A stretch of 64,000 bases of DNA from Thermocoleostomius sinensis A174 (lineage in GTDB: Bacteria > Cyanobacteriota > Cyanobacteriia > Elainellales > Elainellaceae): assembly GCF_026802175.1 (NCBI RefSeq), contig NZ_CP113797.1, positions 5,681,026 through 5,745,025 on the forward strand. Direction: 5' to 3'. How positions within the stretch are numbered: position 1 is the first letter of the stretch; each line of letters opens with the position of its first letter. Shown here one piece after another: positions 1 through 64,000 of this stretch. Below the pieces are notes generated by a model, which worked only from the letters and a program-made list of their open reading frames with translations, was not told the DNA's origin and ran no database searches. A program made the position numbers and the translations under genes.

Positions 1-284
1 TACTCAATCAACTCTTCTACAGAATCCCTGATTACTTCATAGCAATTAATCAATTCCGAGTTGCTGTCATTAACGATAGCTTGGTGTGGTTGCAGCTCTA
101 GAAACAGCGCTCCAGCTCCCAAGAAAGGTTCATAGTAGGTATTGTAGACCTTAGGCAAATAGTTGGCGGTAATGGTAGGCACTAATTGCCTTTTTCCACC
201 TGCCCATTTAAGAAAGGGTTTGACTAGCTGCTTGGATTTCGCTAGCGTCTGGTTCGCTGATTCTACTAGCTGCTCTGTGCCCAT
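1..284 (-). CDS. D12-class DNA adenine N6-methyltransferase (partial, C-terminus outside window)
   Basis: Translating the minus strand from the ATG at 284 gives about 94 residues before the window edge. Two motifs of D12-class (Dam/M.DpnM-type) adenine methyltransferases are visible: KPFLKWAGGKRQL near residues 23-35 and YEPFLGAGALFLEL near 51-64, the SAM-binding FxGxG motif. NDSNSELINCYEVIRD follows, also typical. The family transfers methyl from SAM to adenine, often at GATC. The catalytic DPPY motif should lie beyond the edge and is not visible. No restriction partner can be seen here. The family call is secure; the recognition sequence is inference. Confidence 0.85.
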   Translation of the reverse strand, partial: MGTEQLVESANQTLAKSKQLVKPFLKWAGGKRQLVPTITANYLPKVYNTYYEPFLGAGALFLELQPHQAIVNDSNSELINCYEVIRDSVEELIE

Positions 285-519
285 GAAGCTACCAAATGCT
301 ATCTAAAAAAATGACAACAAGTGTTTTTAAACAACTCTTTTTTTAGTCTATAGTAATTAAGATCACCCGTACTATGAATTTTCAACGACGAATTTTCAAC
401 GACGGCTCCTAACTAGCTCCTCACTAATTAAGCACTGGTTCTCAGTCAAGACTGGAACTGCCTATGCAAACTACACATGGTTCCTGAAACCAACCTGCTA
501 AAACTGTCTTGCTAAATCT

Positions 520-1716
520 ATGCTGAATCGCGTCGGTCTCTTTTACTTTTTCTGTGCCCTGTTGATTAGTCTGGCGATCGGGGGATCTCCACTCGCTCAT
601 CAAACCCCAACGAGTTCATGGCCCAACCCCAACGAAGTTACAGTATCCACCGCTTCCACTGCTTCTGCTGTAGCAACCACACCTGCGGTTTACCAAGCGA
701 TCGATGAATATCATCGTCCCCGTTTCAGCGTTGATGGGCATCAGGTGATGCGTACAGGCAGGCTGCCGCGTGTTGAGTTGCGCTTCAACGAAACTGACTT
801 GCTGACTGTTCTGCAAAATACACAGGCCTATTTCCAAACCTATGGCGAGGAAAATGCAGAGGTGCAGCGAGAGGGTATTCTGGGGGCGCAGGGGGTAACG
901 ATAGCAGATGTGTTAGATACACTGGAGTTCATGATCGCGACGCTTCAGGAAGACCTACGCCATCAGCAGCCTACTCGCCTCAAAGATCCGAACTTCATTA
1001 ATACTCACTTTCGAGTCATAGAATGGTCGGCTTATGATCCGGCCAATTTAAGGGAGAAACAGGTGCGCCTGACCAAATACGCTGTGTTTACCCATCCTGG
1101 TTCTCGGTCTCCCACAGCGGTGTTCACTGTCCCGCTCTATCAACTCCCAGATGATGCCGAAACCGATCGGTTCTACCTCAACTACACTAAACAAGAGGTT
1201 CTAGCGGGCATTTACGAACCGGGAGGCGCAGAATTTGGCCGAGTCGAACCGCTGGCATATTTGACGCGAGATAGCTTTGAAGATGCTCTGATGCAAGGAA
1301 CGGTACTGGTAAACTTTACGGACGGCTCATCCGCTTTCTTTAATGTCGATCGCAATAATGGCATTGCTTACGATACGAATATTTCACCCTATCGCCAAGG
1401 GCGCTATTGGTACTTCAAACCGGTTGATGCGATCAAAGGCTATGGACATACATCCGAAGCAAAAATTTCTATTAAACCTGGTGTCACGTTTGCTGGCGAT
1501 GTACTGAATATTGGGTTAGGACGCATTGTGGTGTTAGCCGCTCCATCGGGAACTGCACAACTAGGCGTCATTGCCGATACAGGCGGAGCTTTTTTACCCA
1601 ACCTGCATCAGCTAGATTTTTTGGCGGGTGTATTTCGCGATCGAGATGAGTTTTATACCCACATCAGCCAATTGCCAGAATATGCAAATGCATACATCTT
1701 GATTCGTAAGCCCTAG
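520..1716 (+). CDS. Exported protein with C-terminal 3D-like (MltA-type double-psi barrel) domain
   Basis: This 398-residue protein starts with a hydrophobic stretch (about residues 5-25) ending at SPLAH, read as a signal peptide or membrane anchor. The last 50 residues contain ADTGGAF (from about 352) and LDFLAGVF (from about 365), which match the spacing of the aspartates in the 3D domain of MltA-type lytic transglycosylases and related proteins. The middle part has no motif I recognise. A role in peptidoglycan or envelope turnover is inferred from the 3D-like end only. No good Shine-Dalgarno precedes the ATG, so the start is tentative. It stands alone, convergent with the amylase gene. Confidence 0.6.
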   Translation: MLNRVGLFYFFCALLISLAIGGSPLAHQTPTSSWPNPNEVTVSTASTASAVATTPAVYQAIDEYHRPRFSVDGHQVMRTGRLPRVELRFNETDLLTVLQNTQAYFQTYGEENAEVQREGILGAQGVTIADVLDTLEFMIATLQEDLRHQQPTRLKDPNFINTHFRVIEWSAYDPANLREKQVRLTKYAVFTHPGSRSPTAVFTVPLYQLPDDAETDRFYLNYTKQEVLAGIYEPGGAEFGRVEPLAYLTRDSFEDALMQGTVLVNFTDGSSAFFNVDRNNGIAYDTNISPYRQGRYWYFKPVDAIKGYGHTSEAKISIKPGVTFAGDVLNIGLGRIVVLAAPSGTAQLGVIADTGGAFLPNLHQLDFLAGVFRDRDEFYTHISQLPEYANAYILIRKP

Positions 1717-1754
1717 AGCCATGGAACCTAACAGCTTCCGCTAAGAAATGGTAC

Positions 1755-3227
1755 TCATCCCAAAATCAGCCCTGTTCGGGGTGGAATCTCCAAAAACAAG
1801 TTGTCGGCAGTCCAAAGAATCGAAGTGTGTTTTTCAGCGTCGGCATTGGTGCTATAGAGAATTTGGCTAGGCTGTGCATGTAAACGCATTCCAACGGTTT
1901 CCAGGTCGATGCGGGCTGGAATATCATCGGAGTTTACCGCCACAATCAATACATCTCCTTCCCAAAGCCGAGCAAAGACATACGCTAGACCTTCGGCTCC
2001 TAACAAGCGATATTCCCCAATACGCAGAGCCATGTGGGCATGACGTAAGCTGATTAACTGGCAATGGCACTCGAAAAGGTCTGTATTCCACTGGGCAGGA
2101 GGTGGAAAACTGCGCCGACAATCCGGATCAAGGGCCCCCTCCAGACCAACTTCATCGCCGTAATAAAGACTGGGTGCACCAGGAAAAGTCATCAGCAATA
2201 GGGTTGCTAGTTTAACACTGTTAATGTCGCCGCCTGCAAGGGTCAGCAACCGTGCTGTGTCATGGCTGGCTAAAAGATTGAGTTGAGTGAGTTGAATGTC
2301 CCAGGGATAGCGATGCAGCAACAGTTGAATCTTTTCCGCATAGGTGACGGCATCCATCGCTGGATAGGGATCATAATCGCGATCTTGCACCTGATCACGA
2401 ATCACCCGATCGCCTGCAGTATAAGCAATTGTGGCTCCGGCAAACCAGTAGTTCAGAACGCCATCAAACTGCGTACCGTCTAACCATTGTCGTGCATCTC
2501 GCCAAATTTCACCCACAATGTAGGCGTTGGGGTTGATGGCTTTCACCCGATCGCGAAATTCTTGCCAAAACCCCGGTTCTTTGATGCACATTGGTACATC
2601 CAGCCGCCAGCCGTCAATGCCTTGACGAATCCAATGCTCGGCTACTTGCATAATATATTCCCGCACAGCCGGATTAGCGTGGTTAAATTCTGGCAAAGCG
2701 CGGTTGTCTGCCCAGCCCTTATAGTTTGCCGGTCGATCGCCATCGTAGGGAGCCAGTGGCCAGCCTTCAATCTTAAACCAATCAATCCAGGGCGAATGGG
2801 GACCATTCTCCAAAATATCGTTAAAGAAGAAGAAACCGCGACTGGCATGGTTAAAGACGCCATCTAGTACAACCTTCATACCTCGCCAGTGGGCCGCTTC
2901 CAGCAGGCGATAGAAAGCAGTGTTGCCACCCAATAACGGATCGACCTGGTAATAATCCTGCGTGTGGTAGCGATGATTGCTGGCAGACTGAAAGATGGGT
3001 GTGAAGTAAATAGCAGTCACCCCCAAGTCTTGCAAATAGTCGAGTTTATCAATCACACCCCATAAATTGCCACCTTTGTAGCCCTGGGGGGTGGGTGGGG
3101 CCTCCCAAGCTTCTAAGGGTACCGTCTCTAGCTTGGGCATCAGGGGTTGCAACCCTCTGGCGAAACGATCGGGAAAGATTTGATAGAAAACAGCATGTTT
3201 CACCCAGTCTGGTGTGTGAATTGGCAT
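1755..3227 (-). CDS. Alpha-amylase family glycoside hydrolase (GH13)
   Basis: This 490-residue protein carries all four GH13 regions: DGVFNH (122-127), GWRLDVPM with the nucleophile Asp210, VGEIW with the acid/base Glu240, and LLASHDTAR with Asp323 as transition-state stabiliser. It begins PDWVKHAVFYQIFPDRFARG, as in cyclomaltodextrinase/neopullulanase-like enzymes, but lacks the N-terminal starch-binding domain many of those have. It should hydrolyse alpha-1,4 (possibly alpha-1,6) glucans, most likely glycogen-derived maltodextrin. No signal peptide is visible, so it is probably cytoplasmic. It stands as a single gene. The exact substrate cannot be read from sequence. Confidence 0.9.
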   Translation of the reverse strand: MPIHTPDWVKHAVFYQIFPDRFARGLQPLMPKLETVPLEAWEAPPTPQGYKGGNLWGVIDKLDYLQDLGVTAIYFTPIFQSASNHRYHTQDYYQVDPLLGGNTAFYRLLEAAHWRGMKVVLDGVFNHASRGFFFFNDILENGPHSPWIDWFKIEGWPLAPYDGDRPANYKGWADNRALPEFNHANPAVREYIMQVAEHWIRQGIDGWRLDVPMCIKEPGFWQEFRDRVKAINPNAYIVGEIWRDARQWLDGTQFDGVLNYWFAGATIAYTAGDRVIRDQVQDRDYDPYPAMDAVTYAEKIQLLLHRYPWDIQLTQLNLLASHDTARLLTLAGGDINSVKLATLLLMTFPGAPSLYYGDEVGLEGALDPDCRRSFPPPAQWNTDLFECHCQLISLRHAHMALRIGEYRLLGAEGLAYVFARLWEGDVLIVAVNSDDIPARIDLETVGMRLHAQPSQILYSTNADAEKHTSILWTADNLFLEIPPRTGLILG

Positions 3228-3887
3228 AACCCCTCTCTGTATTCAGTCCTCTCGGTTTTCCCGGCTGCCTACTTCGTAAGCTCGGCGTAGGGTCGCTTAG
3301 CATTTATCAACAATTGACATAGTGCAGCATCTCACAGCATCCGACAAGGCTCAAGTGGGAATTGATCACATTCTCTGTATTCAACTAGCCAGCCAGCGTT
3401 TTTTCTGACGGCTGCGATCGAAACTAGGGAAGAATTCCTCCTTTTGATTGGAACAATTCACGAGCTTTTGGTGTCTTACTATCCATCTTTTTTACATTGA
3501 TATCCTTTAAATAAAACGCTTTTTTGAATAAGAAAATAATGTTAAACAAGAGTTAAAAAATTGAATGTGACAGTTGTAAAACAGGCTATTTTTTTAGAAA
3601 AAATCAATTTCAAAACCTATAACTAAATTATGAGCAAATTACAGCAAAAGCACCTGTTCTTCTAAACTGCTTCTTTGATTTATTCTTCAAACAAAGAGCA
3701 TAAAAGAAGCGAAATCATTGCTCTATTGATCGGTTCAATCAGCGATTTATCTTTACGAACATGAGAGATAAATTGTGCTCGATCAGGGTGAAGTTAATAG
3801 ATTAATTGACAACTCATCCGTGTACAAATCAATGGCTAACTCAGCTTAGCCACTGTAATTCAGCACTCTTCAGGAAGGAAGGTATCT
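3228..3887. other. AT-rich intergenic region with an 8-bp inverted repeat
   Basis: This 660-bp AT-rich stretch separates the divergent amylase and beta-barrel-like genes. I see no gene in it. It contains a perfect inverted repeat, ATTTATCT at 3745-3752 and AGATAAAT at 3766-3773, separated by 13 nt and about 115 nt before the downstream ATG. The repeat could be an operator or part of a 5' leader. Confidence 0.4.
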
Positions 3888-4412
3888 ATGAAACGGTCTA
3901 TCAAAGTGATCGCTACAACTTCGATTGTTTCAGCAATGGCAGTAGGATCAATTTTGTTTTCTGCCGATCGCGCTTCTGCACAAGTCCGAGGGATGGAAGG
4001 CAGCTATTTAGGCGGTGGTGTATCGGCTGGCGTTACTAATGTTGATGAAGATGGATCGGTTTTAGGTGGTAATATTCAAGGGCGTTTAGATGCGCGAGAA
4101 TTGCCAGTATCGTTGCGTGGCGCATTCCTATTTAATGGAGATAATAGTGCCATTATGCCGATCGTTTCCTATGACGTTGGAGTGGCTCCCAATACAAACC
4201 TGTATGTGGGTGGAGGCTACTCTTTTGTATTAGGTAGAGGAGAGTCGTCGTTGTTAGGAAACCAAGACGCGCCAGTGGTAACACTGGGGGTGGAAACGGC
4301 AGTGAATCCGAATGTTGTGCTGTATGGCGATGCCAAGTTAGGGATTGATGCTTACAAAAATAGCTCTGGCTCGGCAGTCAGCTTGCAATTAGGGGCAGCC
4401 TACCGATTCTAG
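3888..4412 (+). CDS. Small exported beta-barrel-like protein (probable outer membrane)
   Basis: The 174-residue product starts MKRSIKVIATTSIVSAMAVG and has a signal peptide that probably ends at ADRASA-Q (about residues 28-32). The mature part alternates polar and hydrophobic residues with many glycines (GGGVSAGV, NLYVGGGYSF, VVLYGDAKLG) and ends in LQLGAAYRF. A terminal aromatic residue after alternating strands is typical of small outer-membrane beta-barrels. A GGAAGG ribosome site lies just before the ATG. Function is unknown; porin-like or OmpA-barrel-like are both possible. Confidence 0.65.
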   Translation: MKRSIKVIATTSIVSAMAVGSILFSADRASAQVRGMEGSYLGGGVSAGVTNVDEDGSVLGGNIQGRLDARELPVSLRGAFLFNGDNSAIMPIVSYDVGVAPNTNLYVGGGYSFVLGRGESSLLGNQDAPVVTLGVETAVNPNVVLYGDAKLGIDAYKNSSGSAVSLQLGAAYRF

Positions 4413-4433
4413 TTGGATTGGTTGGATCGATTG

Positions 4434-4454
4434 GGACGATCAACTCGATCGTCC
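4434..4454 (+). terminator. Perfect 8-bp hairpin downstream of the beta-barrel-like gene
   Basis: GGACGATC (4434-4441) and GATCGTCC (4447-4454) form a perfect stem with a 5-nt loop, 22 nt after the stop codon of the preceding gene. No T-run follows, so this is a weak terminator candidate or an mRNA 3'-end stabiliser. Confidence 0.35.
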
Positions 4455-4645
4455 TGTCAAATCAGGGGGGAGGTCCTGGAACATGACGTTGCTAGAGTTG
4501 AGTTCTCATCCTCCCTTCTTTTCTAGTTAGAAAAACCTGTCTAACCCTGATGAGCCACAAAATTCTCAACACAAGTCTCTAAAATAGGAAGTATTCAGTA
4601 TTTGTGACTGGGTTCGTTACTGCTAGAGACTAGAGATATTGCTTT

Positions 4646-6115
4646 ATGTTTGAAGCCCTTGCCGATCGTCTGGAAGGAGCCTGGAAAAAACTCCGGGGTC
4701 AAGACAAAATTTCGGAGTCCAATGTTCAAGAGGCGTTACGAGAAGTTCGTCGGGCCCTATTAGAGGCAGATGCTAACCTCCAGGTTGTCAAAGATTTTGT
4801 TGCTGAAGTGCAGAAGCAGGCACTTGGCGCAGAAGTGATTGCAGGGGTCAATCCGGGACAGCAGTTCATCAAAATTGTTTATGATGAACTAGTGTCAGTG
4901 ATGGGAGACACCAATGTTCCGCTGGCTCATGCCGATGTAGCCCCGACGATCGTACTGATGGCAGGGCTTCAGGGGACGGGTAAAACCACAGCTACCGCGA
5001 AACTGGCTCTGCATTTGCGTAAACAGGAACGCAGTGCGATGCTGGTGGCAACAGATGTTTACCGTCCAGCGGCGATCGATCAGTTGGTAACGTTAGGGAA
5101 GCAGATCGGTGTGCCCGTCTTTGAGATGGGGAGTGATGCCGATCCAGTGGAAATTGCTCGGCAGGGCGTTGAACAAGCCAAAGCTGACGGCATCGATACG
5201 GTCATCATTGACACAGCAGGTCGCTTACAAATTGACCAAGCCATGATGGCCGAATTGGCTCGCATCAAACAAACCGTGCAGCCCCACGAGGTGTTGCTGG
5301 TGGTAGATGCCATGACCGGACAGGAAGCCGCGAACTTGACACGCACCTTTCATGAAGAAATTGGTATCACTGGGGCCATTCTTACCAAAATGGACGGCGA
5401 CACTCGCGGTGGCGCTGCCCTATCAGTACGTCGGATCTCGGGTCAGCCCATTAAGTTCATTGGGGTTGGCGAAAAAGTAGAGGCACTACAGCCGTTCTAT
5501 CCCGATCGCATGGCCTCACGAATTTTGGGCATGGGCGATGTGCTCACCCTGGTAGAAAAAGCTCAGGAAGAAGTCGATCTAGCGGATGCTGAAAAGCTAC
5601 AAGAGAAAATTCTGACTGCCAAGTTTGACTTCGCCGACTTTCTGAAGCAAACGCGATTGATGAAAAACATGGGATCGCTAGCGGGAATTGTAAAGCTGAT
5701 TCCAGGCATGGGCGGCAAAATTTCCGACGAACAGTTGCAACAAGGCGAGGCGCAACTGAAACGGGTGGAAGCCATGATTAACTCGATGACCCCCGAAGAA
5801 CGCAGAGAACCAGAGTTGCTGTCGGGGTCTCCTAGTCGCCGTCGTCGCATTGCCAAAGGGTCGGGGTATTCCCTGGACGATGTCAGTAAACTGGTGAAAG
5901 ATTTCCAGAAAATGCGATCGCTGATGCAGCAGATGGGTCAGGGTGGATTGCCCGGGATGGGAATGCCCGGATTGGGAGGGATGTTTGGTGGCGGTGCGCC
6001 CGCTGGTGGAATGCCCAGTCCTCCCCCCCCCGGTTGGCGCGGCTACCCCGGTGCAATGTCGCCAGGAAAGAAGAAGAAAAAGGACAAGAAAAAGAAAGGC
6101 TTTGGCACGCTGTAA
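4646..6115 (+). CDS. ffh: Signal recognition particle protein Ffh (SRP54)
   Basis: This SRP GTPase binds SRP RNA and signal sequences of nascent membrane proteins and docks to FtsY. The N domain (1-95) is followed by a G domain with GLQGTGKT (107-114), TDVYRPAAIDQL, DTAGR (189-193) and TKMDGD (247-252). The methionine-rich M domain starts near 330 and includes the RNA-binding stretch around SGSPSRRRRIAKGSG. The last 56 residues form a low-complexity Gly/Met/Pro tail ending in a lysine run. Length (489) is normal for cyanobacteria. The next gene downstream is a small Ala-rich protein; no rpsP is seen nearby. Confidence 0.97.
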   Translation: MFEALADRLEGAWKKLRGQDKISESNVQEALREVRRALLEADANLQVVKDFVAEVQKQALGAEVIAGVNPGQQFIKIVYDELVSVMGDTNVPLAHADVAPTIVLMAGLQGTGKTTATAKLALHLRKQERSAMLVATDVYRPAAIDQLVTLGKQIGVPVFEMGSDADPVEIARQGVEQAKADGIDTVIIDTAGRLQIDQAMMAELARIKQTVQPHEVLLVVDAMTGQEAANLTRTFHEEIGITGAILTKMDGDTRGGAALSVRRISGQPIKFIGVGEKVEALQPFYPDRMASRILGMGDVLTLVEKAQEEVDLADAEKLQEKILTAKFDFADFLKQTRLMKNMGSLAGIVKLIPGMGGKISDEQLQQGEAQLKRVEAMINSMTPEERREPELLSGSPSRRRRIAKGSGYSLDDVSKLVKDFQKMRSLMQQMGQGGLPGMGMPGLGGMFGGGAPAGGMPSPPPPGWRGYPGAMSPGKKKKKDKKKKGFGTL

Positions 6116-6393
6116 TAGCTATAACAAAGGCTAAAGGTGAAGGATAGAAAGTGAGTAAATATTCCGAGGGTTGATGATGTTCTACCGGGATATCTATCCA
6201 ATTTTTGAACCTTGAGCCTGTATCATTTGCCCCTTTTTCAAGCCTTTCTCTTTTCTCCTTTTATCCTTTCATTCCCAGGTCCATATCGTGCTAGGCTCGT
6301 ATCTATAGGATCAATAACAGTCTCAGGCTTGCCTTGCCGTTGGCGAGGTGTTCGTGAGGTTGGAAGGAGAGGTTTTTAGGAGCGATCGCAACA

Positions 6394-6876
6394 ATGGTAT
6401 TAAAGTTTTTAGGATTGGGTAAGAAATCCGAATATTTTCTAGAGGCGGAACCACAACCGTCCAACGGTTCTGAACCTGCAACCGCAGAAAAACCCAAGAC
6501 GGAATCCGTTGCTACAACAACCCCTGAAGCGGTCAAGGACGCTGTGTCTTCAACACTGGAAACAGCAGCGTCTGAAGCAAAATCAGCCCTAGAGGCCGCT
6601 GCCGCCGTAGCCACTTCTGCCACAGAGGCTGTCGCCTCTAAAGCAACAAAAACTACAAAGAAATCGAAAAAATCGCAGAAAGCAAAGGTGGAATCAGTCA
6701 CTGTTGAGATTGATGAAACAACCCAAGCAGAGGCGAAAGCTGAAATTAAAGCAATTCCAGCTTCTAGTAACACCTTTGCGACCGATCATCTCATTCCGAA
6801 GAACACCCCTCGCCGCCGTCCGGGCCCCAGCCTAGATATGTTTAAGGACATGGCACGACAGATGAACTCGAAGTAG
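6394..6876 (+). CDS. Ala/Lys-rich conserved cyanobacterial hypothetical protein
   Basis: This 160-residue protein begins MVLKFLGLGKKSEYFLEAE, continues through a long Ala/Thr/Glu/Lys-rich low-complexity stretch (about 25-125) and ends in a conserved-looking basic segment, PKNTPRRRPGPSLDMFKDMA. The middle resembles an unstructured or helical linker. I do not recognise a functional family. A HIP1 site (6382-6389) sits directly before the start codon, and a strong intrinsic terminator follows the gene, so it appears to be the last gene of its transcript. Confidence 0.7.
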   Translation: MVLKFLGLGKKSEYFLEAEPQPSNGSEPATAEKPKTESVATTTPEAVKDAVSSTLETAASEAKSALEAAAAVATSATEAVASKATKTTKKSKKSQKAKVESVTVEIDETTQAEAKAEIKAIPASSNTFATDHLIPKNTPRRRPGPSLDMFKDMARQMNSK

Positions 6877-6944
6877 GTCAACGGATATATCCATCGATCG
6901 ACGGTTATCTCGTTTATTTCTACTTATTTCTACTAAGACAACCT

Positions 6945-6991
6945 AAAGGAAAGGATGAAGAGTCTATGCCTCTTTAGTCCTTTCCTTTTTT
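6945..6991 (+). terminator. Intrinsic terminator after the Ala-rich gene
   Basis: A long stem pairs AAAGGAAAGGA...GAAGAG (6945-6962) with CTCTTT...TCCTTTCCTTT (to about 6987) around a short loop near TCTATGC, followed immediately by a T-run. It is 69 nt after the stop codon at 6876. Confidence 0.85.
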
Positions 6992-7095
6992 GTCTTGCTT
7001 TTTTGTAGTGAGTAGTTTGTATTGAGTTTGATTATTCATCAACCCGGGTATTGGTTATGACCTACTCCCCGGCGTTCCTGAAGCAGATAGGAATT

Positions 7096-7131
7096 GCCCT
7101 CATCCCCAACCCTTCTCCCTAGGGTGAGGGC
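7096..7131. repeat. Dispersed hairpin-type intergenic repeat
   Basis: GCCCTCA (7096-7102) and TGAGGGC (7125-7131) flank a C-rich then AGGG core (CCTTCTCCCTAGGG). This matches the kind of short C-rich/G-rich palindromic repeat scattered between cyanobacterial genes. The rest of 6992-7235 contains further C-rich fragments (CCTACTCCCTATTCCC-like) and no visible gene. Confidence 0.5.
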
Positions 7132-7235
7132 TGCAAGAAGCTCCAGCACGAGAATCATCTTCTTTCAGCAACGCCTGACCTACCGCCTACTCCCTATTCC
7201 CTGACCTATCCCTCAGCTAGTCTATCGTCAGCTTC

Positions 7236-7553
7236 TTAATCTTCGACTTCAAGTTGGGCGACGATCATGGCACAGATCGCAAAAGCAGACACTAGCGGCA
7301 TGGGTGACTGTAATAGATAAGTAAACAGTGCCGACATAACACTAATGCCGATCGCCGTCACACACCATTTCCGTTCATCCGGGCTTAAGCCTTGTTTGGC
7401 TTTAATCAGGCGTAGTGCCTGGTTAGGAATTGGCAACGGCATCACAGCATTAGGCGGGAACGCCCAGTATTCCTTGCGCTCGCGCACAAATAGATCTGTC
7501 CAACCGTTTTCCTGACACCAATCCTCAATCCAGGTGTAGCAATAGTGATTCAT
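7236..7553 (-). CDS. Conserved cyanobacterial hypothetical membrane protein
   Basis: The 105-residue product has a soluble aromatic-rich N-terminal half (CYTWIEDWCQENGWTDLF, then EYWAFPPNAVMPLPIP) and a hydrophobic C-terminal part (about 68-100) that can form one or two membrane helices, ending AQLEVED. The N-terminal half looks like a small conserved cyanobacterial family, but I cannot name it. It is divergent from the small membrane protein at 7865, and the shared upstream region holds a perfect palindrome at 7629-7647. Confidence 0.6.
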   Translation of the reverse strand: MNHYCYTWIEDWCQENGWTDLFVRERKEYWAFPPNAVMPLPIPNQALRLIKAKQGLSPDERKWCVTAIGISVMSALFTYLLQSPMPLVSAFAICAMIVAQLEVED

Positions 7554-7628
7554 AACTCAAGGCAGAAGAATGGACTACAACTCAAAAACAATAGAACCTA
7601 GACCCAACAACCCTCAAAACGAACAAGC

Positions 7629-7647
7629 TCTACAGAGGCTCTGTAGA
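7629..7647. promoter_or_regulatory. 19-bp palindrome in a divergent promoter region, possible operator
   Basis: TCTACAGAGGCTCTGTAGA is a perfect inverted repeat with 9-bp arms around one central base. The arms are too close to form an ordinary RNA hairpin, so it looks more like a dimeric regulator site. It lies 76 bp upstream of the minus-strand gene (start 7553) and 218 bp upstream of the plus-strand gene at 7865. The rest of the 311-bp gap (7554-7864) shows no gene. Confidence 0.4.
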
Positions 7648-7864
7648 ACTAGCAAAACCATGAGTTGATTTAAGAAAACTTCCTACTGTTCGTAGGCTAA
7701 CAAACTCAACCGATGACAACCATCTATGGCAATCAAAGTTTACTCAAACCAATCTTCTGGTTACAGAGCGTAAAGCACTTGTGACAAAACTTAGGGCTAG
7801 GACAGTTAATAGCTACGTTATTGTCTTTCTAGCGCCTGATTGCAGCCTCCATAGATAGATTTTC

Positions 7865-8212
7865 ATGAATGAGCTTGCCAGAAAAGATTTGTTCACTTGT
7901 TTAGGAGCCTGGCTAGCGTTGGAGCTTGTCTGTTTTGGGCTGCTGCCAGGGATTGGGTTAAATCGATCGAACGTTAATATCGAGCCTTGGTTTATCGCCA
8001 GTATTCCCTTAGGAATTGGTGGAGCGTTTCTGTTGGCAAGCAGTACTCACTTCCTCGAAGGCGATCGACCAGAGACGTGGTGGCAAAAGCGCTTGACTCA
8101 AGTGTCGGCTGTGCTAGTTAGCTGGGCCGGGTTGTTGGGCATCAGCTTTCCGTTACTAGTGATGAGTTTGCTGATTTTTATTGAACTGTTTGCGCAATTA
8201 CGGGGTTCATGA
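7865..8212 (+). CDS. Small hypothetical integral membrane protein
   Basis: The 115-residue product has about three hydrophobic segments: residues 11-31 (CLGAWLALELVCFGLLPGIG), 41-60 and 80-112. Positive charges between them (DRPETWWQKR) suggest a cytoplasmic loop. No family motif is recognised. It starts at ATG 7867-type position 7865 after CATAGATAGATTTTC, without a strong ribosome site. Function unknown. Confidence 0.55.
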   Translation: MNELARKDLFTCLGAWLALELVCFGLLPGIGLNRSNVNIEPWFIASIPLGIGGAFLLASSTHFLEGDRPETWWQKRLTQVSAVLVSWAGLLGISFPLLVMSLLIFIELFAQLRGS

Positions 8213-8274
8213 AATTCTCGTTGCAGGCGGGCAGTGCCGACCTTGCTTGGAACCTACCCTCGATTCAAGCGCAA

Positions 8275-9663
8275 TCAAAATTCAGCTTCGCGGGGTGCAC
8301 GCGGAAAGGGAATGACATCGCGGATGTTCCCCATTCCGGTCATAAACTGCACCAGCCGATCGAACCCTAAGCCAAACCCGGCATGGGGTACGGTTCCATA
8401 ACGGCGCAAATCTAGATACCACCACAGAGTTTCGATCGGCAAGCCACATTCCTGCACCCGTCGTTCTAACACCTCTAAGCGCTCTTCTCGCTGCGAGCCG
8501 CCTACCAATTCCCCAATTTTAGGAGCCAAAATATCCATCGCCCGTACAGTTTTGCCATCGTCATTTAAGCGCATATAGAAAGCTTTGATAGCGGCTGGAT
8601 AGTCGGTGACAATCACAGGTTTCTTAAACAGATCTTCCGCCAAATAGCGCTCGTGTTCTGACTGCAAATCCGCTCCCCAGGACACGGGATACTCAAAGGA
8701 TTTGTCGGCTTTTTCCAGCAGGGCGATCGCATCAGTGTAAGTAATGCGCTCAAACTGGCTATTAATGATATTTTCAGCCGTTGCTAGCACTGAATCATCA
8801 ATGCGGAGATTGAAGAATTCCATATCTTCCGGGCAGGTTTCCAGCACATGCTTGAAGACATGTTTAAGGAAAGCTTCCGCCAAGTCCATGTTGCCCTCTA
8901 GTTCACAGAAAGCCATCTCCGGTTCTACCATCCAAAATTCGGCCAAGTGGCGCGATGTGTTGGAGTTCTCAGCACGGAAGGTGGGGCCAAAGGTATAGAC
9001 ATTTGTGAAGGCCATCGCCATAATTTCGGCTTCCAGTTGTCCGCTTACTGTTAGATAAGCCCGTCGCCCAAAAAAGTCCTCACTAAAATCAATTTCGCCA
9101 GCGTCTGTACGGGGCAATTTTTCAAAGTCTAACCCTGTTACTGTAAACAGTTCCCCGGCTCCTTCGGCATCACTGGCCGTAATTAGCGGTGTATGTACCC
9201 ATAGGAATCCCCGCTCTTGAAAGAAATTGTGAATGGCCGTCGCGCAGGCATTCCGCACCCGAAACACAGCCCCCAAGGTATTAGTGCGGGGTCGTAGATG
9301 TCCGATCGTTCGCAAAAACTCAAAGGAATGGCGCTTCTTTTGTAGTGGATAGGTTTCGGCGTCGGCTTCACCATACACTTTAATAGTATGGGCCTTCAGT
9401 TCAATCCGTTGGCCCTTAGCGGGCGACTCAACCAACACACCGCTGATCTCGACTGATGCGCCAGTGTTAGCCTGCTTCATCGTCTCGGCATAGTTGGGCA
9501 AATCGTCATTCACCACCACTTGCAGCCCTGCCAGCGAGGAGCCATCGTTGACTTCTACAAAGCTAAAGCTCTTTTGGTCGCGTTTTGTGCGCACCCAGCC
9601 TTGAATGGTGACAGGTTCGTTGGGTTGACCGTAGCGAAGCAGATCCAGAATGCGTCGAGTCAT
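8275..9663 (-). CDS. asnS: Asparaginyl-tRNA synthetase
   Basis: AsnRS charges tRNA-Asn with asparagine. The protein has an N-terminal OB-fold anticodon domain ([19 protein letters not shown]) and a class II catalytic core with [30 protein letters not shown] (motif 2) and the C-terminal [10 protein letters not shown] (motif 3). The open frame extends 22 codons further upstream, but [12 protein letters not shown] at 9663 fits the family N-terminus and gives 462 residues, the usual length. A tRNA-Asn gene occurs elsewhere in this window (31263). Confidence 0.95.
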
Positions 9664-9761
9664 TGTCATGAGCGTCAGGGTGAGCAGGCGAAATTTGGTC
9701 GTCGATTGTACTGCCTCTGAGTGTAGCAAGGACTGACTCGATCGATGAGGGTTGGGGTGGC

Positions 9762-10556
9762 TTATCCTTGTCCGATGACCACCTGCACAACATCTTCCCA
9801 GTTCAGACGCAGTTGAAAATGAGCATCACCACCGCTAATGGCCAGTTCTACCCACCCGTGACTACCTACTAACGCCAAAGGTTCACCGGGAGAGACATCG
9901 CTGTAGGTACTACAACCGGGCACTGTGCGTTTACCAACCAGCACCGACCAGGTTTTACCATCAACATACTCACCTGGAATATTAGTGATAACGTTGCCAA
10001 AGCGATCGATATGCTGAATATTGCCCCGAAAGCCGTGTGCGGTGGGGGTACAACTGGCAATTGGACATTGAGCCAGATTGACAACGTCGATCGGATCTCC
10101 CAGTTTGGTGATAGGAACGCCACTGGCCAAATGGGCGGCAACTGGCGCAAAGATATCCCGCCCGTGGAACGTGTGGCTAGGGTCTGGGACACGCCAATAA
10201 TCGCGGTTGGTGAGTTCAACGCTGTGAATAACGGACTGTTGTGCCAGTAGGCCGGTGAAAATGCCGTTATCCGGACCCACCAAAAACCCCGTTTCCAATT
10301 CGAGGGCGATCGCCCGGCGAGCACTGCCTACGCCTGGATCAACGACCGCCACATGTACCGTTCCAACTGGAAAGAACGGATAAGCACTGAGCAAATTAAA
10401 CTGAGCCACCTGAATATTTTGGGGAGGCACCTCATGCGTTAAATCAATGACCTGCACATGGGGATTAATTTGGGCAATCACTCCTTTCATAACCCCAACA
10501 TAGGTGTCGTTCCAGCCAAAATCGGTTAGCAGTGTCAGTAGGGAAGTTGCAGTCAT
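9762..10556 (-). CDS. SAM hydrolase / SAM hydroxide adenosyltransferase (DUF62 family)
   Basis: The family splits S-adenosylmethionine to adenosine and methionine using hydroxide, in the fold shared with fluorinase/chlorinase. Visible signatures are [17 protein letters not shown] at the N-terminus, [18 protein letters not shown] and [14 protein letters not shown]. The longer open frame starts at 10643, but [14 protein letters not shown] at 10556 matches the family start and gives 264 residues. The gene is next to asnS on the same strand (about 100 bp apart). Halide specificity would need a small extra loop, which I do not see, so hydrolase is the better guess. Confidence 0.88.
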
Positions 10557-10901
10557 GGAGGGCACAAAGCAAAGAGGGGCGATCGGTGAAGTAACGTAAA
10601 AGCCTAGGTGATCTGTCCCCAAGGTAGCCCAACTTATGACCAACTAGGCACAAGAAAATGGTCAGAACAAACAGCAAATAGCGTAACTTGGGTAGCGTGA
10701 GGTACTGAAGTAACAGCCTTATGATCAAAAGGACGCGAGAGGAAAGGTTTTGACGATATGGCTTCTATCCCGCCAACCGTTGTCCTTTACCAAAGAGACT
10801 AACAGGAGTCATGGAGCCGATATCAACAGGTTTGGAACATCCCGATTTCTCAATACAGAGTCGTGCCAACGTTCACAACGAGGTAATACAGAGGTAATAC
10901 A
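10557..10901. other. Divergent intergenic region ending in a duplicated ribosome-binding site
   Basis: This 345-bp gap lies between the SAM hydrolase gene (minus) and a small plus-strand gene. No gene is seen. Its last 22 bases are a perfect 11-bp tandem duplication, GAGGTAATACA at 10880-10890 and 10891-10901. Each copy carries a GAGG Shine-Dalgarno core; the second is correctly spaced for the GTG at 10902. Confidence 0.5.
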
Positions 10902-11192
10902 GTGGTCAATAGCAATAATCCAAACAGCAATCAAAACGATAAAGATCAGTTTTTTCATCCTCAGTCGAAATACTATGGTGAGTTTTCGCCGGAGGCTCTC
11001 GCCTTCAATGCCAACTTGCAAGAGTTTGCCTCTCGGGTTGGGATTGTCTGTAACTTAGAAACAGGTGGTAAGATTTCCTCCGAAGAAGCCTACACAGAAA
11101 TTAAGCGACTTTGGAAACAACTGAAACAGTCAAAACACGAACTGTTAGATACCGCCAGACCCCCTTCACCCGATTTACCCACCGACGAATGA
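10902..11192 (+). CDS. Small conserved cyanobacterial hypothetical protein (DUF7219-like)
   Basis: This 96-residue acidic protein starts at a GTG preceded by GAGG. The core reads YYGEFSPEALAFNANLQEFA, then CNLETGGKISSEEAYTEIKRLWKQLKQSKHELLD, a pattern I associate with a small cyanobacterial family (probably DUF7219). Predicted mostly helical, with no signal peptide or membrane segment. It is followed by the convergent wecB gene (19 bp between stops). Function unknown. Confidence 0.65.
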   Translation: MVNSNNPNSNQNDKDQFFHPQSKYYGEFSPEALAFNANLQEFASRVGIVCNLETGGKISSEEAYTEIKRLWKQLKQSKHELLDTARPPSPDLPTDE

Positions 11193-11210
11193 ATATCGAA
11201 ATGGATTGAT

Positions 11211-12323
11211 TTAGCCAAAATGAGCTTTGACGGCTTGCACAATTCGCTGAGATGCTTGACCATCGCCAAAGGGATTGACCGCATTAGCCATAACCTGATA
11301 CGCATCGGCATCGGCAAGCAGCGTTGCCGCTTCTGTGGCAATGGTTTTTGGATGGGTTCCCACCAGTTTGGCTGTACCCGCTTGGACGGCTTCTGGGCGT
11401 TCAGTGGTTTCTCGCAGAACTAACACTGGTTTTCCTAGACTGGGTGCTTCCTCTTGCAGTCCTCCAGAATCGGTTAAGAGCAAGTAGCAGCGTTGAATGG
11501 CCCCAACCAGTTCGCTGTAATCTAATGGTTCTGTCAAAAATACGCGAGGATGAGACCCTAGTATGGCTTGCAAGGGTTCTCGTACCGTCGGGTTGCGATG
11601 TAAGGGCAGCAGCAATGCTGTATCAGGAAAGCGATCGAGCACATCCAAGAATCCGGTAGCAATCTCTTGCAACGGACTGCCCCAATTTTCGCGGCGATGC
11701 ACTGTAGCCAATAATACGCGATAGTGCTCCCAGGCTAAATTTTCCACCGGGCAAGCAGGCTGCTGGGCGGCTACGGTCAACAGCGCATCAATCACGGTAT
11801 TGCCCGTATGATAAATCTTGCCGATGACCCCCGATCGCTCTAAATTTTCCACCGCAAGCGTCGTAGGGGCAAAGTGAAGATGCGTGATTTGCGAAATCAA
11901 CCGCCGATTCGCTTCTTCTGGGTAGGGATTATAGATGTGATCAGTTCGCAGTCCAGCTTCCACGTGCCCCACCGGAATTTGCTGATAGAAAGCCGCTAGG
12001 GCCGCTGCCAATGCGGTTGTGGTATCGCCTTGCACAATTACCAATTGGGGCTGAAGCTCGTGGAACAGGGTTTCCAGTCCTCGTAGGCTGCGGCAGGTGA
12101 TGTCGGTTAAGGTCTGCCCATGCTGCATGATGTTCAAATCGCGATCGGCTTGCAGCCCAAATAATTTCATGACTTGGGACACCATCTCTCGGTGCTGTCC
12201 GGTGAGAATGACTTGGGTGGAAAAGGCTGGATCTTGCTGAAAAGCTTGAATCACCGGAGCTAACTTGATCGCTTCGGGGCGGGTTCCTAGAATGATGCAA
12301 ACTCGAATCGGTGACTTAGCCAT
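11211..12323 (-). CDS. wecB: UDP-N-acetylglucosamine 2-epimerase (non-hydrolysing)
   Basis: The enzyme interconverts UDP-GlcNAc and UDP-ManNAc for surface polysaccharide synthesis. The 370-residue protein shows LGTRPEAIKLAPVI at the N-terminus, VQGDTTTALAAALAA, GHVEAGLRTDHIYNPYPEE (substrate-binding histidine and glutamates) and LTDSGGLQEEAPSLGKPVLV near the C-terminus, as in WecB/MnaA. It lies 35 bp downstream of purU on the same strand and probably shares its transcript, although the pathways are unrelated. Confidence 0.93.
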   Translation of the reverse strand: MAKSPIRVCIILGTRPEAIKLAPVIQAFQQDPAFSTQVILTGQHREMVSQVMKLFGLQADRDLNIMQHGQTLTDITCRSLRGLETLFHELQPQLVIVQGDTTTALAAALAAFYQQIPVGHVEAGLRTDHIYNPYPEEANRRLISQITHLHFAPTTLAVENLERSGVIGKIYHTGNTVIDALLTVAAQQPACPVENLAWEHYRVLLATVHRRENWGSPLQEIATGFLDVLDRFPDTALLLPLHRNPTVREPLQAILGSHPRVFLTEPLDYSELVGAIQRCYLLLTDSGGLQEEAPSLGKPVLVLRETTERPEAVQAGTAKLVGTHPKTIATEAATLLADADAYQVMANAVNPFGDGQASQRIVQAVKAHFG

Positions 12324-12358
12324 ACCTATTTCGCTCTACATGAATCAAGACCAAACCA

Positions 12359-13213
12359 TTAGGCAAACACCACAGTGCGGTTGCCATATACCAACACGCG
12401 ATTTTGCAAGTGTAGGCGCACGGCTCTGGCCAATACAACCCGTTCTAAGTCTTTACCCTGTCGAATCAAATCTTCTACCTGATCGCGATGGCTCACCCGT
12501 ACTACATCTTGTTCAATGATGGGGCCTTCGTCTAAATCTTGGGTGACATAGTGGGCTGTTGCGCCAATGATTTTAACACCCCGATCGAACGCCCGATGAT
12601 AGGGATTGGCTCCTGGAAAGGCGGGCAAAAACGAGTGATGAATATTGATCAGGGTGGGAAACTGGGCAATAAACTTTGAGCTAAGCACCTGCATATACTT
12701 TGCCAACACTACTAGATCAATGTTGTACTGCCGCAACAAGTCTAGCTGTTTGGCTTCCTGTGCTGGTTTGGTATCTGGTGTGATTGGTAAATAATGATAG
12801 TCAATACTAAATTGGTCGGCGATCGACTGCAATTGTGGATGATTGCTGATAATGAGGGGAATTTCTGCATTCAACTCTTTCGATCGCTGTCGCCAGATCA
12901 AATCAAACAAACAGTGATCTTGACGGCTGACCCAAATCGCAATCCGAGGCACCCGATCTGAAAAATGGAGTTGCCAATTGGCCTGTAAAGGTTGGGCAAT
13001 GGCGCCAAAAGCTGGAGCAATGATATCTCGCGGCAAATTAAATCCGGCTAGCTCCCATTCTATCCGCGTTAAAAACAACCCCGCCGAAGCATCGGTATGC
13101 TGATCGGCATGGATAATATTGCCGCCATTTGAGTAAATGAAATTGGCAAATTTCGCGACCAATCCCCGTTGATCGGGACAGGAAATTAACAGGGTAGCAG
13201 TTGGGCTAGACAT
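12359..13213 (-). CDS. purU: Formyltetrahydrofolate deformylase
   Basis: PurU hydrolyses 10-formyl-THF to formate and THF, balancing one-carbon units. Residues 5-80 form an ACT domain (TATLLISCPDQRGLVAKFAN). The C-terminal formyltransferase-fold part has VLAKYMQVLS, LINIHHSFLPAFPGANPY (catalytic Asn/His) and GATAHYVTQDLDEGPIIEQ (catalytic Asp). The length of 284 is normal. Upstream (13264-13305) is a patch of short G-rich repeats rather than another gene. Likely first gene of a purU-wecB transcript. Confidence 0.94.
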   Translation of the reverse strand: MSSPTATLLISCPDQRGLVAKFANFIYSNGGNIIHADQHTDASAGLFLTRIEWELAGFNLPRDIIAPAFGAIAQPLQANWQLHFSDRVPRIAIWVSRQDHCLFDLIWRQRSKELNAEIPLIISNHPQLQSIADQFSIDYHYLPITPDTKPAQEAKQLDLLRQYNIDLVVLAKYMQVLSSKFIAQFPTLINIHHSFLPAFPGANPYHRAFDRGVKIIGATAHYVTQDLDEGPIIEQDVVRVSHRDQVEDLIRQGKDLERVVLARAVRLHLQNRVLVYGNRTVVFA

Positions 13214-13263
13214 AGAGGGCTAAGGCGTAAATAGAAGATACGATCGACAGACTGAATGAGCTA

Positions 13264-13305
13264 GGGAATGGAGAGTTGGGAGTTGAGAATGGGGCGTGGA
13301 GATGA
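13264..13305. repeat. Short G-rich repeat patch upstream of purU
   Basis: GGGAATGGAGAG, TTGGGAGTTGAGAATGGGG and similar units lie between purU and the GPH transporter gene. The unit type matches the patches at 24252-24290 and 58307-58349. Confidence 0.5.
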
Positions 13306-13316
13306 AGTGATTAGAT

Positions 13317-14732
13317 TTAGACTCGATCGATGGGTGAATGGCGACGTTCTTGGAGCCGTAGGGCAATTTCCTGATGGGCTTCTCGGGTGATGGGGTAAAA
13401 ATAGGCTAACACTAAACTACAGAGCAGAAATAAGGCGGGCACAGGCGCGATCGCCCACCGAATGGCCCACAAGGCAGAATCCGGCTGGAGCGGAGTAGGC
13501 TGCTCGGCGGTGGTGGCAATAAACCCTGTCCAATCAAGGCTTTTACCTACCAAAAATAGAGACACCGCCACCCCAATTTTTTGCAACTGTGACATAAAGC
13601 CATAGAAAATACCTTCGCGACGCTGACCCGACTGAAGCTCATCGAGATCGATAACATCCGGTAATGTAGACCACGGAACCAGATATGCTACTGCAATTCC
13701 CATCCCCATCGTCACCGCTAAAACATAGACAAAGCCGATTTGCTGCGGTTGTAAAAAGAAAATTCCTGCTTGGGCCAAGAGCCAGGGCGGAATCCCTAGA
13801 AAATAAATGGTGCGTTTATCCACCCGTTGCCCCAACCAACTCCACCCGATTGTGGCGACTAGTGCGGTGAGTTGAGCCGTAATCCCTAATTGCGTCACGT
13901 CTTGCTCTTGCCGTCCCATGTAGTGCACTACAAAATAGGGCAACACGCTAGCAATGAGTTGCATGGCTAACCAAGAACACAGGAAAATTCCCATGATCAG
14001 GAGAAATGGGCGATGGCTTAAAACCGTGCGCATTTGTCTGAGCAAGGAAGGAGAAGGCGCGACAGACGCCGATCGCTGCAATTGCATTGTTTGAAAGCGA
14101 GAAAAAGTGCCACAAACACATAACAATACTGCCAGTATGGCCAACACTGCACAGTTGATTGCCAACACGAGATATTGCTGTTGGGTATCAGGAATCAGTT
14201 CAAAAATGACTTGCGCCATCACCAACGCAAAAATACCGCCAGCCAGATCAAATGCCGTTTGAAAGCCAGCCAAACTCGTGCGCTCCGTATAGGTCTGTGT
14301 CAATTCAGACGCCAGAGTGGTATAGGGAATACTGACCGTCGTAGAGGCAATGTAATATAGAAAGGCAATGCCTGCATAGTAGCCAAACAATTGCCATTGA
14401 TTTTCCATAGGTGGCACGAGCCATAGCAGGATGAACAATCCAGCGAAGGGAACGACTCCTGCCAGCATCCACGGATAACGCTTGCCCCAGGGAGATCGAG
14501 TGCGATCGCTTAACCAACCCACCATTGGATCATTGATTGCATCCCAAAGGCGTCCCAACAACAGCACCGACCCTGCCAAGGCTGGATTTAGTCCAGCGAC
14601 ATCCGTCATGAAAAACAGCAGAAAGAAGATGACAATATTACCCAGAATCGACGCGGTTAGCATTCCCGTGCCATAGCTAAGCTTTGTTTTAAGCGTTAAG
14701 CGCTCAATATTTAATTCCTCTGGGTTGGTCAT
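13317..14732 (-). CDS. GPH-family (MelB-like) sugar:cation symporter, MFS
   Basis: A 471-residue integral membrane protein with about 12 hydrophobic segments. NDPMVGWLSDRTRSPWGKR (about residues 67-85) is the signature of glycoside-pentoside-hexuronide:cation symporters, which import sugars with Na+ or H+. Later, YLVPWSTLPDVIDLDELQSG is also typical. I chose the ATG at 14732 over 14771 because AGAGAGG lies about 9 nt before it. The sugar transported cannot be predicted. The gene stands alone with 611 bp of non-coding DNA upstream. Confidence 0.9.
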   Translation of the reverse strand: MTNPEELNIERLTLKTKLSYGTGMLTASILGNIVIFFLLFFMTDVAGLNPALAGSVLLLGRLWDAINDPMVGWLSDRTRSPWGKRYPWMLAGVVPFAGLFILLWLVPPMENQWQLFGYYAGIAFLYYIASTTVSIPYTTLASELTQTYTERTSLAGFQTAFDLAGGIFALVMAQVIFELIPDTQQQYLVLAINCAVLAILAVLLCVCGTFSRFQTMQLQRSASVAPSPSLLRQMRTVLSHRPFLLIMGIFLCSWLAMQLIASVLPYFVVHYMGRQEQDVTQLGITAQLTALVATIGWSWLGQRVDKRTIYFLGIPPWLLAQAGIFFLQPQQIGFVYVLAVTMGMGIAVAYLVPWSTLPDVIDLDELQSGQRREGIFYGFMSQLQKIGVAVSLFLVGKSLDWTGFIATTAEQPTPLQPDSALWAIRWAIAPVPALFLLCSLVLAYFYPITREAHQEIALRLQERRHSPIDRV

Positions 14733-15343
14733 ACAGTTGATGCCTCTCTGATTCCCGCAGCCGTTACTCAACCGTGAACGTTTTCTGTGAGCATTCGTCT
14801 ATGCTCCTATGTCCTTGCGGTTATTGTACGGAACCTTCGGACACTACGGCGATTCTTGATAGCATCGATGTTTATCGATGTTTGGGACTAATTTCTCGCT
14901 CGCAATTCCTGTTCTCCCGGTTGTTACTCCCCAAATTCATCGTTCGTTAACAGAAGCAACGCAGTTATAAAACTCTGATGAGTCACAACAGCCAAGAGTA
15001 CACATTTTCACTGCTTGGATTTACCGTAATAAATAACAGCCACTTGTTACAAAAGTCACCTGTATGAGTCTAGATTAGTTTCTATCTCTTCAATCGAAAT
15101 GTTGAGGTCGTGGTTTAACCAATCGCATAACGTTAACCAATGCAGAAGCATTCGATCGAATCTTTCCTCATCAGTACAGCAGCACAGGATGAACATTAAG
15201 TTACGACCGCTAAAAAACATCCTGAAGGGAAGCATCTCACCAGAATACTGCTAGAGGAGAAATCTCCCTACATTCCTGAGAACATCACACTTGTGGTCTG
15301 ATTTTAATTTATAAATCTTCACAACATTACGAGGTAGGTAGTC
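14733..15343. other. Intergenic region without a visible gene
   Basis: 611 bp between the divergent GPH transporter and a small plus-strand gene. It holds a 10-bp tandem duplication, ATCGATGTTT at 14864-14873 and 14874-14883, and TTAACCAAT twice at 18-bp spacing (15115, 15133). A 21-codon frame at 15189 has no proper ribosome site and is not called. No tRNA or known RNA structure was recognised. Confidence 0.4.
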
Positions 15344-15634
15344 GTGTTATCCCAATTACTAGGAACAGTCGGTACTCAGTTTTATTCCACAACCGTCTCA
15401 GAAGTGGTTGTCCGTGAATTTGTCGATACCGATCTGGATGTTGAGGGCTGGTATGCGCTTGGACATCAAAAGCAAAGTGAGTTTTTGGCAGCCGTGGGTA
15501 AACAAGAGTCGATTTGGCGACTGCGGCGTAATCGAGTAGAGTACCTTTGGGCCATTCTGGAAAGGAATCATCTAGAGTTATTTGATGAAGCGGTTTCCGG
15601 TGCGCGTCCAATTACGGTCATTCGGTTGTTTTAG
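15344..15634 (+). CDS. Hypothetical protein, 96 aa
   Basis: The frame starts at a GTG preceded by GAGGTAGG and encodes a soluble mixed alpha/beta-looking protein: SEVVVREFVDTDLDVEGWYAL, then AVGKQESIWRLRRNRVEYLWAILERNHLELFDEA. It contains no cysteine motif, signal peptide or membrane segment. I do not recognise the family. It is convergent with the RelE-like gene (stops 56 bp apart). Coding status is supported by the ribosome site and protein-like composition only. Confidence 0.5.
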   Translation: MLSQLLGTVGTQFYSTTVSEVVVREFVDTDLDVEGWYALGHQKQSEFLAAVGKQESIWRLRRNRVEYLWAILERNHLELFDEAVSGARPITVIRLF

Positions 15635-15690
15635 TTCGGATCTCAACTTCTTGCCTAAGTTAGACGATGAAGCAGTGCCCTAATTGCAAG

Positions 15691-16071
15691 TCATGGATCT
15701 AAAGCATCCTGGATTGCATATTTAAGCTCTTTGTCAGCAGGACGTTTAACGAATTGCTCATGACTGTAGATCCAGAGTGGCAGAATGAAGGCTCTAGACT
15801 CATTCACCAAATACATCAGCCTAACCTGCCTAGATGCCCCTTTGGCAAGCCTAAACTCTAGCTTAAGAAACGTCCAACCTTCAGGAAGTTTCATCTTACT
15901 TGGCAGAGGCTCATCACGAGAACTGGAGGGGTATGGATCATCCAGCAACCCTTCCAGTACATTCACTACAACTTCTACGACTACTACAACTTCTCTGTTC
16001 CTACACAATCGCCTCTGAGTTAAATCTTGTTCCAACAACTCCGCACTCAAAAAATCTAGTTTCTGGATCAA
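15691..16071 (-). CDS. Possible RelE/ParE-like protein with an internal valine tract
   Basis: The C-terminal half reads LKLEFRLAKGASRQVRLMYLV, then LPLWIYSHEQFVKRPADKEL, which resembles the beta-sheet core and C-terminal helix of RelE/ParE-superfamily proteins. The N-terminal half holds a valine-rich tract (about residues 28-38) encoded by GTA/GTT-type triplets. The frame opens at a TTG (16071); the ATG at 15894 (residue 60) would start after the tract. It lies 9 bp downstream of the P450 stop. No antitoxin gene is seen beside it, so a toxin-antitoxin role is unproven. Confidence 0.5.
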   Translation of the reverse strand: MIQKLDFLSAELLEQDLTQRRLCRNREVVVVVEVVVNVLEGLLDDPYPSSSRDEPLPSKMKLPEGWTFLKLEFRLAKGASRQVRLMYLVNESRAFILPLWIYSHEQFVKRPADKELKYAIQDALDP

Positions 16072-16079
16072 TGACTGTT

Positions 16080-17561
16080 CTAGGTGGGTAATTGCACCAT
16101 CTCTCGAATATTGCCGCGAACGGTTCCAGGCTTTTGCTCAAACTGACGATCTTGTTGATGAATGTGCATCGGCATTCCCTGCTTGGGAGCCATGACAATC
16201 ACACCAGCTTGATCGATTCTGGCGTTGGGAATCAATTGCAGACGATAGCGTTGCAATAGCATGGCCAAGATTAATTTGATTTCCATCATGGCAAATCCGG
16301 CTCCAATGCAAACCCGCGAGCCTGCACTGAATGGGTTATATTCATACATCGACGGTGCGATCGTTTCCCACCGCTGCGGACTAAACACAGACGGATTGGG
16401 ATAAAGCTCTGGCATTTGGTGCGTGTGGTAGATGCCGACAAATACTTCAGTGCCTTCCGGTAAGAAATAGCCCCCTAGCTCCGTCGGTTTTGAAGTAATG
16501 CGGCCATTCCAGGGAACAGGTGACAGAATTCGCATACTTTCTTTAATCACTCGTTCTAGTAAGGGCAACTGAGATAATTGAGCGATTGTTGGGGCTGCTC
16601 CATGCAAAACAGAGTCCAGTTCGTCCAGCAAATCGGCAGCTACTGACGGGTGCTGAGACAACAAAAACAACGTCCAGGTCAGCGCATTAGAACTGGTTTC
16701 ATGCCCAGCGGCAAACAAAACGCCTACATGCCCCAATAGTTCGTCTTCGCTGAGTCCAGTGCCGTCCACTTCATCACGAGCTTGAATCAGCATCGACAGC
16801 ACATCCCGATCGCGATCGATGGTGTGGCGTTTGCGATCGATCAGTTGGCGCATCAGGTCATCCAGTTGCCCAATTTGCGTGAGAAAGCGATGGTAGGGCA
16901 AGCCGGGAAGGTCAAAAGGGAAAAACAGCAGCAGCGGCGTTCCTAACGTGCCAAGTGCCTCTTGCAGGAGTTGTCCGATTCCCCCGCCTGCTTCGCCAAT
17001 GTCTTCACCAAACAGCGTTTTTGTGGCAACGCGCATGGTCAATAGCCGCATAACTTCAGACATATCACACACTTGCCCCGGACGGAGTTGCTCTAAGGTC
17101 GATGCGGTCAGTGCCACAATGTCATCGCGATAGCTTTCGATCTGCTGGCGATGAAACGCGGGCATCATCAGTTGGCGATGCTGACGATGTACGTCGCCGT
17201 TAAGTCCAAATAAGCCCACGCCAAAGTGCTTCAAGGGCTGCGAGCGGTTTGACTCATTGCGTCTGCCATAGATTCGTCCCGACAGCGGATGCTTGGTATA
17301 GATTTCATGCTGGGTGGCCACCTGCCGCACAATCTCTGGGCCATAGGCAAACACTGTTCCAGGGCAGTTGGGATCAGACGAGTAGAGGTTACTGCCGCCG
17401 CCCGATCGCAATGCCACAATCGGACCATATTGTTGAAAAAGCTGGCGAGCAAACCCGATGGAATCTTGTCCAAAGCGAATGACATTGAGCAAATGTCCCA
17501 GTTCCGTTTTAGGATTAGGGCCAGGGACAGAGAGGGATTGAGGGCGCACAGAGGTCAGCAT
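16080..17561 (-). CDS. Cytochrome P450 (CYP110-type)
   Basis: A heme monooxygenase of 493 residues. The I-helix oxygen-binding motif appears as AAGHETSS, the K-helix ExxR as ERVIKESMRI, and the heme loop as FSAGSRVCIGAGFA with the cysteine ligand near residue 418. Overall it resembles cyanobacterial CYP110 proteins, thought to hydroxylate fatty acids or terpenes. No membrane anchor is evident, as expected for bacterial P450s. No ferredoxin or reductase gene is adjacent. Substrate unknown. Confidence 0.92.
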   Translation of the reverse strand: MLTSVRPQSLSVPGPNPKTELGHLLNVIRFGQDSIGFARQLFQQYGPIVALRSGGGSNLYSSDPNCPGTVFAYGPEIVRQVATQHEIYTKHPLSGRIYGRRNESNRSQPLKHFGVGLFGLNGDVHRQHRQLMMPAFHRQQIESYRDDIVALTASTLEQLRPGQVCDMSEVMRLLTMRVATKTLFGEDIGEAGGGIGQLLQEALGTLGTPLLLFFPFDLPGLPYHRFLTQIGQLDDLMRQLIDRKRHTIDRDRDVLSMLIQARDEVDGTGLSEDELLGHVGVLFAAGHETSSNALTWTLFLLSQHPSVAADLLDELDSVLHGAAPTIAQLSQLPLLERVIKESMRILSPVPWNGRITSKPTELGGYFLPEGTEVFVGIYHTHQMPELYPNPSVFSPQRWETIAPSMYEYNPFSAGSRVCIGAGFAMMEIKLILAMLLQRYRLQLIPNARIDQAGVIVMAPKQGMPMHIHQQDRQFEQKPGTVRGNIREMVQLPT

Positions 17562-17719
17562 AGAAGTACAGCGTGGGTTCCATTGAACGTTGCAGTCAGC
17601 AAACGATTAACCGTTTAAACCAAAATACTCGTTCGCGATCGACGATTCCTGAGAAATCAGGTTTCTTTGAGCTAGTACTTCTCTCCAAACGTCTATGGTT
17701 GACCCTATTTACCCTACCC

Positions 17720-18931
17720 TCATAGCAACATTCCTGCGATCGAGGCGGTCATAAAACAAGCTAATGTACCTGCAATCATCGCTCGCACTCCTAGCCGGGC
17801 TAAATCATGTTGCCGTTCGGGGGCAATGCCGCCAATACCGCCAATTTGAATGCCGATCGATCCTATGTTGGCGAAGCCGCAGAGGGCATAGGTGGCAATA
17901 ATTACCGCCCGTTCAGAAATGGCATTACCTTCAATCAACTGCTGTAAATCCAGATAGGCAATGAACTCATTAAGAATGGTTTTCTTGCCCAGCAATGCCC
18001 CCACCTGCCCACAATCTGCCCAGGGTACACCCATGAGCCAGGCGATCGGCGCGAGCAAGAAAGAAAGAATCAACTCCAGCGATAGCTCCGGTTGATTAAA
18101 CAGCACTCCGCCCAACCAACCCAAGAAAGCATTGAACATGGCTAACAATGCCAAAAAGGCAATCAGCATGGCCGCGATATTCAAAACCAACCGCAAGCCG
18201 TCTAGCGCTCCCAGTGTCACGGCATCCACAGCATTGATTGAGGGTTTGTCAACATCGATTTTGACAGCCCCGCGCGTGGGAGATTCTTCCGTTTCTGGAT
18301 ACATGATTTTGGAAATGGCCAAGGCGGCCGGGGCCGACATCACCGAGGCGGCAATCAAATGTACAGCCGGTACACCAAACGAAATATAGGCTGCCAATAC
18401 ACCCCCTGCAACCGTGGCGAACCCACCCGTCATGATTGCGTGTAATTCCGACATAGTTGCGGTCGGTACATAGGGTTTGATCAACAGGGGTGCTTCGGTT
18501 TGGCCCACAAAAATATTACCGGCGGCCGACAAAGATTCTGAGCCAGATGTACCCAATGTGCGAATCATCAGCCACGCAATCCCCTTTACCACCTGTTGCA
18601 GAATGCCGTAGTGATACAGCAAACTAATAAAGGCTGAAAAAAAGATGATAGTGGGAAGAACTTTGAATGCAAAGAAGAATTCTTGGAAATTGTCGCCGAA
18701 TACAAATCTAGCTCCCTCATCAGAGAAATTGAGGAACTGCGTGACTACATTTCCCAAGAACTGAAAAATGGAAAACCCGATCGGAATTCTGAGAATAAAC
18801 ACTGCAAAAATAAACTGCAAGGCAATGCCCCAGAGCACAGACTTCCAAGCCACCATTTTGCGGTTAACTGAGATTGCATAGGCAATCCCTACAAACACCA
18901 GTAACCCTAATAGTGCAACGAAACGTTCCAT
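17720..18931 (-). CDS. Concentrative nucleoside transporter (CNT/NupC family)
   Basis: CNT proteins import nucleosides by Na+ or H+ symport. The 403-residue product is highly hydrophobic, with FVGQTEAPLLIKPYVPTMS-like sequence (FVGQTEAPLLIKPYV), MTGGFATVAGGVLAAYI and the C-terminal ALCGFANIGSIGIQIGG, all characteristic. The ATG at 18931 is preceded by GGGGGAG and matches the family N-terminus; a longer frame reaches 19027 but overlaps the upstream gene. It lies 32 bp after the creatininase-like gene, very probably in one operon. Confidence 0.93.
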   Translation of the reverse strand: MERFVALLGLLVFVGIAYAISVNRKMVAWKSVLWGIALQFIFAVFILRIPIGFSIFQFLGNVVTQFLNFSDEGARFVFGDNFQEFFFAFKVLPTIIFFSAFISLLYHYGILQQVVKGIAWLMIRTLGTSGSESLSAAGNIFVGQTEAPLLIKPYVPTATMSELHAIMTGGFATVAGGVLAAYISFGVPAVHLIAASVMSAPAALAISKIMYPETEESPTRGAVKIDVDKPSINAVDAVTLGALDGLRLVLNIAAMLIAFLALLAMFNAFLGWLGGVLFNQPELSLELILSFLLAPIAWLMGVPWADCGQVGALLGKKTILNEFIAYLDLQQLIEGNAISERAVIIATYALCGFANIGSIGIQIGGIGGIAPERQHDLARLGVRAMIAGTLACFMTASIAGMLL

Positions 18932-18963
18932 CACTCCCCCTGCTTTGTTGAAGGTTTTACTGT

Positions 18964-19794
18964 TTAAATTTTTTTCCATGCTTTGGGTTGCTGAAAATGG
19001 TAGATATCTTGAATCACCTGCACCCAACCAGTGGTGAGAGCTTCCAAGAACCGATCGCCTTTTTCTTTGGTGGCCACTGTTGGATCACCCAAAACTCCGC
19101 TTTGGCTTAAATCTCGCGTTGTCCAGGCAAAGGGAAGCTGACCCTCCATGCTCAACACACTAGACTGAGGGAGTTCTTGCGGATACTCTGTAGCGGCTTG
19201 TTCCATGCGCACTTGATCCGGCAAAATCGATAGCAGCACACTGGTTTCCGCATCGCCTGCATGGATTCCCAGTTCTGCCTCTTTAGAGGTCAGCAAGTCG
19301 ATCGGCAGGTTGGGAACGCGCCAAACAAACAGCGGAAACACCATGAAGTCTTCATAGCGTTGATGCAGGTCCCGCGCTACAATTTCCATGATTTGTGGTT
19401 GCCCGCCGTGGCCGTTAACCAACGCAAACTTGCGGAACCCGGCCCGATACAGACTTTCCCCAACTTCCATCAAGGTGGCAATTAACGTGTGCGCACTCAG
19501 TGTTACCGTGCCCGGAAAGTGCCAATGTTCGTTGGACTTGCCGTAGCACAGGGTTGGCAGCACGTAGGCGGGAATGTCGGGTTCCAGGCGCTCTGTGGCC
19601 TTTCCCATAACAGCGGTTGCAATGGCCGCATCAACCACCAACGGCAGATGGGGTCCATGCTGCTCGATCGTCCCCACAGGCTGAAGCAACACCACGTTAT
19701 CTTTGTTCGGCATCTGCTGGATCTCAGTCCAAGTGAGATAGGGAAAGAACCGATCGGGAGGAATAAAGCTATGCATACCGTCTTCTACAACCAT
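18964..19794 (-). CDS. Creatininase-family amidohydrolase
   Basis: The creatininase family comprises metal-dependent amidohydrolases acting on small cyclic or formylamino compounds. Visible motifs: LLQPVGTIEQHGPHLPLVVD (metal-binding His and Asp), NEHWHFPGT, LVNGHGG and IHAGDAETS (metal-binding Glu). The length of 276 is normal. It sits directly upstream of the CNT transporter, which suggests a substrate derived from a nucleoside or nucleobase rather than creatinine; this is inference. Start at 19794 is the longest frame; a second Met at 19776 is possible. Confidence 0.88.
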   Translation of the reverse strand: MVVEDGMHSFIPPDRFFPYLTWTEIQQMPNKDNVVLLQPVGTIEQHGPHLPLVVDAAIATAVMGKATERLEPDIPAYVLPTLCYGKSNEHWHFPGTVTLSAHTLIATLMEVGESLYRAGFRKFALVNGHGGQPQIMEIVARDLHQRYEDFMVFPLFVWRVPNLPIDLLTSKEAELGIHAGDAETSVLLSILPDQVRMEQAATEYPQELPQSSVLSMEGQLPFAWTTRDLSQSGVLGDPTVATKEKGDRFLEALTTGWVQVIQDIYHFQQPKAWKKI

Positions 19795-19887
19795 GCCCGT
19801 ATTGTATGAGCACTAAAGGATACAAGATTGTAGCAAAATGGCATCTCTTCTCAAGTTTTTTTGTGAATGGAAAATGCACGTTATGGG

Positions 19888-20346
19888 TTATGGACCGTCA
19901 ACTTGACCATCAACTTGATCGTCAACTGGCATCAGAAAACAACCGTGAATTCGCCAACTGTCGTCCGGTTGCTGCTGCATTAAATAAACGGCCATGACAA
20001 TCGTGCCTTCGGGCCCCATCAACAGCACTTTTTGAGCCGGCATGGCTTCCACGGTGGTTAGCTCCTGAAACACAATGGCACGGGGACGGTATACCGCTGG
20101 ATAGCCCAATCGCACCATGCGCATAAAGGCTTTGGCGGTACCAAACTGCGCCTGAATCCCCGGACTGGCAAACGTGAAAGCTTCGGTGGCATCGTCGCGT
20201 TGAAAGGCAGCTAGTTGGCGCTCGATGATGGCGCGAATGGCTTGGCGATCGGTGGAGGGTAACACGGTGATGGGGGTTAGAGGGCAGGAATTAGGGGTTG
20301 GAGAGCAGGTGCTAGAAATCAAACGGGTTGAAATCTGAGGGATCAA
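19888..20346 (-). CDS. DUF4864-type protein
   Basis: The core (about residues 33-140: DRQAIRAIIERQLAAFQRDD, then FGTAKAFMRMVRLGYPAVYRPR and DSWRIHGCFLMPV) matches the NTF2-like DUF4864 family, of unknown function. Both ends look repeat-derived: the N-terminal 30 residues come from a C-rich/G-rich repeat patch, so a GTG start near 20264 is possible, and the C-terminal DDQVDGQVDG comes from three 12-bp repeats at 19893-19928. It overlaps the upstream gene by 35 bp, so the two are probably co-translated. Confidence 0.7.
   Translation of the reverse strand: MIPQISTRLISSTCSPTPNSCPLTPITVLPSTDRQAIRAIIERQLAAFQRDDATEAFTFASPGIQAQFGTAKAFMRMVRLGYPAVYRPRAIVFQELTTVEAMPAQKVLLMGPEGTIVMAVYLMQQQPDDSWRIHGCFLMPVDDQVDGQVDGP
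19893..19928. repeat. Three 12-bp tandem repeats at the DUF4864 3' end
   Basis: GACCGTCAACTT, GACCATCAACTT and GATCGTCAACTG follow one another and encode the C-terminal Asp/Gln/Val/Gly repeats of the DUF4864 protein on the minus strand. Confidence 0.85.
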
Positions 20347-20614
20347 AATCTGGTCGGGGCCGATCGGGGGGTTCCAGGGGTTTCAATTGGGTGGGCGGGC
20401 GATCACTGCTCCAGGCCCACCAAACAGTCTGACAGGAGCATTGATAAAACTCTTGCCAGCGCCGCTGTCGATTTTCCATGAGAACAGGCGCTCGACGATT
20501 TACCCAAACCTGTTGAGCTTCTAGGGATGAAGCTCGACAAGTCGGGCAATGAAATTCGTAAGCGTGAACTGCCGATTGAGTCCAGTCAGGAGGGGTCGGA
20601 GCAAAGGCATCCAT
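20312..20614 (-). CDS. Small zinc-ribbon-like cyanobacterial protein
   Basis: The 100-residue product has two cysteine pairs, FHCPTCRA (residues 22-29) and YQCSCQ (57-62), which could hold one zinc ion, followed by a Pro/Asp/Phe-rich tail. This arrangement is seen in small conserved cyanobacterial hypothetical proteins. It precedes and overlaps the DUF4864 gene. No function can be assigned. Confidence 0.6.
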   Translation of the reverse strand: MDAFAPTPPDWTQSAVHAYEFHCPTCRASSLEAQQVWVNRRAPVLMENRQRRWQEFYQCSCQTVWWAWSSDRPPTQLKPLEPPDRPRPDFDPSDFNPFDF

Positions 20615-20756
20615 GCAAACACCCAGGTGGAAAGATAAGCAGCGTTTATGTCTAAAGCATAAGAGATATAGCTGGCTTCGGCACAGGGTGTCTCTAGGAA
20701 GAAGCTTAATGCGCCGTGGTTCCCTGTGGAAGCTGTGCTATTTCAAAAATAATGCA

Positions 20757-21500
20757 TTAGATGCCAGATCCGTCTAAATACTGTTCAATCACCCGATCTT
20801 CAAGACGACAGACAGGTACGCGAATGTCCTCTAACAGGTGATGAGTGGAGTGGGCAGTTTTCTGCAAGCTTTGTACTTGCTGTTCTAACGTTTCAATGCG
20901 ATCGAGCAAGGCACGAATTACTTGGGCTTCCGAGTCAGGTAACTGACCATGATCGAGGGGATTAACGCGCACGCCAGAGCGATAAACAATGCGTCCAGGG
21001 ACGCCAACCACAGTGCAATCGGGCGGCACATCGCGTAACACCACCGACCCGGCCCCAATCCGCACGTTGTCGCCAATGGAAAGATTACCCAGTACCTTTG
21101 CGCCGGCTCCCACTACCACGTTCTCGCCCAAGGTCGGGTGGCGTTTGCCGCTTTCTTTGCCGGTTCCACCCAAGGTAACGCCTTGATAAATCAGAGCATA
21201 GTTGCCTACGATCGCTGTTTCGCCAATGACAACACCCATGCCGTGGTCGATAAATACACCTTGCCCAATTTGAGCACCTGGGTGAATTTCAATGCCTGTA
21301 AAGAAGCGGGCTAAATGCGAAATTAAACGAGGCACGAACGGCATTCGCAGGCTGTAGAGGCGATGGGCCAGCCGATGCAGCAGCAGGGCTTGTAAGCCAG
21401 GATAACAGAACAGCACCTCTAACCAATTCCGAGCCGCCGGATCTCGATCGAAAATGATTTGAAAGTCAGCGCTTAGGGTTCTGAATAGGGTTTTAAACAC
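20757..21500 (-). CDS. cysE: Serine O-acetyltransferase
   Basis: CysE makes O-acetylserine from serine and acetyl-CoA, the first step of cysteine synthesis. The protein has the N-terminal helical domain (FQIIFDRDPAARNWLEVLF) and a left-handed beta-helix of hexapeptide repeats with FIDHGMGVVIGETA, GVTLGGTGKESGKRHP (active-site His) and GAGAKVLGNLSIGDN. The 247-residue length is typical of cyanobacterial/plant-type short SAT. A heptad-like C-terminal segment (LLDRIETLEQQVQSLQ) suggests a coiled coil. Single gene. Confidence 0.95.
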   Translation of the reverse strand: MFKTLFRTLSADFQIIFDRDPAARNWLEVLFCYPGLQALLLHRLAHRLYSLRMPFVPRLISHLARFFTGIEIHPGAQIGQGVFIDHGMGVVIGETAIVGNYALIYQGVTLGGTGKESGKRHPTLGENVVVGAGAKVLGNLSIGDNVRIGAGSVVLRDVPPDCTVVGVPGRIVYRSGVRVNPLDHGQLPDSEAQVIRALLDRIETLEQQVQSLQKTAHSTHHLLEDIRVPVCRLEDRVIEQYLDGSGI

Positions 21501-21692
21501 GGGCAGTCACCACGGTTGGCAAGATAGTTAGCAACAGTCAGACGATTGGCAAATCAAAGCTATCAGTTTTGAGTCTTGTGCAATAGCACTCAAAGTCTAT
21601 CTTAACGTTCCAGGTGAATTCCTAGATTAGACACAGCTGAGTTCATCGGTTTGCGTTGCTCCCAGAACAATGACGAACAATGACGCTCAGAG

Positions 21693-22040
21693 TTACGATT
21701 GCATTTTCAGAAGTTGATGAATGCTTTGGAGTTCTGACAAAATAGCTCGCAATAGCTCATGGGTGATGGTTTCGCTCGGTTGTTGAACTTCGATCGTCAC
21801 CTGCTTAATTCCCAAAATGTCTTTGGCAAACCGAGCCACTTCGTTGGGATGGAACAAGAGCGGATCGTCTTTGTTGACTCGGAATTCTGGGTTTAGCTTA
21901 CGCGGATCATAGGGCGGATTCAGGTTGTCTGGATTGGTGTTGGCATAGCGATAAACGGAAGCACGAGAACGGTTTAGGGCTTTCTGGGCGGCTTCAATGG
22001 ACATCAGCCCTTCAGCATTGGTTTCTACTGCAAACTCCAT
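21693..22040 (-). CDS. HTH-type DNA-binding hypothetical protein downstream of prcA
   Basis: The 115-residue protein contains LMSIEAAQKALNRSRASVYRYA (about residues 12-33), a likely helix-turn-helix, then a proline-rich segment and NEVARFAKDILGI. The C-terminal LLRAILSELQSIHQLLKMQS is probably a dimerising helix. It lies 120 bp after prcA on the same strand. A 14-bp tandem duplication (22038-22065) covers its start codon. Regulator of unknown target. Confidence 0.6.
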   Translation of the reverse strand: MEFAVETNAEGLMSIEAAQKALNRSRASVYRYANTNPDNLNPPYDPRKLNPEFRVNKDDPLLFHPNEVARFAKDILGIKQVTIEVQQPSETITHELLRAILSELQSIHQLLKMQS

Positions 22041-22160
22041 CAGTAATCTCTCATCAGTAATCTTTTTGTGTCATTGCGAGACTCACTTGTATCAATTTCA
22101 TACTTTAACGTATTTTGCCACGTCTGAGGCGGGCTGTCGGTCGAGTGATTCAATGCGCTC

Positions 22161-24146
22161 CTAGAAGCCCAGTTCCAAGGTAAAACTTCGTAGGCTGCCG
22201 CGATCTTCACCAGCTTTATCAATCACCTCTACGGTCCAGCTACCTTTGGGGCTTTTGCCCCGAAGACTGACTAGGCCTGGTGTGTTGGCTTCATCGTAAA
22301 CCGTATTGATATTACGAGTACCCCGCCCTCGGCGGTTGTGCAACGCCACAGAAATGACATTGGTTTCTTCGGGAGGCTTCAGCAGCACCACCAGATCGCG
22401 CAGATCACTGTGGTGGATATCTACAAACACTTTGATGGATTGGAGAGGATTGGTTACGGGCACCATCATTGACAGCGTGGCAGGCTGCAAGTAGCGGATG
22501 GGCATCTCTTGAATGGCACGATACATGCGGACAGGTGTGGACTGCGTGGGAATGGCCGACTCGATCGCTTGTCGGGCATTCAGCCGTCCATAGCCATAAA
22601 ATGGACTACGACCATCCGCGTTATATTGACCGTCTGTTTCATCAATTTTGTCGCTGCTTTGTTTCAAAATCTCGCGCACCTGATCCCAACGTAAATCGGG
22701 GTTTTGTGCTAAAACCAGTGCTGCCACGCCTGCTGCTCCTGGACACGCACTCGACGTACCCCCGAAGGAGTTGGTGTAGTTGCCTGCCTCGTCTCCGGCC
22801 GCCGCATTGCCGGAATTGTAGCCGGCTGCTCCCGATCGATCGGTTGTCCAAATACCCGGAGTTAAACTCTGCTCGCCATTGTTGCTGGGAAAGGCACACC
22901 AAATTGCATTGCCAAAGTCGCTGTAGGCGCTGCGTTTACCCAGGTCGTTACAAGCAGCCACAGCAATTACCTTGTCATAACTGGCATAACCGTCGTTGTC
23001 TACGCTTTCGTTGCCGTTGCCTGCTGCCCAGCAAATCACACAGCCTTTACCATTGCGTCCTTGACTGACGGCATAGTCGATCGCCAAGCGGGTACTGTCG
23101 GGCAAGGGGACAATTTCATTGTGCAGCGGGTCATCTGGGTTCCACCAGTCGCCGTCGGTCGGGCCCCAACTGCACGAAATCACATCGGCTCCGTTACGTG
23201 CCGCCCAGTAGAAAGCATCGGCTTCTGCCTGAGACCCCAAGGCAGAGGCTAGCCGAATCGGCATGAGTTTAGCTCTGGGGGCCACACCAGACGCCCCAAA
23301 ATTGCCATTGGCACAGGCAACGCCCGCGCAGGCGGTTCCGTGATTTTCGTTGCCCCTAGGACGGGGATCATTGGTACGACGGGTCGCGTCACGAGGAGCC
23401 ACAATTTTGCCAGACGATCGAAATTCTTCGTGGTTGATATCAATTCCCGTATCGATCACCGCGATCGTCATGCCCTCGCCTTGAGTAATAGACCAAGCCG
23501 CTTCGACATTGGCGCTGGCTTCGATGAGGGTATCATTGAGCGTCGTGGTTTTCAAATGCCACTGTTGTGGAAAAGCTTGTCGCCGCCGACTTTCACGAAT
23601 CAATTCTGGGTGGCACAATTGCACCAACTCCTCTTGCAACAACCGCTCGGCAATATCAAACACCGCCAGTCCGGTTCCTTCAGGAGCACTGACAAAGTAG
23701 GCATTGAGCGCATAGTCGATCGATCGCTTGATTATTAAGTTGTAGCGTTGCAATAGTGCTTGCTGCTGCTCTGGTTCAACCTCGTCATGAAACTGAATGA
23801 AAAAATTTTCCGTATACAGCACCGGAACTTGTGCCGCTGTCACCAGTAAGCGCCCGGCAAAGCGAATTTCAGGTTCAGCTTTCAAAACCGATCGCGCCGT
23901 GTCTCGCAAGGAACTGTCGGTCTGAGGAACTCTGGCTTGCAGCACTTCAACGCCCGCTTCGCGAAATTCGCTGACCTGTCGAAATTCGCTCAGAAGCGCA
24001 CGGGTTTGGGGCGACACAGGGGCAACTTCGTAGGGACGATCGAGCATCAAGGGTTTGCGGTTATAGGTACGGACTGCCACAAACTGATTGCTCACTGTTA
24101 ACTCATAGGATGGGCCGCCTTTGCCGCCGTACTGCACTCTGACCAT
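22161..24146 (-). CDS. prcA: Calcium-dependent subtilisin-type protease PrcA with P domain
   Basis: A 661-residue S8 family protease. Residues 1-210 form a prodomain-like region (RFAGRLLVTA, then VLYTENFFIQFHDEVEPEQ). The catalytic core has IAVIDTGID (Asp232), NENHGTACAG (His269), AAGNGN (Asn377) and GGTSSACPG (Ser465). Residues from about 545 form a P/homoB domain (VFVDIHHSDLRDLVVLLKPP). Length and layout match the Anabaena calcium-dependent protease PrcA. No signal peptide is visible, so it may be cytoplasmic or exported non-classically. AGGAGAT lies 7 nt before the ATG. A propeptide-like protein gene lies divergently upstream. Confidence 0.92.
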   Translation of the reverse strand: MVRVQYGGKGGPSYELTVSNQFVAVRTYNRKPLMLDRPYEVAPVSPQTRALLSEFRQVSEFREAGVEVLQARVPQTDSSLRDTARSVLKAEPEIRFAGRLLVTAAQVPVLYTENFFIQFHDEVEPEQQQALLQRYNLIIKRSIDYALNAYFVSAPEGTGLAVFDIAERLLQEELVQLCHPELIRESRRRQAFPQQWHLKTTTLNDTLIEASANVEAAWSITQGEGMTIAVIDTGIDINHEEFRSSGKIVAPRDATRRTNDPRPRGNENHGTACAGVACANGNFGASGVAPRAKLMPIRLASALGSQAEADAFYWAARNGADVISCSWGPTDGDWWNPDDPLHNEIVPLPDSTRLAIDYAVSQGRNGKGCVICWAAGNGNESVDNDGYASYDKVIAVAACNDLGKRSAYSDFGNAIWCAFPSNNGEQSLTPGIWTTDRSGAAGYNSGNAAAGDEAGNYTNSFGGTSSACPGAAGVAALVLAQNPDLRWDQVREILKQSSDKIDETDGQYNADGRSPFYGYGRLNARQAIESAIPTQSTPVRMYRAIQEMPIRYLQPATLSMMVPVTNPLQSIKVFVDIHHSDLRDLVVLLKPPEETNVISVALHNRRGRGTRNINTVYDEANTPGLVSLRGKSPKGSWTVEVIDKAGEDRGSLRSFTLELGF

Positions 24147-24251
24147 ATCTTTATCTCCTGGGCTTGGGGACTGAAAGCGGGAATCTTCTTGTGTTATACC
24201 TGCGTTGAAGCCGCGTCTATGAAAAGCGTTGGCGAAATTTAATAGATGAAA

Positions 24252-24290
24252 GAGGAAATGGGTGTTGGGGGTTGGGAGTTAGAGGTTGGG
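24252..24290. repeat. Short G-rich repeat patch between prcA and the propeptide-like gene
   Basis: ATGGGTGTTGGGGGTTGGG, then AGTTAGAGGTTGGGGGTTG lies in the 262-bp divergent promoter region of prcA and the propeptide-like gene. Apart from this patch the region shows no gene. Confidence 0.55.
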
Positions 24291-24408
24291 GGTTGCCGTG
24301 AGCGCAGCCAAAGGGTGGATGAGGAGATGACAAGATAACGTTATCTTCAGAATAGGAGGGGCAAGCAAGGATCGCAGTGATTGGAGTGATTGGAATGATG
24401 AGTCGCGA

Positions 24409-24990
24409 ATGAAAAGGTTGCTGAGGCCGATCGCTTGGCTATTGATTGCAAGCGTTTCTTTCTGGATAGGGGGGGGTGCCGTGACGATAGAAAATTTTGC
24501 TGACTATCCACAGCAGGTACAGGTTGGAACCGCGCCGATCTATACCTATGTGCAGCAACCGGGCTATTATGCAGTACACTACGCGGCGATGCCAGAGTTA
24601 TTGCCGGAAAGGGTGACGTCAGATGCCGTAGCGGTGATGGAGGAAGAGGCGATCGCGGTATTTGCAGGTAGTCCCACTGCACGCAAGGCTGCCACAAATG
24701 GGATAGTGACTCCGGTGTATGCGCTAAAATCAGGTGGCTCGATCGCAGTTCCCACTGGACAAGTCTTCATCCGGTTTGCAGAGGCGATCCCGGCCGCATC
24801 CCGCCAAGATGCCATTCAAACGGCTGGCTATGAGATTGTTGAGATTCCTGAGTATGCTCCTCACACCGCGTGGGTACGATCACGATCGGGGAAGGTTGCC
24901 GAGGCGCTGGAGGGTTTGTCGCGATTGAGTGCCATCGCGGATGTAGAACACATAGAACCGCAGATGTTGACGCAACGACAGTTTAAGTAA
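24409..24990 (+). CDS. Membrane-anchored stand-alone protein resembling the PrcA propeptide
   Basis: The 193-residue product has an N-terminal hydrophobic segment (about 7-27). Residues 81-193 align by eye with the prodomain of the adjacent PrcA (about 92-188): FAG then VTPVY against FAGRLLV and VPVLY; TGQVFIRFAEAIPAAS against TENFFIQFHDEVEPEQ; IPEYAPHTAWV against IDYALNAYFV; HIEPQMLTQR against CHPELIRESR. It has no catalytic domain. It could be an inhibitor or folding helper of PrcA or of an exported subtilase. Its gene is divergent from prcA, 262 bp away. Function is inference. Confidence 0.65.
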   Translation: MKRLLRPIAWLLIASVSFWIGGGAVTIENFADYPQQVQVGTAPIYTYVQQPGYYAVHYAAMPELLPERVTSDAVAVMEEEAIAVFAGSPTARKAATNGIVTPVYALKSGGSIAVPTGQVFIRFAEAIPAASRQDAIQTAGYEIVEIPEYAPHTAWVRSRSGKVAEALEGLSRLSAIADVEHIEPQMLTQRQFK

Positions 24991-25002
24991 GGGGCGTTTG
25001 CA

Positions 25003-26877
25003 TTAGCTTTCTAACATTTGTAGGCGATACAAGCTGGCATAGAGACCATTTTGCTCTAGTAGTTCTTCGTGGCTTCCAGATTCTACTAATGTTCCCTGTC
25101 GCAAGACCAAAATGCGATCGACGCTGCGAATGGTAGATAAACGGTGCGCAATAATAATCGCGGTGCGATCCTCTAACAGGGTTTCCAAAGCTTCCTGAAT
25201 CAATGACTCAGTACGCACATCTAAATTAGCAGTCGCTTCATCCAGCACCAAAATCCCCGGATTGCGAATGGCCGCCCGAGCAAAGGCCAATAATTGCTTT
25301 TCGCCGCCCGATAGATTCGTGCCCCGCTGTCGCAGTTCGGTGTCGTATCCCTGCGGCAATCGTTCAATAAATTGCGCAACGTTGGTGCGTTCCGCCGCCG
25401 ATCGAATCTCGTCGATCGAATACGGTTCACCAAGGGCAATGTTGCTCTTGACATCCCCAGCAAACAAAAACCCATCCTGCAAAATCACCGCCATCCGTTG
25501 CCGTAACTCCGCTTGCGGCAAATTGCGAATATCTTCCCCATCTAGCAGAATTCGTCCTCTGGTGACTTCATACAAGCGGCACAGCAGGCGAATGATCGAG
25601 CTTTTCCCAGCCCCAGTCGGACCCACCAACGCCACCTTTTCACCCGGTCGAATCGTGAAATCCAAATCACGCAGCACAAACTCATCCGACTTATAGCCAA
25701 ACCAGACATGTTCAAAGCGGATTTCGCTAGGGATTGGGGGGCGCAGATTGCGGGTTGGGGAATGTGAGGTGAGGACTGCGAACTTATTCTCCCGGATTCC
25801 CGATTCCTGATTTCCTCCTTCCCGCAATTCTGGATCGCGAATTTCGATCGGTTCATTCAAAATATCGCTGACCCGTTCCAGGGCAGTCAGTCCGGCTTGA
25901 ATAGCGGTAAACCGTTCGGCAAATTGCCGCAGGGGATCAAATAAGCGCTGGGCAAACAGAATGAAGGAGGTCAAAATTCCAAAATCCAACACTCTTCCCA
26001 TGACGAGTAAGCTGCCCAACCAGAGCACTCCGCCGATCGCCGCCAGTGCCACCCATTCCAAGGTTGCCGAAACGGCCGAGTCATAAAAAATTGTGCGATC
26101 GACTTCTTTGACATAGCGCTGATTAATTTTGCGAAACAGTTCAGCATTGAACGATTCACGCCGGAATAACTGCACCACGTTAATGCCAACAATGTTCTCC
26201 TGCAACGTGGAATTAAGGGCAGATAGTTCTTCCCGCGCCCGATAATTGGACTGGCGATACTGTTGTTGAAAGTAGACAATCACACCAGTTACGGGCAGCA
26301 GCAAGGCCAACAGCAACAGGGCCAACTGCCACTGAATTGAGAACATCACCACAATCAGCACCAGCATGGTCAGCAGATCGCTGAATACGCCGATTGCCCC
26401 TGTGGAAAACACATCACCCAAGGCATCCACATCGCTGGTGAGACGAGTGATTAAGCGGCCAACGGGCGTGCGATCGAAAAACCGGGTGGCCAACGATGTC
26501 ACATGCACAAACAAGTCATCGCGAATGTTAGCCGTAATGCGTTGTCCTACCTTTTGAATCAAATAGCCCTGAACACCACTTAAGGCTAATTGCACAGCCA
26601 GGGTTAACATCAGCAGCAAAATCAACAGCCTGGCTCCACTGGTTAGCGTTTGTCCTTCTAGGAAGAACATGACAGGTTCGTTCTTCGCTAGGGCAACGGC
26701 CTGACCAATAATGATCGGTTGGGCAGAATTCGCTAATGCGAGAGGAACTAATAAGATTAGGGCAAGAGCCAAAAGCTGCCAGTTGCGTCGGGCGTAGGGA
26801 AATAGAATCGTAAACAGTCGCCAATCGGTGGAGCGGGGTTGTCGAGGGCTAGGGTTGGAGGGAGAGGCAGGAGTCAT
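25003..26877 (-). CDS. ABC exporter, fused membrane and ATPase domains (MsbA-like)
   Basis: A 624-residue half-transporter: six membrane helices (about residues 30-330) then an ATPase with GPTGAGKS (Walker A, about 415), NLSGGEKQLLAFARA (signature) and ILVLDEATANLD (Walker B). Such homodimers export lipids, peptides or drugs. Between the domains (about 346-380) is an extra linker, ELREGGNQESGIRENK to HSPTRNLRPPIP, encoded by short G-rich/C-rich repeats. It follows a GT2 glycosyltransferase by 49 bp on the same strand, so polysaccharide or glycolipid export is possible. Confidence 0.93.
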   Translation of the reverse strand: MTPASPSNPSPRQPRSTDWRLFTILFPYARRNWQLLALALILLVPLALANSAQPIIIGQAVALAKNEPVMFFLEGQTLTSGARLLILLLMLTLAVQLALSGVQGYLIQKVGQRITANIRDDLFVHVTSLATRFFDRTPVGRLITRLTSDVDALGDVFSTGAIGVFSDLLTMLVLIVVMFSIQWQLALLLLALLLPVTGVIVYFQQQYRQSNYRAREELSALNSTLQENIVGINVVQLFRRESFNAELFRKINQRYVKEVDRTIFYDSAVSATLEWVALAAIGGVLWLGSLLVMGRVLDFGILTSFILFAQRLFDPLRQFAERFTAIQAGLTALERVSDILNEPIEIRDPELREGGNQESGIRENKFAVLTSHSPTRNLRPPIPSEIRFEHVWFGYKSDEFVLRDLDFTIRPGEKVALVGPTGAGKSSIIRLLCRLYEVTRGRILLDGEDIRNLPQAELRQRMAVILQDGFLFAGDVKSNIALGEPYSIDEIRSAAERTNVAQFIERLPQGYDTELRQRGTNLSGGEKQLLAFARAAIRNPGILVLDEATANLDVRTESLIQEALETLLEDRTAIIIAHRLSTIRSVDRILVLRQGTLVESGSHEELLEQNGLYASLYRLQMLES

Positions 26878-26926
26878 GAAGAGGACAGGTGATCGAATGC
26901 ACGTTATCCACTTTAACGCAGCCTGC

Positions 26927-27871
26927 CTACTTCACTTGCCGCAAAGCTTGAAATGATCGATCGCGCCAGTCCGTGGGTAACAGCGATAAACTCATGCCCG
27001 CCCATGCTTTGAGAGGAGCCGCCATTTGCCCATTCCATACCAGCTTACGACCTGCCTGTATTTCACCTACGTTGATTAAACGTAATCCTAACAGTAGCTT
27101 TGTTTCAGCCAAACGTTGTTGCCGAATTTGTTCCAATCGAGGTGATGTAAATTGATAGTTTTCCAAGTAAGCAATCTTGTCTTTGAGATAGGAAATGGCG
27201 CGATGAATGCCCTGCTGTTCGGCATGACAGCGATATTCCATCAAGCGATCGTTCAAATAGTAAGCTTGCTTGCCTTGTAAAGCTAAGCGAACAAATAAAT
27301 CATTGTCTTCACAATTTTGCAGATTAGGACGCATAAATCCGACCGCTTGTAGGGCACTACGACGAAACAAAGTTGCTCCAATTTGTAAGCTTTGTTGTAC
27401 AAACACAGTTTCTAATAGATTTTTGATCGGTCCTTCGGGTAATTGAGTGCGTCCCCATCGCCAAGAATTTAATTCAGTAGCTTGGTAGTTTGGCCGGTTC
27501 TGGCTATCAATAATCCAGTGATCGGTTCCGACAAAATCAATATAGGAATGCGTGTCTAAAATGGCGCTAGTACGAGCTAAAAACTCTGGCCTGAGCCGAT
27601 CGTCATCATCAAACTTAACAAAATACTCGCCCGTTGCCGCGGCAAACCCCGATCGCATATTGTTACTTTTGCCAATGTTTTGCGCGTGGCGAATGTAATA
27701 CACTCTTGGATCAGTCAAGGTAGCCATGATGGTAGGTGTATTATCTGTAGAGCCATCGTCACAAACAATCACTTCAATATCTGGCTCGGTTTGATTTAAC
27801 GCACTTTCGATCGCAAAGGGCAGCAAGTTGGCTCGATTATAAGTAGGAATACAAACGCTAATTTTAGGCAT
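26927..27871 (-). CDS. Family 2 glycosyltransferase
   Basis: The 314-residue protein starts MPKISVCIPTYNRANLLPFA and has VIVCDDGSTDNT and the metal-binding FDDDDRL, the GT-A fold signature of GT2 enzymes that move sugars from nucleotide donors. No membrane helices are obvious, so it is probably cytoplasmic. It precedes the ABC exporter and is divergent from a GT4-type glycosyltransferase, suggesting a small glycan locus. Donor and acceptor unknown. Confidence 0.9.
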   Translation of the reverse strand: MPKISVCIPTYNRANLLPFAIESALNQTEPDIEVIVCDDGSTDNTPTIMATLTDPRVYYIRHAQNIGKSNNMRSGFAAATGEYFVKFDDDDRLRPEFLARTSAILDTHSYIDFVGTDHWIIDSQNRPNYQATELNSWRWGRTQLPEGPIKNLLETVFVQQSLQIGATLFRRSALQAVGFMRPNLQNCEDNDLFVRLALQGKQAYYLNDRLMEYRCHAEQQGIHRAISYLKDKIAYLENYQFTSPRLEQIRQQRLAETKLLLGLRLINVGEIQAGRKLVWNGQMAAPLKAWAGMSLSLLPTDWRDRSFQALRQVK

Positions 27872-28023
27872 AGAAATGGGCGAAAAATACTGTTAGTAAA
27901 AATCAATTTTGGTGCAACCTAAATCAGAATTCGATCGATATTTGTACTGAATCATTCCTCCTTAAACTGCCCAATTTTTTGGTGCTGCTATCACTCTTGT
28001 TGTTTTTACCTAATCCCTGAGCC

Positions 28024-29232
28024 GTGATGAACATTTTGATGATTTCGGCGACATTTCCCTATCCGCCTACGCGCGGCGGCACACAAGTTAGAACCTTTCA
28101 CTTGCTGCAATACCTGCAACAGCGCCACTCTGTGACGCTGCTAACGCTGCGATCGCCCGATGTTACAGACGCCGAAATTGCTGCTCTGCGCTCAAAAGTC
28201 GATCAACTGGTGGTATTTTCGCGTCCGCAACCAGTTAATCAAACATGGTCTAAACTGCAACGGTTTGGGGAGTTTGTATTGACAGGCACACCACCTAACG
28301 TGCGATCGAGCCATTCCGCCAAAGCACAACACTGGCTCGATCGGGCGGTGACAGATGGCAAGTTTGATGTGATTACCTGCGAACATTGTGTCAACGAACA
28401 ATACATTCGTCCTCAGTGGCGGCACCAACTCCGCACGATTGTCAACATTCACAGTTCGGTCTATGGCACGTGCAAAAACCAGCTACAAACTGGTGTATCC
28501 GAGCATGTATGGCGCGATCGGCTTAATCTACCGTTACTAAAGCGCTACGAGCAAACCTACTGTACGAAGTTTTCCGGCATCGTTGTCACCACTTCCGAAG
28601 ACGAACAGCAAATTCGCGCCTTTTGCCCGCACACTGCGATCGCTGTCATCCCCAACGGCGTTGATTTCTCACACTTTCCCTATCGATCGACTGATCCGGG
28701 GGGGCAGCGCTTGATTTTCATTGGAGCGATGGATAATCTTGCCAACATTGACGCTGTGCGCTTCTTCAGCCTAGAGATATTCCCCACGCTCAAACAACAG
28801 TATCCTGCCATCACGCTAGATCTGGTCGGAGCACGTCCGGGGTCTGAGGTGATGGAATTGGCTCAACTTCCGGGCATTAGCGTCACAGGACAGGTTCCCT
28901 CAATGGCAGAGTACTTGCATCGATCGACCATTTGTGTGGTGCCCATGCGCACCGGATTTGGCATCAAAAATAAAACCCTAGAAGCGATGGCCGCGGGTGT
29001 ACCTGTGGTAGGCAGCGATCGAGGTTTAGAAGGCTTAGCCGTTGATCATCCAGATTTGCCACTGCGGGCCCTACGAGCTAATCATCCAGCAGAATACATC
29101 AGCGCCATCGATCGGTTGTTTCAAAACCCTGCCCTGCGGGTTGAACTTTCCCAAGCAGCCCGTCACTTCGTTGAACAAACCTACACCTGGCAGCGAGCCG
29201 GCAAGCAGTACGAAGCCCTATTGGAAGGCTAA
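28024..29232 (+). CDS. GT4-type glycosyltransferase (GT-B fold)
   Basis: The 402-residue protein starts MNILMISATFPYPPTRGGTQVR and carries VIPNGVDFSHF, RLIFIGAMDNLANIDAV and the C-terminal donor-binding GIKNKTLEAMAAGVPVVGS with a conserved Glu. These are features of GT4 enzymes acting on exopolysaccharide or lipid-linked sugars. Two ATGs are adjacent (28024, 28027). The divergent GT2 and the ABC exporter are neighbours. Specificity cannot be read. Confidence 0.88.
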   Translation: MMNILMISATFPYPPTRGGTQVRTFHLLQYLQQRHSVTLLTLRSPDVTDAEIAALRSKVDQLVVFSRPQPVNQTWSKLQRFGEFVLTGTPPNVRSSHSAKAQHWLDRAVTDGKFDVITCEHCVNEQYIRPQWRHQLRTIVNIHSSVYGTCKNQLQTGVSEHVWRDRLNLPLLKRYEQTYCTKFSGIVVTTSEDEQQIRAFCPHTAIAVIPNGVDFSHFPYRSTDPGGQRLIFIGAMDNLANIDAVRFFSLEIFPTLKQQYPAITLDLVGARPGSEVMELAQLPGISVTGQVPSMAEYLHRSTICVVPMRTGFGIKNKTLEAMAAGVPVVGSDRGLEGLAVDHPDLPLRALRANHPAEYISAIDRLFQNPALRVELSQAARHFVEQTYTWQRAGKQYEALLEG

Positions 29233-29354
29233 AAAGGAAGGCTAAAAAGAAAGACTAAGACTCTGCCCGACTCCCGACTTTAGCTTTCGGTAGCCTTTCA
29301 CTGTCTCTAAGAGAGATACTAGAAGATCGATAGACTTATTTCAGTTTGACCTCC

Positions 29355-29624
29355 ATGTTCATCATTGACGTAACGTTGAAAAATACCCCTGTGGCGTTGT
29401 CAGTACAGCGCAAAAGTGCAGACGACGCTAAGGCGCTATATCGGCAAATTTTAGATGCAATGCAGGCAGGCTCTCCCAAAATTCTAGAACTCACCTGCGA
29501 GCAGCAAGTAGGCAAGACTGTAGGAATTTTGGTCGGCGAAATTTCCGCTGTTCAAATGTCGGAGAAGTCGAGCACGGCGGCTGCATCGGGTCGTCCACCT
29601 GGATTCTTTGCATTAGCAGAATAA
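29355..29624 (+). CDS. UPF0367 family protein
   Basis: MFIIDVTLKNTPVALSVQRK, then DAKALYRQILDAMQAG and LELTCEQQVGKTVGILVGEISAVQ, matches the small cyanobacterial/plastid-lineage UPF0367 family of unknown function. I start it at the ATG at 29355 (89 residues); a TTG at 29346 is in frame. The last 20 residues (SSTAAASGRPPG) look disordered. It precedes an ECF-type ATPase gene by 99 bp, with a GGAT-rich microsatellite between them. Confidence 0.82.
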   Translation: MFIIDVTLKNTPVALSVQRKSADDAKALYRQILDAMQAGSPKILELTCEQQVGKTVGILVGEISAVQMSEKSSTAAASGRPPGFFALAE

Positions 29625-29723
29625 TAACCAGGTGGATGGATAGATGGGTGGATGAGTATCCGCCCTCTACTAGCTCTGTATGTTTTGACTCGTATCGGTT
29701 CATTTCTTTATCAACTTTGCTGA

Positions 29724-30404
29724 ATGACCAAACCTGCGATCGTCGTTGATGAGGTGTGTTTTCAGTGGTCGCCAACTGCCCCGGTTTTGCAATCCTGCTC
29801 GCTGGAAGTGCCCAAAGGCGAGTTTTGGATGCTACTAGGAACGAATGGCAGTGGTAAATCAACACTCCTGCGGGTGTTGGCAGGCTTGCTGACGCCCCAG
29901 TCTGGGCAAGTAGATGTGATGCCCCCTGTGGGGTTTGTGTTTCAAAACCCTGATCATCAACTGGTGATGCCAACAGTGGGAGCCGATGTTGCATTTGGCT
30001 TAGTAGAAGAAAAGCTTTCAATTCCGCAAATTCGCCAACGTGTGGATGAGGCGCTTACAGCCGTTAACCTCTCCCATTTACAGCGCCGTCCGATCTATGC
30101 CCTCAGCGGGGGACAAAAACAGCGAATTGCCATTGCGGGGGCGATCGCTCGTCATTGTGAGGTCTTGCTGCTCGATGAGCCAACGGCGCTGTTAGATCCA
30201 GACAGCCAGCTTGATCTGGTTTCGCAAGTACAAAAGCTGATCAAGCATCGCGGTATGACGGCCTTGTGGGTGACGCATCGGCTAGATGAATTGGAGTATT
30301 GCGATGGTGCATTTTTGCTAGAGCAAGGGCAGGTAATCGATCGGGGTGATCCACAGCGGCTACGGCGGCGATTGATGCAGATGGAAGGACGGCAAGAAGA
30401 ATAA
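29724..30404 (+). CDS. ECF/CbiO-type ABC transporter ATP-binding protein
   Basis: A 226-residue ATPase with LGTNGSGKSTLLRVLAG (Walker A), FVFQNPDHQLVMPTVGADVAF (Q-loop of the energy-coupling-factor type), ALSGGQKQRIAIAGA and VLLLDEPTALLDP. The QNPDHQ Q-loop is characteristic of EcfA/CbiO ATPases that power vitamin or metal-ion uptake. No T component or substrate-binding membrane protein is adjacent, so its partners must be elsewhere. Plant chloroplasts have a related CbiO-like ATPase. Confidence 0.88.
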   Translation: MTKPAIVVDEVCFQWSPTAPVLQSCSLEVPKGEFWMLLGTNGSGKSTLLRVLAGLLTPQSGQVDVMPPVGFVFQNPDHQLVMPTVGADVAFGLVEEKLSIPQIRQRVDEALTAVNLSHLQRRPIYALSGGQKQRIAIAGAIARHCEVLLLDEPTALLDPDSQLDLVSQVQKLIKHRGMTALWVTHRLDELEYCDGAFLLEQGQVIDRGDPQRLRRRLMQMEGRQEE

Positions 30405-30582
30405 AGGATTAGAGGTTAGGAATTGTCGAGCAGAAAAGATAATTCAACCCATCCATTTTCTTCTTTCTCAACAAATGGTTTACACATCTCAACAACTAGC
30501 GGCATCATAGAAGCAGATAAGTTTAAGCTTTTCTCTACATTGTTTTGATTTCTGCGATGTCATTTAGCGGATGATTTGAACC

Positions 30583-31152
30583 ATGCTCTCCTCCACTCCT
30601 CAGGCGATCCTTTTGGTTGATGGCTACAACATGATTGGGGCTTGGCACAGCTTGCAGCAGGTTCGCGATCGCTACGGGTTAGAGGAAGCACGGCGAGAGT
30701 TAGTCACATTTTTAGTTGACTACAGCGCCTATCAAAACTTTGATACCCATATCGTATTTGACTCGCAGTACCAGGATGCGCCAGGTAGCCGTGAGGTAGT
30801 GACCGGCAACCTCACGGTGTGTTACACCGATTACAAGCAAACCGCAGATACCTATATTGAAAAACTGTGTGCGCAATTTCGGAAAGACATTCGCAAATTT
30901 GACCAACGCTTGATTGTGGCTACGTCCGATCGCGCACAACAGCTAACGGTAGTGGGCTATGGAGCAGAGTGTATGTCTGCACAACAGCTTCGAGCGGAAG
31001 TCGAGTTGGCAATGATGCGGGTACGACGCAAACAACAAGCGGTTCGCAAGCAGCGATCGCCGCGTCGGTTTTTGGCCAGTTCTCTTGATCCGATCGCTCG
31101 TCAGCAACTCGCTCAACTCCGTTTGGGAAATGAGCTAAGCACCGAAGAATAG
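30583..31152 (+). CDS. NYN-domain ribonuclease, YacP/Rae1 family
   Basis: The 189-residue protein has AILLVDGYNMIGAW at the N-terminus, with the first catalytic Asp, VDYSAYQNFDTHIVFDSQ, TADTYIEKL and LIVATSDRAQQ, matching the YacP/Rae1 PIN-like fold, which in Bacillus cleaves mRNA in the ribosomal A site. The C-terminus (RRKQQAVRKQRSPRR) is basic. It lies just upstream of tRNA-Asn on the same strand. Ribosome-associated RNA cleavage is inferred from the family. Confidence 0.88.
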   Translation: MLSSTPQAILLVDGYNMIGAWHSLQQVRDRYGLEEARRELVTFLVDYSAYQNFDTHIVFDSQYQDAPGSREVVTGNLTVCYTDYKQTADTYIEKLCAQFRKDIRKFDQRLIVATSDRAQQLTVVGYGAECMSAQQLRAEVELAMMRVRRKQQAVRKQRSPRRFLASSLDPIARQQLAQLRLGNELSTEE

Positions 31153-31262
31153 ATTGATGCTGGAAAGTACAAGGTTTTGAAGCAATCCTAGAGAAAAATC
31201 TAGAAAAACGTATTTCCCCCTTGTCAAATGGTTTCCTATCTCGCTAAGATTAATAATCGCAA

Positions 31263-31334
31263 TCCTCAGTAGCTCAGTGGTAGAGCGGTCGGCTGTTAAC
31301 CGATTGGTCGCTGGTTCGAATCCAGCCTGGGGAG
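31263..31334 (+). tRNA. tRNA-Asn (anticodon GTT)
   Basis: A 72-nt cloverleaf: acceptor TCCTCAG pairs with CTGGGGA (one T-G pair), D-arm AGCTCAGTGGTAGAGC, anticodon loop CTGTTAA with GTT at 31295-31297, T-arm GCTGG-TTCGAAT-CCAGC, discriminator G. CCA is not encoded. The matching synthetase gene is at 8275-9663. Confidence 0.97.
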
Positions 31335-31429
31335 TTTTCCCAAGAGGGACTAGGAACAAGGGAGTCAGGCTTAGAGATTTTAGAAAGCTCTAAGCGTACC
31401 TACCTCTCAAACGCAGTAGACTGCATTCG

Positions 31430-32692
31430 ATGACTAGCCATCCTTTTCCTATCCCTCAACCCCCAACTCCCAATTTCTACCGATCGCTCTGGTCTCTCGA
31501 TCCAAGCGTGGTTTTTCTGAATCACGGGTCGTTTGGAGCCTGCCCAATTGCGGTGTTGGAGAAACAAAGCCAACTGCGATCGCAAATGGAAGCTGAACCC
31601 TTGCGGTTTTTTGAAGATCAGTTAGAGCCTTTATGGGATGTGGCTCGGCAAACCTTAGCAAACTTGATTGGGGCAGAGTCCGCCCAACTAGCATTTGTAC
31701 CCAATGCCACCACCGGCGTCAATACTGTTCTACAATCCTTGCTGTTTCGTCCGGGAGACGAACTGCTGACCACTAATCATGAATACAACGCTTCCCGTAA
31801 TGCCCTCAATGTAGCGGCACAGCGCCACGGCGCGACAGTCGTAGTTGCAGAAATACCTTTTCCGATCAAGTCTGCTGATGTGGTGCTCGACGCGGTTCTC
31901 CGCCGTGTTACTCCACAGACGCGATTAGTGCTGATTGATCATGTCACTAGCCAAACGGGTCTAGTCTTGCCGATCGAGCCACTCATTGCAGAATTGAACG
32001 CTCGCAACATCGATAGTCTCATTGATGGTGCCCATGCTCCGGGAATGGTGTCATTGAACTTGAAGAAGGTGGGTGTAACATATTACACTGGCAACTGTCA
32101 TAAATGGTTATGTTCGCCAAAGGGTGCAGCGTTTCTTTATGTTCGAGAGGATCGACAGGCGCTCGTTCGACCACTGGTGATCAGTCATGGGGCGAATTCC
32201 TCGCGCCGCGATCGCTCTCGATTTCATCTAGAGTTTGATTGGACAGGCACTGCTGATCCAACACCTTATCTGTGTGTTCCAACGGCTATCCAATTCATGG
32301 GTTCGCTGTTGCCGCAGGGCTGGACTGGGTTGATGACCCACAATCGAGCCATGGTCTTGGCGGCACGGCAGCGGTTGTGTCAGGGGCTGGGTGTATTACC
32401 AGCTTGTCCAGAGGACATGGTGGGTTCTATGGCAGTGATTCCGCTGCCAGACTACTGGTTAAATCAACCGATGGAGTTGCAAGCTACTTTATTTCATCGT
32501 TTTCGGATTGAGGTTCCCGTGATACCCTGGCAATCTGCCTGCGAGCAGCTAGCTGATCAATCTGCTCATGCAGTCCAACCTACTAGCCCTCGTCAATTGC
32601 TGCGAATTTCAGCGCAACTCTACAATGCTCCAGCAGAGTATGAGGCGTTGATGACAGCGCTTAAAACACTGGACTCAGCCTATTCCTCTTAA
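31430..32692 (+). CDS. Class V aminotransferase (isopenicillin-N-epimerase-like)
   Basis: A 420-residue PLP enzyme of fold type I. PNATTGVNTVLQSLLF (cofactor phosphate site), DHVTSQTGLVLPIEPL, DGAHAPG (PLP-ring Asp) and YTGNCHKWLCSPKG (Schiff-base lysine) place it among the isopenicillin N epimerase/cysteine desulfurase-like class V enzymes. The actual reaction cannot be deduced. The first dozen residues (FPIPQPPTPN) are encoded by a C-rich repeat of the kind seen between genes here, so the native start may be later. Confidence 0.87.
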   Translation: MTSHPFPIPQPPTPNFYRSLWSLDPSVVFLNHGSFGACPIAVLEKQSQLRSQMEAEPLRFFEDQLEPLWDVARQTLANLIGAESAQLAFVPNATTGVNTVLQSLLFRPGDELLTTNHEYNASRNALNVAAQRHGATVVVAEIPFPIKSADVVLDAVLRRVTPQTRLVLIDHVTSQTGLVLPIEPLIAELNARNIDSLIDGAHAPGMVSLNLKKVGVTYYTGNCHKWLCSPKGAAFLYVREDRQALVRPLVISHGANSSRRDRSRFHLEFDWTGTADPTPYLCVPTAIQFMGSLLPQGWTGLMTHNRAMVLAARQRLCQGLGVLPACPEDMVGSMAVIPLPDYWLNQPMELQATLFHRFRIEVPVIPWQSACEQLADQSAHAVQPTSPRQLLRISAQLYNAPAEYEALMTALKTLDSAYSS

Positions 32693-32937
32693 TTCCCCGG
32701 CTTTAGTTAATAAGGATGCAGTAGCTCTAGTTCAGTGCCTCTAGTCTCTCTCCTCTAGTCTCTCTAATGTATTTTTCCCCCATTTGCTCTGACTAGTGCA
32801 GGCTTAACTTGCGTCGCAAAATGATGATTAGTCTGTTTCAGAAAATCCTTTTAATTTGCTTGGATCTCAAAGTCGGTGATTTGCTCCATTTCACCCGTTG
32901 CCGCAATGGGTAACGATTGTTTTGGAGGCAGGAAACG

Positions 32938-34740
32938 ATGAGAAGTCCATTCGCCCATCCTTGGCTGCATCTGTGGCTCTTATTACTATGGACGCTGCTA
33001 GGATTGGGGTTGCGTTTAGTTAATTTAACCGGGAAGCCACTGTGGACAGATGAATTTTCTACGATCGTCTTCAGCTTGGGTAATAGCTTCCTCACGATTC
33101 CATTAGATCAACTCTTGACCACAGAGCAACTATTGCAGCCGCTGCAACCTAGTTCTAGTGCCAGCATGAGGGATGTACTACGGCATTTGCTGAGCGAAAG
33201 TAACCATCCGCCACTCTATTTTTTGCTCACTCATGTATGGTTGAAACTATTTCCGGCTCCGAACGGTTGGGTGTCAGTGTGGGGAGCACGATCGCTAGCT
33301 GCCGTCTTGGGCGCACTTGCTGTTCCAGCGTCCTTTGGTTTGGGATGGTTTGCGTTTCGATCGCGTCTGGTAGGACATTTGGCGGCAGTGCTAATGGCAG
33401 TTTCTCCGTTTGGGATTTATCTATCGCAAGAAGCTCGTCACTATACGCTACCGCTATTGTGGATTATCGTTTCTCTGGGGTGTTTAGTTACCGCCACTCG
33501 GACCATTCGCCACCGCGATCCGTTACCGATGTCGATAGGCTTGTTGTGGGTTGTAGTGAACACGTTAGCCCTTGCCACCCACTATCTGACCCTATTAACT
33601 CTGCTGGCAGAACTGATGGTGATGATGGTGATGGGGCTGATTCAAAGCTGGCGAGAACAAGGGCAATGGTATCCGTCTGCTCATTGGTGGCGCATCGTAG
33701 CAGTTGTAGCTGGAACCATGGCAGGTGGACTGGTTTGGCTACCTTTTTTGCAGGATGTTCCTGATAGCCAACTCACCGCATGGATTCAGCAAGATGTGCG
33801 CACAGGGTTGCAATGGCTTGACCCGATCGCCCAACTGTTGGCCGCTGCTATCTCCATGCTGTATCTATTACCGATTCAAGCACCTAGCTCGCCGATCGTT
33901 CTGGTGTCGGTTGTGCTGCTGGTGTGGGTGGTGCTATGGACGCTACCCAAGCTTTATTGCGGTCTCATCCTACAAGCGACCAATCCCAATTCTCGGTTGC
34001 CCTTGATGACGTTGGGTGGCTTTGTTAGCAGTGCGATACTGCTGTTTTTTGCCATCACGTATATCTTTGAGCGCGATCTAACCAGTGCCCTTCGTTATAA
34101 CTTTGTCTATTTTCCAGGGGCGATCGTTCTAATGGCTGCTAGTTTGGCAACCATCTGGGCAGGAACAAAACTCCCCTCAGAACCTAAATCAGTTTGGTTA
34201 AAACATATCTATCAAGGTAATCGGCGCACGGTAATTTTCATAATTCTGCTGGGGTTGGTTGGCAGCCTCACTGTTGCTTGGAATTGGGGCTATCAAAAAA
34301 TTCATCGCCCAGATGTGGTAGCTGAAGCCATTCGATCGTACTCTCAAGGGGATGTGCTGATTGCAATTCCGCATCAAACCCACGGGCAAACAGGTAGGCT
34401 TATGGGCATTGCTTGGGCATTGCAACATCCTAGTCCTACTAGTCCTAGTTCATTGGCTCCTACTCTATCAGCAAATCCACCCTTGGCTGGAGCGGCTTCA
34501 AAGTCGCTCATCCCCCACTTTTTGCTGGCGCGTCGCAGTTACGACTCTGGCAGTATGGTGCGATCGCTGAGGCAAGCCTTTGGCCAGTTACCCCGTCCTC
34601 TTGATGTCTGGTTGATCAATTTTCGCAATACTCCCGAAAGACCAGTAAGCCAGTTTTTAGAGCGACGGCAGTGTGAAGCACAGACGGATTCATTTTCAAC
34701 GGACGGCTATCAGTACCGGCTGTATCGATGTCCACGGTAG
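32938..34740 (+). CDS. GT39-like membrane glycosyltransferase
   Basis: This 600-residue protein has about ten or more membrane helices and the early extracytoplasmic motif KPLWTDEF (Asp-Glu catalytic pair) after the first helix, as in GT39/ArnT-type GT-C enzymes that use polyprenyl-phosphate sugars. EARHYTLPLLWI follows, also typical. The ATG at 32938 is preceded by GGAGG about 9 nt upstream, preferred over a TTG at 32917. The C-terminal 150 residues are mostly soluble. Acceptor unknown. The neighbours do not clarify its role. Confidence 0.83.
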   Translation: MRSPFAHPWLHLWLLLLWTLLGLGLRLVNLTGKPLWTDEFSTIVFSLGNSFLTIPLDQLLTTEQLLQPLQPSSSASMRDVLRHLLSESNHPPLYFLLTHVWLKLFPAPNGWVSVWGARSLAAVLGALAVPASFGLGWFAFRSRLVGHLAAVLMAVSPFGIYLSQEARHYTLPLLWIIVSLGCLVTATRTIRHRDPLPMSIGLLWVVVNTLALATHYLTLLTLLAELMVMMVMGLIQSWREQGQWYPSAHWWRIVAVVAGTMAGGLVWLPFLQDVPDSQLTAWIQQDVRTGLQWLDPIAQLLAAAISMLYLLPIQAPSSPIVLVSVVLLVWVVLWTLPKLYCGLILQATNPNSRLPLMTLGGFVSSAILLFFAITYIFERDLTSALRYNFVYFPGAIVLMAASLATIWAGTKLPSEPKSVWLKHIYQGNRRTVIFIILLGLVGSLTVAWNWGYQKIHRPDVVAEAIRSYSQGDVLIAIPHQTHGQTGRLMGIAWALQHPSPTSPSSLAPTLSANPPLAGAASKSLIPHFLLARRSYDSGSMVRSLRQAFGQLPRPLDVWLINFRNTPERPVSQFLERRQCEAQTDSFSTDGYQYRLYRCPR

Positions 34741-34855
34741 AGCGAACTAAGAACCGTGAGAAGTACAGGAGTTACGACTTGAAAAATTATTCTATACAAG
34801 CCTGTTTAGATTGAGTGAAATGGACTGATAGCTACAGCACAAACGAAACGCGACA

Positions 34856-35191
34856 ATGATGTACGAAATTTGGTTAATTGGCGGTATGTCCCTGGTGACG
34901 TTTCTAGTTCGCTATCCTGTCATTGCTATGAGTGGTCGCCTTAACTTGTCACCACAATTTTTACAACTATTGCGCTATGTACCACCAACGGTCTTAACGG
35001 CGATCGTCTTTCCATCCGTTTTGATGCCAGACGCAACGCTGGCAATCACTCCAACCAATGCTCGGCTCATGGGTGCTATAGCTGCCTTGCTTGTGGGACT
35101 GTGGCAGAAGAATTTACTGGTAACGATCGTAGTTGGAATGGCAGTATTTTTTGCGTGGCAAGGGCTATTGACAACAATAGGGATTGCTTAA
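34856..35191 (+). CDS. azlD: AzlD-family branched-chain amino-acid exporter subunit
   Basis: The 111-residue membrane protein with four hydrophobic segments (GGMSLVTFLVRYPVIAMSG, then YVPPTVLTAIVFPSVL and LLVGLWQKNLLVTIVVGMAVF) matches AzlD, the small partner of AzlC in branched-chain amino-acid export. AzlC is not found next to it, which is unusual since the two are normally paired. It is convergent with rpoC2 and ends just before the rpoC2 terminator. Confidence 0.85.
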   Translation: MMYEIWLIGGMSLVTFLVRYPVIAMSGRLNLSPQFLQLLRYVPPTVLTAIVFPSVLMPDATLAITPTNARLMGAIAALLVGLWQKNLLVTIVVGMAVFFAWQGLLTTIGIA

Positions 35192-35194
35192 GGC

Positions 35195-35231
35195 AAAAAA
35201 TCCTCCCCCGGTCAACAAGACCAAAGGAGGA
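35195..35231 (-). terminator. Intrinsic terminator of the RNA polymerase operon
   Basis: Read on the minus strand, TCCTCC (35231-35226) pairs with GGAGGA (35206-35201), with an inner GGTC/GACC stem, followed directly by six T (35200-35195). It lies 77 nt after the rpoC2 stop and begins 4 nt after the convergent azlD stop. Confidence 0.88.
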
Positions 35232-35307
35232 AAGGATAGAGAACTCGTCCGTTTTAAGTTTCAGCGACTCAAGGTTGCCGCAACTGACTCATTCGTCGCC
35301 ATGCGCT

Positions 35308-38300
35308 CTACTCTTCATCATCCATATCGGGTTCATCATCAAAATCATCATCGATGATGGCTGAAGAATAGGTATCCTCCTCTTCGTCCTCCCGCATCAT
35401 GCCATAGCTACGACCATAGTCGCCCGTTTCAGGGGCACGCATTCCAGGAGTGGGGAAGACATCAAAGCCACCCTCGCGCTCATAATTGCGGGCTGTGCGA
35501 TCGTCCAGCACAACATCACTGAGATCGAGATCGTCCTCAAAGACCGTACCTTCATAGATAGGATCGATTTCGACACTCGCTGTATTGTCCTCATAGGCAT
35601 TGAAGCCCGTTCCGGCGGGAATCAAACGACCGATAATCACGTTCTCCTTCAGACCCCGTAGCCAGTCAGACTTACCTTCGATCGCCGCTTCGGTGAGTAC
35701 ACGAGTTGTCTCTTGGAAACTGGCGGCTGAAATAAAGCTGTCGGTATTCAGCGAGGCCTTGGTAATCCCCAGCAACACAGGTACATATTGGGCTGGCGCG
35801 CCGCCCGTAATTGACATGGCTTCGTTAACCTGCTCAATCTGCCGCAGTTCCACAAGTTCACCCGGTAGCATTGTGGTATCACCACCATCTTCAATCCGTC
35901 CCTTCGAGGTCATCTGCCGCACAATCACTTCAATATGTTTGTCTGAGATATCGATGCCCTGAGATTGATACACAGACTGCACCTCGTTCACCAAGAAGGT
36001 TTGTACGGCTTCTAGGCTCTTAAGGGAAGCTTCATGAATGCCCTCCGATTCCCGGTGGTACTCAAAGAACACCTCTAGAATTTCATGGGGGTTGGCCGGT
36101 CCATCGGTGAGGGCTTCCCCTACCCGCACTTCTTGACCATCGATCACCATGACGTTTTGTCCTGGCAGAATTTGATACTCCGTTGTGACGCCATCAGCTT
36201 CGACAACCTTCACTTCCACAGTTTCATCATCGCCATAGACTACTTGGGCGATGCCTGGACGCTTAGCCAGCACACAGGCTTCTTTGGGTTTGCGAGCTTC
36301 CAACAGTTCTTCAATGCGAGGAAGCCCCTGGATGATATCACCCGTTTTTGCCCGTTCAAACACCAACAGCACCAAATTGTCGCCTCGCTGCACCAAATCG
36401 CCATCGTCAATGTGCAACACTGCACCCGCCGACACGCGATAAGGGCGAGCAATGCGTAAAACCACCTCATTGCTGCTGACTTCTACCACCTGGCCAGAAT
36501 CCGTACAAGCAACACCGGGCGCAACATCCATACCCGCTACCAAGAGATCGCCATCTTTCACGTTTGGAGTTTTACCTTGGGTGTCAATGCGGACCACGTC
36601 AGCATCTCGCATGACCAGTACCCGACGAATTGCTTCAACCCCCTCGCGAATGCCGCGTACCACGCCTGCTTCCTTACACTGAATTTCAGTGCGAGCTACT
36701 ACGGCTCCTGGTGCAATTTGATCGCCATCTTGCACCAGCAAGCGGGTTTGGGTGCTGCCTTGGGTTTGATCTGCCGTGACATCCCGACGAATCACCAACG
36801 ATTCCAAGATCACTAACTGAAGCCGCAAGACTTCTGGATCGGTTTCATCGGGAATCAACTCAATATCGGCAGCCAGTTGAGGGGCATCCTTATCAATGTC
36901 TAAAACAAGCTGAGTGCGAAGTAACTCTAAGCCTTCTACCGACTTGACTCGCTCTCCATCTTTATAAGGGATGCGCTGCACGGCCCGTAGTCGGATCGAT
37001 CGCCCCGCTTCTTCGCTAGTGGATTCTTGACTAGGGACAGATGGCTCGTCTGGCACATGGAATTCTGTCACCGGACGCAGTAACAGGGCTGGACCTTCTG
37101 GTGTTTCCACATACTCCACATAGCGCAATTCCTCGGAGACTAGGCCTGGCATGACTTCTTGTCCAGGGCTGACGATCGTTTCATGCTTCGACATGACAGC
37201 TTCAGGATTGTCCGCCAAATGTAGCTCACCTGGCTTGATCACAATTTCCCGCAAAATGTCATTCTTCTGCGTCACCTCTACCACCCCGTTGCTTTGGCAG
37301 AAAATATCTTTCACCACTTCTGTGCCAGCTTCCACGAACTGACCATCCTCCACTAGCAGTAGTGAAATGTCTTTATTGACTTCATGCGCTTCTTCAGGAA
37401 TCCAGAGGAGGGTGCCGCCTTGCACCACTTCATAGCCCAGTTTTGCCTTCCCTTTCTTGGAAACTTCAACACCAGAGTAACGGAGAATACCGCCAGTTTG
37501 GGTGTGATACCGATTGTCAATTAGCTCAGCCACTACTTGACCGTTGGTGACTTTGGTTCCAGGGGTAGCAATCAGCGAGAACCGTTGATTATTCTGAGTT
37601 TCAATCAAATAATGTTCTCGCCCCTGCTGGCTTTCGGCAATCACACGGGCTTGATGCAGCAGCACCGAAGCGGTGATGATTTCAATTTCCCGACCGCTTT
37701 TGGTTTCACTTTCTTGTGGAATCCGCACAACGCCGCCATTTTCAGTTACCAGCTTCGTTTCAGCCAGAATGCTATTCGATTCAACGCGATCGCCATTCTT
37801 AACTACGGGTTCTGCTCCGGGTGGCAAGTTATAAACCTCACCAGACAGTACCCAGATCAGACCGCCCCGCTGAGCAATGCGAGTTGTGTTGCCCTGACGG
37901 TCTTTCTTTTCTTCTGGGATGACATCGGCAAATTTGACTTCACCTGCCAGGTCGGAGGCTACATCTTTGGTGGCTTTTTCGGTAACTTTGCGTACTCGTC
38001 CTGTTGTGGGTAGCTCCACTAGGATTTTTCCCAATTTCACGGATTGTCCGTCTCGGGTAAATACCACAGAACCCGGCGGAATCATGGAGGTTTCTTTGCG
38101 ATCGCCGGACTCCACCGTTAGTTCCACATTGACCTCGGTAATTAAGGCATCTTCCCCGTGGCGAGTACGGAACACACGAGAGCGGAACTGCTTGGGTTTG
38201 GTATGAACCACGCCATCAAAGGTAGCTCGAATTTGTGGGGCCACATCTCCGGTAAAGGTGCCTCCAGTGTGGAACGTCCGCATCGTCAACTGCGTTCCCG

Positions 38301-39318
38301 GTTCTCCGATTGACTGCGCGGCAATAATGCCAACTGCTTCGCCTAGATCCACCATAGAGGCATGGGCAAGGCTCCAGCCATAGCACAATTGACAAACCGA
38401 TCGCGTGGCTTCACAGGTCAATGCCGATCGCACCATTACCTCTTCTACGCCAGCTTTCGCAATCCGTTTAGCCATATCATCGGAGATTGGCTCATTGCGG
38501 GACACCATTACCTCTCCTGTTTCAGGATGAATGACATCCTGTGCCGCTACTCGTCCTAGCAGTTTATCGCTGAGGGGAATCAACACGCGATCGCCATCGG
38601 TCATGCTGCGCAGCGTGACACCACGCTCGGTGTTACAGTCCAACTCGCGGATGATGACATCTTGCGAGACATCTACTAGCCGCCGTGTCAGATAGCCAGA
38701 GTCGGCGGTTCGCAGCGCTGTATCTACCAACCCTTTGCGAGCACCATAAGACGAAATAATATATTCCGTCACGGTTAATCCTTCCCGGAAGTTGGTTTTA
38801 ATGGGCAGGTCAATAATTTCCCCTTGAGGATTGGCCATTAGCCCCCGCATTCCGACCAACTGGCGCACCTGGGAAATGTTTCCCCGTGCCCCGGAGTTCA
38901 TCATCATGTAGACCGAGTTGAGGGGATTGTAGGTGCGGAAGTGACGCACCATTTCATTCTTCAATTCCTCGTTCGTGCCGTGCCATGTGTCAATTACCTT
39001 CTGGAACCGCTCAACTTCGGTGATTTCACCGCGCGTGTAGCGATCTTCCGTTTCTCGAATTTGTTCTTCGGCCGCTTGCAACAGTTCCCGTTTACTGGGG
39101 GGTACTTGCAAGTCATCGACACTGATGGAAACCCCTGCTTTAGTGGCAAATCGGAACCCCATGTCCTTGAGTTCGTCTGCCATCTGTGCCGTTCTGGCAG
39201 TGCCATAGTGCGTGAATGCCCAAGCAATTAGCCGCTGCAATCCCTTTTTTCCAACGACCTGGTTGCGGAAAAGCATGGTCTGCTCGGACTTCTGATTTGA
39301 CTTTTGCTCTGCTGTCAT
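35308..39318 (-). CDS. rpoC2: RNA polymerase beta' subunit (C-terminal part, cyanobacterial split)
   Basis: The 1336-residue subunit carries the C-terminal half of bacterial beta'. The bridge-helix/trigger-loop region is seen as [20 protein letters not shown] and [20 protein letters not shown]; a zinc site includes [13 protein letters not shown], followed by [20 protein letters not shown]. Between about residues 350 and 1000 lies the large beta-rich insertion typical of cyanobacterial beta'. The C-terminus is a strongly acidic tail ([14 protein letters not shown]). It is the last gene of rpoB-rpoC1-rpoC2, 144 bp after rpoC1. Confidence 0.98.
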
Positions 39319-39462
39319 GTCCTATGCCCTTCAATAATTCGCTATGTTCGATTTGCCTGGTTTCCACATCAGATTTCTAAGGGAGAGGCGACTGATGGTT
39401 CGCTGCTTCTGCACGCAATCACATCCAAGCAGGAAGCCACCAGCCCTCACTCGTTGGTGTGT

Positions 39463-41337
39463 CTAAGTCATCAAGGCATCGTAAACGGTCCGGTTGTAAA
39501 TGATGCGACCGGGTGTTGTTTTGATGTATTGGGAGATAAGGTTGCCGTTGGCATCTTCCCGCACTCGACGATATTTGTAGAGCTTTGTCACCATACCATC
39601 GTCGAAGGTTTGCACTTCGATCGGCTCGTTATCTGGTTCATCGCTTTCCACCTCGCCGTCAAATCGCACCCAAATAAAGGAATGAATATCTACTTGCCCT
39701 TGGTCATAGGCAATGATGGCGTCTTCTAGGTTGGCAAAATAGCGCCCGGCTCCCTTCGTCGCATCAGGATTTTCGGCTGTAAGATAATAACAGCCCAACA
39801 CCATGTCTTGACTCGGAGTGATGATGGGGCGTCCAGTAGCGGGAGACAGGACATTGTTTGATGCCAGCATCAGCAAGCGGGCCTCGGCTTGGGCTTCCAA
39901 CGACAGCGGCACATGCACCGCCATCTGATCACCGTCAAAATCGGCGTTGAATGCGGTACACACCAATGGGTGAATTTGGATGGCGCGACCTTCTACTAGA
40001 ATCGGTTCAAAGGCCTGAATGCCCAAGCGGTGTAGGGTTGGTGCTCGGTTCAACATCACCGGGTGTCCGTCAATCACCTCCTCTAATACATCCCAAATTT
40101 GGGCATCGTTGCGTTGAATCATTTTTTTAGCGGCCTTGATGTTATTCACCAAGCCCTGCTTGATCAAACGATGGATGACGAAGGGTTGAAACAGTTCGAT
40201 CGCCATTTCCTTGGGCAGACCGCACTGGTGGATCTTTAAGGGAGGTCCCACCACAATCACCGAACGACCGGAATAGTCTACCCGCTTACCCAGTAGGTTT
40301 TGCCGGAATCGACCTTGCTTGCCTTCAATAATGTCCGACAAGGATTTCAGCGGGCGATTGTTAGCTCCAACCACAGTCCGACCCCGACGACCGTTATCAA
40401 TCAAGGCATCTACCGCTTCTTGCAGCATCCGCTTCTCATTCCGGACAATGATTTCTGGGGCCAGAATTTCTTGCAGTCGTGCCAAGCGATTGTTACGGTT
40501 GATCACGCGCCGATAGAGATCGTTGAGATCCGAGGTAGCAAAGCGACCCCCATCTAGCTGCACCATTGGGCGCAAATCTGGTGGAATCACGGGGATCACT
40601 TCCAGAATCATCCAATCTGGCTTTGACTGTGTGGCAATGAAGTTATCAATCACCCGCAGTCGCTTAATCAACTTCGCTCGCTTCTGTCCTTTAGAGTTAG
40701 CAATGTCTTCCCGCAGAACTTCGGCTTCTTTTTCTAAATCGAGATCTTGCAAAAGTTGTTGCAGCGCTTCAGCACCGATGCCAACTTCAACCCCAATGAG
40801 TTGCGAATCCTCGCTGTATAGCTGATCTTCAATCTCAATCCACTGATCTTCGGTCAGCAGTTGTTTATAGCTAAGATTCTCGGCATTACCCGGATTAAGC
40901 ACTACATAGGAGTTGAAATAGACAATCTGTTCCACATCCCTTAATGGCATGTCCAATAGAATGGACATATAACTGGGAATGCCTTTTAGATACCAAACAT
41001 GGGCAACGGGAGCCGCTAGCTTGATATAACCCATGCGATGGCGGCGCACGCGAGACTCAGTGACTTCCACGCCACAGCGTTCGCAAACAATGCCCCGATG
41101 GCGTACCCGCTTATACTTACCACAGTGACATTCCCAATCCTTGGCTGGGCCAAAAATACGCTCACAAAATAACCCATCCATTTCCGGCTTCAATGTCCGG
41201 TAGTTAATGGTTTCAGGTTTGGTGACTTCACCCACCACCATGCCATTTGGCAACGTCCGCTCTCCCCACTGACGAATGCGATCGGGAGAGGCCAGACCAA
41301 TCTTGACATAGTCAAATCGCTGTTCTAGCTTTGGCAT
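39463..41337 (-). CDS. rpoC1: RNA polymerase gamma subunit (N-terminal part of beta')
   Basis: The 624-residue subunit carries the N-terminal half of beta'. It has the zinc-binding [20 protein letters not shown], the clamp, [18 protein letters not shown] and the catalytic magnesium loop [12 protein letters not shown]. With rpoC2 it makes one functional beta', a hallmark of cyanobacteria. It is preceded by a 127-bp spacer after rpoB that contains G-rich repeats. Confidence 0.98.
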
Positions 41338-41370
41338 CGCTATTATTTCCTTTTCCTGGCAGTTTTTAAA

Positions 41371-41462
41371 TGGGGATCAGGGATCAGGGGTTAGGGGTCA
41401 GGGATTCATTAACCCCTTAATTTGCCAAAATCCCCAATTCCCAATCCCCAACACCTAATCCC
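41371..41462. repeat. G-rich/C-rich repeat pair in the rpoB-rpoC1 spacer
   Basis: Five or so copies of GGGATCAGG/GGGTTAGG-type units (about 41373-41405) face a C-rich stretch (CCCCAATTCCCAATCCCC, about 41431-41448) that resembles the reverse complement of the same repeat family. The two arms could fold as an imperfect hairpin in the polycistronic rpoBC mRNA. Confidence 0.5.
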
Positions 41463-41464
41463 TG

Positions 41465-44400
41465 TTACTCCTCAATCTCTTCCATCTCTTCACGAGAGAT
41501 AGATTCGTAGGTGGGGCGAGATGGCGTGCGTCGCGTTCCAACATCGGCCATCAGATCTACTTCCACATCGCGGCTAGTGCCGTCTTCTTGGGTTTGCAAC
41601 TTGTGGGCAGCAATATCCAAACAGAGAGACTGCAATTCACGCATCAGCACCTTAAAGGATTCAGGCGTTCCTGGACGGGGAATAGCCTTACCCTTAACGA
41701 TCGCATTGAGAGCCTCATTGCGCCCTTGCATATCGTCAGACTTCACCGTTAAGAGTTCTTGCAGAATATAGGCAGCCCCAAAGGCCTCCAAAGCCCACAC
41801 CTCCATTTCACCGAAGCGCTGACCGCCTTGCTGGGCCTTACCCCCCAAGGGCTGTTGCGTTACCAGCGAGTACGGGCCAGTCGAACGAGCATGAATCTTG
41901 TCATCCACGAGATGCACCAGCTTCAGCATATATGCCTTGCCAATCGTCACTGGACGATCGAACGGTTCCCCCGTGCGACCATCATAAACCTGGATTTTGC
42001 CTGGGTTCTCTGGATTGAACAGCCAAGGTTGAGCCGTTTTCTCACTGGCTTCTTGCAGCTTAGCGTGGGTTGTGAGGCGGGAAGCTTCCTCGCCGTACAT
42101 TTCATCAAACGGTATCATTTTGAAGCGGCTGCCCAGATTGTGACCCGCCCAACCCAGCAAACACTCGAATACCTGACCCACGTTCATCCGAGAGGGAACT
42201 CCCAACGGATTCAGCACGATGTCTACCGGGGTTCCATCCGGCAGGTAGGGCATATCTTCACGCGGCAAAATTCGGGAGATAATCCCCTTATTGCCGTGGC
42301 GACCTGCCATCTTGTCACCCACCTGAATCTTGCGCTTTTGGGCTACATACACCCGCACCACCATGTTGGCTCCTGGCGGCAGTTCATCGCCCTGCTCCCG
42401 CGTGAAGACTCGCACATCGACCACACGTCCTTTCTCACCGTTGGGCACGCGCAGCGAATTATCTCGCACATCCCTAGCTTTTTCGCCAAAAATAGCCCGC
42501 AGCAGCTTCTCTTCTGGTGGTTGATCAGACTCTCCTTTCGGGGTTACTTTGCCCACCAAGATATCGCCCGCTTCTACCCAAGCGCCAATGCGGATAATGC
42601 CAGTTTCATCCAACTGACGCAGGGCATCTTCCCCGACGTTAGGAATTTCCCGAGTAATTTCTTCAGGCCCTAACTTGGTTTGCCGTGCCTCAATTTCGTA
42701 TTTTTCAATGTGAATGGAGGTGTAGACATCGTCATACACCAAGCGCTCGCAAATGAGGATGGCATCTTCATAGTTGTAGCCTTCCCAGGGCATATAGGCT
42801 ACCAAGATGTTTTGCCCCAAGGCTAACTCACCTCCTTCGGTTGCAGACCCATCAGCCAGAATTTGTCCGGCCATGACTCGATCGCCTGCGAAAACAATCG
42901 GGCGCTGATTGAGACAAGTATCTTGGTTCGAGCGCTGATATTTCTGGAGGATGTACTCCAACTCAACATCCCGACTACCCGGCACATCGGGATCAGCCAC
43001 CGATCGAACCCGAATGCGATTGGCATCCACATGGGTGACTTCCCCATCCAACCGATTAACAATCACCATACCTGAGTCGCGGGCCGCCTGTGCTTCTAGC
43101 CCCGTTCCCACCAAAGGACGTTCTGGACGCAGCAAGGGGACAGCTTGCCGCTGCATGTTCGATCCCATCAAGGCGCGGTTGGCGTCATCGTGTTCAATAA
43201 ACGGAATTAGCGAGGTCGCCACCGAGATGATTTGTACCGGAGAAATCGCCACATAGTCTACTTCTTCCGGCGATGTGGTGGTGAAGTCCTGACGATAGCG
43301 AACGGGAACTTGCTCACCCAAGATGTAATCATTTTCATCAATGGGAATGTCGCCTGGAGCCACGCGCAGATCGTCCTCTTCGTCGGCAGTCATATAAATT
43401 GGCGCAATGTCCTTGCGAACCCGACGATTTTCCACCCGGTGATAGGGAGTTTCGATAAACCCATACGTATTCACACGAGCATGGGTGGCGAGGGAGCCAA
43501 TCAGTCCGGCATTTGGCCCTTCCGGCGTTTCGATCGGGCAAATGCGACCGTAGTGTGACGGGTGAATATCTCGAACTGCAAAGCCTGCCCGCTCCCGCGT
43601 TAAACCACCAGGTCCCAATGCGCTGAGACGGCGTTTATGGGTCAACTCCGCCAATGGATTCGTTTGATCCATAAACTGCGACAACTGTGAGGACCCAAAG
43701 AATTCCTTAATCGCAGCCACCAGCGGCTTGGGGTTGACCAACGAAGCGGGTGTGAGCGAATCGGCGTCGGAAACCGTCATCCGTTCACGAATAATGCGCT
43801 CCAAGCGGTTCAAACCAACTCTGACCTGATTTTGCAGCAACTCACCCACCGATCGGACTCGGCGATTACCTAGGTGATCGATGTCATCGATGCTACCAAT
43901 GTCAAACTCTAGATTGATTAAGTAGTCGATCGCCGCTAGGATATCCTGCGCCGTAAGAATGCGAGTTGCTTCCGGAACATTCAGCCGCAGCTTCTTGTTG
44001 AGTTTGTATCGTCCGACCCGACCCAAATCGTAACGCTTGGGATCAAAGAAACGTGAATCAAGGAGTTGTTGACCGCCTGATACTGTTGGGGGTTCACCCG
44101 GGCGCAGTTTGCGATATAGCTCCATCAGGGCTTCTTCTTCGCTGAACTGGCCTTCTTTTTCGATCGTTTTTTGGAAATATTCCGGATGGCGCAAGGCATC
44201 AAAAATCTCACCATCACTGAGACCGAGAGCTTTGAGCAACACTTGGGCTGATAGTTTGCGGGTTTTATCGATGCGCACCCACACCAAATCATTTTTGTCG
44301 GTTTCAAACTTCAACCAAGCACCTCGGTTAGGGATTAAGCTCGCGTTGAAGGTGCTGCGTCCATTCTTGTCAATTTCCTTTTTGTAGTAAACACCGGGAC

Positions 44401-44788
44401 TACGAACAATTTGATTGACGATGACTCGTTCCGCCCCGTTGATAATAAACGTGCCGCGATCGGTCATGAGGGGGAGATCCCCAATGAACACTTCTTGCTC
44501 CTTGATCTCACCTGTTTCTTTATTAATCAAGCGAGTAGGCACATACATCTGCACCGCATAGGTCGCGTCTCGACGTTTGGCTTCATCTACGTCATACTTA
44601 GGACGCCTAAGCTTATAGTCTTTTCCTAAGAAATGCAGTTCCAACTTGCCTGTATAGTCAGTGATAGGCGAGAAACTGTCTAGCTCTTCAATCAGCCCTT
44701 CTTCAAGGAACCAGCGGAAGCTAGCTCGCTGAATTTCCACAAGGTCTGGTAGGGTAAAAATAGGTGCAGCTTGGGTTAAGTTACTCAT
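41465..44788 (-). CDS. rpoB: RNA polymerase beta subunit
   Basis: The 1107-residue beta subunit has the fork/rifampicin region [20 protein letters not shown] and [16 protein letters not shown], the [18 protein letters not shown] block, the catalytic-region [15 protein letters not shown] and the C-terminal [35 protein letters not shown] at 44788 matches the cyanobacterial start; an open frame continues to 44851 but is not needed. A hairpin with a T-run lies in its leader at 44881-44913. Confidence 0.98.
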
Positions 44789-44880
44789 GCGTCTCCTCAA
44801 GTAGGTCACGCTTAGGGAATAGTCCCCTTCACACGATTCGATTCTGAACAAACAATTAACAACTTAAAGCCGTATAGACG

Positions 44881-44913
44881 AAAAAACGTCAGCCTTCAGC
44901 TATTGAAGACTGA
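44881..44913 (-). terminator. Intrinsic-terminator-like hairpin in the rpoB leader (terminator or attenuator)
   Basis: On the minus strand TCAGTCTTCA (44913-44904) pairs with TGAAGGCTGA (44898-44889) at 9 of 10 positions with a 5-nt loop, then CG and six T (44886-44881). It is 93-125 nt upstream of the rpoB ATG and 318 nt after the tatD stop. It could end rpsT/tatD transcripts or attenuate rpoBC. Confidence 0.6.
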
Positions 44914-44918
44914 GCAAA

Positions 44919-44949
44919 TCTATAATGGCTTACCTGGTTCGCAGGACAA
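44919..44949 (-). promoter_or_regulatory. Possible sigma-70 promoter upstream of rpoB
   Basis: On the minus strand TTGTCC (44949-44944) is followed by CATTAT (44927-44922, 16-bp spacing) or TATAGA (44924-44919, 19-bp spacing). Either is a weak consensus match, and a start from here would fall inside the adjacent terminator-like hairpin. Very tentative. Confidence 0.25.
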
Positions 44950-45166
44950 CTGAGTTTGATAAGTCGCTGACGGAAATTTTCAATAGAGCGAGGGCTGGAC
45001 GATGGGCAGGCAAAGTATAGCTTGATCAACGGCTTCTGTCAACTAATTTAGCTTAACAAACACAAGGGGCGAAAGACGAGCACCGCAGCTTACTAGATTT
45101 CGCTAGAGACAGTACACAAGACTAACAGAAATTAATGTGATAGCACATAATTTTTATTATGGCTTA

Positions 45167-45220
45167 AACTAGCAAGTTCGTGTAATCAACTTTAACTAGC
45201 AAGTTCGTGTAATCAACTTT
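45167..45220. repeat. Perfect 27-bp tandem duplication upstream of rpoB
   Basis: Two identical adjacent 27-bp copies (45167-45193 and 45194-45220), each beginning AACTAGCAAG and ending AATCAACTTT, lie 10 bp beyond the tatD stop. The rest of the 442-bp tatD-rpoB gap (44789-45230) shows only the hairpin and promoter candidate described separately, with no gene. Confidence 0.9.
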
Positions 45221-45230
45221 GAGCGCCCAA

Positions 45231-46052
45231 CTAACAGGGTGAAGCCACTAAATACGGCTTCTCTGTTTCAGGCAATGACAACCCAAACAAATGGCAGGCA
45301 TTGGCTGTGGTTTCGAAAGCAAGCTGCTCTGGGGAAACCTGACGCAATTGGGCCACATAGTCGGCAACAAATCGAACATATGCGGGTTGATTGCGCCGTT
45401 CGTTGCGCTTGGGAACGGGAGACAGAAATGGGCAATCGGTTTCTATTAGCAGTCGATCGCTGGGTACCATACGAGCGGAAGCCTGAACCGAAGTAGCGTT
45501 CTTAAAGGTGACGATACCACTGAAGCTGATATAGAACCCCAAATCTAGAAACCATTGAGTTTCTTCGGGAGTCCCGCTCCAGCAATGCATGACACCTCGA
45601 ACGGGTCCATGCTCTGCCCAAAAGGCTTGCAATCGATCGCGCATCTCGGTTGCTGCATCGCGACAGTGAATAATCACAGGCAGATCCAAACGCCGAGCAA
45701 TCAATAACTGCTGCCAAAAAGCTGTGTACTGCTGGTCTCGATCATCTGCTTTATAGAAATCCAAGCCAATTTCGCCAATAGCTACGACTCTAGAATCAGA
45801 CTGAGCCAATGTTGAAATTTGCTCGGTCATCGACGTGTCCCACTTTGCTACATCCAACGGATGTAATCCCACCGCAAAGGCAACCTCTGGAAAGCGATCG
45901 GCAATAGCACGAATCCCATCAAATTCGTCCGGTTCAACACAGGAATGAACAAGTCGCACAACTCCGGCAGCGCGCCAGTTTTGCGCAACCGTTTCTAGAT
46001 CTGGTTGAAAGCTATCAAAGTTTAGATGAACGTGCGTATCAATCAGTTGCAT
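45231..46052 (-). CDS. tatD: TatD-family metal-dependent DNase
   Basis: The 273-residue TIM-barrel hydrolase has the metal-binding DTHVHLNFD at the N-terminus, [35 protein letters not shown] and [20 protein letters not shown], the order typical of TatD/YcfH nucleases. The family has 3'-5' exonuclease activity on damaged DNA. It lies between rpsT and rpoB, an arrangement common in cyanobacteria. Confidence 0.93.
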
Positions 46053-46202
46053 TATGAAAATTTAGTAGCTCAGCTTTCTCTTTCCGTGTTAGCCGATGTG
46101 TCAGATCTTAGACAAGCTGCCTTTGAATAAGCCGAGCGGCAATCAACGCTGATTTATCCACCGCTCATGCCTGCTAACCGCTGATCCTTCTCGGCTCACT
46201 CC

Positions 46203-46541
<339 letters not shown>

Positions 46542-46745
46542 TCATCTTAGCGATCCACTATTCTATCGAAACAGTTCCTAAATTGCCAGATAAATCTGCT
46601 GGCAACAACACGAATCCTCCTAGAAATACAGGTTAAGCTAGAGAAAGAATAGGGCCAAGCGGTGCTGCAACGATTCTATCGAAGCCATTGCGATTTGTGC
46701 CCTTGCAGGTTAACCCAGATTATCGTTTCTATCCCACAAGTGGCG

Positions 46746-48059
46746 ATGCTGCGAATTATTACTCAGCGGGCTGAGGCACTCACCGAACTTCGGCGGATTT
46801 GTGATCGCACTCATGATGATCAAGTTGTTCATAAAGAAGCAACGGTTCGCGAAGTGCTGCAAGCGATCAAGCGGCAAGGCGATCGGGCAATACTGCACTA
46901 TACCGAAGAATATGATCAAATTGTGCTTGCGCCAGAGGAACTCCGCATTAGTGGTTCGGAACTAGAAGCGGCCTATCACCAGGTTTCCTCTGATTTATTA
47001 GAAGCCATTCGCTTGGCTTGTCGCCAGGTAGAAGCGTTTCATCGCCAGCGAGTCCCCAAAAGCTGGGTGCAGTTTGGGGATGATGAGGTGGTGTTAGGAA
47101 AGCGCTATACGCCAGTCGATCGGGCTGGATTATACGTGCCGGGAGGACGAGCGGCCTACCCCAGTACGGTGATCATGAACGCCATTCCGGCCAAAGTGGC
47201 AAAAGTACCTCGAATTGTGGTTACTACACCGCCGGGGCCTGACAAAGCCGTGAATCCGGCTGTTTTGGTGGCGGCTCAGGAAGCAGGGGTGCAGGAAATT
47301 TATCGGATTGGAGGAGCGCAGGCGATCGGAGCACTGGCCTACGGCACTGAAACGGTTCCGAAGGTAGATGTGATTACGGGTCCGGGTAATATCTACGTCA
47401 CGCTAGCCAAAAAGCTGGTGTATGGCACGGTGGGGATCGATTCTCTGGCAGGCCCCTCTGAAGTGCTGATTATTGCCGATGGACGCGCTAACCCAGTGCA
47501 TGTAGCGGCTGATATGTTGGCCCAAGCTGAGCACGATCCGCTAGCAGCAGCGATTTTGTTGACCACCGATTCGGGGCTAGCGATGAAAGTGGTTTCGGAA
47601 GTGAAGCAACAACTGCTCAATCATCCGCGCAAAGTCCTAACCGAGAAGTCGATCGCGCACTATGGGCTAGTTGTGGTAGTAGACTCGTTAGAAGCAGCAG
47701 CAGAATTGAGCAACGAATTTGCTCCTGAACATCTGGAGCTAGAAGTGGCAGACCCGTGGAGCCTGCTGGCAAACATTCGCCACGCTGGGGCGATTTTTCT
47801 CGGTAACTCCACTCCTGAAGCGGTAGGCGATTACTTGGCTGGCCCCAACCATACCTTGCCTACCTCTGGATCTGCCCGTTATGCCTCGGCGTTGGGAGTT
47901 GAAACCTTTATGAAGCATTCCAGCTTAATTCAATATTCCCCGCAGGCGCTGCATCGAGTGGCCCAAGCTGTAGATACGTTAGCAACGGCTGAAGGATTGC
48001 CTTCTCATGCCGACTCTGTGCGCCTACGAGTTCGAGGTCAACTAGAATCTGATGATTGA
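46746..48059 (+). CDS. hisD: Histidinol dehydrogenase
   Basis: HisD oxidises histidinol to histidine with two NAD+ and a zinc ion. Signatures include [53 protein letters not shown] and the zinc-site AEHDPLA. I place the start at the ATG at 46746 ([15 protein letters not shown]), giving 437 residues as in the family; the open frame runs 28 codons further upstream with unrelated sequence. Stand-alone his gene, divergent from rpsT. Confidence 0.96.
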
Positions 48060-48190
48060 AATCCAGTCACTGCGTAAAACGATTTAGGTAGCCCTTTTTA
48101 GAGTAATATCGCTAAATCCCAGAGATTGAAACCTAGATCATCTTAGACCTAAACATCGAACGTTCTACGGGTGTCAGGAGAAGCAGGGCT

Positions 48191-48640
48191 GTGTTTAAAC
48201 AAATTCTGGTTGCGCTTGATGGATCGGAGTTATCTCAACAGGTTGTTCAAGCCCTAGAGCAAATTCGGGTTGAGCCAGACACGCAGGTGGTATTAGCGCA
48301 CGTACTAGTGACCGTAGGAGCCAATCCAGACGTGGCAGCCGATCGGCCTCAAACCGATCTAGAACTAATTCCTCGCCAGCAACTCGAAACACTGCAACGA
48401 TATCAAGATAGGTTGCCCTGTAAAAGTCGATTAGAAATTGTGACGGGCGATCCAGCCGAAGAAATTGTTCGCCTTGCTAATATCTATCACACTGATTTGA
48501 TTGTGATTGGCAGCCGGGGGTTAACTGGACTCAATCGCATTTTGAAAGGCTCGGTGAGCAGTCAAGTGGTGGAAGATGCGGCCTGCTCTGTGATGGTAGT
48601 TAAACCTTTCTCTGTGACAAGTTCCGGCTCTGTAAGTTAG
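48191..48640 (+). CDS. Universal stress protein (UspA family)
   Basis: The 149-residue protein starts at a GTG after CAGGAGAAG and reads MFKQILVALDGSELSQQVVQ. The C-terminal ATP-binding pattern GSRGLTGLNRILKGSVS matches the G-2x-G-9x-G-S/T motif of ATP-binding UspA proteins. It is followed 44 bp later by the membrane-patatin gene on the same strand, and the two may share a transcript. Confidence 0.9.
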   Translation: MFKQILVALDGSELSQQVVQALEQIRVEPDTQVVLAHVLVTVGANPDVAADRPQTDLELIPRQQLETLQRYQDRLPCKSRLEIVTGDPAEEIVRLANIYHTDLIVIGSRGLTGLNRILKGSVSSQVVEDAACSVMVVKPFSVTSSGSVS

Positions 48641-48684
48641 CGTCTTGGAAAGTGTAGTGACTGCACCCATAGAGCTTAGGAGAC

Positions 48685-50985
48685 GTGTGCTTGCTCATGA
48701 GTTTGCCGTTCTGGTTAGCGATGGCAATTGACCTGATACCGCCATTGCCCCTAGTTGAATTGCTTTCACAAGTGTTGCAGTATGGGTTCTTACTGCGAGT
48801 TCCCCTATCAGCAGCGGTCTTGATGATGGTGCTGCCGTTTCTCTCTACTTTTGTTGCTCCGGCAATGTTGCGTAATTTATTTGTGCTGCGTCAACGTTGG
48901 GAACTAGCCTTGATTACTGGAACGGCAATCTTCACAGGCATGGGGATTACGACAGTACTAAATATTTTGTTAGGTAGTATTCCCGATCGCTTTCAATTAG
49001 TGCGGTTATTTGAACTGCCCCAAGTTTGGCAGTATGGTATTGCGCTCGGGTTAGGGTTAGGGATGGCGATTCCGGCCGCTAAACTTTCTCATAAAGAAAA
49101 CGTCATTCGTAAACCTGTTTCTGGCTTGCTGGTTGGGGTTCTTGCCGCCGTTGCATTGCTTATGTTGGGCGATCGAATCAGTGACACCATTGCTGCCTCT
49201 GGGGTTCTCAAGCAGTGGATGGCTACTCTAATGCAATCGATGCCAGAAGACCTGCGAAAGGGCTATAGTGCTGCCGAAAATCACTTAGTGGCGATCGGGT
49301 TTTTAATACTGGTTCTGATAGTTTATTTCAGTATTTATTTCTATGGCTGGCGCGTCTATCAACCCAATCAATCATTACAAAACCAGATCACCATTGATCA
49401 ACATGCTTACGAAATTCCTGCGCTTTTCTACCTGCTTGTCATTTTGCTGTTGCTGGTTTTGCTGTTTAGCGGTGTTACCTTTCTTTTAGATTATTTTCGG
49501 GTTCCTCTGTTAGCTTTCTTGCTGCTTGTTTCCATAGCAAATTATGCAATCTTTCGCGTTCAGCATTTTTATCAATTACTGCCGAAGGCGACTTTCCCAA
49601 ACACAACTTTTCAGGAGGTATTAAATACTCGGTTGAGCTATCAAGATCGAGTTACTGATTCTGGTGAGAAACTTGACAAAAATCGATCGCTGGTGGTTGT
49701 TTGTGCGGCAGGAGGTGGCATTCAAGCCGCAGGTTGGACGGCTCGCGTGCTCACAGGTTTACACGAAGAATTGGGGCCGTCCTTTACTCAGGCAATCGGC
49801 TTAATTAGTTCCGTTTCGGGTGGCTCTGTCGGCACGATGTATTACTTGGATGCCTTAGCAGAAGATGCAATCGGCTTCGAGAAAGCAAATCCGTTGGTGA
49901 TGCAGCAGATTTTCGATCGAGCGACTCAAGAAGGGCTGGATGCAGTAGGGTGGGGACTGGCTTATCCTGACCTGTGGCGCATTATTGGGCTACCCTTTTT
50001 GGCTCCCCTACTGGGGGCAAAACGCATCGATCGAGGGACGGCGATTGAAACCGAATGGAAAGTGGCTTTAAGCAACCCGTCTGCCTCCTTAGCAAGCTGG
50101 TCCAAAAAAATTAAAGCCGGCAAACTGCCGATTCCAGTGTTCAATGCGACGGTAGTTGAAAATGGCAGCCGGTTACTAATCAGCCCCTTGTCCTTTAAAG
50201 AGAGTCCAGCTAACGAAAACTTACCGACAGAATCAGTTTCTTCATGGCGATCGTCTCCCTACACAGATACTCGCTTTAGGGACTTTCGCCAAGATTATCA
50301 AGACTTTGATTTGAACGTGGCCACAGCGGCTCGGCTATCTGCAACCTTTCCCTATGTCTCTCCAGTTTGTCGCAATCATCCAGACGTTCCAGCAACTAAT
50401 TATCATGTGGCAGATGGCGGATATTTTGACAATAACGGGATTTTTACAGCCGTTGAATGGCTAGACAATTGTGTCTTACCTCATGCGAAAGAGGTAGGAA
50501 TTCAGCGAGTTTTCTTTCTAGAAATTCTGCCATTTCCTAAAGCTGAACCTGCGACTTCAATTGTCGCGTCCCCTGGTTGGCTAATGACCACATTAGGTCC
50601 CTTACTAGCTGCCTTTAAAGTTAGAAATTACACAGTAACTGCCCGCAACACGGTTGATGTTGGAGACTTAAAAAAGTTTTGGGAAATGAAGCTGAATGCT
50701 CAAGCAAATTCTTCCCAAGACTCTAATTATTCCTTCGAGCTAGAACACTTCATTTTACAATTCCCAATTGATTTCAAGGCATCTCCCAAGCATCATTCGT
50801 CTCGTTTTCCCTATAGAATTAACGATGCTTTTCTCAACAATCGCGGTGATTACACACCTCCCCTATCTTGGAAATTAACGGATGTAGAAAAGGCGAATAT
50901 TCTTCGCGCGTGGAAGTGGGTTGTTGCCAACGATCAAGAAATGAAAAAGCTCAAGAGAGCATGGTTGTCTCGGTTAAATGCTTGA
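48685..50985 (+). CDS. Integral membrane protein with C-terminal patatin-like phospholipase domain
   Basis: The first 300 residues or so have about seven to nine hydrophobic segments (LPFWLAMAIDLIPPLPLVEL onward). From about 335 a patatin-type lipase domain follows: CAAGGGIQAAGW (oxyanion loop), SSVSGGSVG (GxSxG nucleophile, about 377) and ADGGYFDNNG (catalytic Asp, about 577). It should hydrolyse membrane lipid esters at the cytoplasmic face; this is inference. The start is uncertain: GTG at 48685, TTG at 48691 or ATG at 48697, with AGGAG at 48678-48682. Confidence 0.8.
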   Translation: MCLLMSLPFWLAMAIDLIPPLPLVELLSQVLQYGFLLRVPLSAAVLMMVLPFLSTFVAPAMLRNLFVLRQRWELALITGTAIFTGMGITTVLNILLGSIPDRFQLVRLFELPQVWQYGIALGLGLGMAIPAAKLSHKENVIRKPVSGLLVGVLAAVALLMLGDRISDTIAASGVLKQWMATLMQSMPEDLRKGYSAAENHLVAIGFLILVLIVYFSIYFYGWRVYQPNQSLQNQITIDQHAYEIPALFYLLVILLLLVLLFSGVTFLLDYFRVPLLAFLLLVSIANYAIFRVQHFYQLLPKATFPNTTFQEVLNTRLSYQDRVTDSGEKLDKNRSLVVVCAAGGGIQAAGWTARVLTGLHEELGPSFTQAIGLISSVSGGSVGTMYYLDALAEDAIGFEKANPLVMQQIFDRATQEGLDAVGWGLAYPDLWRIIGLPFLAPLLGAKRIDRGTAIETEWKVALSNPSASLASWSKKIKAGKLPIPVFNATVVENGSRLLISPLSFKESPANENLPTESVSSWRSSPYTDTRFRDFRQDYQDFDLNVATAARLSATFPYVSPVCRNHPDVPATNYHVADGGYFDNNGIFTAVEWLDNCVLPHAKEVGIQRVFFLEILPFPKAEPATSIVASPGWLMTTLGPLLAAFKVRNYTVTARNTVDVGDLKKFWEMKLNAQANSSQDSNYSFELEHFILQFPIDFKASPKHHSSRFPYRINDAFLNNRGDYTPPLSWKLTDVEKANILRAWKWVVANDQEMKKLKRAWLSRLNA

Positions 50986-51164
50986 TATTTGTGTGATTCC
51001 CTTAACCTAATAACTCCGATTGAGTGACAATTCTTTTCCCTTATTCTTTAATCGCTGTTCTCATATGGGGCGAAGGGACTTCAACCCCAACCTCTAGATC
51101 GAATGCCCCCTGCCTGCTCTGGCAAAGGGATTGGGGAGCAGGCAGTGCCAGTTTTGTCAGTCAA

Positions 51165-51587
51165 TCAGCCCATAAACCTAACTCTTCTGTCAGCGTTATC
51201 TTGCTGCATGGCTAAAAACTGTCGCAGTCGTAACAGGCTCAGCGTTTGACCAAGGTTTAAGGGCAGTAGCGAAACGCCCTCCAGTGAGGATTGCAGCCAT
51301 CCGTCGCCCCAGTACCATTCATGGAAACCGTCGATTCCCTTACTCATGAGAAACCGCAAACTGTTAGAGTTCACATGATCAACCTGATGTTGGATTGGTA
51401 CGGGGCCAATCCAGCTTGTGAAAACCAGTCCTTGGTGCAGGCGATCGGGCAAGCCAGTTGAAAAGGTTTGAGGAAAAAGCCATTGCTGAAATTGGGCTGG
51501 ACAAAGCAAACTATCGCGAATTTGCTGTTCGGAAGCATTTAATTCAATGCGAAGATTACTCTGTTGAAACGTGCCAAACATAGACAT
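51165..51587 (-). CDS. SRPBCC-like cyanobacterial hypothetical protein
   Basis: The 140-residue protein reads FQQSNLRIELNASEQQIRDS, QFQQWLFPQTF and GFHEWYWGDGWLQSSLEGVS, the pattern of a START/SRPBCC (polyketide cyclase-like) helix-grip fold, which usually binds a hydrophobic ligand. No signal peptide is visible. It is divergent from the MoaD/ThiS-type gene. The preceding 180 bp (50986-51164) hold no gene. Ligand unknown. Confidence 0.65.
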   Translation of the reverse strand: MSMFGTFQQSNLRIELNASEQQIRDSLLCPAQFQQWLFPQTFSTGLPDRLHQGLVFTSWIGPVPIQHQVDHVNSNSLRFLMSKGIDGFHEWYWGDGWLQSSLEGVSLLPLNLGQTLSLLRLRQFLAMQQDNADRRVRFMG

Positions 51588-51737
51588 TGAGGTTCATGTA
51601 AAAGAGCGAGAATAGACGATCGACAATCAACCCAGCTTTCAGTCCATTCTTTATCAGCCTAGCGTAGGCAGTCGGTGAATGAGGACAGCAACGTTTAGGA
51701 ATCTGCTGTTAGCTTTTAGAATCTAGATACTGTCTCA

Positions 51738-52052
51738 ATGCAACAGCCTGCAATCGCCACCGAACCCAATGCTATGACCTACGCAAAATCCGATGAACTT
51801 GACACCGTAACAGTGACGGTTAAACTGTTTGCCGCCTATCAAGAAGCCTATGGAGTACCAGAACTCAGGCTTGATCTGCCAATGGGAGCAACCGCCGAAA
51901 CCGTGCGCGATCGGCTTTTGAGTGAACACCCCGAACTAGAACAATGGCGTGACCTAACTCGTTTTGGTGTGAATTTGCAATTTGTTGAACCGCATACCCC
52001 TTTACAAAACGGCGATGAAGTGGTGCTAATTCCTCCGGTCAGTGGTGGTTAA
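51738..52052 (+). CDS. MoaD/ThiS-family ubiquitin-like sulfur carrier
   Basis: The 104-residue protein has VTVKLFAAYQEAYG, LDLPMGATAETVRDRLL and the terminal EVVLIPPVSGG, whose free diglycine would be adenylated and thiocarboxylated by an E1-like enzyme. It could serve molybdopterin, thiamine or another sulfur-transfer pathway. None of those genes is adjacent, so the pathway is open. The first 20 residues precede the fold; a second Met at residue 13 could be the true start. Confidence 0.85.
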   Translation: MQQPAIATEPNAMTYAKSDELDTVTVTVKLFAAYQEAYGVPELRLDLPMGATAETVRDRLLSEHPELEQWRDLTRFGVNLQFVEPHTPLQNGDEVVLIPPVSGG

Positions 52053-52064
52053 TTCCTTATTTAT

Positions 52065-53207
52065 TTAAGGCAGTGAGGTGAGGTCCAGCCGAGACGCATA
52101 TCGCAGCAGAGTCAATCCCATCGTGGTTAACGATCGATCATCAACCATTGCATCACCGTAGTTAGACAACAGCACGACGCCTACTTGGTTCGCCCGATTT
52201 AAACCCAAAAAGCTGACAAAGCCGCCTGTGCCGCCATTCTGCCAATGGAATATCCAGCCTTCGCAGGTTTGTTGAATGTTCCAACCTAATCCAACATCGT
52301 CAAGCCAGTAACTTGTGTGCTTTTGACAGACTCGATCAATCGCTTTGGCTACGGTTGTGTCTGCTGTATCTGTTGTATCTATAGCTATATTTGTGTCTAT
52401 AGCTATATTCATATCTGTATTGCCTACAGCAGCCGCTACAAATTTCAGCAGATCGCCAGCGGTTGATTGCAATCCATGACAACCTACCAGTACCCCTGCC
52501 TGCCAGTGAGGAGTCGGAACCCAATCGATAAACGCACCATCTTGGCTATACTCCGGGCGATAGCCAGCCATTTGTCGCAGTTGCTGCTGGGGCGAAACAG
52601 TCACTACCGTATCCGTCAGGTTCAACGGCTGACAAACCAGTTGTTTAACCAACGCTTCGTAGGATTTCTCGGTCTTTAGCTCTAGCACATGCCCCAGCAA
52701 GCCCATACCCAAATTGGAGTACTCGTAATATTGTCCGGGGGGGTGTACCAATTGCATCTGCTCTAAGGCAGCATACAGATGCAACGCTTTGTAGCTAACG
52801 TAAGGGTTATAAGGATCTTCAGTGACTTCAAAAAAGTTGGCAGGCAGACGCGGCAGTCCAGCCGTATGGGTCGCTAGCTGACGCAAAGTAATCGCTTGCA
52901 CTGGCTCTGGCACGATCGTGCTCGACGGTAAGTAGGACGCGATCGAATCATCTAATTTCACTATTCCGTCTAGTTCCAACCTGGATAGCAAAATGCCAGT
53001 GAAAACTTTTGTGACCGAGCCAATTTCAAATAGCATGGATGCACTCGGCGGAACCGATGCAGAACCGCTCGTCTGACCAAAGCCCTGAATGTAGGTTTGC
53101 TCGGCTTGCCACACAGCAACCATTACACCAACCTTGGAACGCGAAGCAAGGTAATCTTCTACGAGTTGTTCAATTTTACAATTGAGCGAGGCAGGGTCAT
53201 TCATCAA
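52065..53207 (-). CDS. Class C beta-lactamase-like serine hydrolase
   Basis: The 380-residue protein has the SxxK motif at Ser64 (IGSVTKVFT), YSN at 163-165 and HWQNGGTGGF near 325, the three motifs of class C beta-lactamase/DD-peptidase-like hydrolases. No signal peptide is visible, which argues against resistance; an esterase or peptidase role is as likely. An NIAIDT repeat (around residue 270) comes from an 18-bp duplication. It starts 3 bp after the aldo-keto reductase gene, in one operon. Confidence 0.87.
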   Translation of the reverse strand: MMNDPASLNCKIEQLVEDYLASRSKVGVMVAVWQAEQTYIQGFGQTSGSASVPPSASMLFEIGSVTKVFTGILLSRLELDGIVKLDDSIASYLPSSTIVPEPVQAITLRQLATHTAGLPRLPANFFEVTEDPYNPYVSYKALHLYAALEQMQLVHPPGQYYEYSNLGMGLLGHVLELKTEKSYEALVKQLVCQPLNLTDTVVTVSPQQQLRQMAGYRPEYSQDGAFIDWVPTPHWQAGVLVGCHGLQSTAGDLLKFVAAAVGNTDMNIAIDTNIAIDTTDTADTTVAKAIDRVCQKHTSYWLDDVGLGWNIQQTCEGWIFHWQNGGTGGFVSFLGLNRANQVGVVLLSNYGDAMVDDRSLTTMGLTLLRYASRLDLTSLP

Positions 53208-53210
53208 CGT

Positions 53211-54338
53211 CTACTCCCACAAGCGGCGACGGGGTGGACCGCTGAGTCGATCGTGCGTATCTTTTAATAATTGAGGAATATCTAGGTTTTCGGGGCAGCG
53301 GGGCAGGCAGTCACCACAGTTAGTACAGCGATCGGCTTTGTTTCCGGGAAACCAGTGTCCGGCGTTCTCGAACATACCATAGCGATATTGCCCAAAGGAG
53401 GTCATCTCGTAGGCAACGGCTAAATTTCGCAGGCGCAGCACTTCGGGGATGTTGATTCCTTCAGGGCAAGGTAAACATTGATAACATTGGCGACAAGCAT
53501 CCGTACCCAGGGCTGTTCGCTGTTGACTCTGCAAGCGCGCTAGGGCGGCTGCTTCGTCACTGGTGAGTGGCTCAGTACGATCGAGGACCGGCAACAGAGC
53601 ATCCAATTCGCCAGGATTAGCGGCTCCAACGCTGAGGGTCGTAACTCGCGGATCGCTGAGCAAAAATCGGTAGGTAAGTTCTAGGGGCGTAAACGGCTGA
53701 CACAGGTGGCGGAGGACAGGGGAGGGGGTATGCAACATACCACCTTTGTCGGCCGGGGAAATGATGAAAACGCCTAGGTCTTTCGATTCTGCCAACTCAA
53801 TCGCCGCCCGATTGCGCTGATTGAAGAAGTAGTAGTGAAGGTTAACGAACTCGAATTGATCGGTCGCGATCGCTCGTAAGATTACCCCCAACGGTGCATG
53901 AGTGGAAAACCCGACGTGGCGAATTCGGCCTTCATCAACTGCTTGCCATACGGCCTTCATGCAACCATTGGCAGCCTCCACCCACGCCAAATGCTCCTCC
54001 GTGTTGAGTCCATGAATCGCCAAACAGTCCAGGTAATTCACTCCCAGCATATTCAACGATTGATCGATACAGCGGGCCATCGCGTCGCGATCGGGTGTTG
54101 GCGCAATCTTACTAGTGAGATACAGTTGGTGCCGAGGCAAGGAGAGGAGAGTCAGTGCCTTGCCCAAAAATTGTTCGCTATTGCCGTAGCCTCGTGCGGT
54201 TTCAAGATGATTGATGCCAAGTTCGATCGCCCTTGCCACCGTCTGTACTGCATTTTCCTCAGAAGCCAAGTAACGCATGGTTCCTAAAGAAAAAACAGAA
54301 AATGGTAGATTCGTTTTGCCAAAGCGACGAAACCGCAT
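53211..54338 (-). CDS. Aldo/keto reductase with C-terminal iron-sulfur domain
   Basis: The N-terminal 270 residues form the aldo/keto reductase barrel (FRRFGKTNLPFSVFSLGTM, GINHLETARGYGNSE, LYLTSKIA). The C-terminus adds ferredoxin-like cysteine motifs: CRQCYQCLPCPEGI and CTNCGDCLPRCPENLDIP, probably one 4Fe-4S cluster plus an incomplete second site. Such fusions occur widely in cyanobacteria; the substrate is unknown. I start it at MRFRRFG (54338) rather than 54350. Confidence 0.9.
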   Translation of the reverse strand: MRFRRFGKTNLPFSVFSLGTMRYLASEENAVQTVARAIELGINHLETARGYGNSEQFLGKALTLLSLPRHQLYLTSKIAPTPDRDAMARCIDQSLNMLGVNYLDCLAIHGLNTEEHLAWVEAANGCMKAVWQAVDEGRIRHVGFSTHAPLGVILRAIATDQFEFVNLHYYFFNQRNRAAIELAESKDLGVFIISPADKGGMLHTPSPVLRHLCQPFTPLELTYRFLLSDPRVTTLSVGAANPGELDALLPVLDRTEPLTSDEAAALARLQSQQRTALGTDACRQCYQCLPCPEGINIPEVLRLRNLAVAYEMTSFGQYRYGMFENAGHWFPGNKADRCTNCGDCLPRCPENLDIPQLLKDTHDRLSGPPRRRLWE

Positions 54339-54432
54339 ACAAGCAGACAAGATGACAGAGAAAAGCTAAAGAATAAAAAATTGATCCCCTCTTTATACTT
54401 TAGCCTTCAGGCTCTAGCCTTTGGTCTCGCTG

Positions 54433-54939
54433 TCAGCTTTCGTCTCGCTTGCTGAAACGGCCATCTTGCTTAAAGTCATCGGGGCGCAAGTTAGAGAGAA
54501 AATCACGAAAGGCTTGGCGTTCTGCTTCGTCCGCATCACGATCGACCGGAATGGACGCATCGGCAATGACTTCTTCCATGACCCAAATAGGGCTTTTGGT
54601 TCGCAGTGCGATCGCAATCGCATCGCTGGGACGAGAATCGATTTCTTTACGAGCCTCACCTTGGCGAACTTGCAGAATGGCATAAAAGGTATTGTCTTGC
54701 AGCGAGTGAATAATGATCCGCTCGAGCACCATATTCCATTCTTCTAGCAAATTGACCAACAGGTCGTGAGTGAGCGGGCGAGGCGGAACCTGATTCTCTA
54801 GGGCGCTGATAATAGCTCTGGCTTGTTCTTGACCAATGAAAATTGGTAGCTGGCGGCGCTCGGCAGCATCTCTCAATAGCACGATCGGGCTACGAGAGAC
54901 TGCATCTAGAGCAATTCCAGCGACTTTCATTTCAATCAT
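54433..54939 (-). CDS. Bifunctional nuclease (BFN, DUF151) family protein
   Basis: The 168-residue protein reads MKVAGIALDAVSRSPIVLL, LPIFIGQEQARAI, LTHDLLVNLLEEW and IDSRPSDAIAIALRTKSPIW, matching DUF151/BFN proteins, reported in plants as nucleases acting on DNA and RNA. The C-terminal 35 residues are charged. Substrate and role in bacteria are unclear. No partner gene is adjacent. Confidence 0.88.
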   Translation of the reverse strand: MIEMKVAGIALDAVSRSPIVLLRDAAERRQLPIFIGQEQARAIISALENQVPPRPLTHDLLVNLLEEWNMVLERIIIHSLQDNTFYAILQVRQGEARKEIDSRPSDAIAIALRTKSPIWVMEEVIADASIPVDRDADEAERQAFRDFLSNLRPDDFKQDGRFSKRDES

Positions 54940-55381
54940 GGCTTAGCCTCTAGAATCCGTTAGGGGGGTAGAAAAATCGAATTGAAGAGCAGTAAAGTAA
55001 GTTGGAACTCAATGAACTCAGGCAATCAGACTGTAGAAGGACAGCCTTACGATCAAATCACTTAAATTCAGATAAACAGATCTTATAATCTATTTTCACC
55101 TCTAACTTAGTGAGATTGCTACGGTGTAAGTACAAATGTTGCTAACTTTATGTTGCCAGCAAAATTTAACTATGAGATCCAACCAACCCACTGATGATAA
55201 CTTCAGGGGAGTTCGATTGACTTCCAGTATGCCCTGATCTCGGCTGGAATCTGTAGGGAGAATTCTGAAAGTTTGTCTAAGAAATAGACGGTGCTTCGAT
55301 CGAAGAGGTGCCTCTCCATTTTGCCAATTTGCCCACGTTCTGATAGAAGTCTGTTTAAGGTAGGACTATTTAAGTACAGCC
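54940..55381. other. Intergenic region without a visible gene
   Basis: 442 bp between the BFN start and the pepP stop, both on the minus strand. It contains ACAGCCTTACGATC twice (55041-55054 and 55376-55389, the second overlapping the pepP end). It presumably holds the BFN promoter; no tRNA, riboswitch or small gene is recognised. Confidence 0.4.
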
Positions 55382-56701
55382 TTACGATCGTAACGATCGT
55401 TGGATCTCATCTACTCTCTTGGGAACAGCGGCTGTCAAGATCTCGTGACCTGTTGATGTCACCAGCACATCGTCCTCAATGCGAACTCCAATGCCGTGCC
55501 AGCGTGGATCAATTTCTGGTTGTCCTTCAGCGGGTTTAATGTAGGGCGAAATGTAAATTCCTGGCTCCACGGTCAAGACCTGCCCTGGCTCTAGCGTGTG
55601 GGGTGTTTCGCCGTGTTGATAGACTCCAACATCGTGCACGTCTAACCCCAACCAATGTCCTGTCCGATGCATGTAGAAGGGCTTGTATTTCTCGTCTTTG
55701 ATAATTTCGTCCATGTCTCCACACAGCAAGCCCAGATCGAGCAAGCCTTGGACAATCACGCGCACGGCGGTGTCATGCACCTGATTATAAGGATTGCCGG
55801 GATGGACGTGTGCGATCGCCTGCAATTGCGCCTCTAGAACAATTTCATAGATCGCCTGTTGCTCTGACGTGAAGGCTCCACCCACCGGGAAGGTACGGGT
55901 GATGTCTGAGTTGTAATAGTCGTAGGCACAACCTGCATCAATTAGCAATAGCTCGCCGTCTTGCATCTGGCGCGTGTTTTCCGTGTAGTGCAGCACGCAA
56001 GCGTTGGCTCCCGACGCTACGATCGACGGATAGGCTGGACCCATGGCTCCCCGGAGGCGAAAGGTATGTTCAATTTCCGCTTGTACTTCGTATTCAAATC
56101 GTCCGGGTTGGGCGAACGCACGAGCGCGATTGTGGGCTTCGGCGGCAATGTCGGCGGCTTTACGCATTCGTTCTAGCTCAATAGTGCTTTTGATTTGCCG
56201 CATAGGGTGCAACAGCGGAGCCGGATCTTCGATCGCTGTGGGTCCAATGCCTTTCTTAGGATAAATTGCTAGCAATCGTTGCCAATGTTTCAAGATCGTT
56301 TCGTTGAATGCTTTGTCGCGCCCTAGGTGATAGTAAATGCGATCGGCTTTTTCTAGATATTGTGGTAGTTTTTCACTCAGTTCGTCGATGGAATATACCG
56401 CATCTGCCGCAAACTGCTCCTTGGCAGCGTCTACACCCACGCGATAGCCCGTCCAGGTTTCTTTCTCTAAATCCTTTGGCTGCACAAATAAGATGAAGCG
56501 ATGGTCTTGATGATGAGGAGCCAGCACCGCCACTGCGCTTGGTTCATTAAAGCCCGTCAGATAAAAAAAGTCGCTATCTTGGCGAAAGTTATATTCCACA
56601 TCATTGTGCATCACTGCCATGGGGGCACTGCGAAAAACAGCCGTGCCTTTGCCAATCTTTGCCATAAACTGTTCGCGACGCTGGGCATATTCCGATTGCA
56701 T
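55382..56701 (-). CDS. pepP: Xaa-Pro aminopeptidase (M24B)
   Basis: The enzyme releases N-terminal residues before proline. The N-terminal domain includes YNFRQDSDFFYLTGFNEPSA. The pita-bread domain has the metal ligands in LLIDAGCAYDYYNSDITRTF (two Asp), HRTGHWLGLDVHD (His), LTVEPGIY (Glu) and GVRIEDDVLV (Glu). MQSEYAQRREQFMAKIG at 56701 gives 439 residues, as in the family; the open frame reaches 56875 but overlaps the upstream gene. Confidence 0.95.
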   Translation of the reverse strand: MQSEYAQRREQFMAKIGKGTAVFRSAPMAVMHNDVEYNFRQDSDFFYLTGFNEPSAVAVLAPHHQDHRFILFVQPKDLEKETWTGYRVGVDAAKEQFAADAVYSIDELSEKLPQYLEKADRIYYHLGRDKAFNETILKHWQRLLAIYPKKGIGPTAIEDPAPLLHPMRQIKSTIELERMRKAADIAAEAHNRARAFAQPGRFEYEVQAEIEHTFRLRGAMGPAYPSIVASGANACVLHYTENTRQMQDGELLLIDAGCAYDYYNSDITRTFPVGGAFTSEQQAIYEIVLEAQLQAIAHVHPGNPYNQVHDTAVRVIVQGLLDLGLLCGDMDEIIKDEKYKPFYMHRTGHWLGLDVHDVGVYQHGETPHTLEPGQVLTVEPGIYISPYIKPAEGQPEIDPRWHGIGVRIEDDVLVTSTGHEILTAAVPKRVDEIQRSLRS

Positions 56702-56795
56702 AGGTAACCGCGAGGATAGGGAGGATGAAGAGGGAATGTTATCTGTTGTATCCAGAAAAACTGAAGTTAGCAACCTGCCTTTTAGACTGGGCTGA

Positions 56796-57128
56796 TTAGG
56801 CTGAGTTAACCGAAAACGAGTTGCCACAGCCACAATTGCTGACAGCATTGGGGTTGTCGAAGCGGAAACCACCACCCATCAAATCTTCGGTATAGTCAAT
56901 TTTTAGTCCATCGACATAGGGCAAACTGTCAGCATCAACGACGATTTGCAAACCATCACAGGTCTGAATGTAATCGGCCGTTGCGATCGCATCATCTAGC
57001 TCTAGCGCATAATAAAAGTCAGCACATCCCCCCGACTTCACACTCAACCGAACCGCTATGTTGGGATGAGTTGCTTTAGACTGAATGCGGTGAACTTCGG
57101 CAATAGCAGCAGGACTGAGATGAATCAT
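56796..57128 (-). CDS. IscA/SufA/HesB-like iron-sulfur assembly protein
   Basis: The 110-residue protein starts MIHLSPAAIAEVHRIQS and has the three conserved cysteines of A-type carriers in RLSVKSGGCADFYY and NCGCGNSF, with GGGFRFDNPNA between. A-type carriers bind and transfer Fe-S clusters or iron. It precedes pepP by about 95 bp on the same strand. No nif or suf genes are adjacent, so a housekeeping role is likely. Confidence 0.9.
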   Translation of the reverse strand: MIHLSPAAIAEVHRIQSKATHPNIAVRLSVKSGGCADFYYALELDDAIATADYIQTCDGLQIVVDADSLPYVDGLKIDYTEDLMGGGFRFDNPNAVSNCGCGNSFSVNSA

Positions 57129-57259
57129 AGTGTTTGGGGTGTTTGAATTACCCGAAGACCAAAAGATCTATGCTGATTGTACTGAACTCTAGGTGCTTAA
57201 AATGGCGCTTAAAATTAAGTTTTAGATTCAGGGGACATTGTCTAGTCTACAAGCAGGGT

Positions 57260-57472
57260 CTACTGTTGAACTGTGTAGGTTTCTCCCATCACAACTACCC
57301 GATCGCCCTTCACCAGCTTGCGCCCGCGCCGTGTTTCGATCGTGCCGTTGACTTGGACTTCGCCAGCTTGAATGAGCAGCTTGGCTTCGCCACCCGTTTG
57401 AACCACGCCCAACCACTTCAAAAATTGATCGAGTTTAATTTTTGATTCAGTGCTGAATTCAGACGATGTCAT
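57260..57472 (-). CDS. Small S4-domain RNA-binding protein
   Basis: The 70-residue protein is essentially one S4 domain: IKLDQFLKWLGVVQTGGEAK, LIQAGEVQVNGTIETRRGRK and GDRVVVMGETY. It resembles the YbcJ/YaaA type of stand-alone S4 proteins, which bind structured RNA. It is divergent from the Anbu gene. The specific RNA target cannot be read. Confidence 0.87.
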   Translation of the reverse strand: MTSSEFSTESKIKLDQFLKWLGVVQTGGEAKLLIQAGEVQVNGTIETRRGRKLVKGDRVVVMGETYTVQQ

Positions 57473-57551
57473 GAACGTTGCAAACCCTTAAAGATAAGAT
57501 CTGGGAAAGATCTTCATTATTTCATTTTCTTCTATTATATTTGGTTGCCGC

Positions 57552-58349
57552 ATGACCTATTGTCTTGGCATTATTACTCGCTATGGACTGGTATTTGGTG
57601 CAGACTCTCGTACCAATGCTGGCGTTGATTATATTTCTACCTATCAAAAGCTGTTTGATTTTTCTGATCCAGGGCAGCGGGTGGTGCTGTTAGCGGCCTC
57701 TGGTAACTTGTCGATGACACAAGCGATCGTCAATGCCATTCAGCAAGATTTGAAGCTGATGGAAAGTGAGAACATTCATACCCTGCCAACCCTTTATGAC
57801 ATTACTCGCTACATCGGCAATAAGGTGCGTGTGGTCCAAGAGCAAGACCGCCCCTGGCTAGAAAGAGACGGGATTGATTCTAGTTGTACGCTGTTGCTGG
57901 GGGGACAAGTCCGGGGAGAACCACCGGGGCTATATATGATCTATCGTCAGGGAAATTTTATTCAAGCAACGCCAGAGACCCCATTTTTGCAAATCGGTGA
58001 GACGAAATATGGCAAACCCATTCTCGATCGCACCCTCAGTTTTGATACCCCACTGGAAGCGGCGGCTAAGTGTGCTCTGCTGTCGATCGATTCTACAATG
58101 CGATCTAATATCTCGGTGGGACCGCCAGTCGATTTGGTGATGTATGAAGCAAACAGTCTATTTGTTAAACACCAGGTTCGATTGCGCGTGGGTGATCCTT
58201 ATTTAATGCAAGTGCGAAAGCAGTGGGAAATCTCGTTGCGGCAAGCGTTCGAGCAAATGCCAAATATTGAATGGGGCTATGGTGAGGAGAATGTTTTGAT
58301 GGAATCGGGAGTGGGGAATGGGGAGTCGGGAATCGGGAGTCGGGAGTAG
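57552..58349 (+). CDS. Anbu-type proteasome-related protease
   Basis: The product starts MTYCLGIITRYGLVFGADSR. After loss of Met, Thr1 would be the N-terminal nucleophile, with Asp17 and Lys32 in the expected positions, as in Anbu (ancestral beta subunit), a bacterial relative of HslV. Anbu genes are often found with alpha-E, transglutaminase and ATP-grasp genes; none is adjacent here. The last dozen residues (GVGNGESGIGSRE) are encoded by G-rich repeats and look like a read-through extension. Substrates unknown. Confidence 0.88.
   Translation: MTYCLGIITRYGLVFGADSRTNAGVDYISTYQKLFDFSDPGQRVVLLAASGNLSMTQAIVNAIQQDLKLMESENIHTLPTLYDITRYIGNKVRVVQEQDRPWLERDGIDSSCTLLLGGQVRGEPPGLYMIYRQGNFIQATPETPFLQIGETKYGKPILDRTLSFDTPLEAAAKCALLSIDSTMRSNISVGPPVDLVMYEANSLFVKHQVRLRVGDPYLMQVRKQWEISLRQAFEQMPNIEWGYGEENVLMESGVGNGESGIGSRE
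58307..58349. repeat. G-rich repeat patch at the 3' end of the Anbu gene
   Basis: Four to five GGGAGT/GGGAAT-type units (GGGAGTGGGGAATGGGG, then CGGGAATCGGGAGTCGGG) span 58307-58349 and include the stop codon of the Anbu gene. The same unit type occurs at 13264-13305, 20270-20310, 24252-24290, 25729-25830 and 41371-41462. Confidence 0.7.
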
Positions 58350-58366
58350 GAAAAGGAAACAAGGTT

Positions 58367-59479
58367 GTGGCACGGATTTATTTGGATGCAATTGAGCGTC
58401 GGTATGGGTCGGTAGTGGCGATCGAGGACATCACGTTTGAGGTTCCTGATGGGGAATTTTGGGTGTTGGTGGGGCCGTCTGGTTGCGGGAAGTCTACGAT
58501 TTTGCGAACGATCGCAGGTCTTGAAACGGCTACGTCGGGCAATTTGTACATTGGCGATCGGTTGGTAAATCAAGTACCGGCCCGCGAACGCGATGTGGCA
58601 ATGGTGTTCCAGAACTATGCTCTGTATCCCCATATGACGGTGGCTGAAAATTTGGCGTTTGGGCTACGGATGCGCAAAACCGATGCCAAAACGATCAAAG
58701 CGCGGATTGAGACGGTGGCGCAATCGCTGAATATTGCCCATTTGCTCGATCGCAAGCCGAAGCAACTTTCGGGAGGGCAGCAGCAGCGGGTAGCGTTGGG
58801 TCGTGCTATTGCTCGCCAACCACAGGTATTTTTGCTGGATGAGCCACTGTCTAATCTAGATGCCCAGCTACGGGACGACACGCGCGCCGAACTGAAACAA
58901 CTGCACCAGCGCTTAGGTGTGACAACGGTTTATGTAACGCACGACCAGGTGGAAGCGATGACGCTGGCCGATCAAATTGTGGTGCTAGATCAGGGCAGAA
59001 TCCAGCAAATTGGCTCGCCGCAAACAATTTATGCTCGACCTGCCAATCAGATGGTGGCAACGTTTCTGGGTAGCCCACCGATGAATGTCTTGTCAGCGGT
59101 CTATCAAGACGGACAGTTTCAGGTTGAAGGACAAGCAATTCCCTGCCCCGATCGGCTGCGGAAGCAATTGTCATCAACAGTTAGCCAATCTTCAACGGCG
59201 CAGCGGTTCAACTTGGGCATTCGTCCTGAACATGTACATTTGGCAGAATCGAGCGAGCGACCGCTCATGGCAACAGTGATGGTGGTGGAACCGTTAGGAC
59301 GAGAGATTTTGGTGCGCACCGTGCTGCCGATGGAAACTAGCGGCGCGGCTCCTACTATTAGCTTGCAAGTTGCTCCAGAAACCCAAATTCAACCCGGCGA
59401 TCGATTGCCACTGGTATTTGATCTGGAGCATTTGGCGGTGTTTGATCCAACCACAGGCAATAACCTCAGCTTGGCTTAA
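58367..59479 (+). CDS. ABC transporter ATP-binding protein, MalK/UgpC type
   Basis: A 370-residue ATPase starting at a GTG after AAGGAAACAAGG. It has VGPSGCGKSTILRTIAGLE (Walker A), QLSGGQQQRVALGRA (signature), FLLDEPLSNLD (Walker B) and a C-terminal regulatory MOP/TOBE-like domain (LGIRPEHVHLAE). It should energise sugar or glycerol-3-phosphate uptake together with permeases encoded elsewhere. The stand-alone position suggests it may serve several importers. It follows the Anbu gene closely (17 bp). Confidence 0.93.
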   Translation: MARIYLDAIERRYGSVVAIEDITFEVPDGEFWVLVGPSGCGKSTILRTIAGLETATSGNLYIGDRLVNQVPARERDVAMVFQNYALYPHMTVAENLAFGLRMRKTDAKTIKARIETVAQSLNIAHLLDRKPKQLSGGQQQRVALGRAIARQPQVFLLDEPLSNLDAQLRDDTRAELKQLHQRLGVTTVYVTHDQVEAMTLADQIVVLDQGRIQQIGSPQTIYARPANQMVATFLGSPPMNVLSAVYQDGQFQVEGQAIPCPDRLRKQLSSTVSQSSTAQRFNLGIRPEHVHLAESSERPLMATVMVVEPLGREILVRTVLPMETSGAAPTISLQVAPETQIQPGDRLPLVFDLEHLAVFDPTTGNNLSLA

Positions 59480-59593
59480 CCCGCCTTCTAGAATGAAGTT
59501 CCTAACTTCTCTAAGAGAAATCTACCGTGAGCTTGGATTCAGCAGCAGACTATCGATGTTTAGAGCAATGGACTAGCGATAAGATTGGAGACG

Positions 59594-59623
59594 AATGATC
59601 ACATAGATAATGATCACATAGAT
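59594..59623. repeat. Perfect 15-bp tandem duplication upstream of the Cas6-like gene
   Basis: AATGATCACATAGAT occurs twice back to back (59594-59608 and 59609-59623), 82 bp before the Cas6-like start. The unit is A/T-rich around a TGATCA palindrome. Only two copies exist, so it is not a CRISPR array. Confidence 0.9.
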
Positions 59624-59704
59624 TCGGAGTAGAATCCGCGCAAGACCGTTGATGCTCTAGGATGATCGGACTCCGATCAGTATTGCAAACCCTCCTGCTG
59701 CAAC

Positions 59705-60832
59705 ATGGCTCCATCGTCACCATCTCCTCGCAAACGGAAGCAGCAGTTCAGTTCCTCTTCAGCTTGGGCAGCGGAGACTGAACTGGTTGGTATCACCCTA
59801 GACCTAGAGCCACTACAAACCTGCTCTCTTTATGCCCAATACACGATCGGGCTTCATGCTTGGTTGCTCGATCAAGTGCGGCAGTCCGATCCAGATTTGT
59901 CTACTCAACTGCATGATGAGCAAACGGAGAAAGCATTTACCATTTCTGGACTGGAAGGAGCCTTAGAAACCAACGGCAGAATGTTTCAACTGAAGGCGGG
60001 GCAAACCTACCAATGGACAATCACCGCTTTATCCAATCCGATTGCACAATGGTTGGCAAAATGGATACAACAGCCGCCTCAAGTGGTTGCATTGCGGAAT
60101 GCCCCGTTGCAAGTGCGTCACATCAAAATCACTCACTTGCCAATGACCTACGAGCAACTCTGGGAGACAGACTATCCCGATCGCTTTCGAGTCGCACTTA
60201 GCTTCACGTCACCTACAAGCTTTCGCCGTCGGGGATTACATTTACCATTGCCGATGCCATTCAATGTATTTCATAGTTACTTGCGCCGCTGGAATACTTT
60301 TTCAGGAATTGAGTTTGAGCCAGATGAGTTTTTGGAATGGGTGGATGAATCGATCGTGATTGTGCGACATCGGCTGGAATCAACGCGGGTTTTGGCCGGG
60401 AAAAAGGGGACAGTAACGGCGTTTACAGGGGCGATCGAACTGGAACTGTCAGTGAAGGCACCACGAGATGATGAGTATGAGCAATTATTGTTTGCGCTGG
60501 TGCAGTTGGCTCCTTATTGCGGCACAGGACATAAAACCACCTTTGGTTTGGGGCAAACCCGATTAGGATGGGCAGTACCTGAATTGCAATCTCCTCCTGC
60601 TCTACAAACGATTCTGCTTGATCGCATTGCGGAGTTAACCGAATTGTTTATTGCTCAACGGCATCGTACAGGGGGCGATCGAGCCAGTCAGATTGCAGAA
60701 ACCTTAGCGACGATTCAAGCCCGGCGAGAACTTGGAGAATCTTTGAAGACGATCGCAGAAGATTTGCAGATGCCGTATGAAACAGTGAAAGCCTATGCAA
60801 AACGAGCAAAGCGAGGAATGATTCAGGAATAA
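59705..60832 (+). CDS. cas6: Cas6-like RAMP endoribonuclease with C-terminal HTH
   Basis: The 375-residue protein has a RAMP architecture with the C-terminal glycine-rich segment GTGHKTTFGLGQTRLGW (about residues 273-289), the hallmark of Cas6 (PF10040 type) proteins that cut pre-crRNA in type I and III systems. A C-terminal extension (about 343-372: LKTIAEDLQMPYETVKAYAK) looks like an HTH, as in other cyanobacterial Cas6 proteins. No array or other cas gene lies nearby, so it may process an array elsewhere in the genome. The catalytic residues cannot be identified by eye. Confidence 0.82.
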   Translation: MAPSSPSPRKRKQQFSSSSAWAAETELVGITLDLEPLQTCSLYAQYTIGLHAWLLDQVRQSDPDLSTQLHDEQTEKAFTISGLEGALETNGRMFQLKAGQTYQWTITALSNPIAQWLAKWIQQPPQVVALRNAPLQVRHIKITHLPMTYEQLWETDYPDRFRVALSFTSPTSFRRRGLHLPLPMPFNVFHSYLRRWNTFSGIEFEPDEFLEWVDESIVIVRHRLESTRVLAGKKGTVTAFTGAIELELSVKAPRDDEYEQLLFALVQLAPYCGTGHKTTFGLGQTRLGWAVPELQSPPALQTILLDRIAELTELFIAQRHRTGGDRASQIAETLATIQARRELGESLKTIAEDLQMPYETVKAYAKRAKRGMIQE

Positions 60833-61197
60833 TTGGAAGGAGTCTTTTGCAAGGAATTGAGAATACGAAGGGTGCAAAAAAATAATTATTCCTACTTCAA
60901 AATTGTGAAATATTTGAAACACCACTATTATCCATCAAACTACCTCTGCTGGGAATCTAGGCACTCGCACAATTTGCTCCTGGCTGCTAAATAACTGTTC
61001 AAGAATAACTATTCAGAATTATCAACAATTGAACATTTGAGAGTCTCAGGATAAGTTGCGGAATCCTGCTCCATCGCTCATGCTAGTTGCGGTATTGAAA
61101 GTGAAGCTCATGTCGCTGGCTAAAACGCAGTCCTTGCCTAAATGATAATTATTTGCAATAATCTACCACGACGACACTCAATCAGGAACCTGCCGCC
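60833..61197. other. Intergenic region before the iron-type cluster
   Basis: 365 bp between the Cas6-like stop and the methyltransferase start. I looked specifically for CRISPR repeats and found none. AT-rich fragments such as AATAATTATT (60881-60890) could be additional weak Fur-type sites. The recognisable element is the Fur-like box at 61138-61156. Confidence 0.45.
61138..61156 (+). promoter_or_regulatory. Fur-like box
   Basis: CTAAATGATAATTATTTGC matches the classic 19-bp Fur consensus (GATAATGATAATCATTATC) at 13 positions, including the central AATGATAAT. It lies 42 bp upstream of the methyltransferase ATG, and the following genes look iron-related, which supports the call. Fur would repress the unit when iron is plentiful (inference). 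Confidence 0.6.
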
Positions 61198-62049
61198 ATG
61201 CAACTGCGAGAATCGACCGATCAGCTTACAGGTGTCACTGAAACCCTCATGATTACGCTGTATGCGCGTGCGATCGAAGCCCAGCGTTCAGAGTCAATTC
61301 TGAGCGATTGCAAAGCGGTTGAGATTATCGAACACCTGGATTACGACTTCAGTAAATACGAGCAAGGCTGGGGATCGCAGTTGGGTTGCGTAATTCGGGT
61401 GAAAATCCTCGATCGCATCGTCCAGAACTTTCTAGAAACCCATCCTAGTGCTGTGATTGTTAACTTGGGTGCTGGATTATGTACCCGATTTTCTCGGTTA
61501 GACAATGGCGAAGTGCGCTGGTACGAGGTTGATTTTCCAGAGGTGATCGACCTGCGGCGTAAGTTATTTCAGGAAACTGACCGTCATCGGTTTGTTGACA
61601 AATCTATTCTCGACTTTAGCTGGATGGATGACATACAGCGATCGCCCAACCAGCCGATGATGATTCTCTACGAAGGGGTGTCTATGTATTTATCAGAAGC
61701 GGATAACAGGGCTTTATTGCTGCAAATTGGCGATCGCTTTGCTCCTGTTGAGGTGCTGTTTGATGTTATCAGTCGCAAGCTTGCTCGAGGCACGAAACAG
61801 CATGATACCGTCTCGAAGACCAGCGCTGAATTTCAGTGGGGAATCGATGATTCTAAAGCCTTGGAAACCTGGAGTCCAAACATTATCCGCAAACAGGAAG
61901 AATTTTATCTCACTCAGTTTCTGGATTATCCGCAACGATTACCAATCGTTTGGCGCATGGTAGCGCAATTGTTTCCGTTTATTCCATTAGCCTTATTCAA
62001 AAACTCTAGTCGAATTGTGCGATTGCAGACAGGAACCCACATACTATAA
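61198..62049 (+). CDS. SAM-dependent methyltransferase, Tcmp/LCM-like (PF04072)
   Basis: The 283-residue protein has VIVNLGAGLCTRFSRLDNG (SAM-binding loop), WYEVDFPEVIDLRRKLF, ILDFSWMDDI and MILYEGVSMYLSEAD, the pattern of the Ppm/Tcmp/leucine-carboxyl-methyltransferase-like family. Such enzymes O-methylate small molecules or carboxylates. It is the first gene after the Fur-like box and is followed by a PepSY membrane protein 32 bp later, so a role linked to iron or siderophore use is suggested but not shown. Confidence 0.85.
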   Translation: MQLRESTDQLTGVTETLMITLYARAIEAQRSESILSDCKAVEIIEHLDYDFSKYEQGWGSQLGCVIRVKILDRIVQNFLETHPSAVIVNLGAGLCTRFSRLDNGEVRWYEVDFPEVIDLRRKLFQETDRHRFVDKSILDFSWMDDIQRSPNQPMMILYEGVSMYLSEADNRALLLQIGDRFAPVEVLFDVISRKLARGTKQHDTVSKTSAEFQWGIDDSKALETWSPNIIRKQEEFYLTQFLDYPQRLPIVWRMVAQLFPFIPLALFKNSSRIVRLQTGTHIL

Positions 62050-62081
62050 CGCGACCAAAATCATCACGCTGACTTTGACTT

Positions 62082-63173
62082 ATGGGTAAAAAAGTAATTC
62101 GCCATTCAGTATTTTATCTGCATCGCTGGTTGGGACTGGGAGTCGGTCTGTTGCTCTGCATTGCAGGACTGACGGGCAGTGTGTTGGTCTTCTGGCATGA
62201 AATCGATGCCTGGATTTTGGCACAGCGGTTTGGATCAGTCGATTTAGCTGGAGAACGCATCCCCATTGCAACAGTCATTGAAACGGTGAACGCAGCCTAC
62301 ATCCCTGACGAGTTCACGCTCAGCAGCCTTACTCTTCCAACCCTTTCCCATCAGCCCTACGTTGTGTGGCTAGAGGATGCAGCCGCACACCACTGGCAGG
62401 TATTGGTCAATCCCTACATGGGTCAGGTGATGGGCGATCGCCAATGGGAAACCAGTTGGATTGGTCGCATTTATGCTCTCCACTATTCACTGCTAGCCGG
62501 GGAAGTAGGCAGCTTGATTATGGGTATGGTTGCCCTTTTTGCCTTCATCCTCAGTCTCACAGGCATCATTCTCTGGCCGGGTTGGCGCAAGCTGATCGCT
62601 GGGTTCAAAATCAAATGGCGGGCACATCCAAAGCGTATAAACTTTGACCTTCATAAAGTCATCGGCATCATCGCCGCATTATTTCTTGCAGCGATCGGCT
62701 TCACAGGCTTTAGTTGGAATGTTCCCCAGGCGCGAGTGACCGATGCTATCCATGCGGTGACGCTCACCCCCAAACCTGCCGATCTCTCCTCTCGCTCCAT
62801 TCCCGGTCAATCACCGTTGCCGCTTGGCAATCTGGTGCAACGAGCAGAAGCAGCCATGCCTGAAGCCGCGATGACTTATGTGGTGTTTCCCAGTGAACCA
62901 GAGGACCCCTTTCGAGTTGGCAAGAAGCAGGCCCAGGAGAAAGACAGGTATGGGCAAACGCAGGTGTATCTGGACCAATTTAGCGGCGAGGTACTTCAGA
63001 TCAATGACGGGCTGAATCCATCTCGGGCAGATGCAATTCTGAATCAATTTGGACCGCTGCACTATGGCACTTTTGGTGGGTTGCCGACCCGAATTCTATA
63101 CGTGTTTGTGGGACTGTCCCCAACGGCGCTGTTTATCACAGGTTTAGTCATGTGGAGGTATCGAAAAACATGA
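62082..63173 (+). CDS. PepSY-associated membrane protein (PiuB-like)
   Basis: The 363-residue protein starts FYLHRWLGLGVGLLLCIAGL, with the conserved HRW of the PepSY-TM family, and has four or so membrane helices (about residues 12-37, 140-165, 195-215, 335-355) and an outer domain with VLVNPYMGQVMGDR. Family members often lie in siderophore and iron-uptake loci and may reduce ferric siderophores at the membrane. The stop overlaps the next start (ATGA), so translation is probably coupled. Confidence 0.88.
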   Translation: MGKKVIRHSVFYLHRWLGLGVGLLLCIAGLTGSVLVFWHEIDAWILAQRFGSVDLAGERIPIATVIETVNAAYIPDEFTLSSLTLPTLSHQPYVVWLEDAAAHHWQVLVNPYMGQVMGDRQWETSWIGRIYALHYSLLAGEVGSLIMGMVALFAFILSLTGIILWPGWRKLIAGFKIKWRAHPKRINFDLHKVIGIIAALFLAAIGFTGFSWNVPQARVTDAIHAVTLTPKPADLSSRSIPGQSPLPLGNLVQRAEAAMPEAAMTYVVFPSEPEDPFRVGKKQAQEKDRYGQTQVYLDQFSGEVLQINDGLNPSRADAILNQFGPLHYGTFGGLPTRILYVFVGLSPTALFITGLVMWRYRKT

Positions 63174-64000
63174 CAGCTACAACAGGGGAATTGTATCGAG
63201 CCACAGACGCAACAGGGACAGAAATTCGATTAAACCAACCCGCAGAACGAATTGTCTGTTTCACTGCAACTGGCATTGATATTCTTGCAGAACTCGGTTT
63301 AGCATCTGTGGGCTATCTCTCCCAAGGCATTGCCGATTATCCCGAATCTTATGGCGATCGCGCCCAGCAGTTTACCGCTATCGGTTTCTGGATGTTGCCC
63401 AATTTAAAGACCATTCGCCAGCTTCAACCGGATTTGATCTTGGGATGGCGATTTCCCTATCGGTTTTACCAGCACTGGCTGCGGCAAATGGCCCCAACCT
63501 ATCTGATGAGCGGCAGTGGATATAATCCTGCGTTAGCCCGATTACGTGATGTGGCTCAACTAACCGGACGTATTACCGAAGCAGAAACCGCGATTCAGCA
63601 ACTCGAATCACAGCTTCAGACCTACCGCACAATCATTTACAGCCCATCCCAAAAAGACCGTGTTAATGATGGGCGGCTCTATGCTGAATTCGCTTTCCCG
63701 TCGATTCATTGTTGAGACAAATGTTGGAACGATGGGTAGTTGGCTGCAAGAACTAGCTCATTATCTCTGGACTGAACCTACGGGAAACAGAATAGAACCT
63801 GGTTTGATGAATGTTTCCCTCGATCGCATCCTTCAGGGTAATCGGGATATCATCTTTGTGCAAACCTATCCGCCTTCTGGTGCTCCTCTCTCCCAGCAGC
63901 TTGCTAAGCATCCGCTGTGGAAGCAATTAAAAGCCATGCAAACTCATCAAGTCTACGAGGTCGAGCAATTCTGGCACTCTGGCAACGGTACACGAATGAT
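63170..64000 (+). pseudogene. Siderophore-type ABC binding protein, frameshifted and partial
   Basis: Residues 1-165 or so (PAERIVCFTATGIDILAELG, TIRQLQPDLILGWRFPY, LRDVAQLTGRITEAE) match the N-terminal lobe of PF01497 iron-siderophore/cobalamin binding proteins. The frame then stops at 63715. The +1 frame continues the C-terminal lobe from an A5 run at 63651-63655 (KTVLMMGGSMLNSL, then NVGTMGSWLQELAHYLW and DIIFVQTYPPSG) to the window end. Removing one A restores a single frame. No signal peptide is seen at the ATGA start (63170) or the alternative GTG at 63152. Could be a real lesion, a slippage site or a sequencing error. Confidence 0.75.

Follow-up and report, generated by a model that had tools for sequence, protein, structure and literature searches.

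Two described systems, Plasmodium SUB1-ProM and Aeromonas sobria ORF2, appear to be the closest analogues of the protein considered here, which is encoded beside the gene of the calcium-dependent protease PrcA in Thermocoleostomius sinensis A174 and is referred to below as the partner. In the accessible excerpts of the SUB1-ProM study, SUB1-ProM is reported to inhibit SUB1, and the known stand-alone propeptide-like members are described as being without significant sequence similarity (PMC6993865). ORF2 acts as both chaperone and inhibitor (IC50 84 nM) of the kexin-family protease ASP, and its C-terminal Lys sits at the ASP catalytic centre, according to the excerpts of PMC5638518. In the window, by which we mean the whole stretch of 64,000 nucleotides that was analysed, the partner gene and prcA are divergent neighbours (Table 1). 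From the homology, the predicted fold and the genomic pairing presented below we infer, with a probability of roughly three in four, that the partner acts in trans as a product-mimicking inhibitor of PrcA; the homology and fold, taken alone, we regard as very probable indeed.

Table 1. Features of the partner/prcA locus, in coordinates of the window
Feature	Coordinates	Strand	Basis or remark
Partner gene, encoding a propeptide-like protein of 193 aa that stands alone and is proposed to inhibit PrcA	24409..24990	+	ATG start
Hydrophobic, signal-peptide-like N-terminal stretch of the partner, residues 1-27	24409..24489	+	By eye
N-terminal domain of the partner, residues 28-108, conserved YPQQxxVG...PGYYAxHY	24490..24732	+	Alignment of partners, low-confidence model
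Subtilase-propeptide-like domain of the partner, residues 111-193, predicted beta-alpha-beta-beta-alpha-beta	24739..24987	+	Profiles, model, fold matches
C-terminal R190-Q-F-K193 (R-x-x-K tail, P4/P1 equivalents), predicted to lie in the PrcA active site	24976..24987	+	
Intergenic region of the divergent genes, 262 bp	24147..24408	no strand	
PrcA, kexin/furin-like subtilase, 661 aa (calcium-dependent protease of the literature)	22161..24146	-	Pfam, solved-structure matches
Own prodomain of PrcA, residues 1-189; predicted autocleavage after R189, between SRRR and QAFPQQWHL	23580..24146	-	Inferred cleavage
PrcA catalytic domain, residues 223-520	22587..23480	-	Pfam
PrcA P-domain, residues 569-658	22173..22442	-	Pfam

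PrcA gave Pfam matches to Peptidase_S8 (4.8e-48) and P_proprotein (9.9e-11), and its nearest solved relatives were kexin (1.1e-29) and furin (9e-28), with an S8 domain followed by a P-domain. Because the match to kexin and furin begins at PrcA residue 191, the first ~189 residues are taken to be a prodomain, and R189, which lies just before the stretch matching mature kexin, is the likely maturation site. Searches of the partner, a 193-aa ORF, against Pfam and NCBIfam returned zero domains at E ≤ 1, in agreement with the first-pass annotation, which had seen no protease domain in it. The genome showed no second copy of the partner gene at E ≤ 10, and a simple scan of the 262 bp between the two genes found no sigma-70-like promoter. 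Another subtilase of the same genome (L001, G000:C1:104121-104321), in a frame of 727 residues, carries a clear Fervidolysin_NPro-like prodomain, which is the only match to that family in the genome. A gene with a near-identical protein start, which we take to be creatininase-like, occurs both in the window (18964-19794, minus strand) and in locus L140 (9785-10573, minus strand); it lies about 2.5 kb or less from the prcA pair in both genomes, on opposite sides, which may reflect chance or a wider neighbourhood.

The first-pass annotation had aligned residues 81-193 of the partner with the PrcA prodomain. Profile comparison, which it had named as a check, upheld this alignment in the same register for residues ~111-193, and on this evidence that region is homologous to the end of the PrcA prodomain. 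Specifically, hhalign of 24 partners against 22 PrcA prodomains gave an E value of 1.6e-6 and a probability of 90% over 83 ungapped columns, which start at residue 111 and place partner residues 111-193 on PrcA residues 107-189; a scripted repeat of the profile comparison scored 48.6, as against a maximum of 23.4 in 200 column shuffles and 12.0 for the reversed profile. Profiles built only from stand-alone members matched PrcA itself in eight genomes (G577, G573, G569, G617, G603, G605, G611 and G598), at genome-wide E values of 5.7e-5 to 0.006. When 11 loci were scanned in six translated frames each, the partner profile found the PrcA prodomain in 10 (i-E 1.6e-3 to 1.6e-8), every match starting at PrcA residue 102-114; in the eleventh, L124, PrcA is broken. 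In the 217 genomes searched with the first partner profile, 63 of which have PrcA, none of the PrcA prodomains was hit at E ≤ 0.01. A longer, earlier alignment of 51 partners against 55 prodomains (E 4.9e-5, probability 40%) hints at profile similarity past the C-terminal domain; the first ~80 residues of the partner were not convincingly aligned to the PrcA prodomain.

Pairwise BLASTP of the partner against PrcA was not significant (19% over 78 aa, E 0.46), so that the earlier alignment was not proved by this single pair but is by the family profiles. Against solved structures, phmmer with the partner found nothing and the partner profile found one irrelevant match (E 1.3). None of the 24 partners matched Inhibitor_I9 or ORF_2_N (PF18492) at E ≤ 1. 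Among the PrcA prodomains, ORF_2_N was matched more often than any other Pfam family, though weakly (4 of 22, best E 5.4e-4; one match had 17.8 bits, the cut-off being 29.2), and Fervidolysin_NPro-like (PF22148) weakly matched two of the 24 partners (best E 0.0074) and one of the 22 prodomains (E 0.07), one of these matches having 13.9 bits, under the curated cut-off of 21. The partner and the PrcA prodomain are alike in being homologous by profile, in sharing one register and in having a basic residue where the prodomain is expected to be cut, but they differ in that no protease domain follows the partner, that the partner has E-P-Q where the prodomain has H-P-E, and that it has R at P4 whereas PrcA has R at P3. 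On our reading the partner is a stand-alone relative of the PrcA prodomain and probably an old duplicate.

The structural model of the partner, built from a two-row alignment, had a mean pLDDT of 49.7. Confidence was moderate only at residues ~116-184, with means of 60-86 over blocks of ten residues between 121 and 180, and was low in the tail; block means in the N-terminal domain were 26-48. Its secondary-structure elements are ordered E114-123, H129-138, E141-145, E153-158, H163-174 and E179-187. The best 15 VIA-align rows for this model were all prodomains of subtilases or convertases (Z 8.1-9.5, rmsd 1.8-2.9, 60-78 residues aligned), for example 9fie_B (Z 9.5, rmsd 2.8, 78 aligned) and 1spb_P (Z 9.4, rmsd 2.2, 68 aligned); row 16 was the unrelated 6tpi_B (Z 8.0), and POIA1 (1itp) stood at row 50 (Z 6.6). 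Foldseek placed the subtilisin prosegments 1spb and 1scj on top (E 8.9e-3 and 1.8e-2, neither below 0.001) and A. sobria ORF2 (3wqb_B) at rank 21. The VIA-align superposition on the PC1/3 prodomain (9fie_B, 9fid_F) ends at K193 of the partner and at residue 110, which we take to be the PC1/3 cleavage site. From these models the C-terminal domain of the partner is predicted to belong to the subtilase-propeptide fold class.

Of the structure predictions that the first-pass annotation had suggested for both proteins, that of the partner came out propeptide-like in its C-terminal domain and that of the PrcA prodomain was weak. The model of the latter was poor, yet had the same order of elements as the partner; propeptides led its VIA-align list, with Z up to 6.7 (POIA1, Z 5.9), unrelated chains ranked first in Foldseek, and the fold evidence for the PrcA prodomain itself is only suggestive. 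Ferredoxin-like folds are common, and RNA-binding domains appear lower in both the Foldseek and the VIA-align lists of the partner. Together with the Z of only 6.7 for the PrcA prodomain model, this would fit a chance match of a common fold in a protein that is encoded at this locus but has another, unrelated function. We consider such a coincidence very unlikely, given that the profile homology passes its shuffle control in one gapless register and that the two families have a common basic end residue and are strictly paired.

Furin and kexin prefer Arg at P1 and P4, an R-x-x-R/K tail is what a kexin/furin-type cleft binds, and Anabaena PrcA has Arg/Lys specificity. Taking the ninth residue after the P of E-P-Q (partner) or of H-P-E (PrcA) as the P1 equivalent, we found that all 67 PrcA rows carrying the H-P-E anchor have R there and that all 59 partner rows have R or K; the P4 equivalent of the partner was basic in all rows but one (58/59, the exception being L016). 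The earlier count, made without L135-L140, was 53/53 at P1 and 52/53 at P4, and in that 53-row set R and K together accounted for 7.2% of the 150 residues that come before. The 59 rows represent 58 distinct sequences, the partner of a named example, Nostoc foliaceum (L003), being identical to that of G475 (L046). The rows come from 39 of the 56 genomes with a partner in the G024 family, from all 7 in the window's family and from all 12 in the G304 genus, and they include L003; not counted were seven duplicate loci, the broken L124, and L141, which shares its genome with L106.

The partner chain stops exactly on the P1 equivalent in 25 of the 59 rows, including that of the window, and goes 1-3 residues past it in a further 30; longer extensions, of 4, 7, 16 and 75 residues, occur in one row each (4/59). 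Since the chain ends at the P1 equivalent or 1-3 residues past it in most rows, little would be left for the protease to cut. Judging from the sequences and models, the tail of the partner most likely occupies the active site of PrcA. Like the prodomain, the C-terminal domain of the partner would bind against the catalytic domain of PrcA, placing the R-x-x-R/K tail in the substrate cleft with its last basic residue in S1. The tail would thereby mimic the product of PrcA's own maturation cut, and the partner would block mature PrcA until the partner is slowly degraded.

The pair recurs across cyanobacterial genomes. In 295 genomes from three clades, 85 had PrcA and 73 had a near-full-length partner, and all 73 of these partners had PrcA on the same contig in divergent orientation. 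In the family of G024 (217 genomes), PrcA was found in 63 at E ≤ 1e-20, one of them (G451) a fragment with a stop, and there were 56 partner matches, namely 54 near full length, the truncated copy of G513 and the debris of G502. Each of the 56 shared its contig with PrcA, ran on the other strand and had its 5' end facing that of PrcA; the two matches were 85-815 bp apart in 54 genomes and 5.0 and 7.7 kb apart in the other two. The window's family (36 genomes) had nine with PrcA and seven with the partner, and the genus of G304 (42 genomes) 13 with PrcA and 12 with a near-full-length partner. In a sample of the phylum (386 genomes), 23 matched the PrcA prodomain at E ≤ 0.001, 11 of them at 54% identity or more; with spurious matches set apart, the partner was present in 10 genomes, all among those 11. 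The counts describe genomes of shared ancestry, which makes formal p-values meaningless.

Several matches were rejected as partners. The match in G044 (4.9e-4) had no PrcA match in the 12 kb examined and a response-regulator-like start and was absent with the profile; those in G128 (E 0.0028) and G029 (E 0.0075), outside the known clades, were taken as chance; those in G571 and G574 belong to different subtilases with about 30% identity to PrcA in the aligned part; and that in G573 lies in PrcA itself. In G584 (L141), a member of the window's family, a CRISPR-type array parts the two genes by ~8 kb, linkage and divergent orientation being kept. The array, from 2154 and within 1745-9956, has ~94 copies of a ~36-nt repeat, spaced 69-80 nt start to start in the copies shown.

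Copies in three genomes were left out of the near-full-length count. The partner is split over two frames in G595 (L124 3540-4379), where PrcA persists only as a fragment; it is truncated in G513 (L132 3941-6518), where PrcA has a stop at about codon 329; and it consists of two short pieces in G502 (L131 3668-3878), where the adjoining PrcA frame is uninterrupted. Both genes of the pair are thus damaged together in two cases, G595 and G513. The strict linkage seen in all three families, together with these two cases of joint damage, is evidence for a functional pair, and because both genes stay together in several cyanobacterial groups the partner is probably the dedicated inhibitor of PrcA, kept beside prcA to act in trans. 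The first-pass annotation had staked its reading on structural similarity and on recurrence of the pair in related genomes, and neither test went against it: the C-terminal domain has a predicted fold in common with solved subtilase propeptides, and the pair does recur.

Broken copies in G502, G513 and G595, and the lack of the gene in other genomes with PrcA, would also be expected if the partner were a decaying, functionless remnant of a duplicated prcA. However, dN/dS of the partner was 0.17-0.37 in every one of 12 related genome pairs (drawn, with overlap, from 15 genomes), as compared with 0.07-0.19 for PrcA in the same 12 pairs, indicating that the partner is under purifying selection but changing faster than PrcA. 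In addition, positions of the partner are invariant across three families, it never occurred near full length without PrcA in the 295 genomes, and the product of the neighbouring gene in Anabaena has been detected, as given in the excerpts of PMC4390845. Decay is in our judgement the least credible of the alternatives.

PrcA can persist without the partner, for 12 of the 85 PrcA genomes have no near-full-length one, some perhaps owing to assembly gaps (in the drafts of G499 and G505 the contig ends ~480 bp and ~1.5 kb upstream of PrcA, respectively, and in G451 PrcA is itself a fragment). Ten of the 12 (G125, G470, G476, G492, G499, G502, G505, G573, G571 and G602) keep an uninterrupted PrcA frame of at least 660 residues. 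This persistence bears on the main rival of our proposal, in which the partner would be an ORF2-like folding chaperone supplied to PrcA in trans, any inhibition being a by-product. Like ORF2, which is both chaperone and inhibitor in the excerpts of PMC5638518, the partner has a basic C-terminus and is encoded beside a kexin-type protease; ORF_2_N matched weakly in 4 of 22 PrcA prodomains, and Foldseek listed the solved ORF2 chain 3wqb_B for the partner model. However, each of the 22 aligned PrcA orthologues has a prodomain of its own, so that none would be needed in trans. PrcA frames stay uninterrupted in most PrcA genomes lacking a near-full-length partner, and prcA was reportedly expressed in E. 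coli, to go by the title of the 1991 cloning paper. A chaperone is therefore rather unlikely, and the other alternatives (tethering, decay, chance) are less likely still.

The first-pass annotation had called the partner membrane-anchored and PrcA devoid of a signal peptide. In line with the latter, all 22 aligned PrcA N-termini begin MVxVxYGG and show no leader (starts were set by homology, some frames being open further upstream). A membrane anchor, in contrast, applies at most to some members and is not a family trait. By eye, N-termini are signal-like in the window, L119 and L122 and have a lipobox-like Cys in L105 (MSGC) and L109 (LTGC), whereas L107, L021, L022 and L116, all beside PrcA, appear leaderless. 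In the window itself the true start is uncertain, either the ATG at 24409 or a GTG at 24481, which stands behind a G-rich run and from which the product would have no leader; the open frame also reaches 26 codons further upstream than the annotated ATG (24331-24408).

In Anabaena PCC 7120, all1380 and alr1381 (PrcA) are contiguous and divergent and both products were detected outside the cells: All1380, labelled 'no similarity', is in the exoproteome list for nitrate as well as ammonium, and Alr1381 in that for nitrate (excerpts of PMC4390845). By gene position only, All1380 is likely the partner. Presence outside the cell may reflect lysis, since the same exoproteome list includes RuBisCO and a ribosomal protein (PMC4390845, in excerpt). 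The excerpts of PMC3610870 list alr1381/prcA with futABC among iron-acclimation genes; no recognisable futABC neighbour was found beside prcA in six further loci.

The signal- or lipobox-like N-termini of the window, L105, L109, L119 and L122 and the joint detection of both products in the Anabaena exoproteome (PMC4390845, in excerpt) could mean that the partner exports or tethers the signal-less PrcA to the envelope, its propeptide-like domain serving only as a binding handle. We find this quite unlikely, for the partners that look leaderless occur beside PrcA as well, and a substrate-like R-x-x-R/K tail would be unnecessary for such a role. For inhibition in trans, the same N-termini raise the point that partner and PrcA may never meet, exported- or lipidated-looking partners facing a leaderless PrcA. 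One doubtful scenario is that leaderless PrcA gets out by lysis or in vesicles, acting as an extracellular kexin-type protease, and that an exported or lipid-anchored partner guards the surface of the producing cells or filament against it in an immunity-like manner. The partner would then be, within the literature searched, the first prokaryotic stand-alone propeptide inhibitor for a protease with its own prodomain.

No earlier report of a PrcA/partner pair was found among the matches listed in one open-access literature collection. If the partner is an inhibitor as proposed, it would supply a regulator for PrcA, a protease cloned in the 1991 publication, and assign a function to an unannotated cyanobacterial family that likely includes All1380. 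Stand-alone propeptide inhibitors, of which the excerpts of PMC6993865 give eukaryotic cases, would thereby be carried into bacteria.

By analogy, we propose that the partner works like a protein of the I9 type or the ORF2 type. As described in the excerpts of PMC6993865, SUB1-ProM is likewise a stand-alone propeptide-like protein, encoded at a conserved locus beside subtilase genes, and its protease has a propeptide of its own; unlike the partner, it is eukaryotic and lies in an array of genes in the same orientation. Inhibition by SUB1-ProM was measured, whereas that by the partner would follow from comparison, and the length of the SUB1-ProM tail varies between orthologues (PMC6993865, in excerpt), whereas the P1 equivalent of the partner is basic in all 59 rows. 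The first-pass annotation had named POIA1 and the yeast proteinase B inhibitor as precedents; ORF2, the nearest bacterial one, was missing there. Together with Arabidopsis SPI-1 and Toxoplasma MIC5, POIA1 and the yeast protein are stand-alone propeptide-like inhibitors or mimics, in the accessible text of PMC6993865 all eukaryotic. The POIA1 chain, of 77 residues, is without the extra N-terminal domain of the partner. ORF2 resembles the partner in being bacterial, in lying beside the gene of a kexin-family subtilase, in its basic C-terminus and in its place in the Foldseek list. However, the excerpts of PMC5638518 put its gene just downstream of asp, whereas the partner gene and prcA are divergent, and call ASP propeptide-deficient and in need of ORF2 to mature. 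With no ORF_2_N match among the 24 partners and a prodomain in PrcA itself, the partner does not appear to belong to the ORF2 family, and it is because PrcA keeps its own prodomain that the PrcA/partner case is distinct from that of ORF2.
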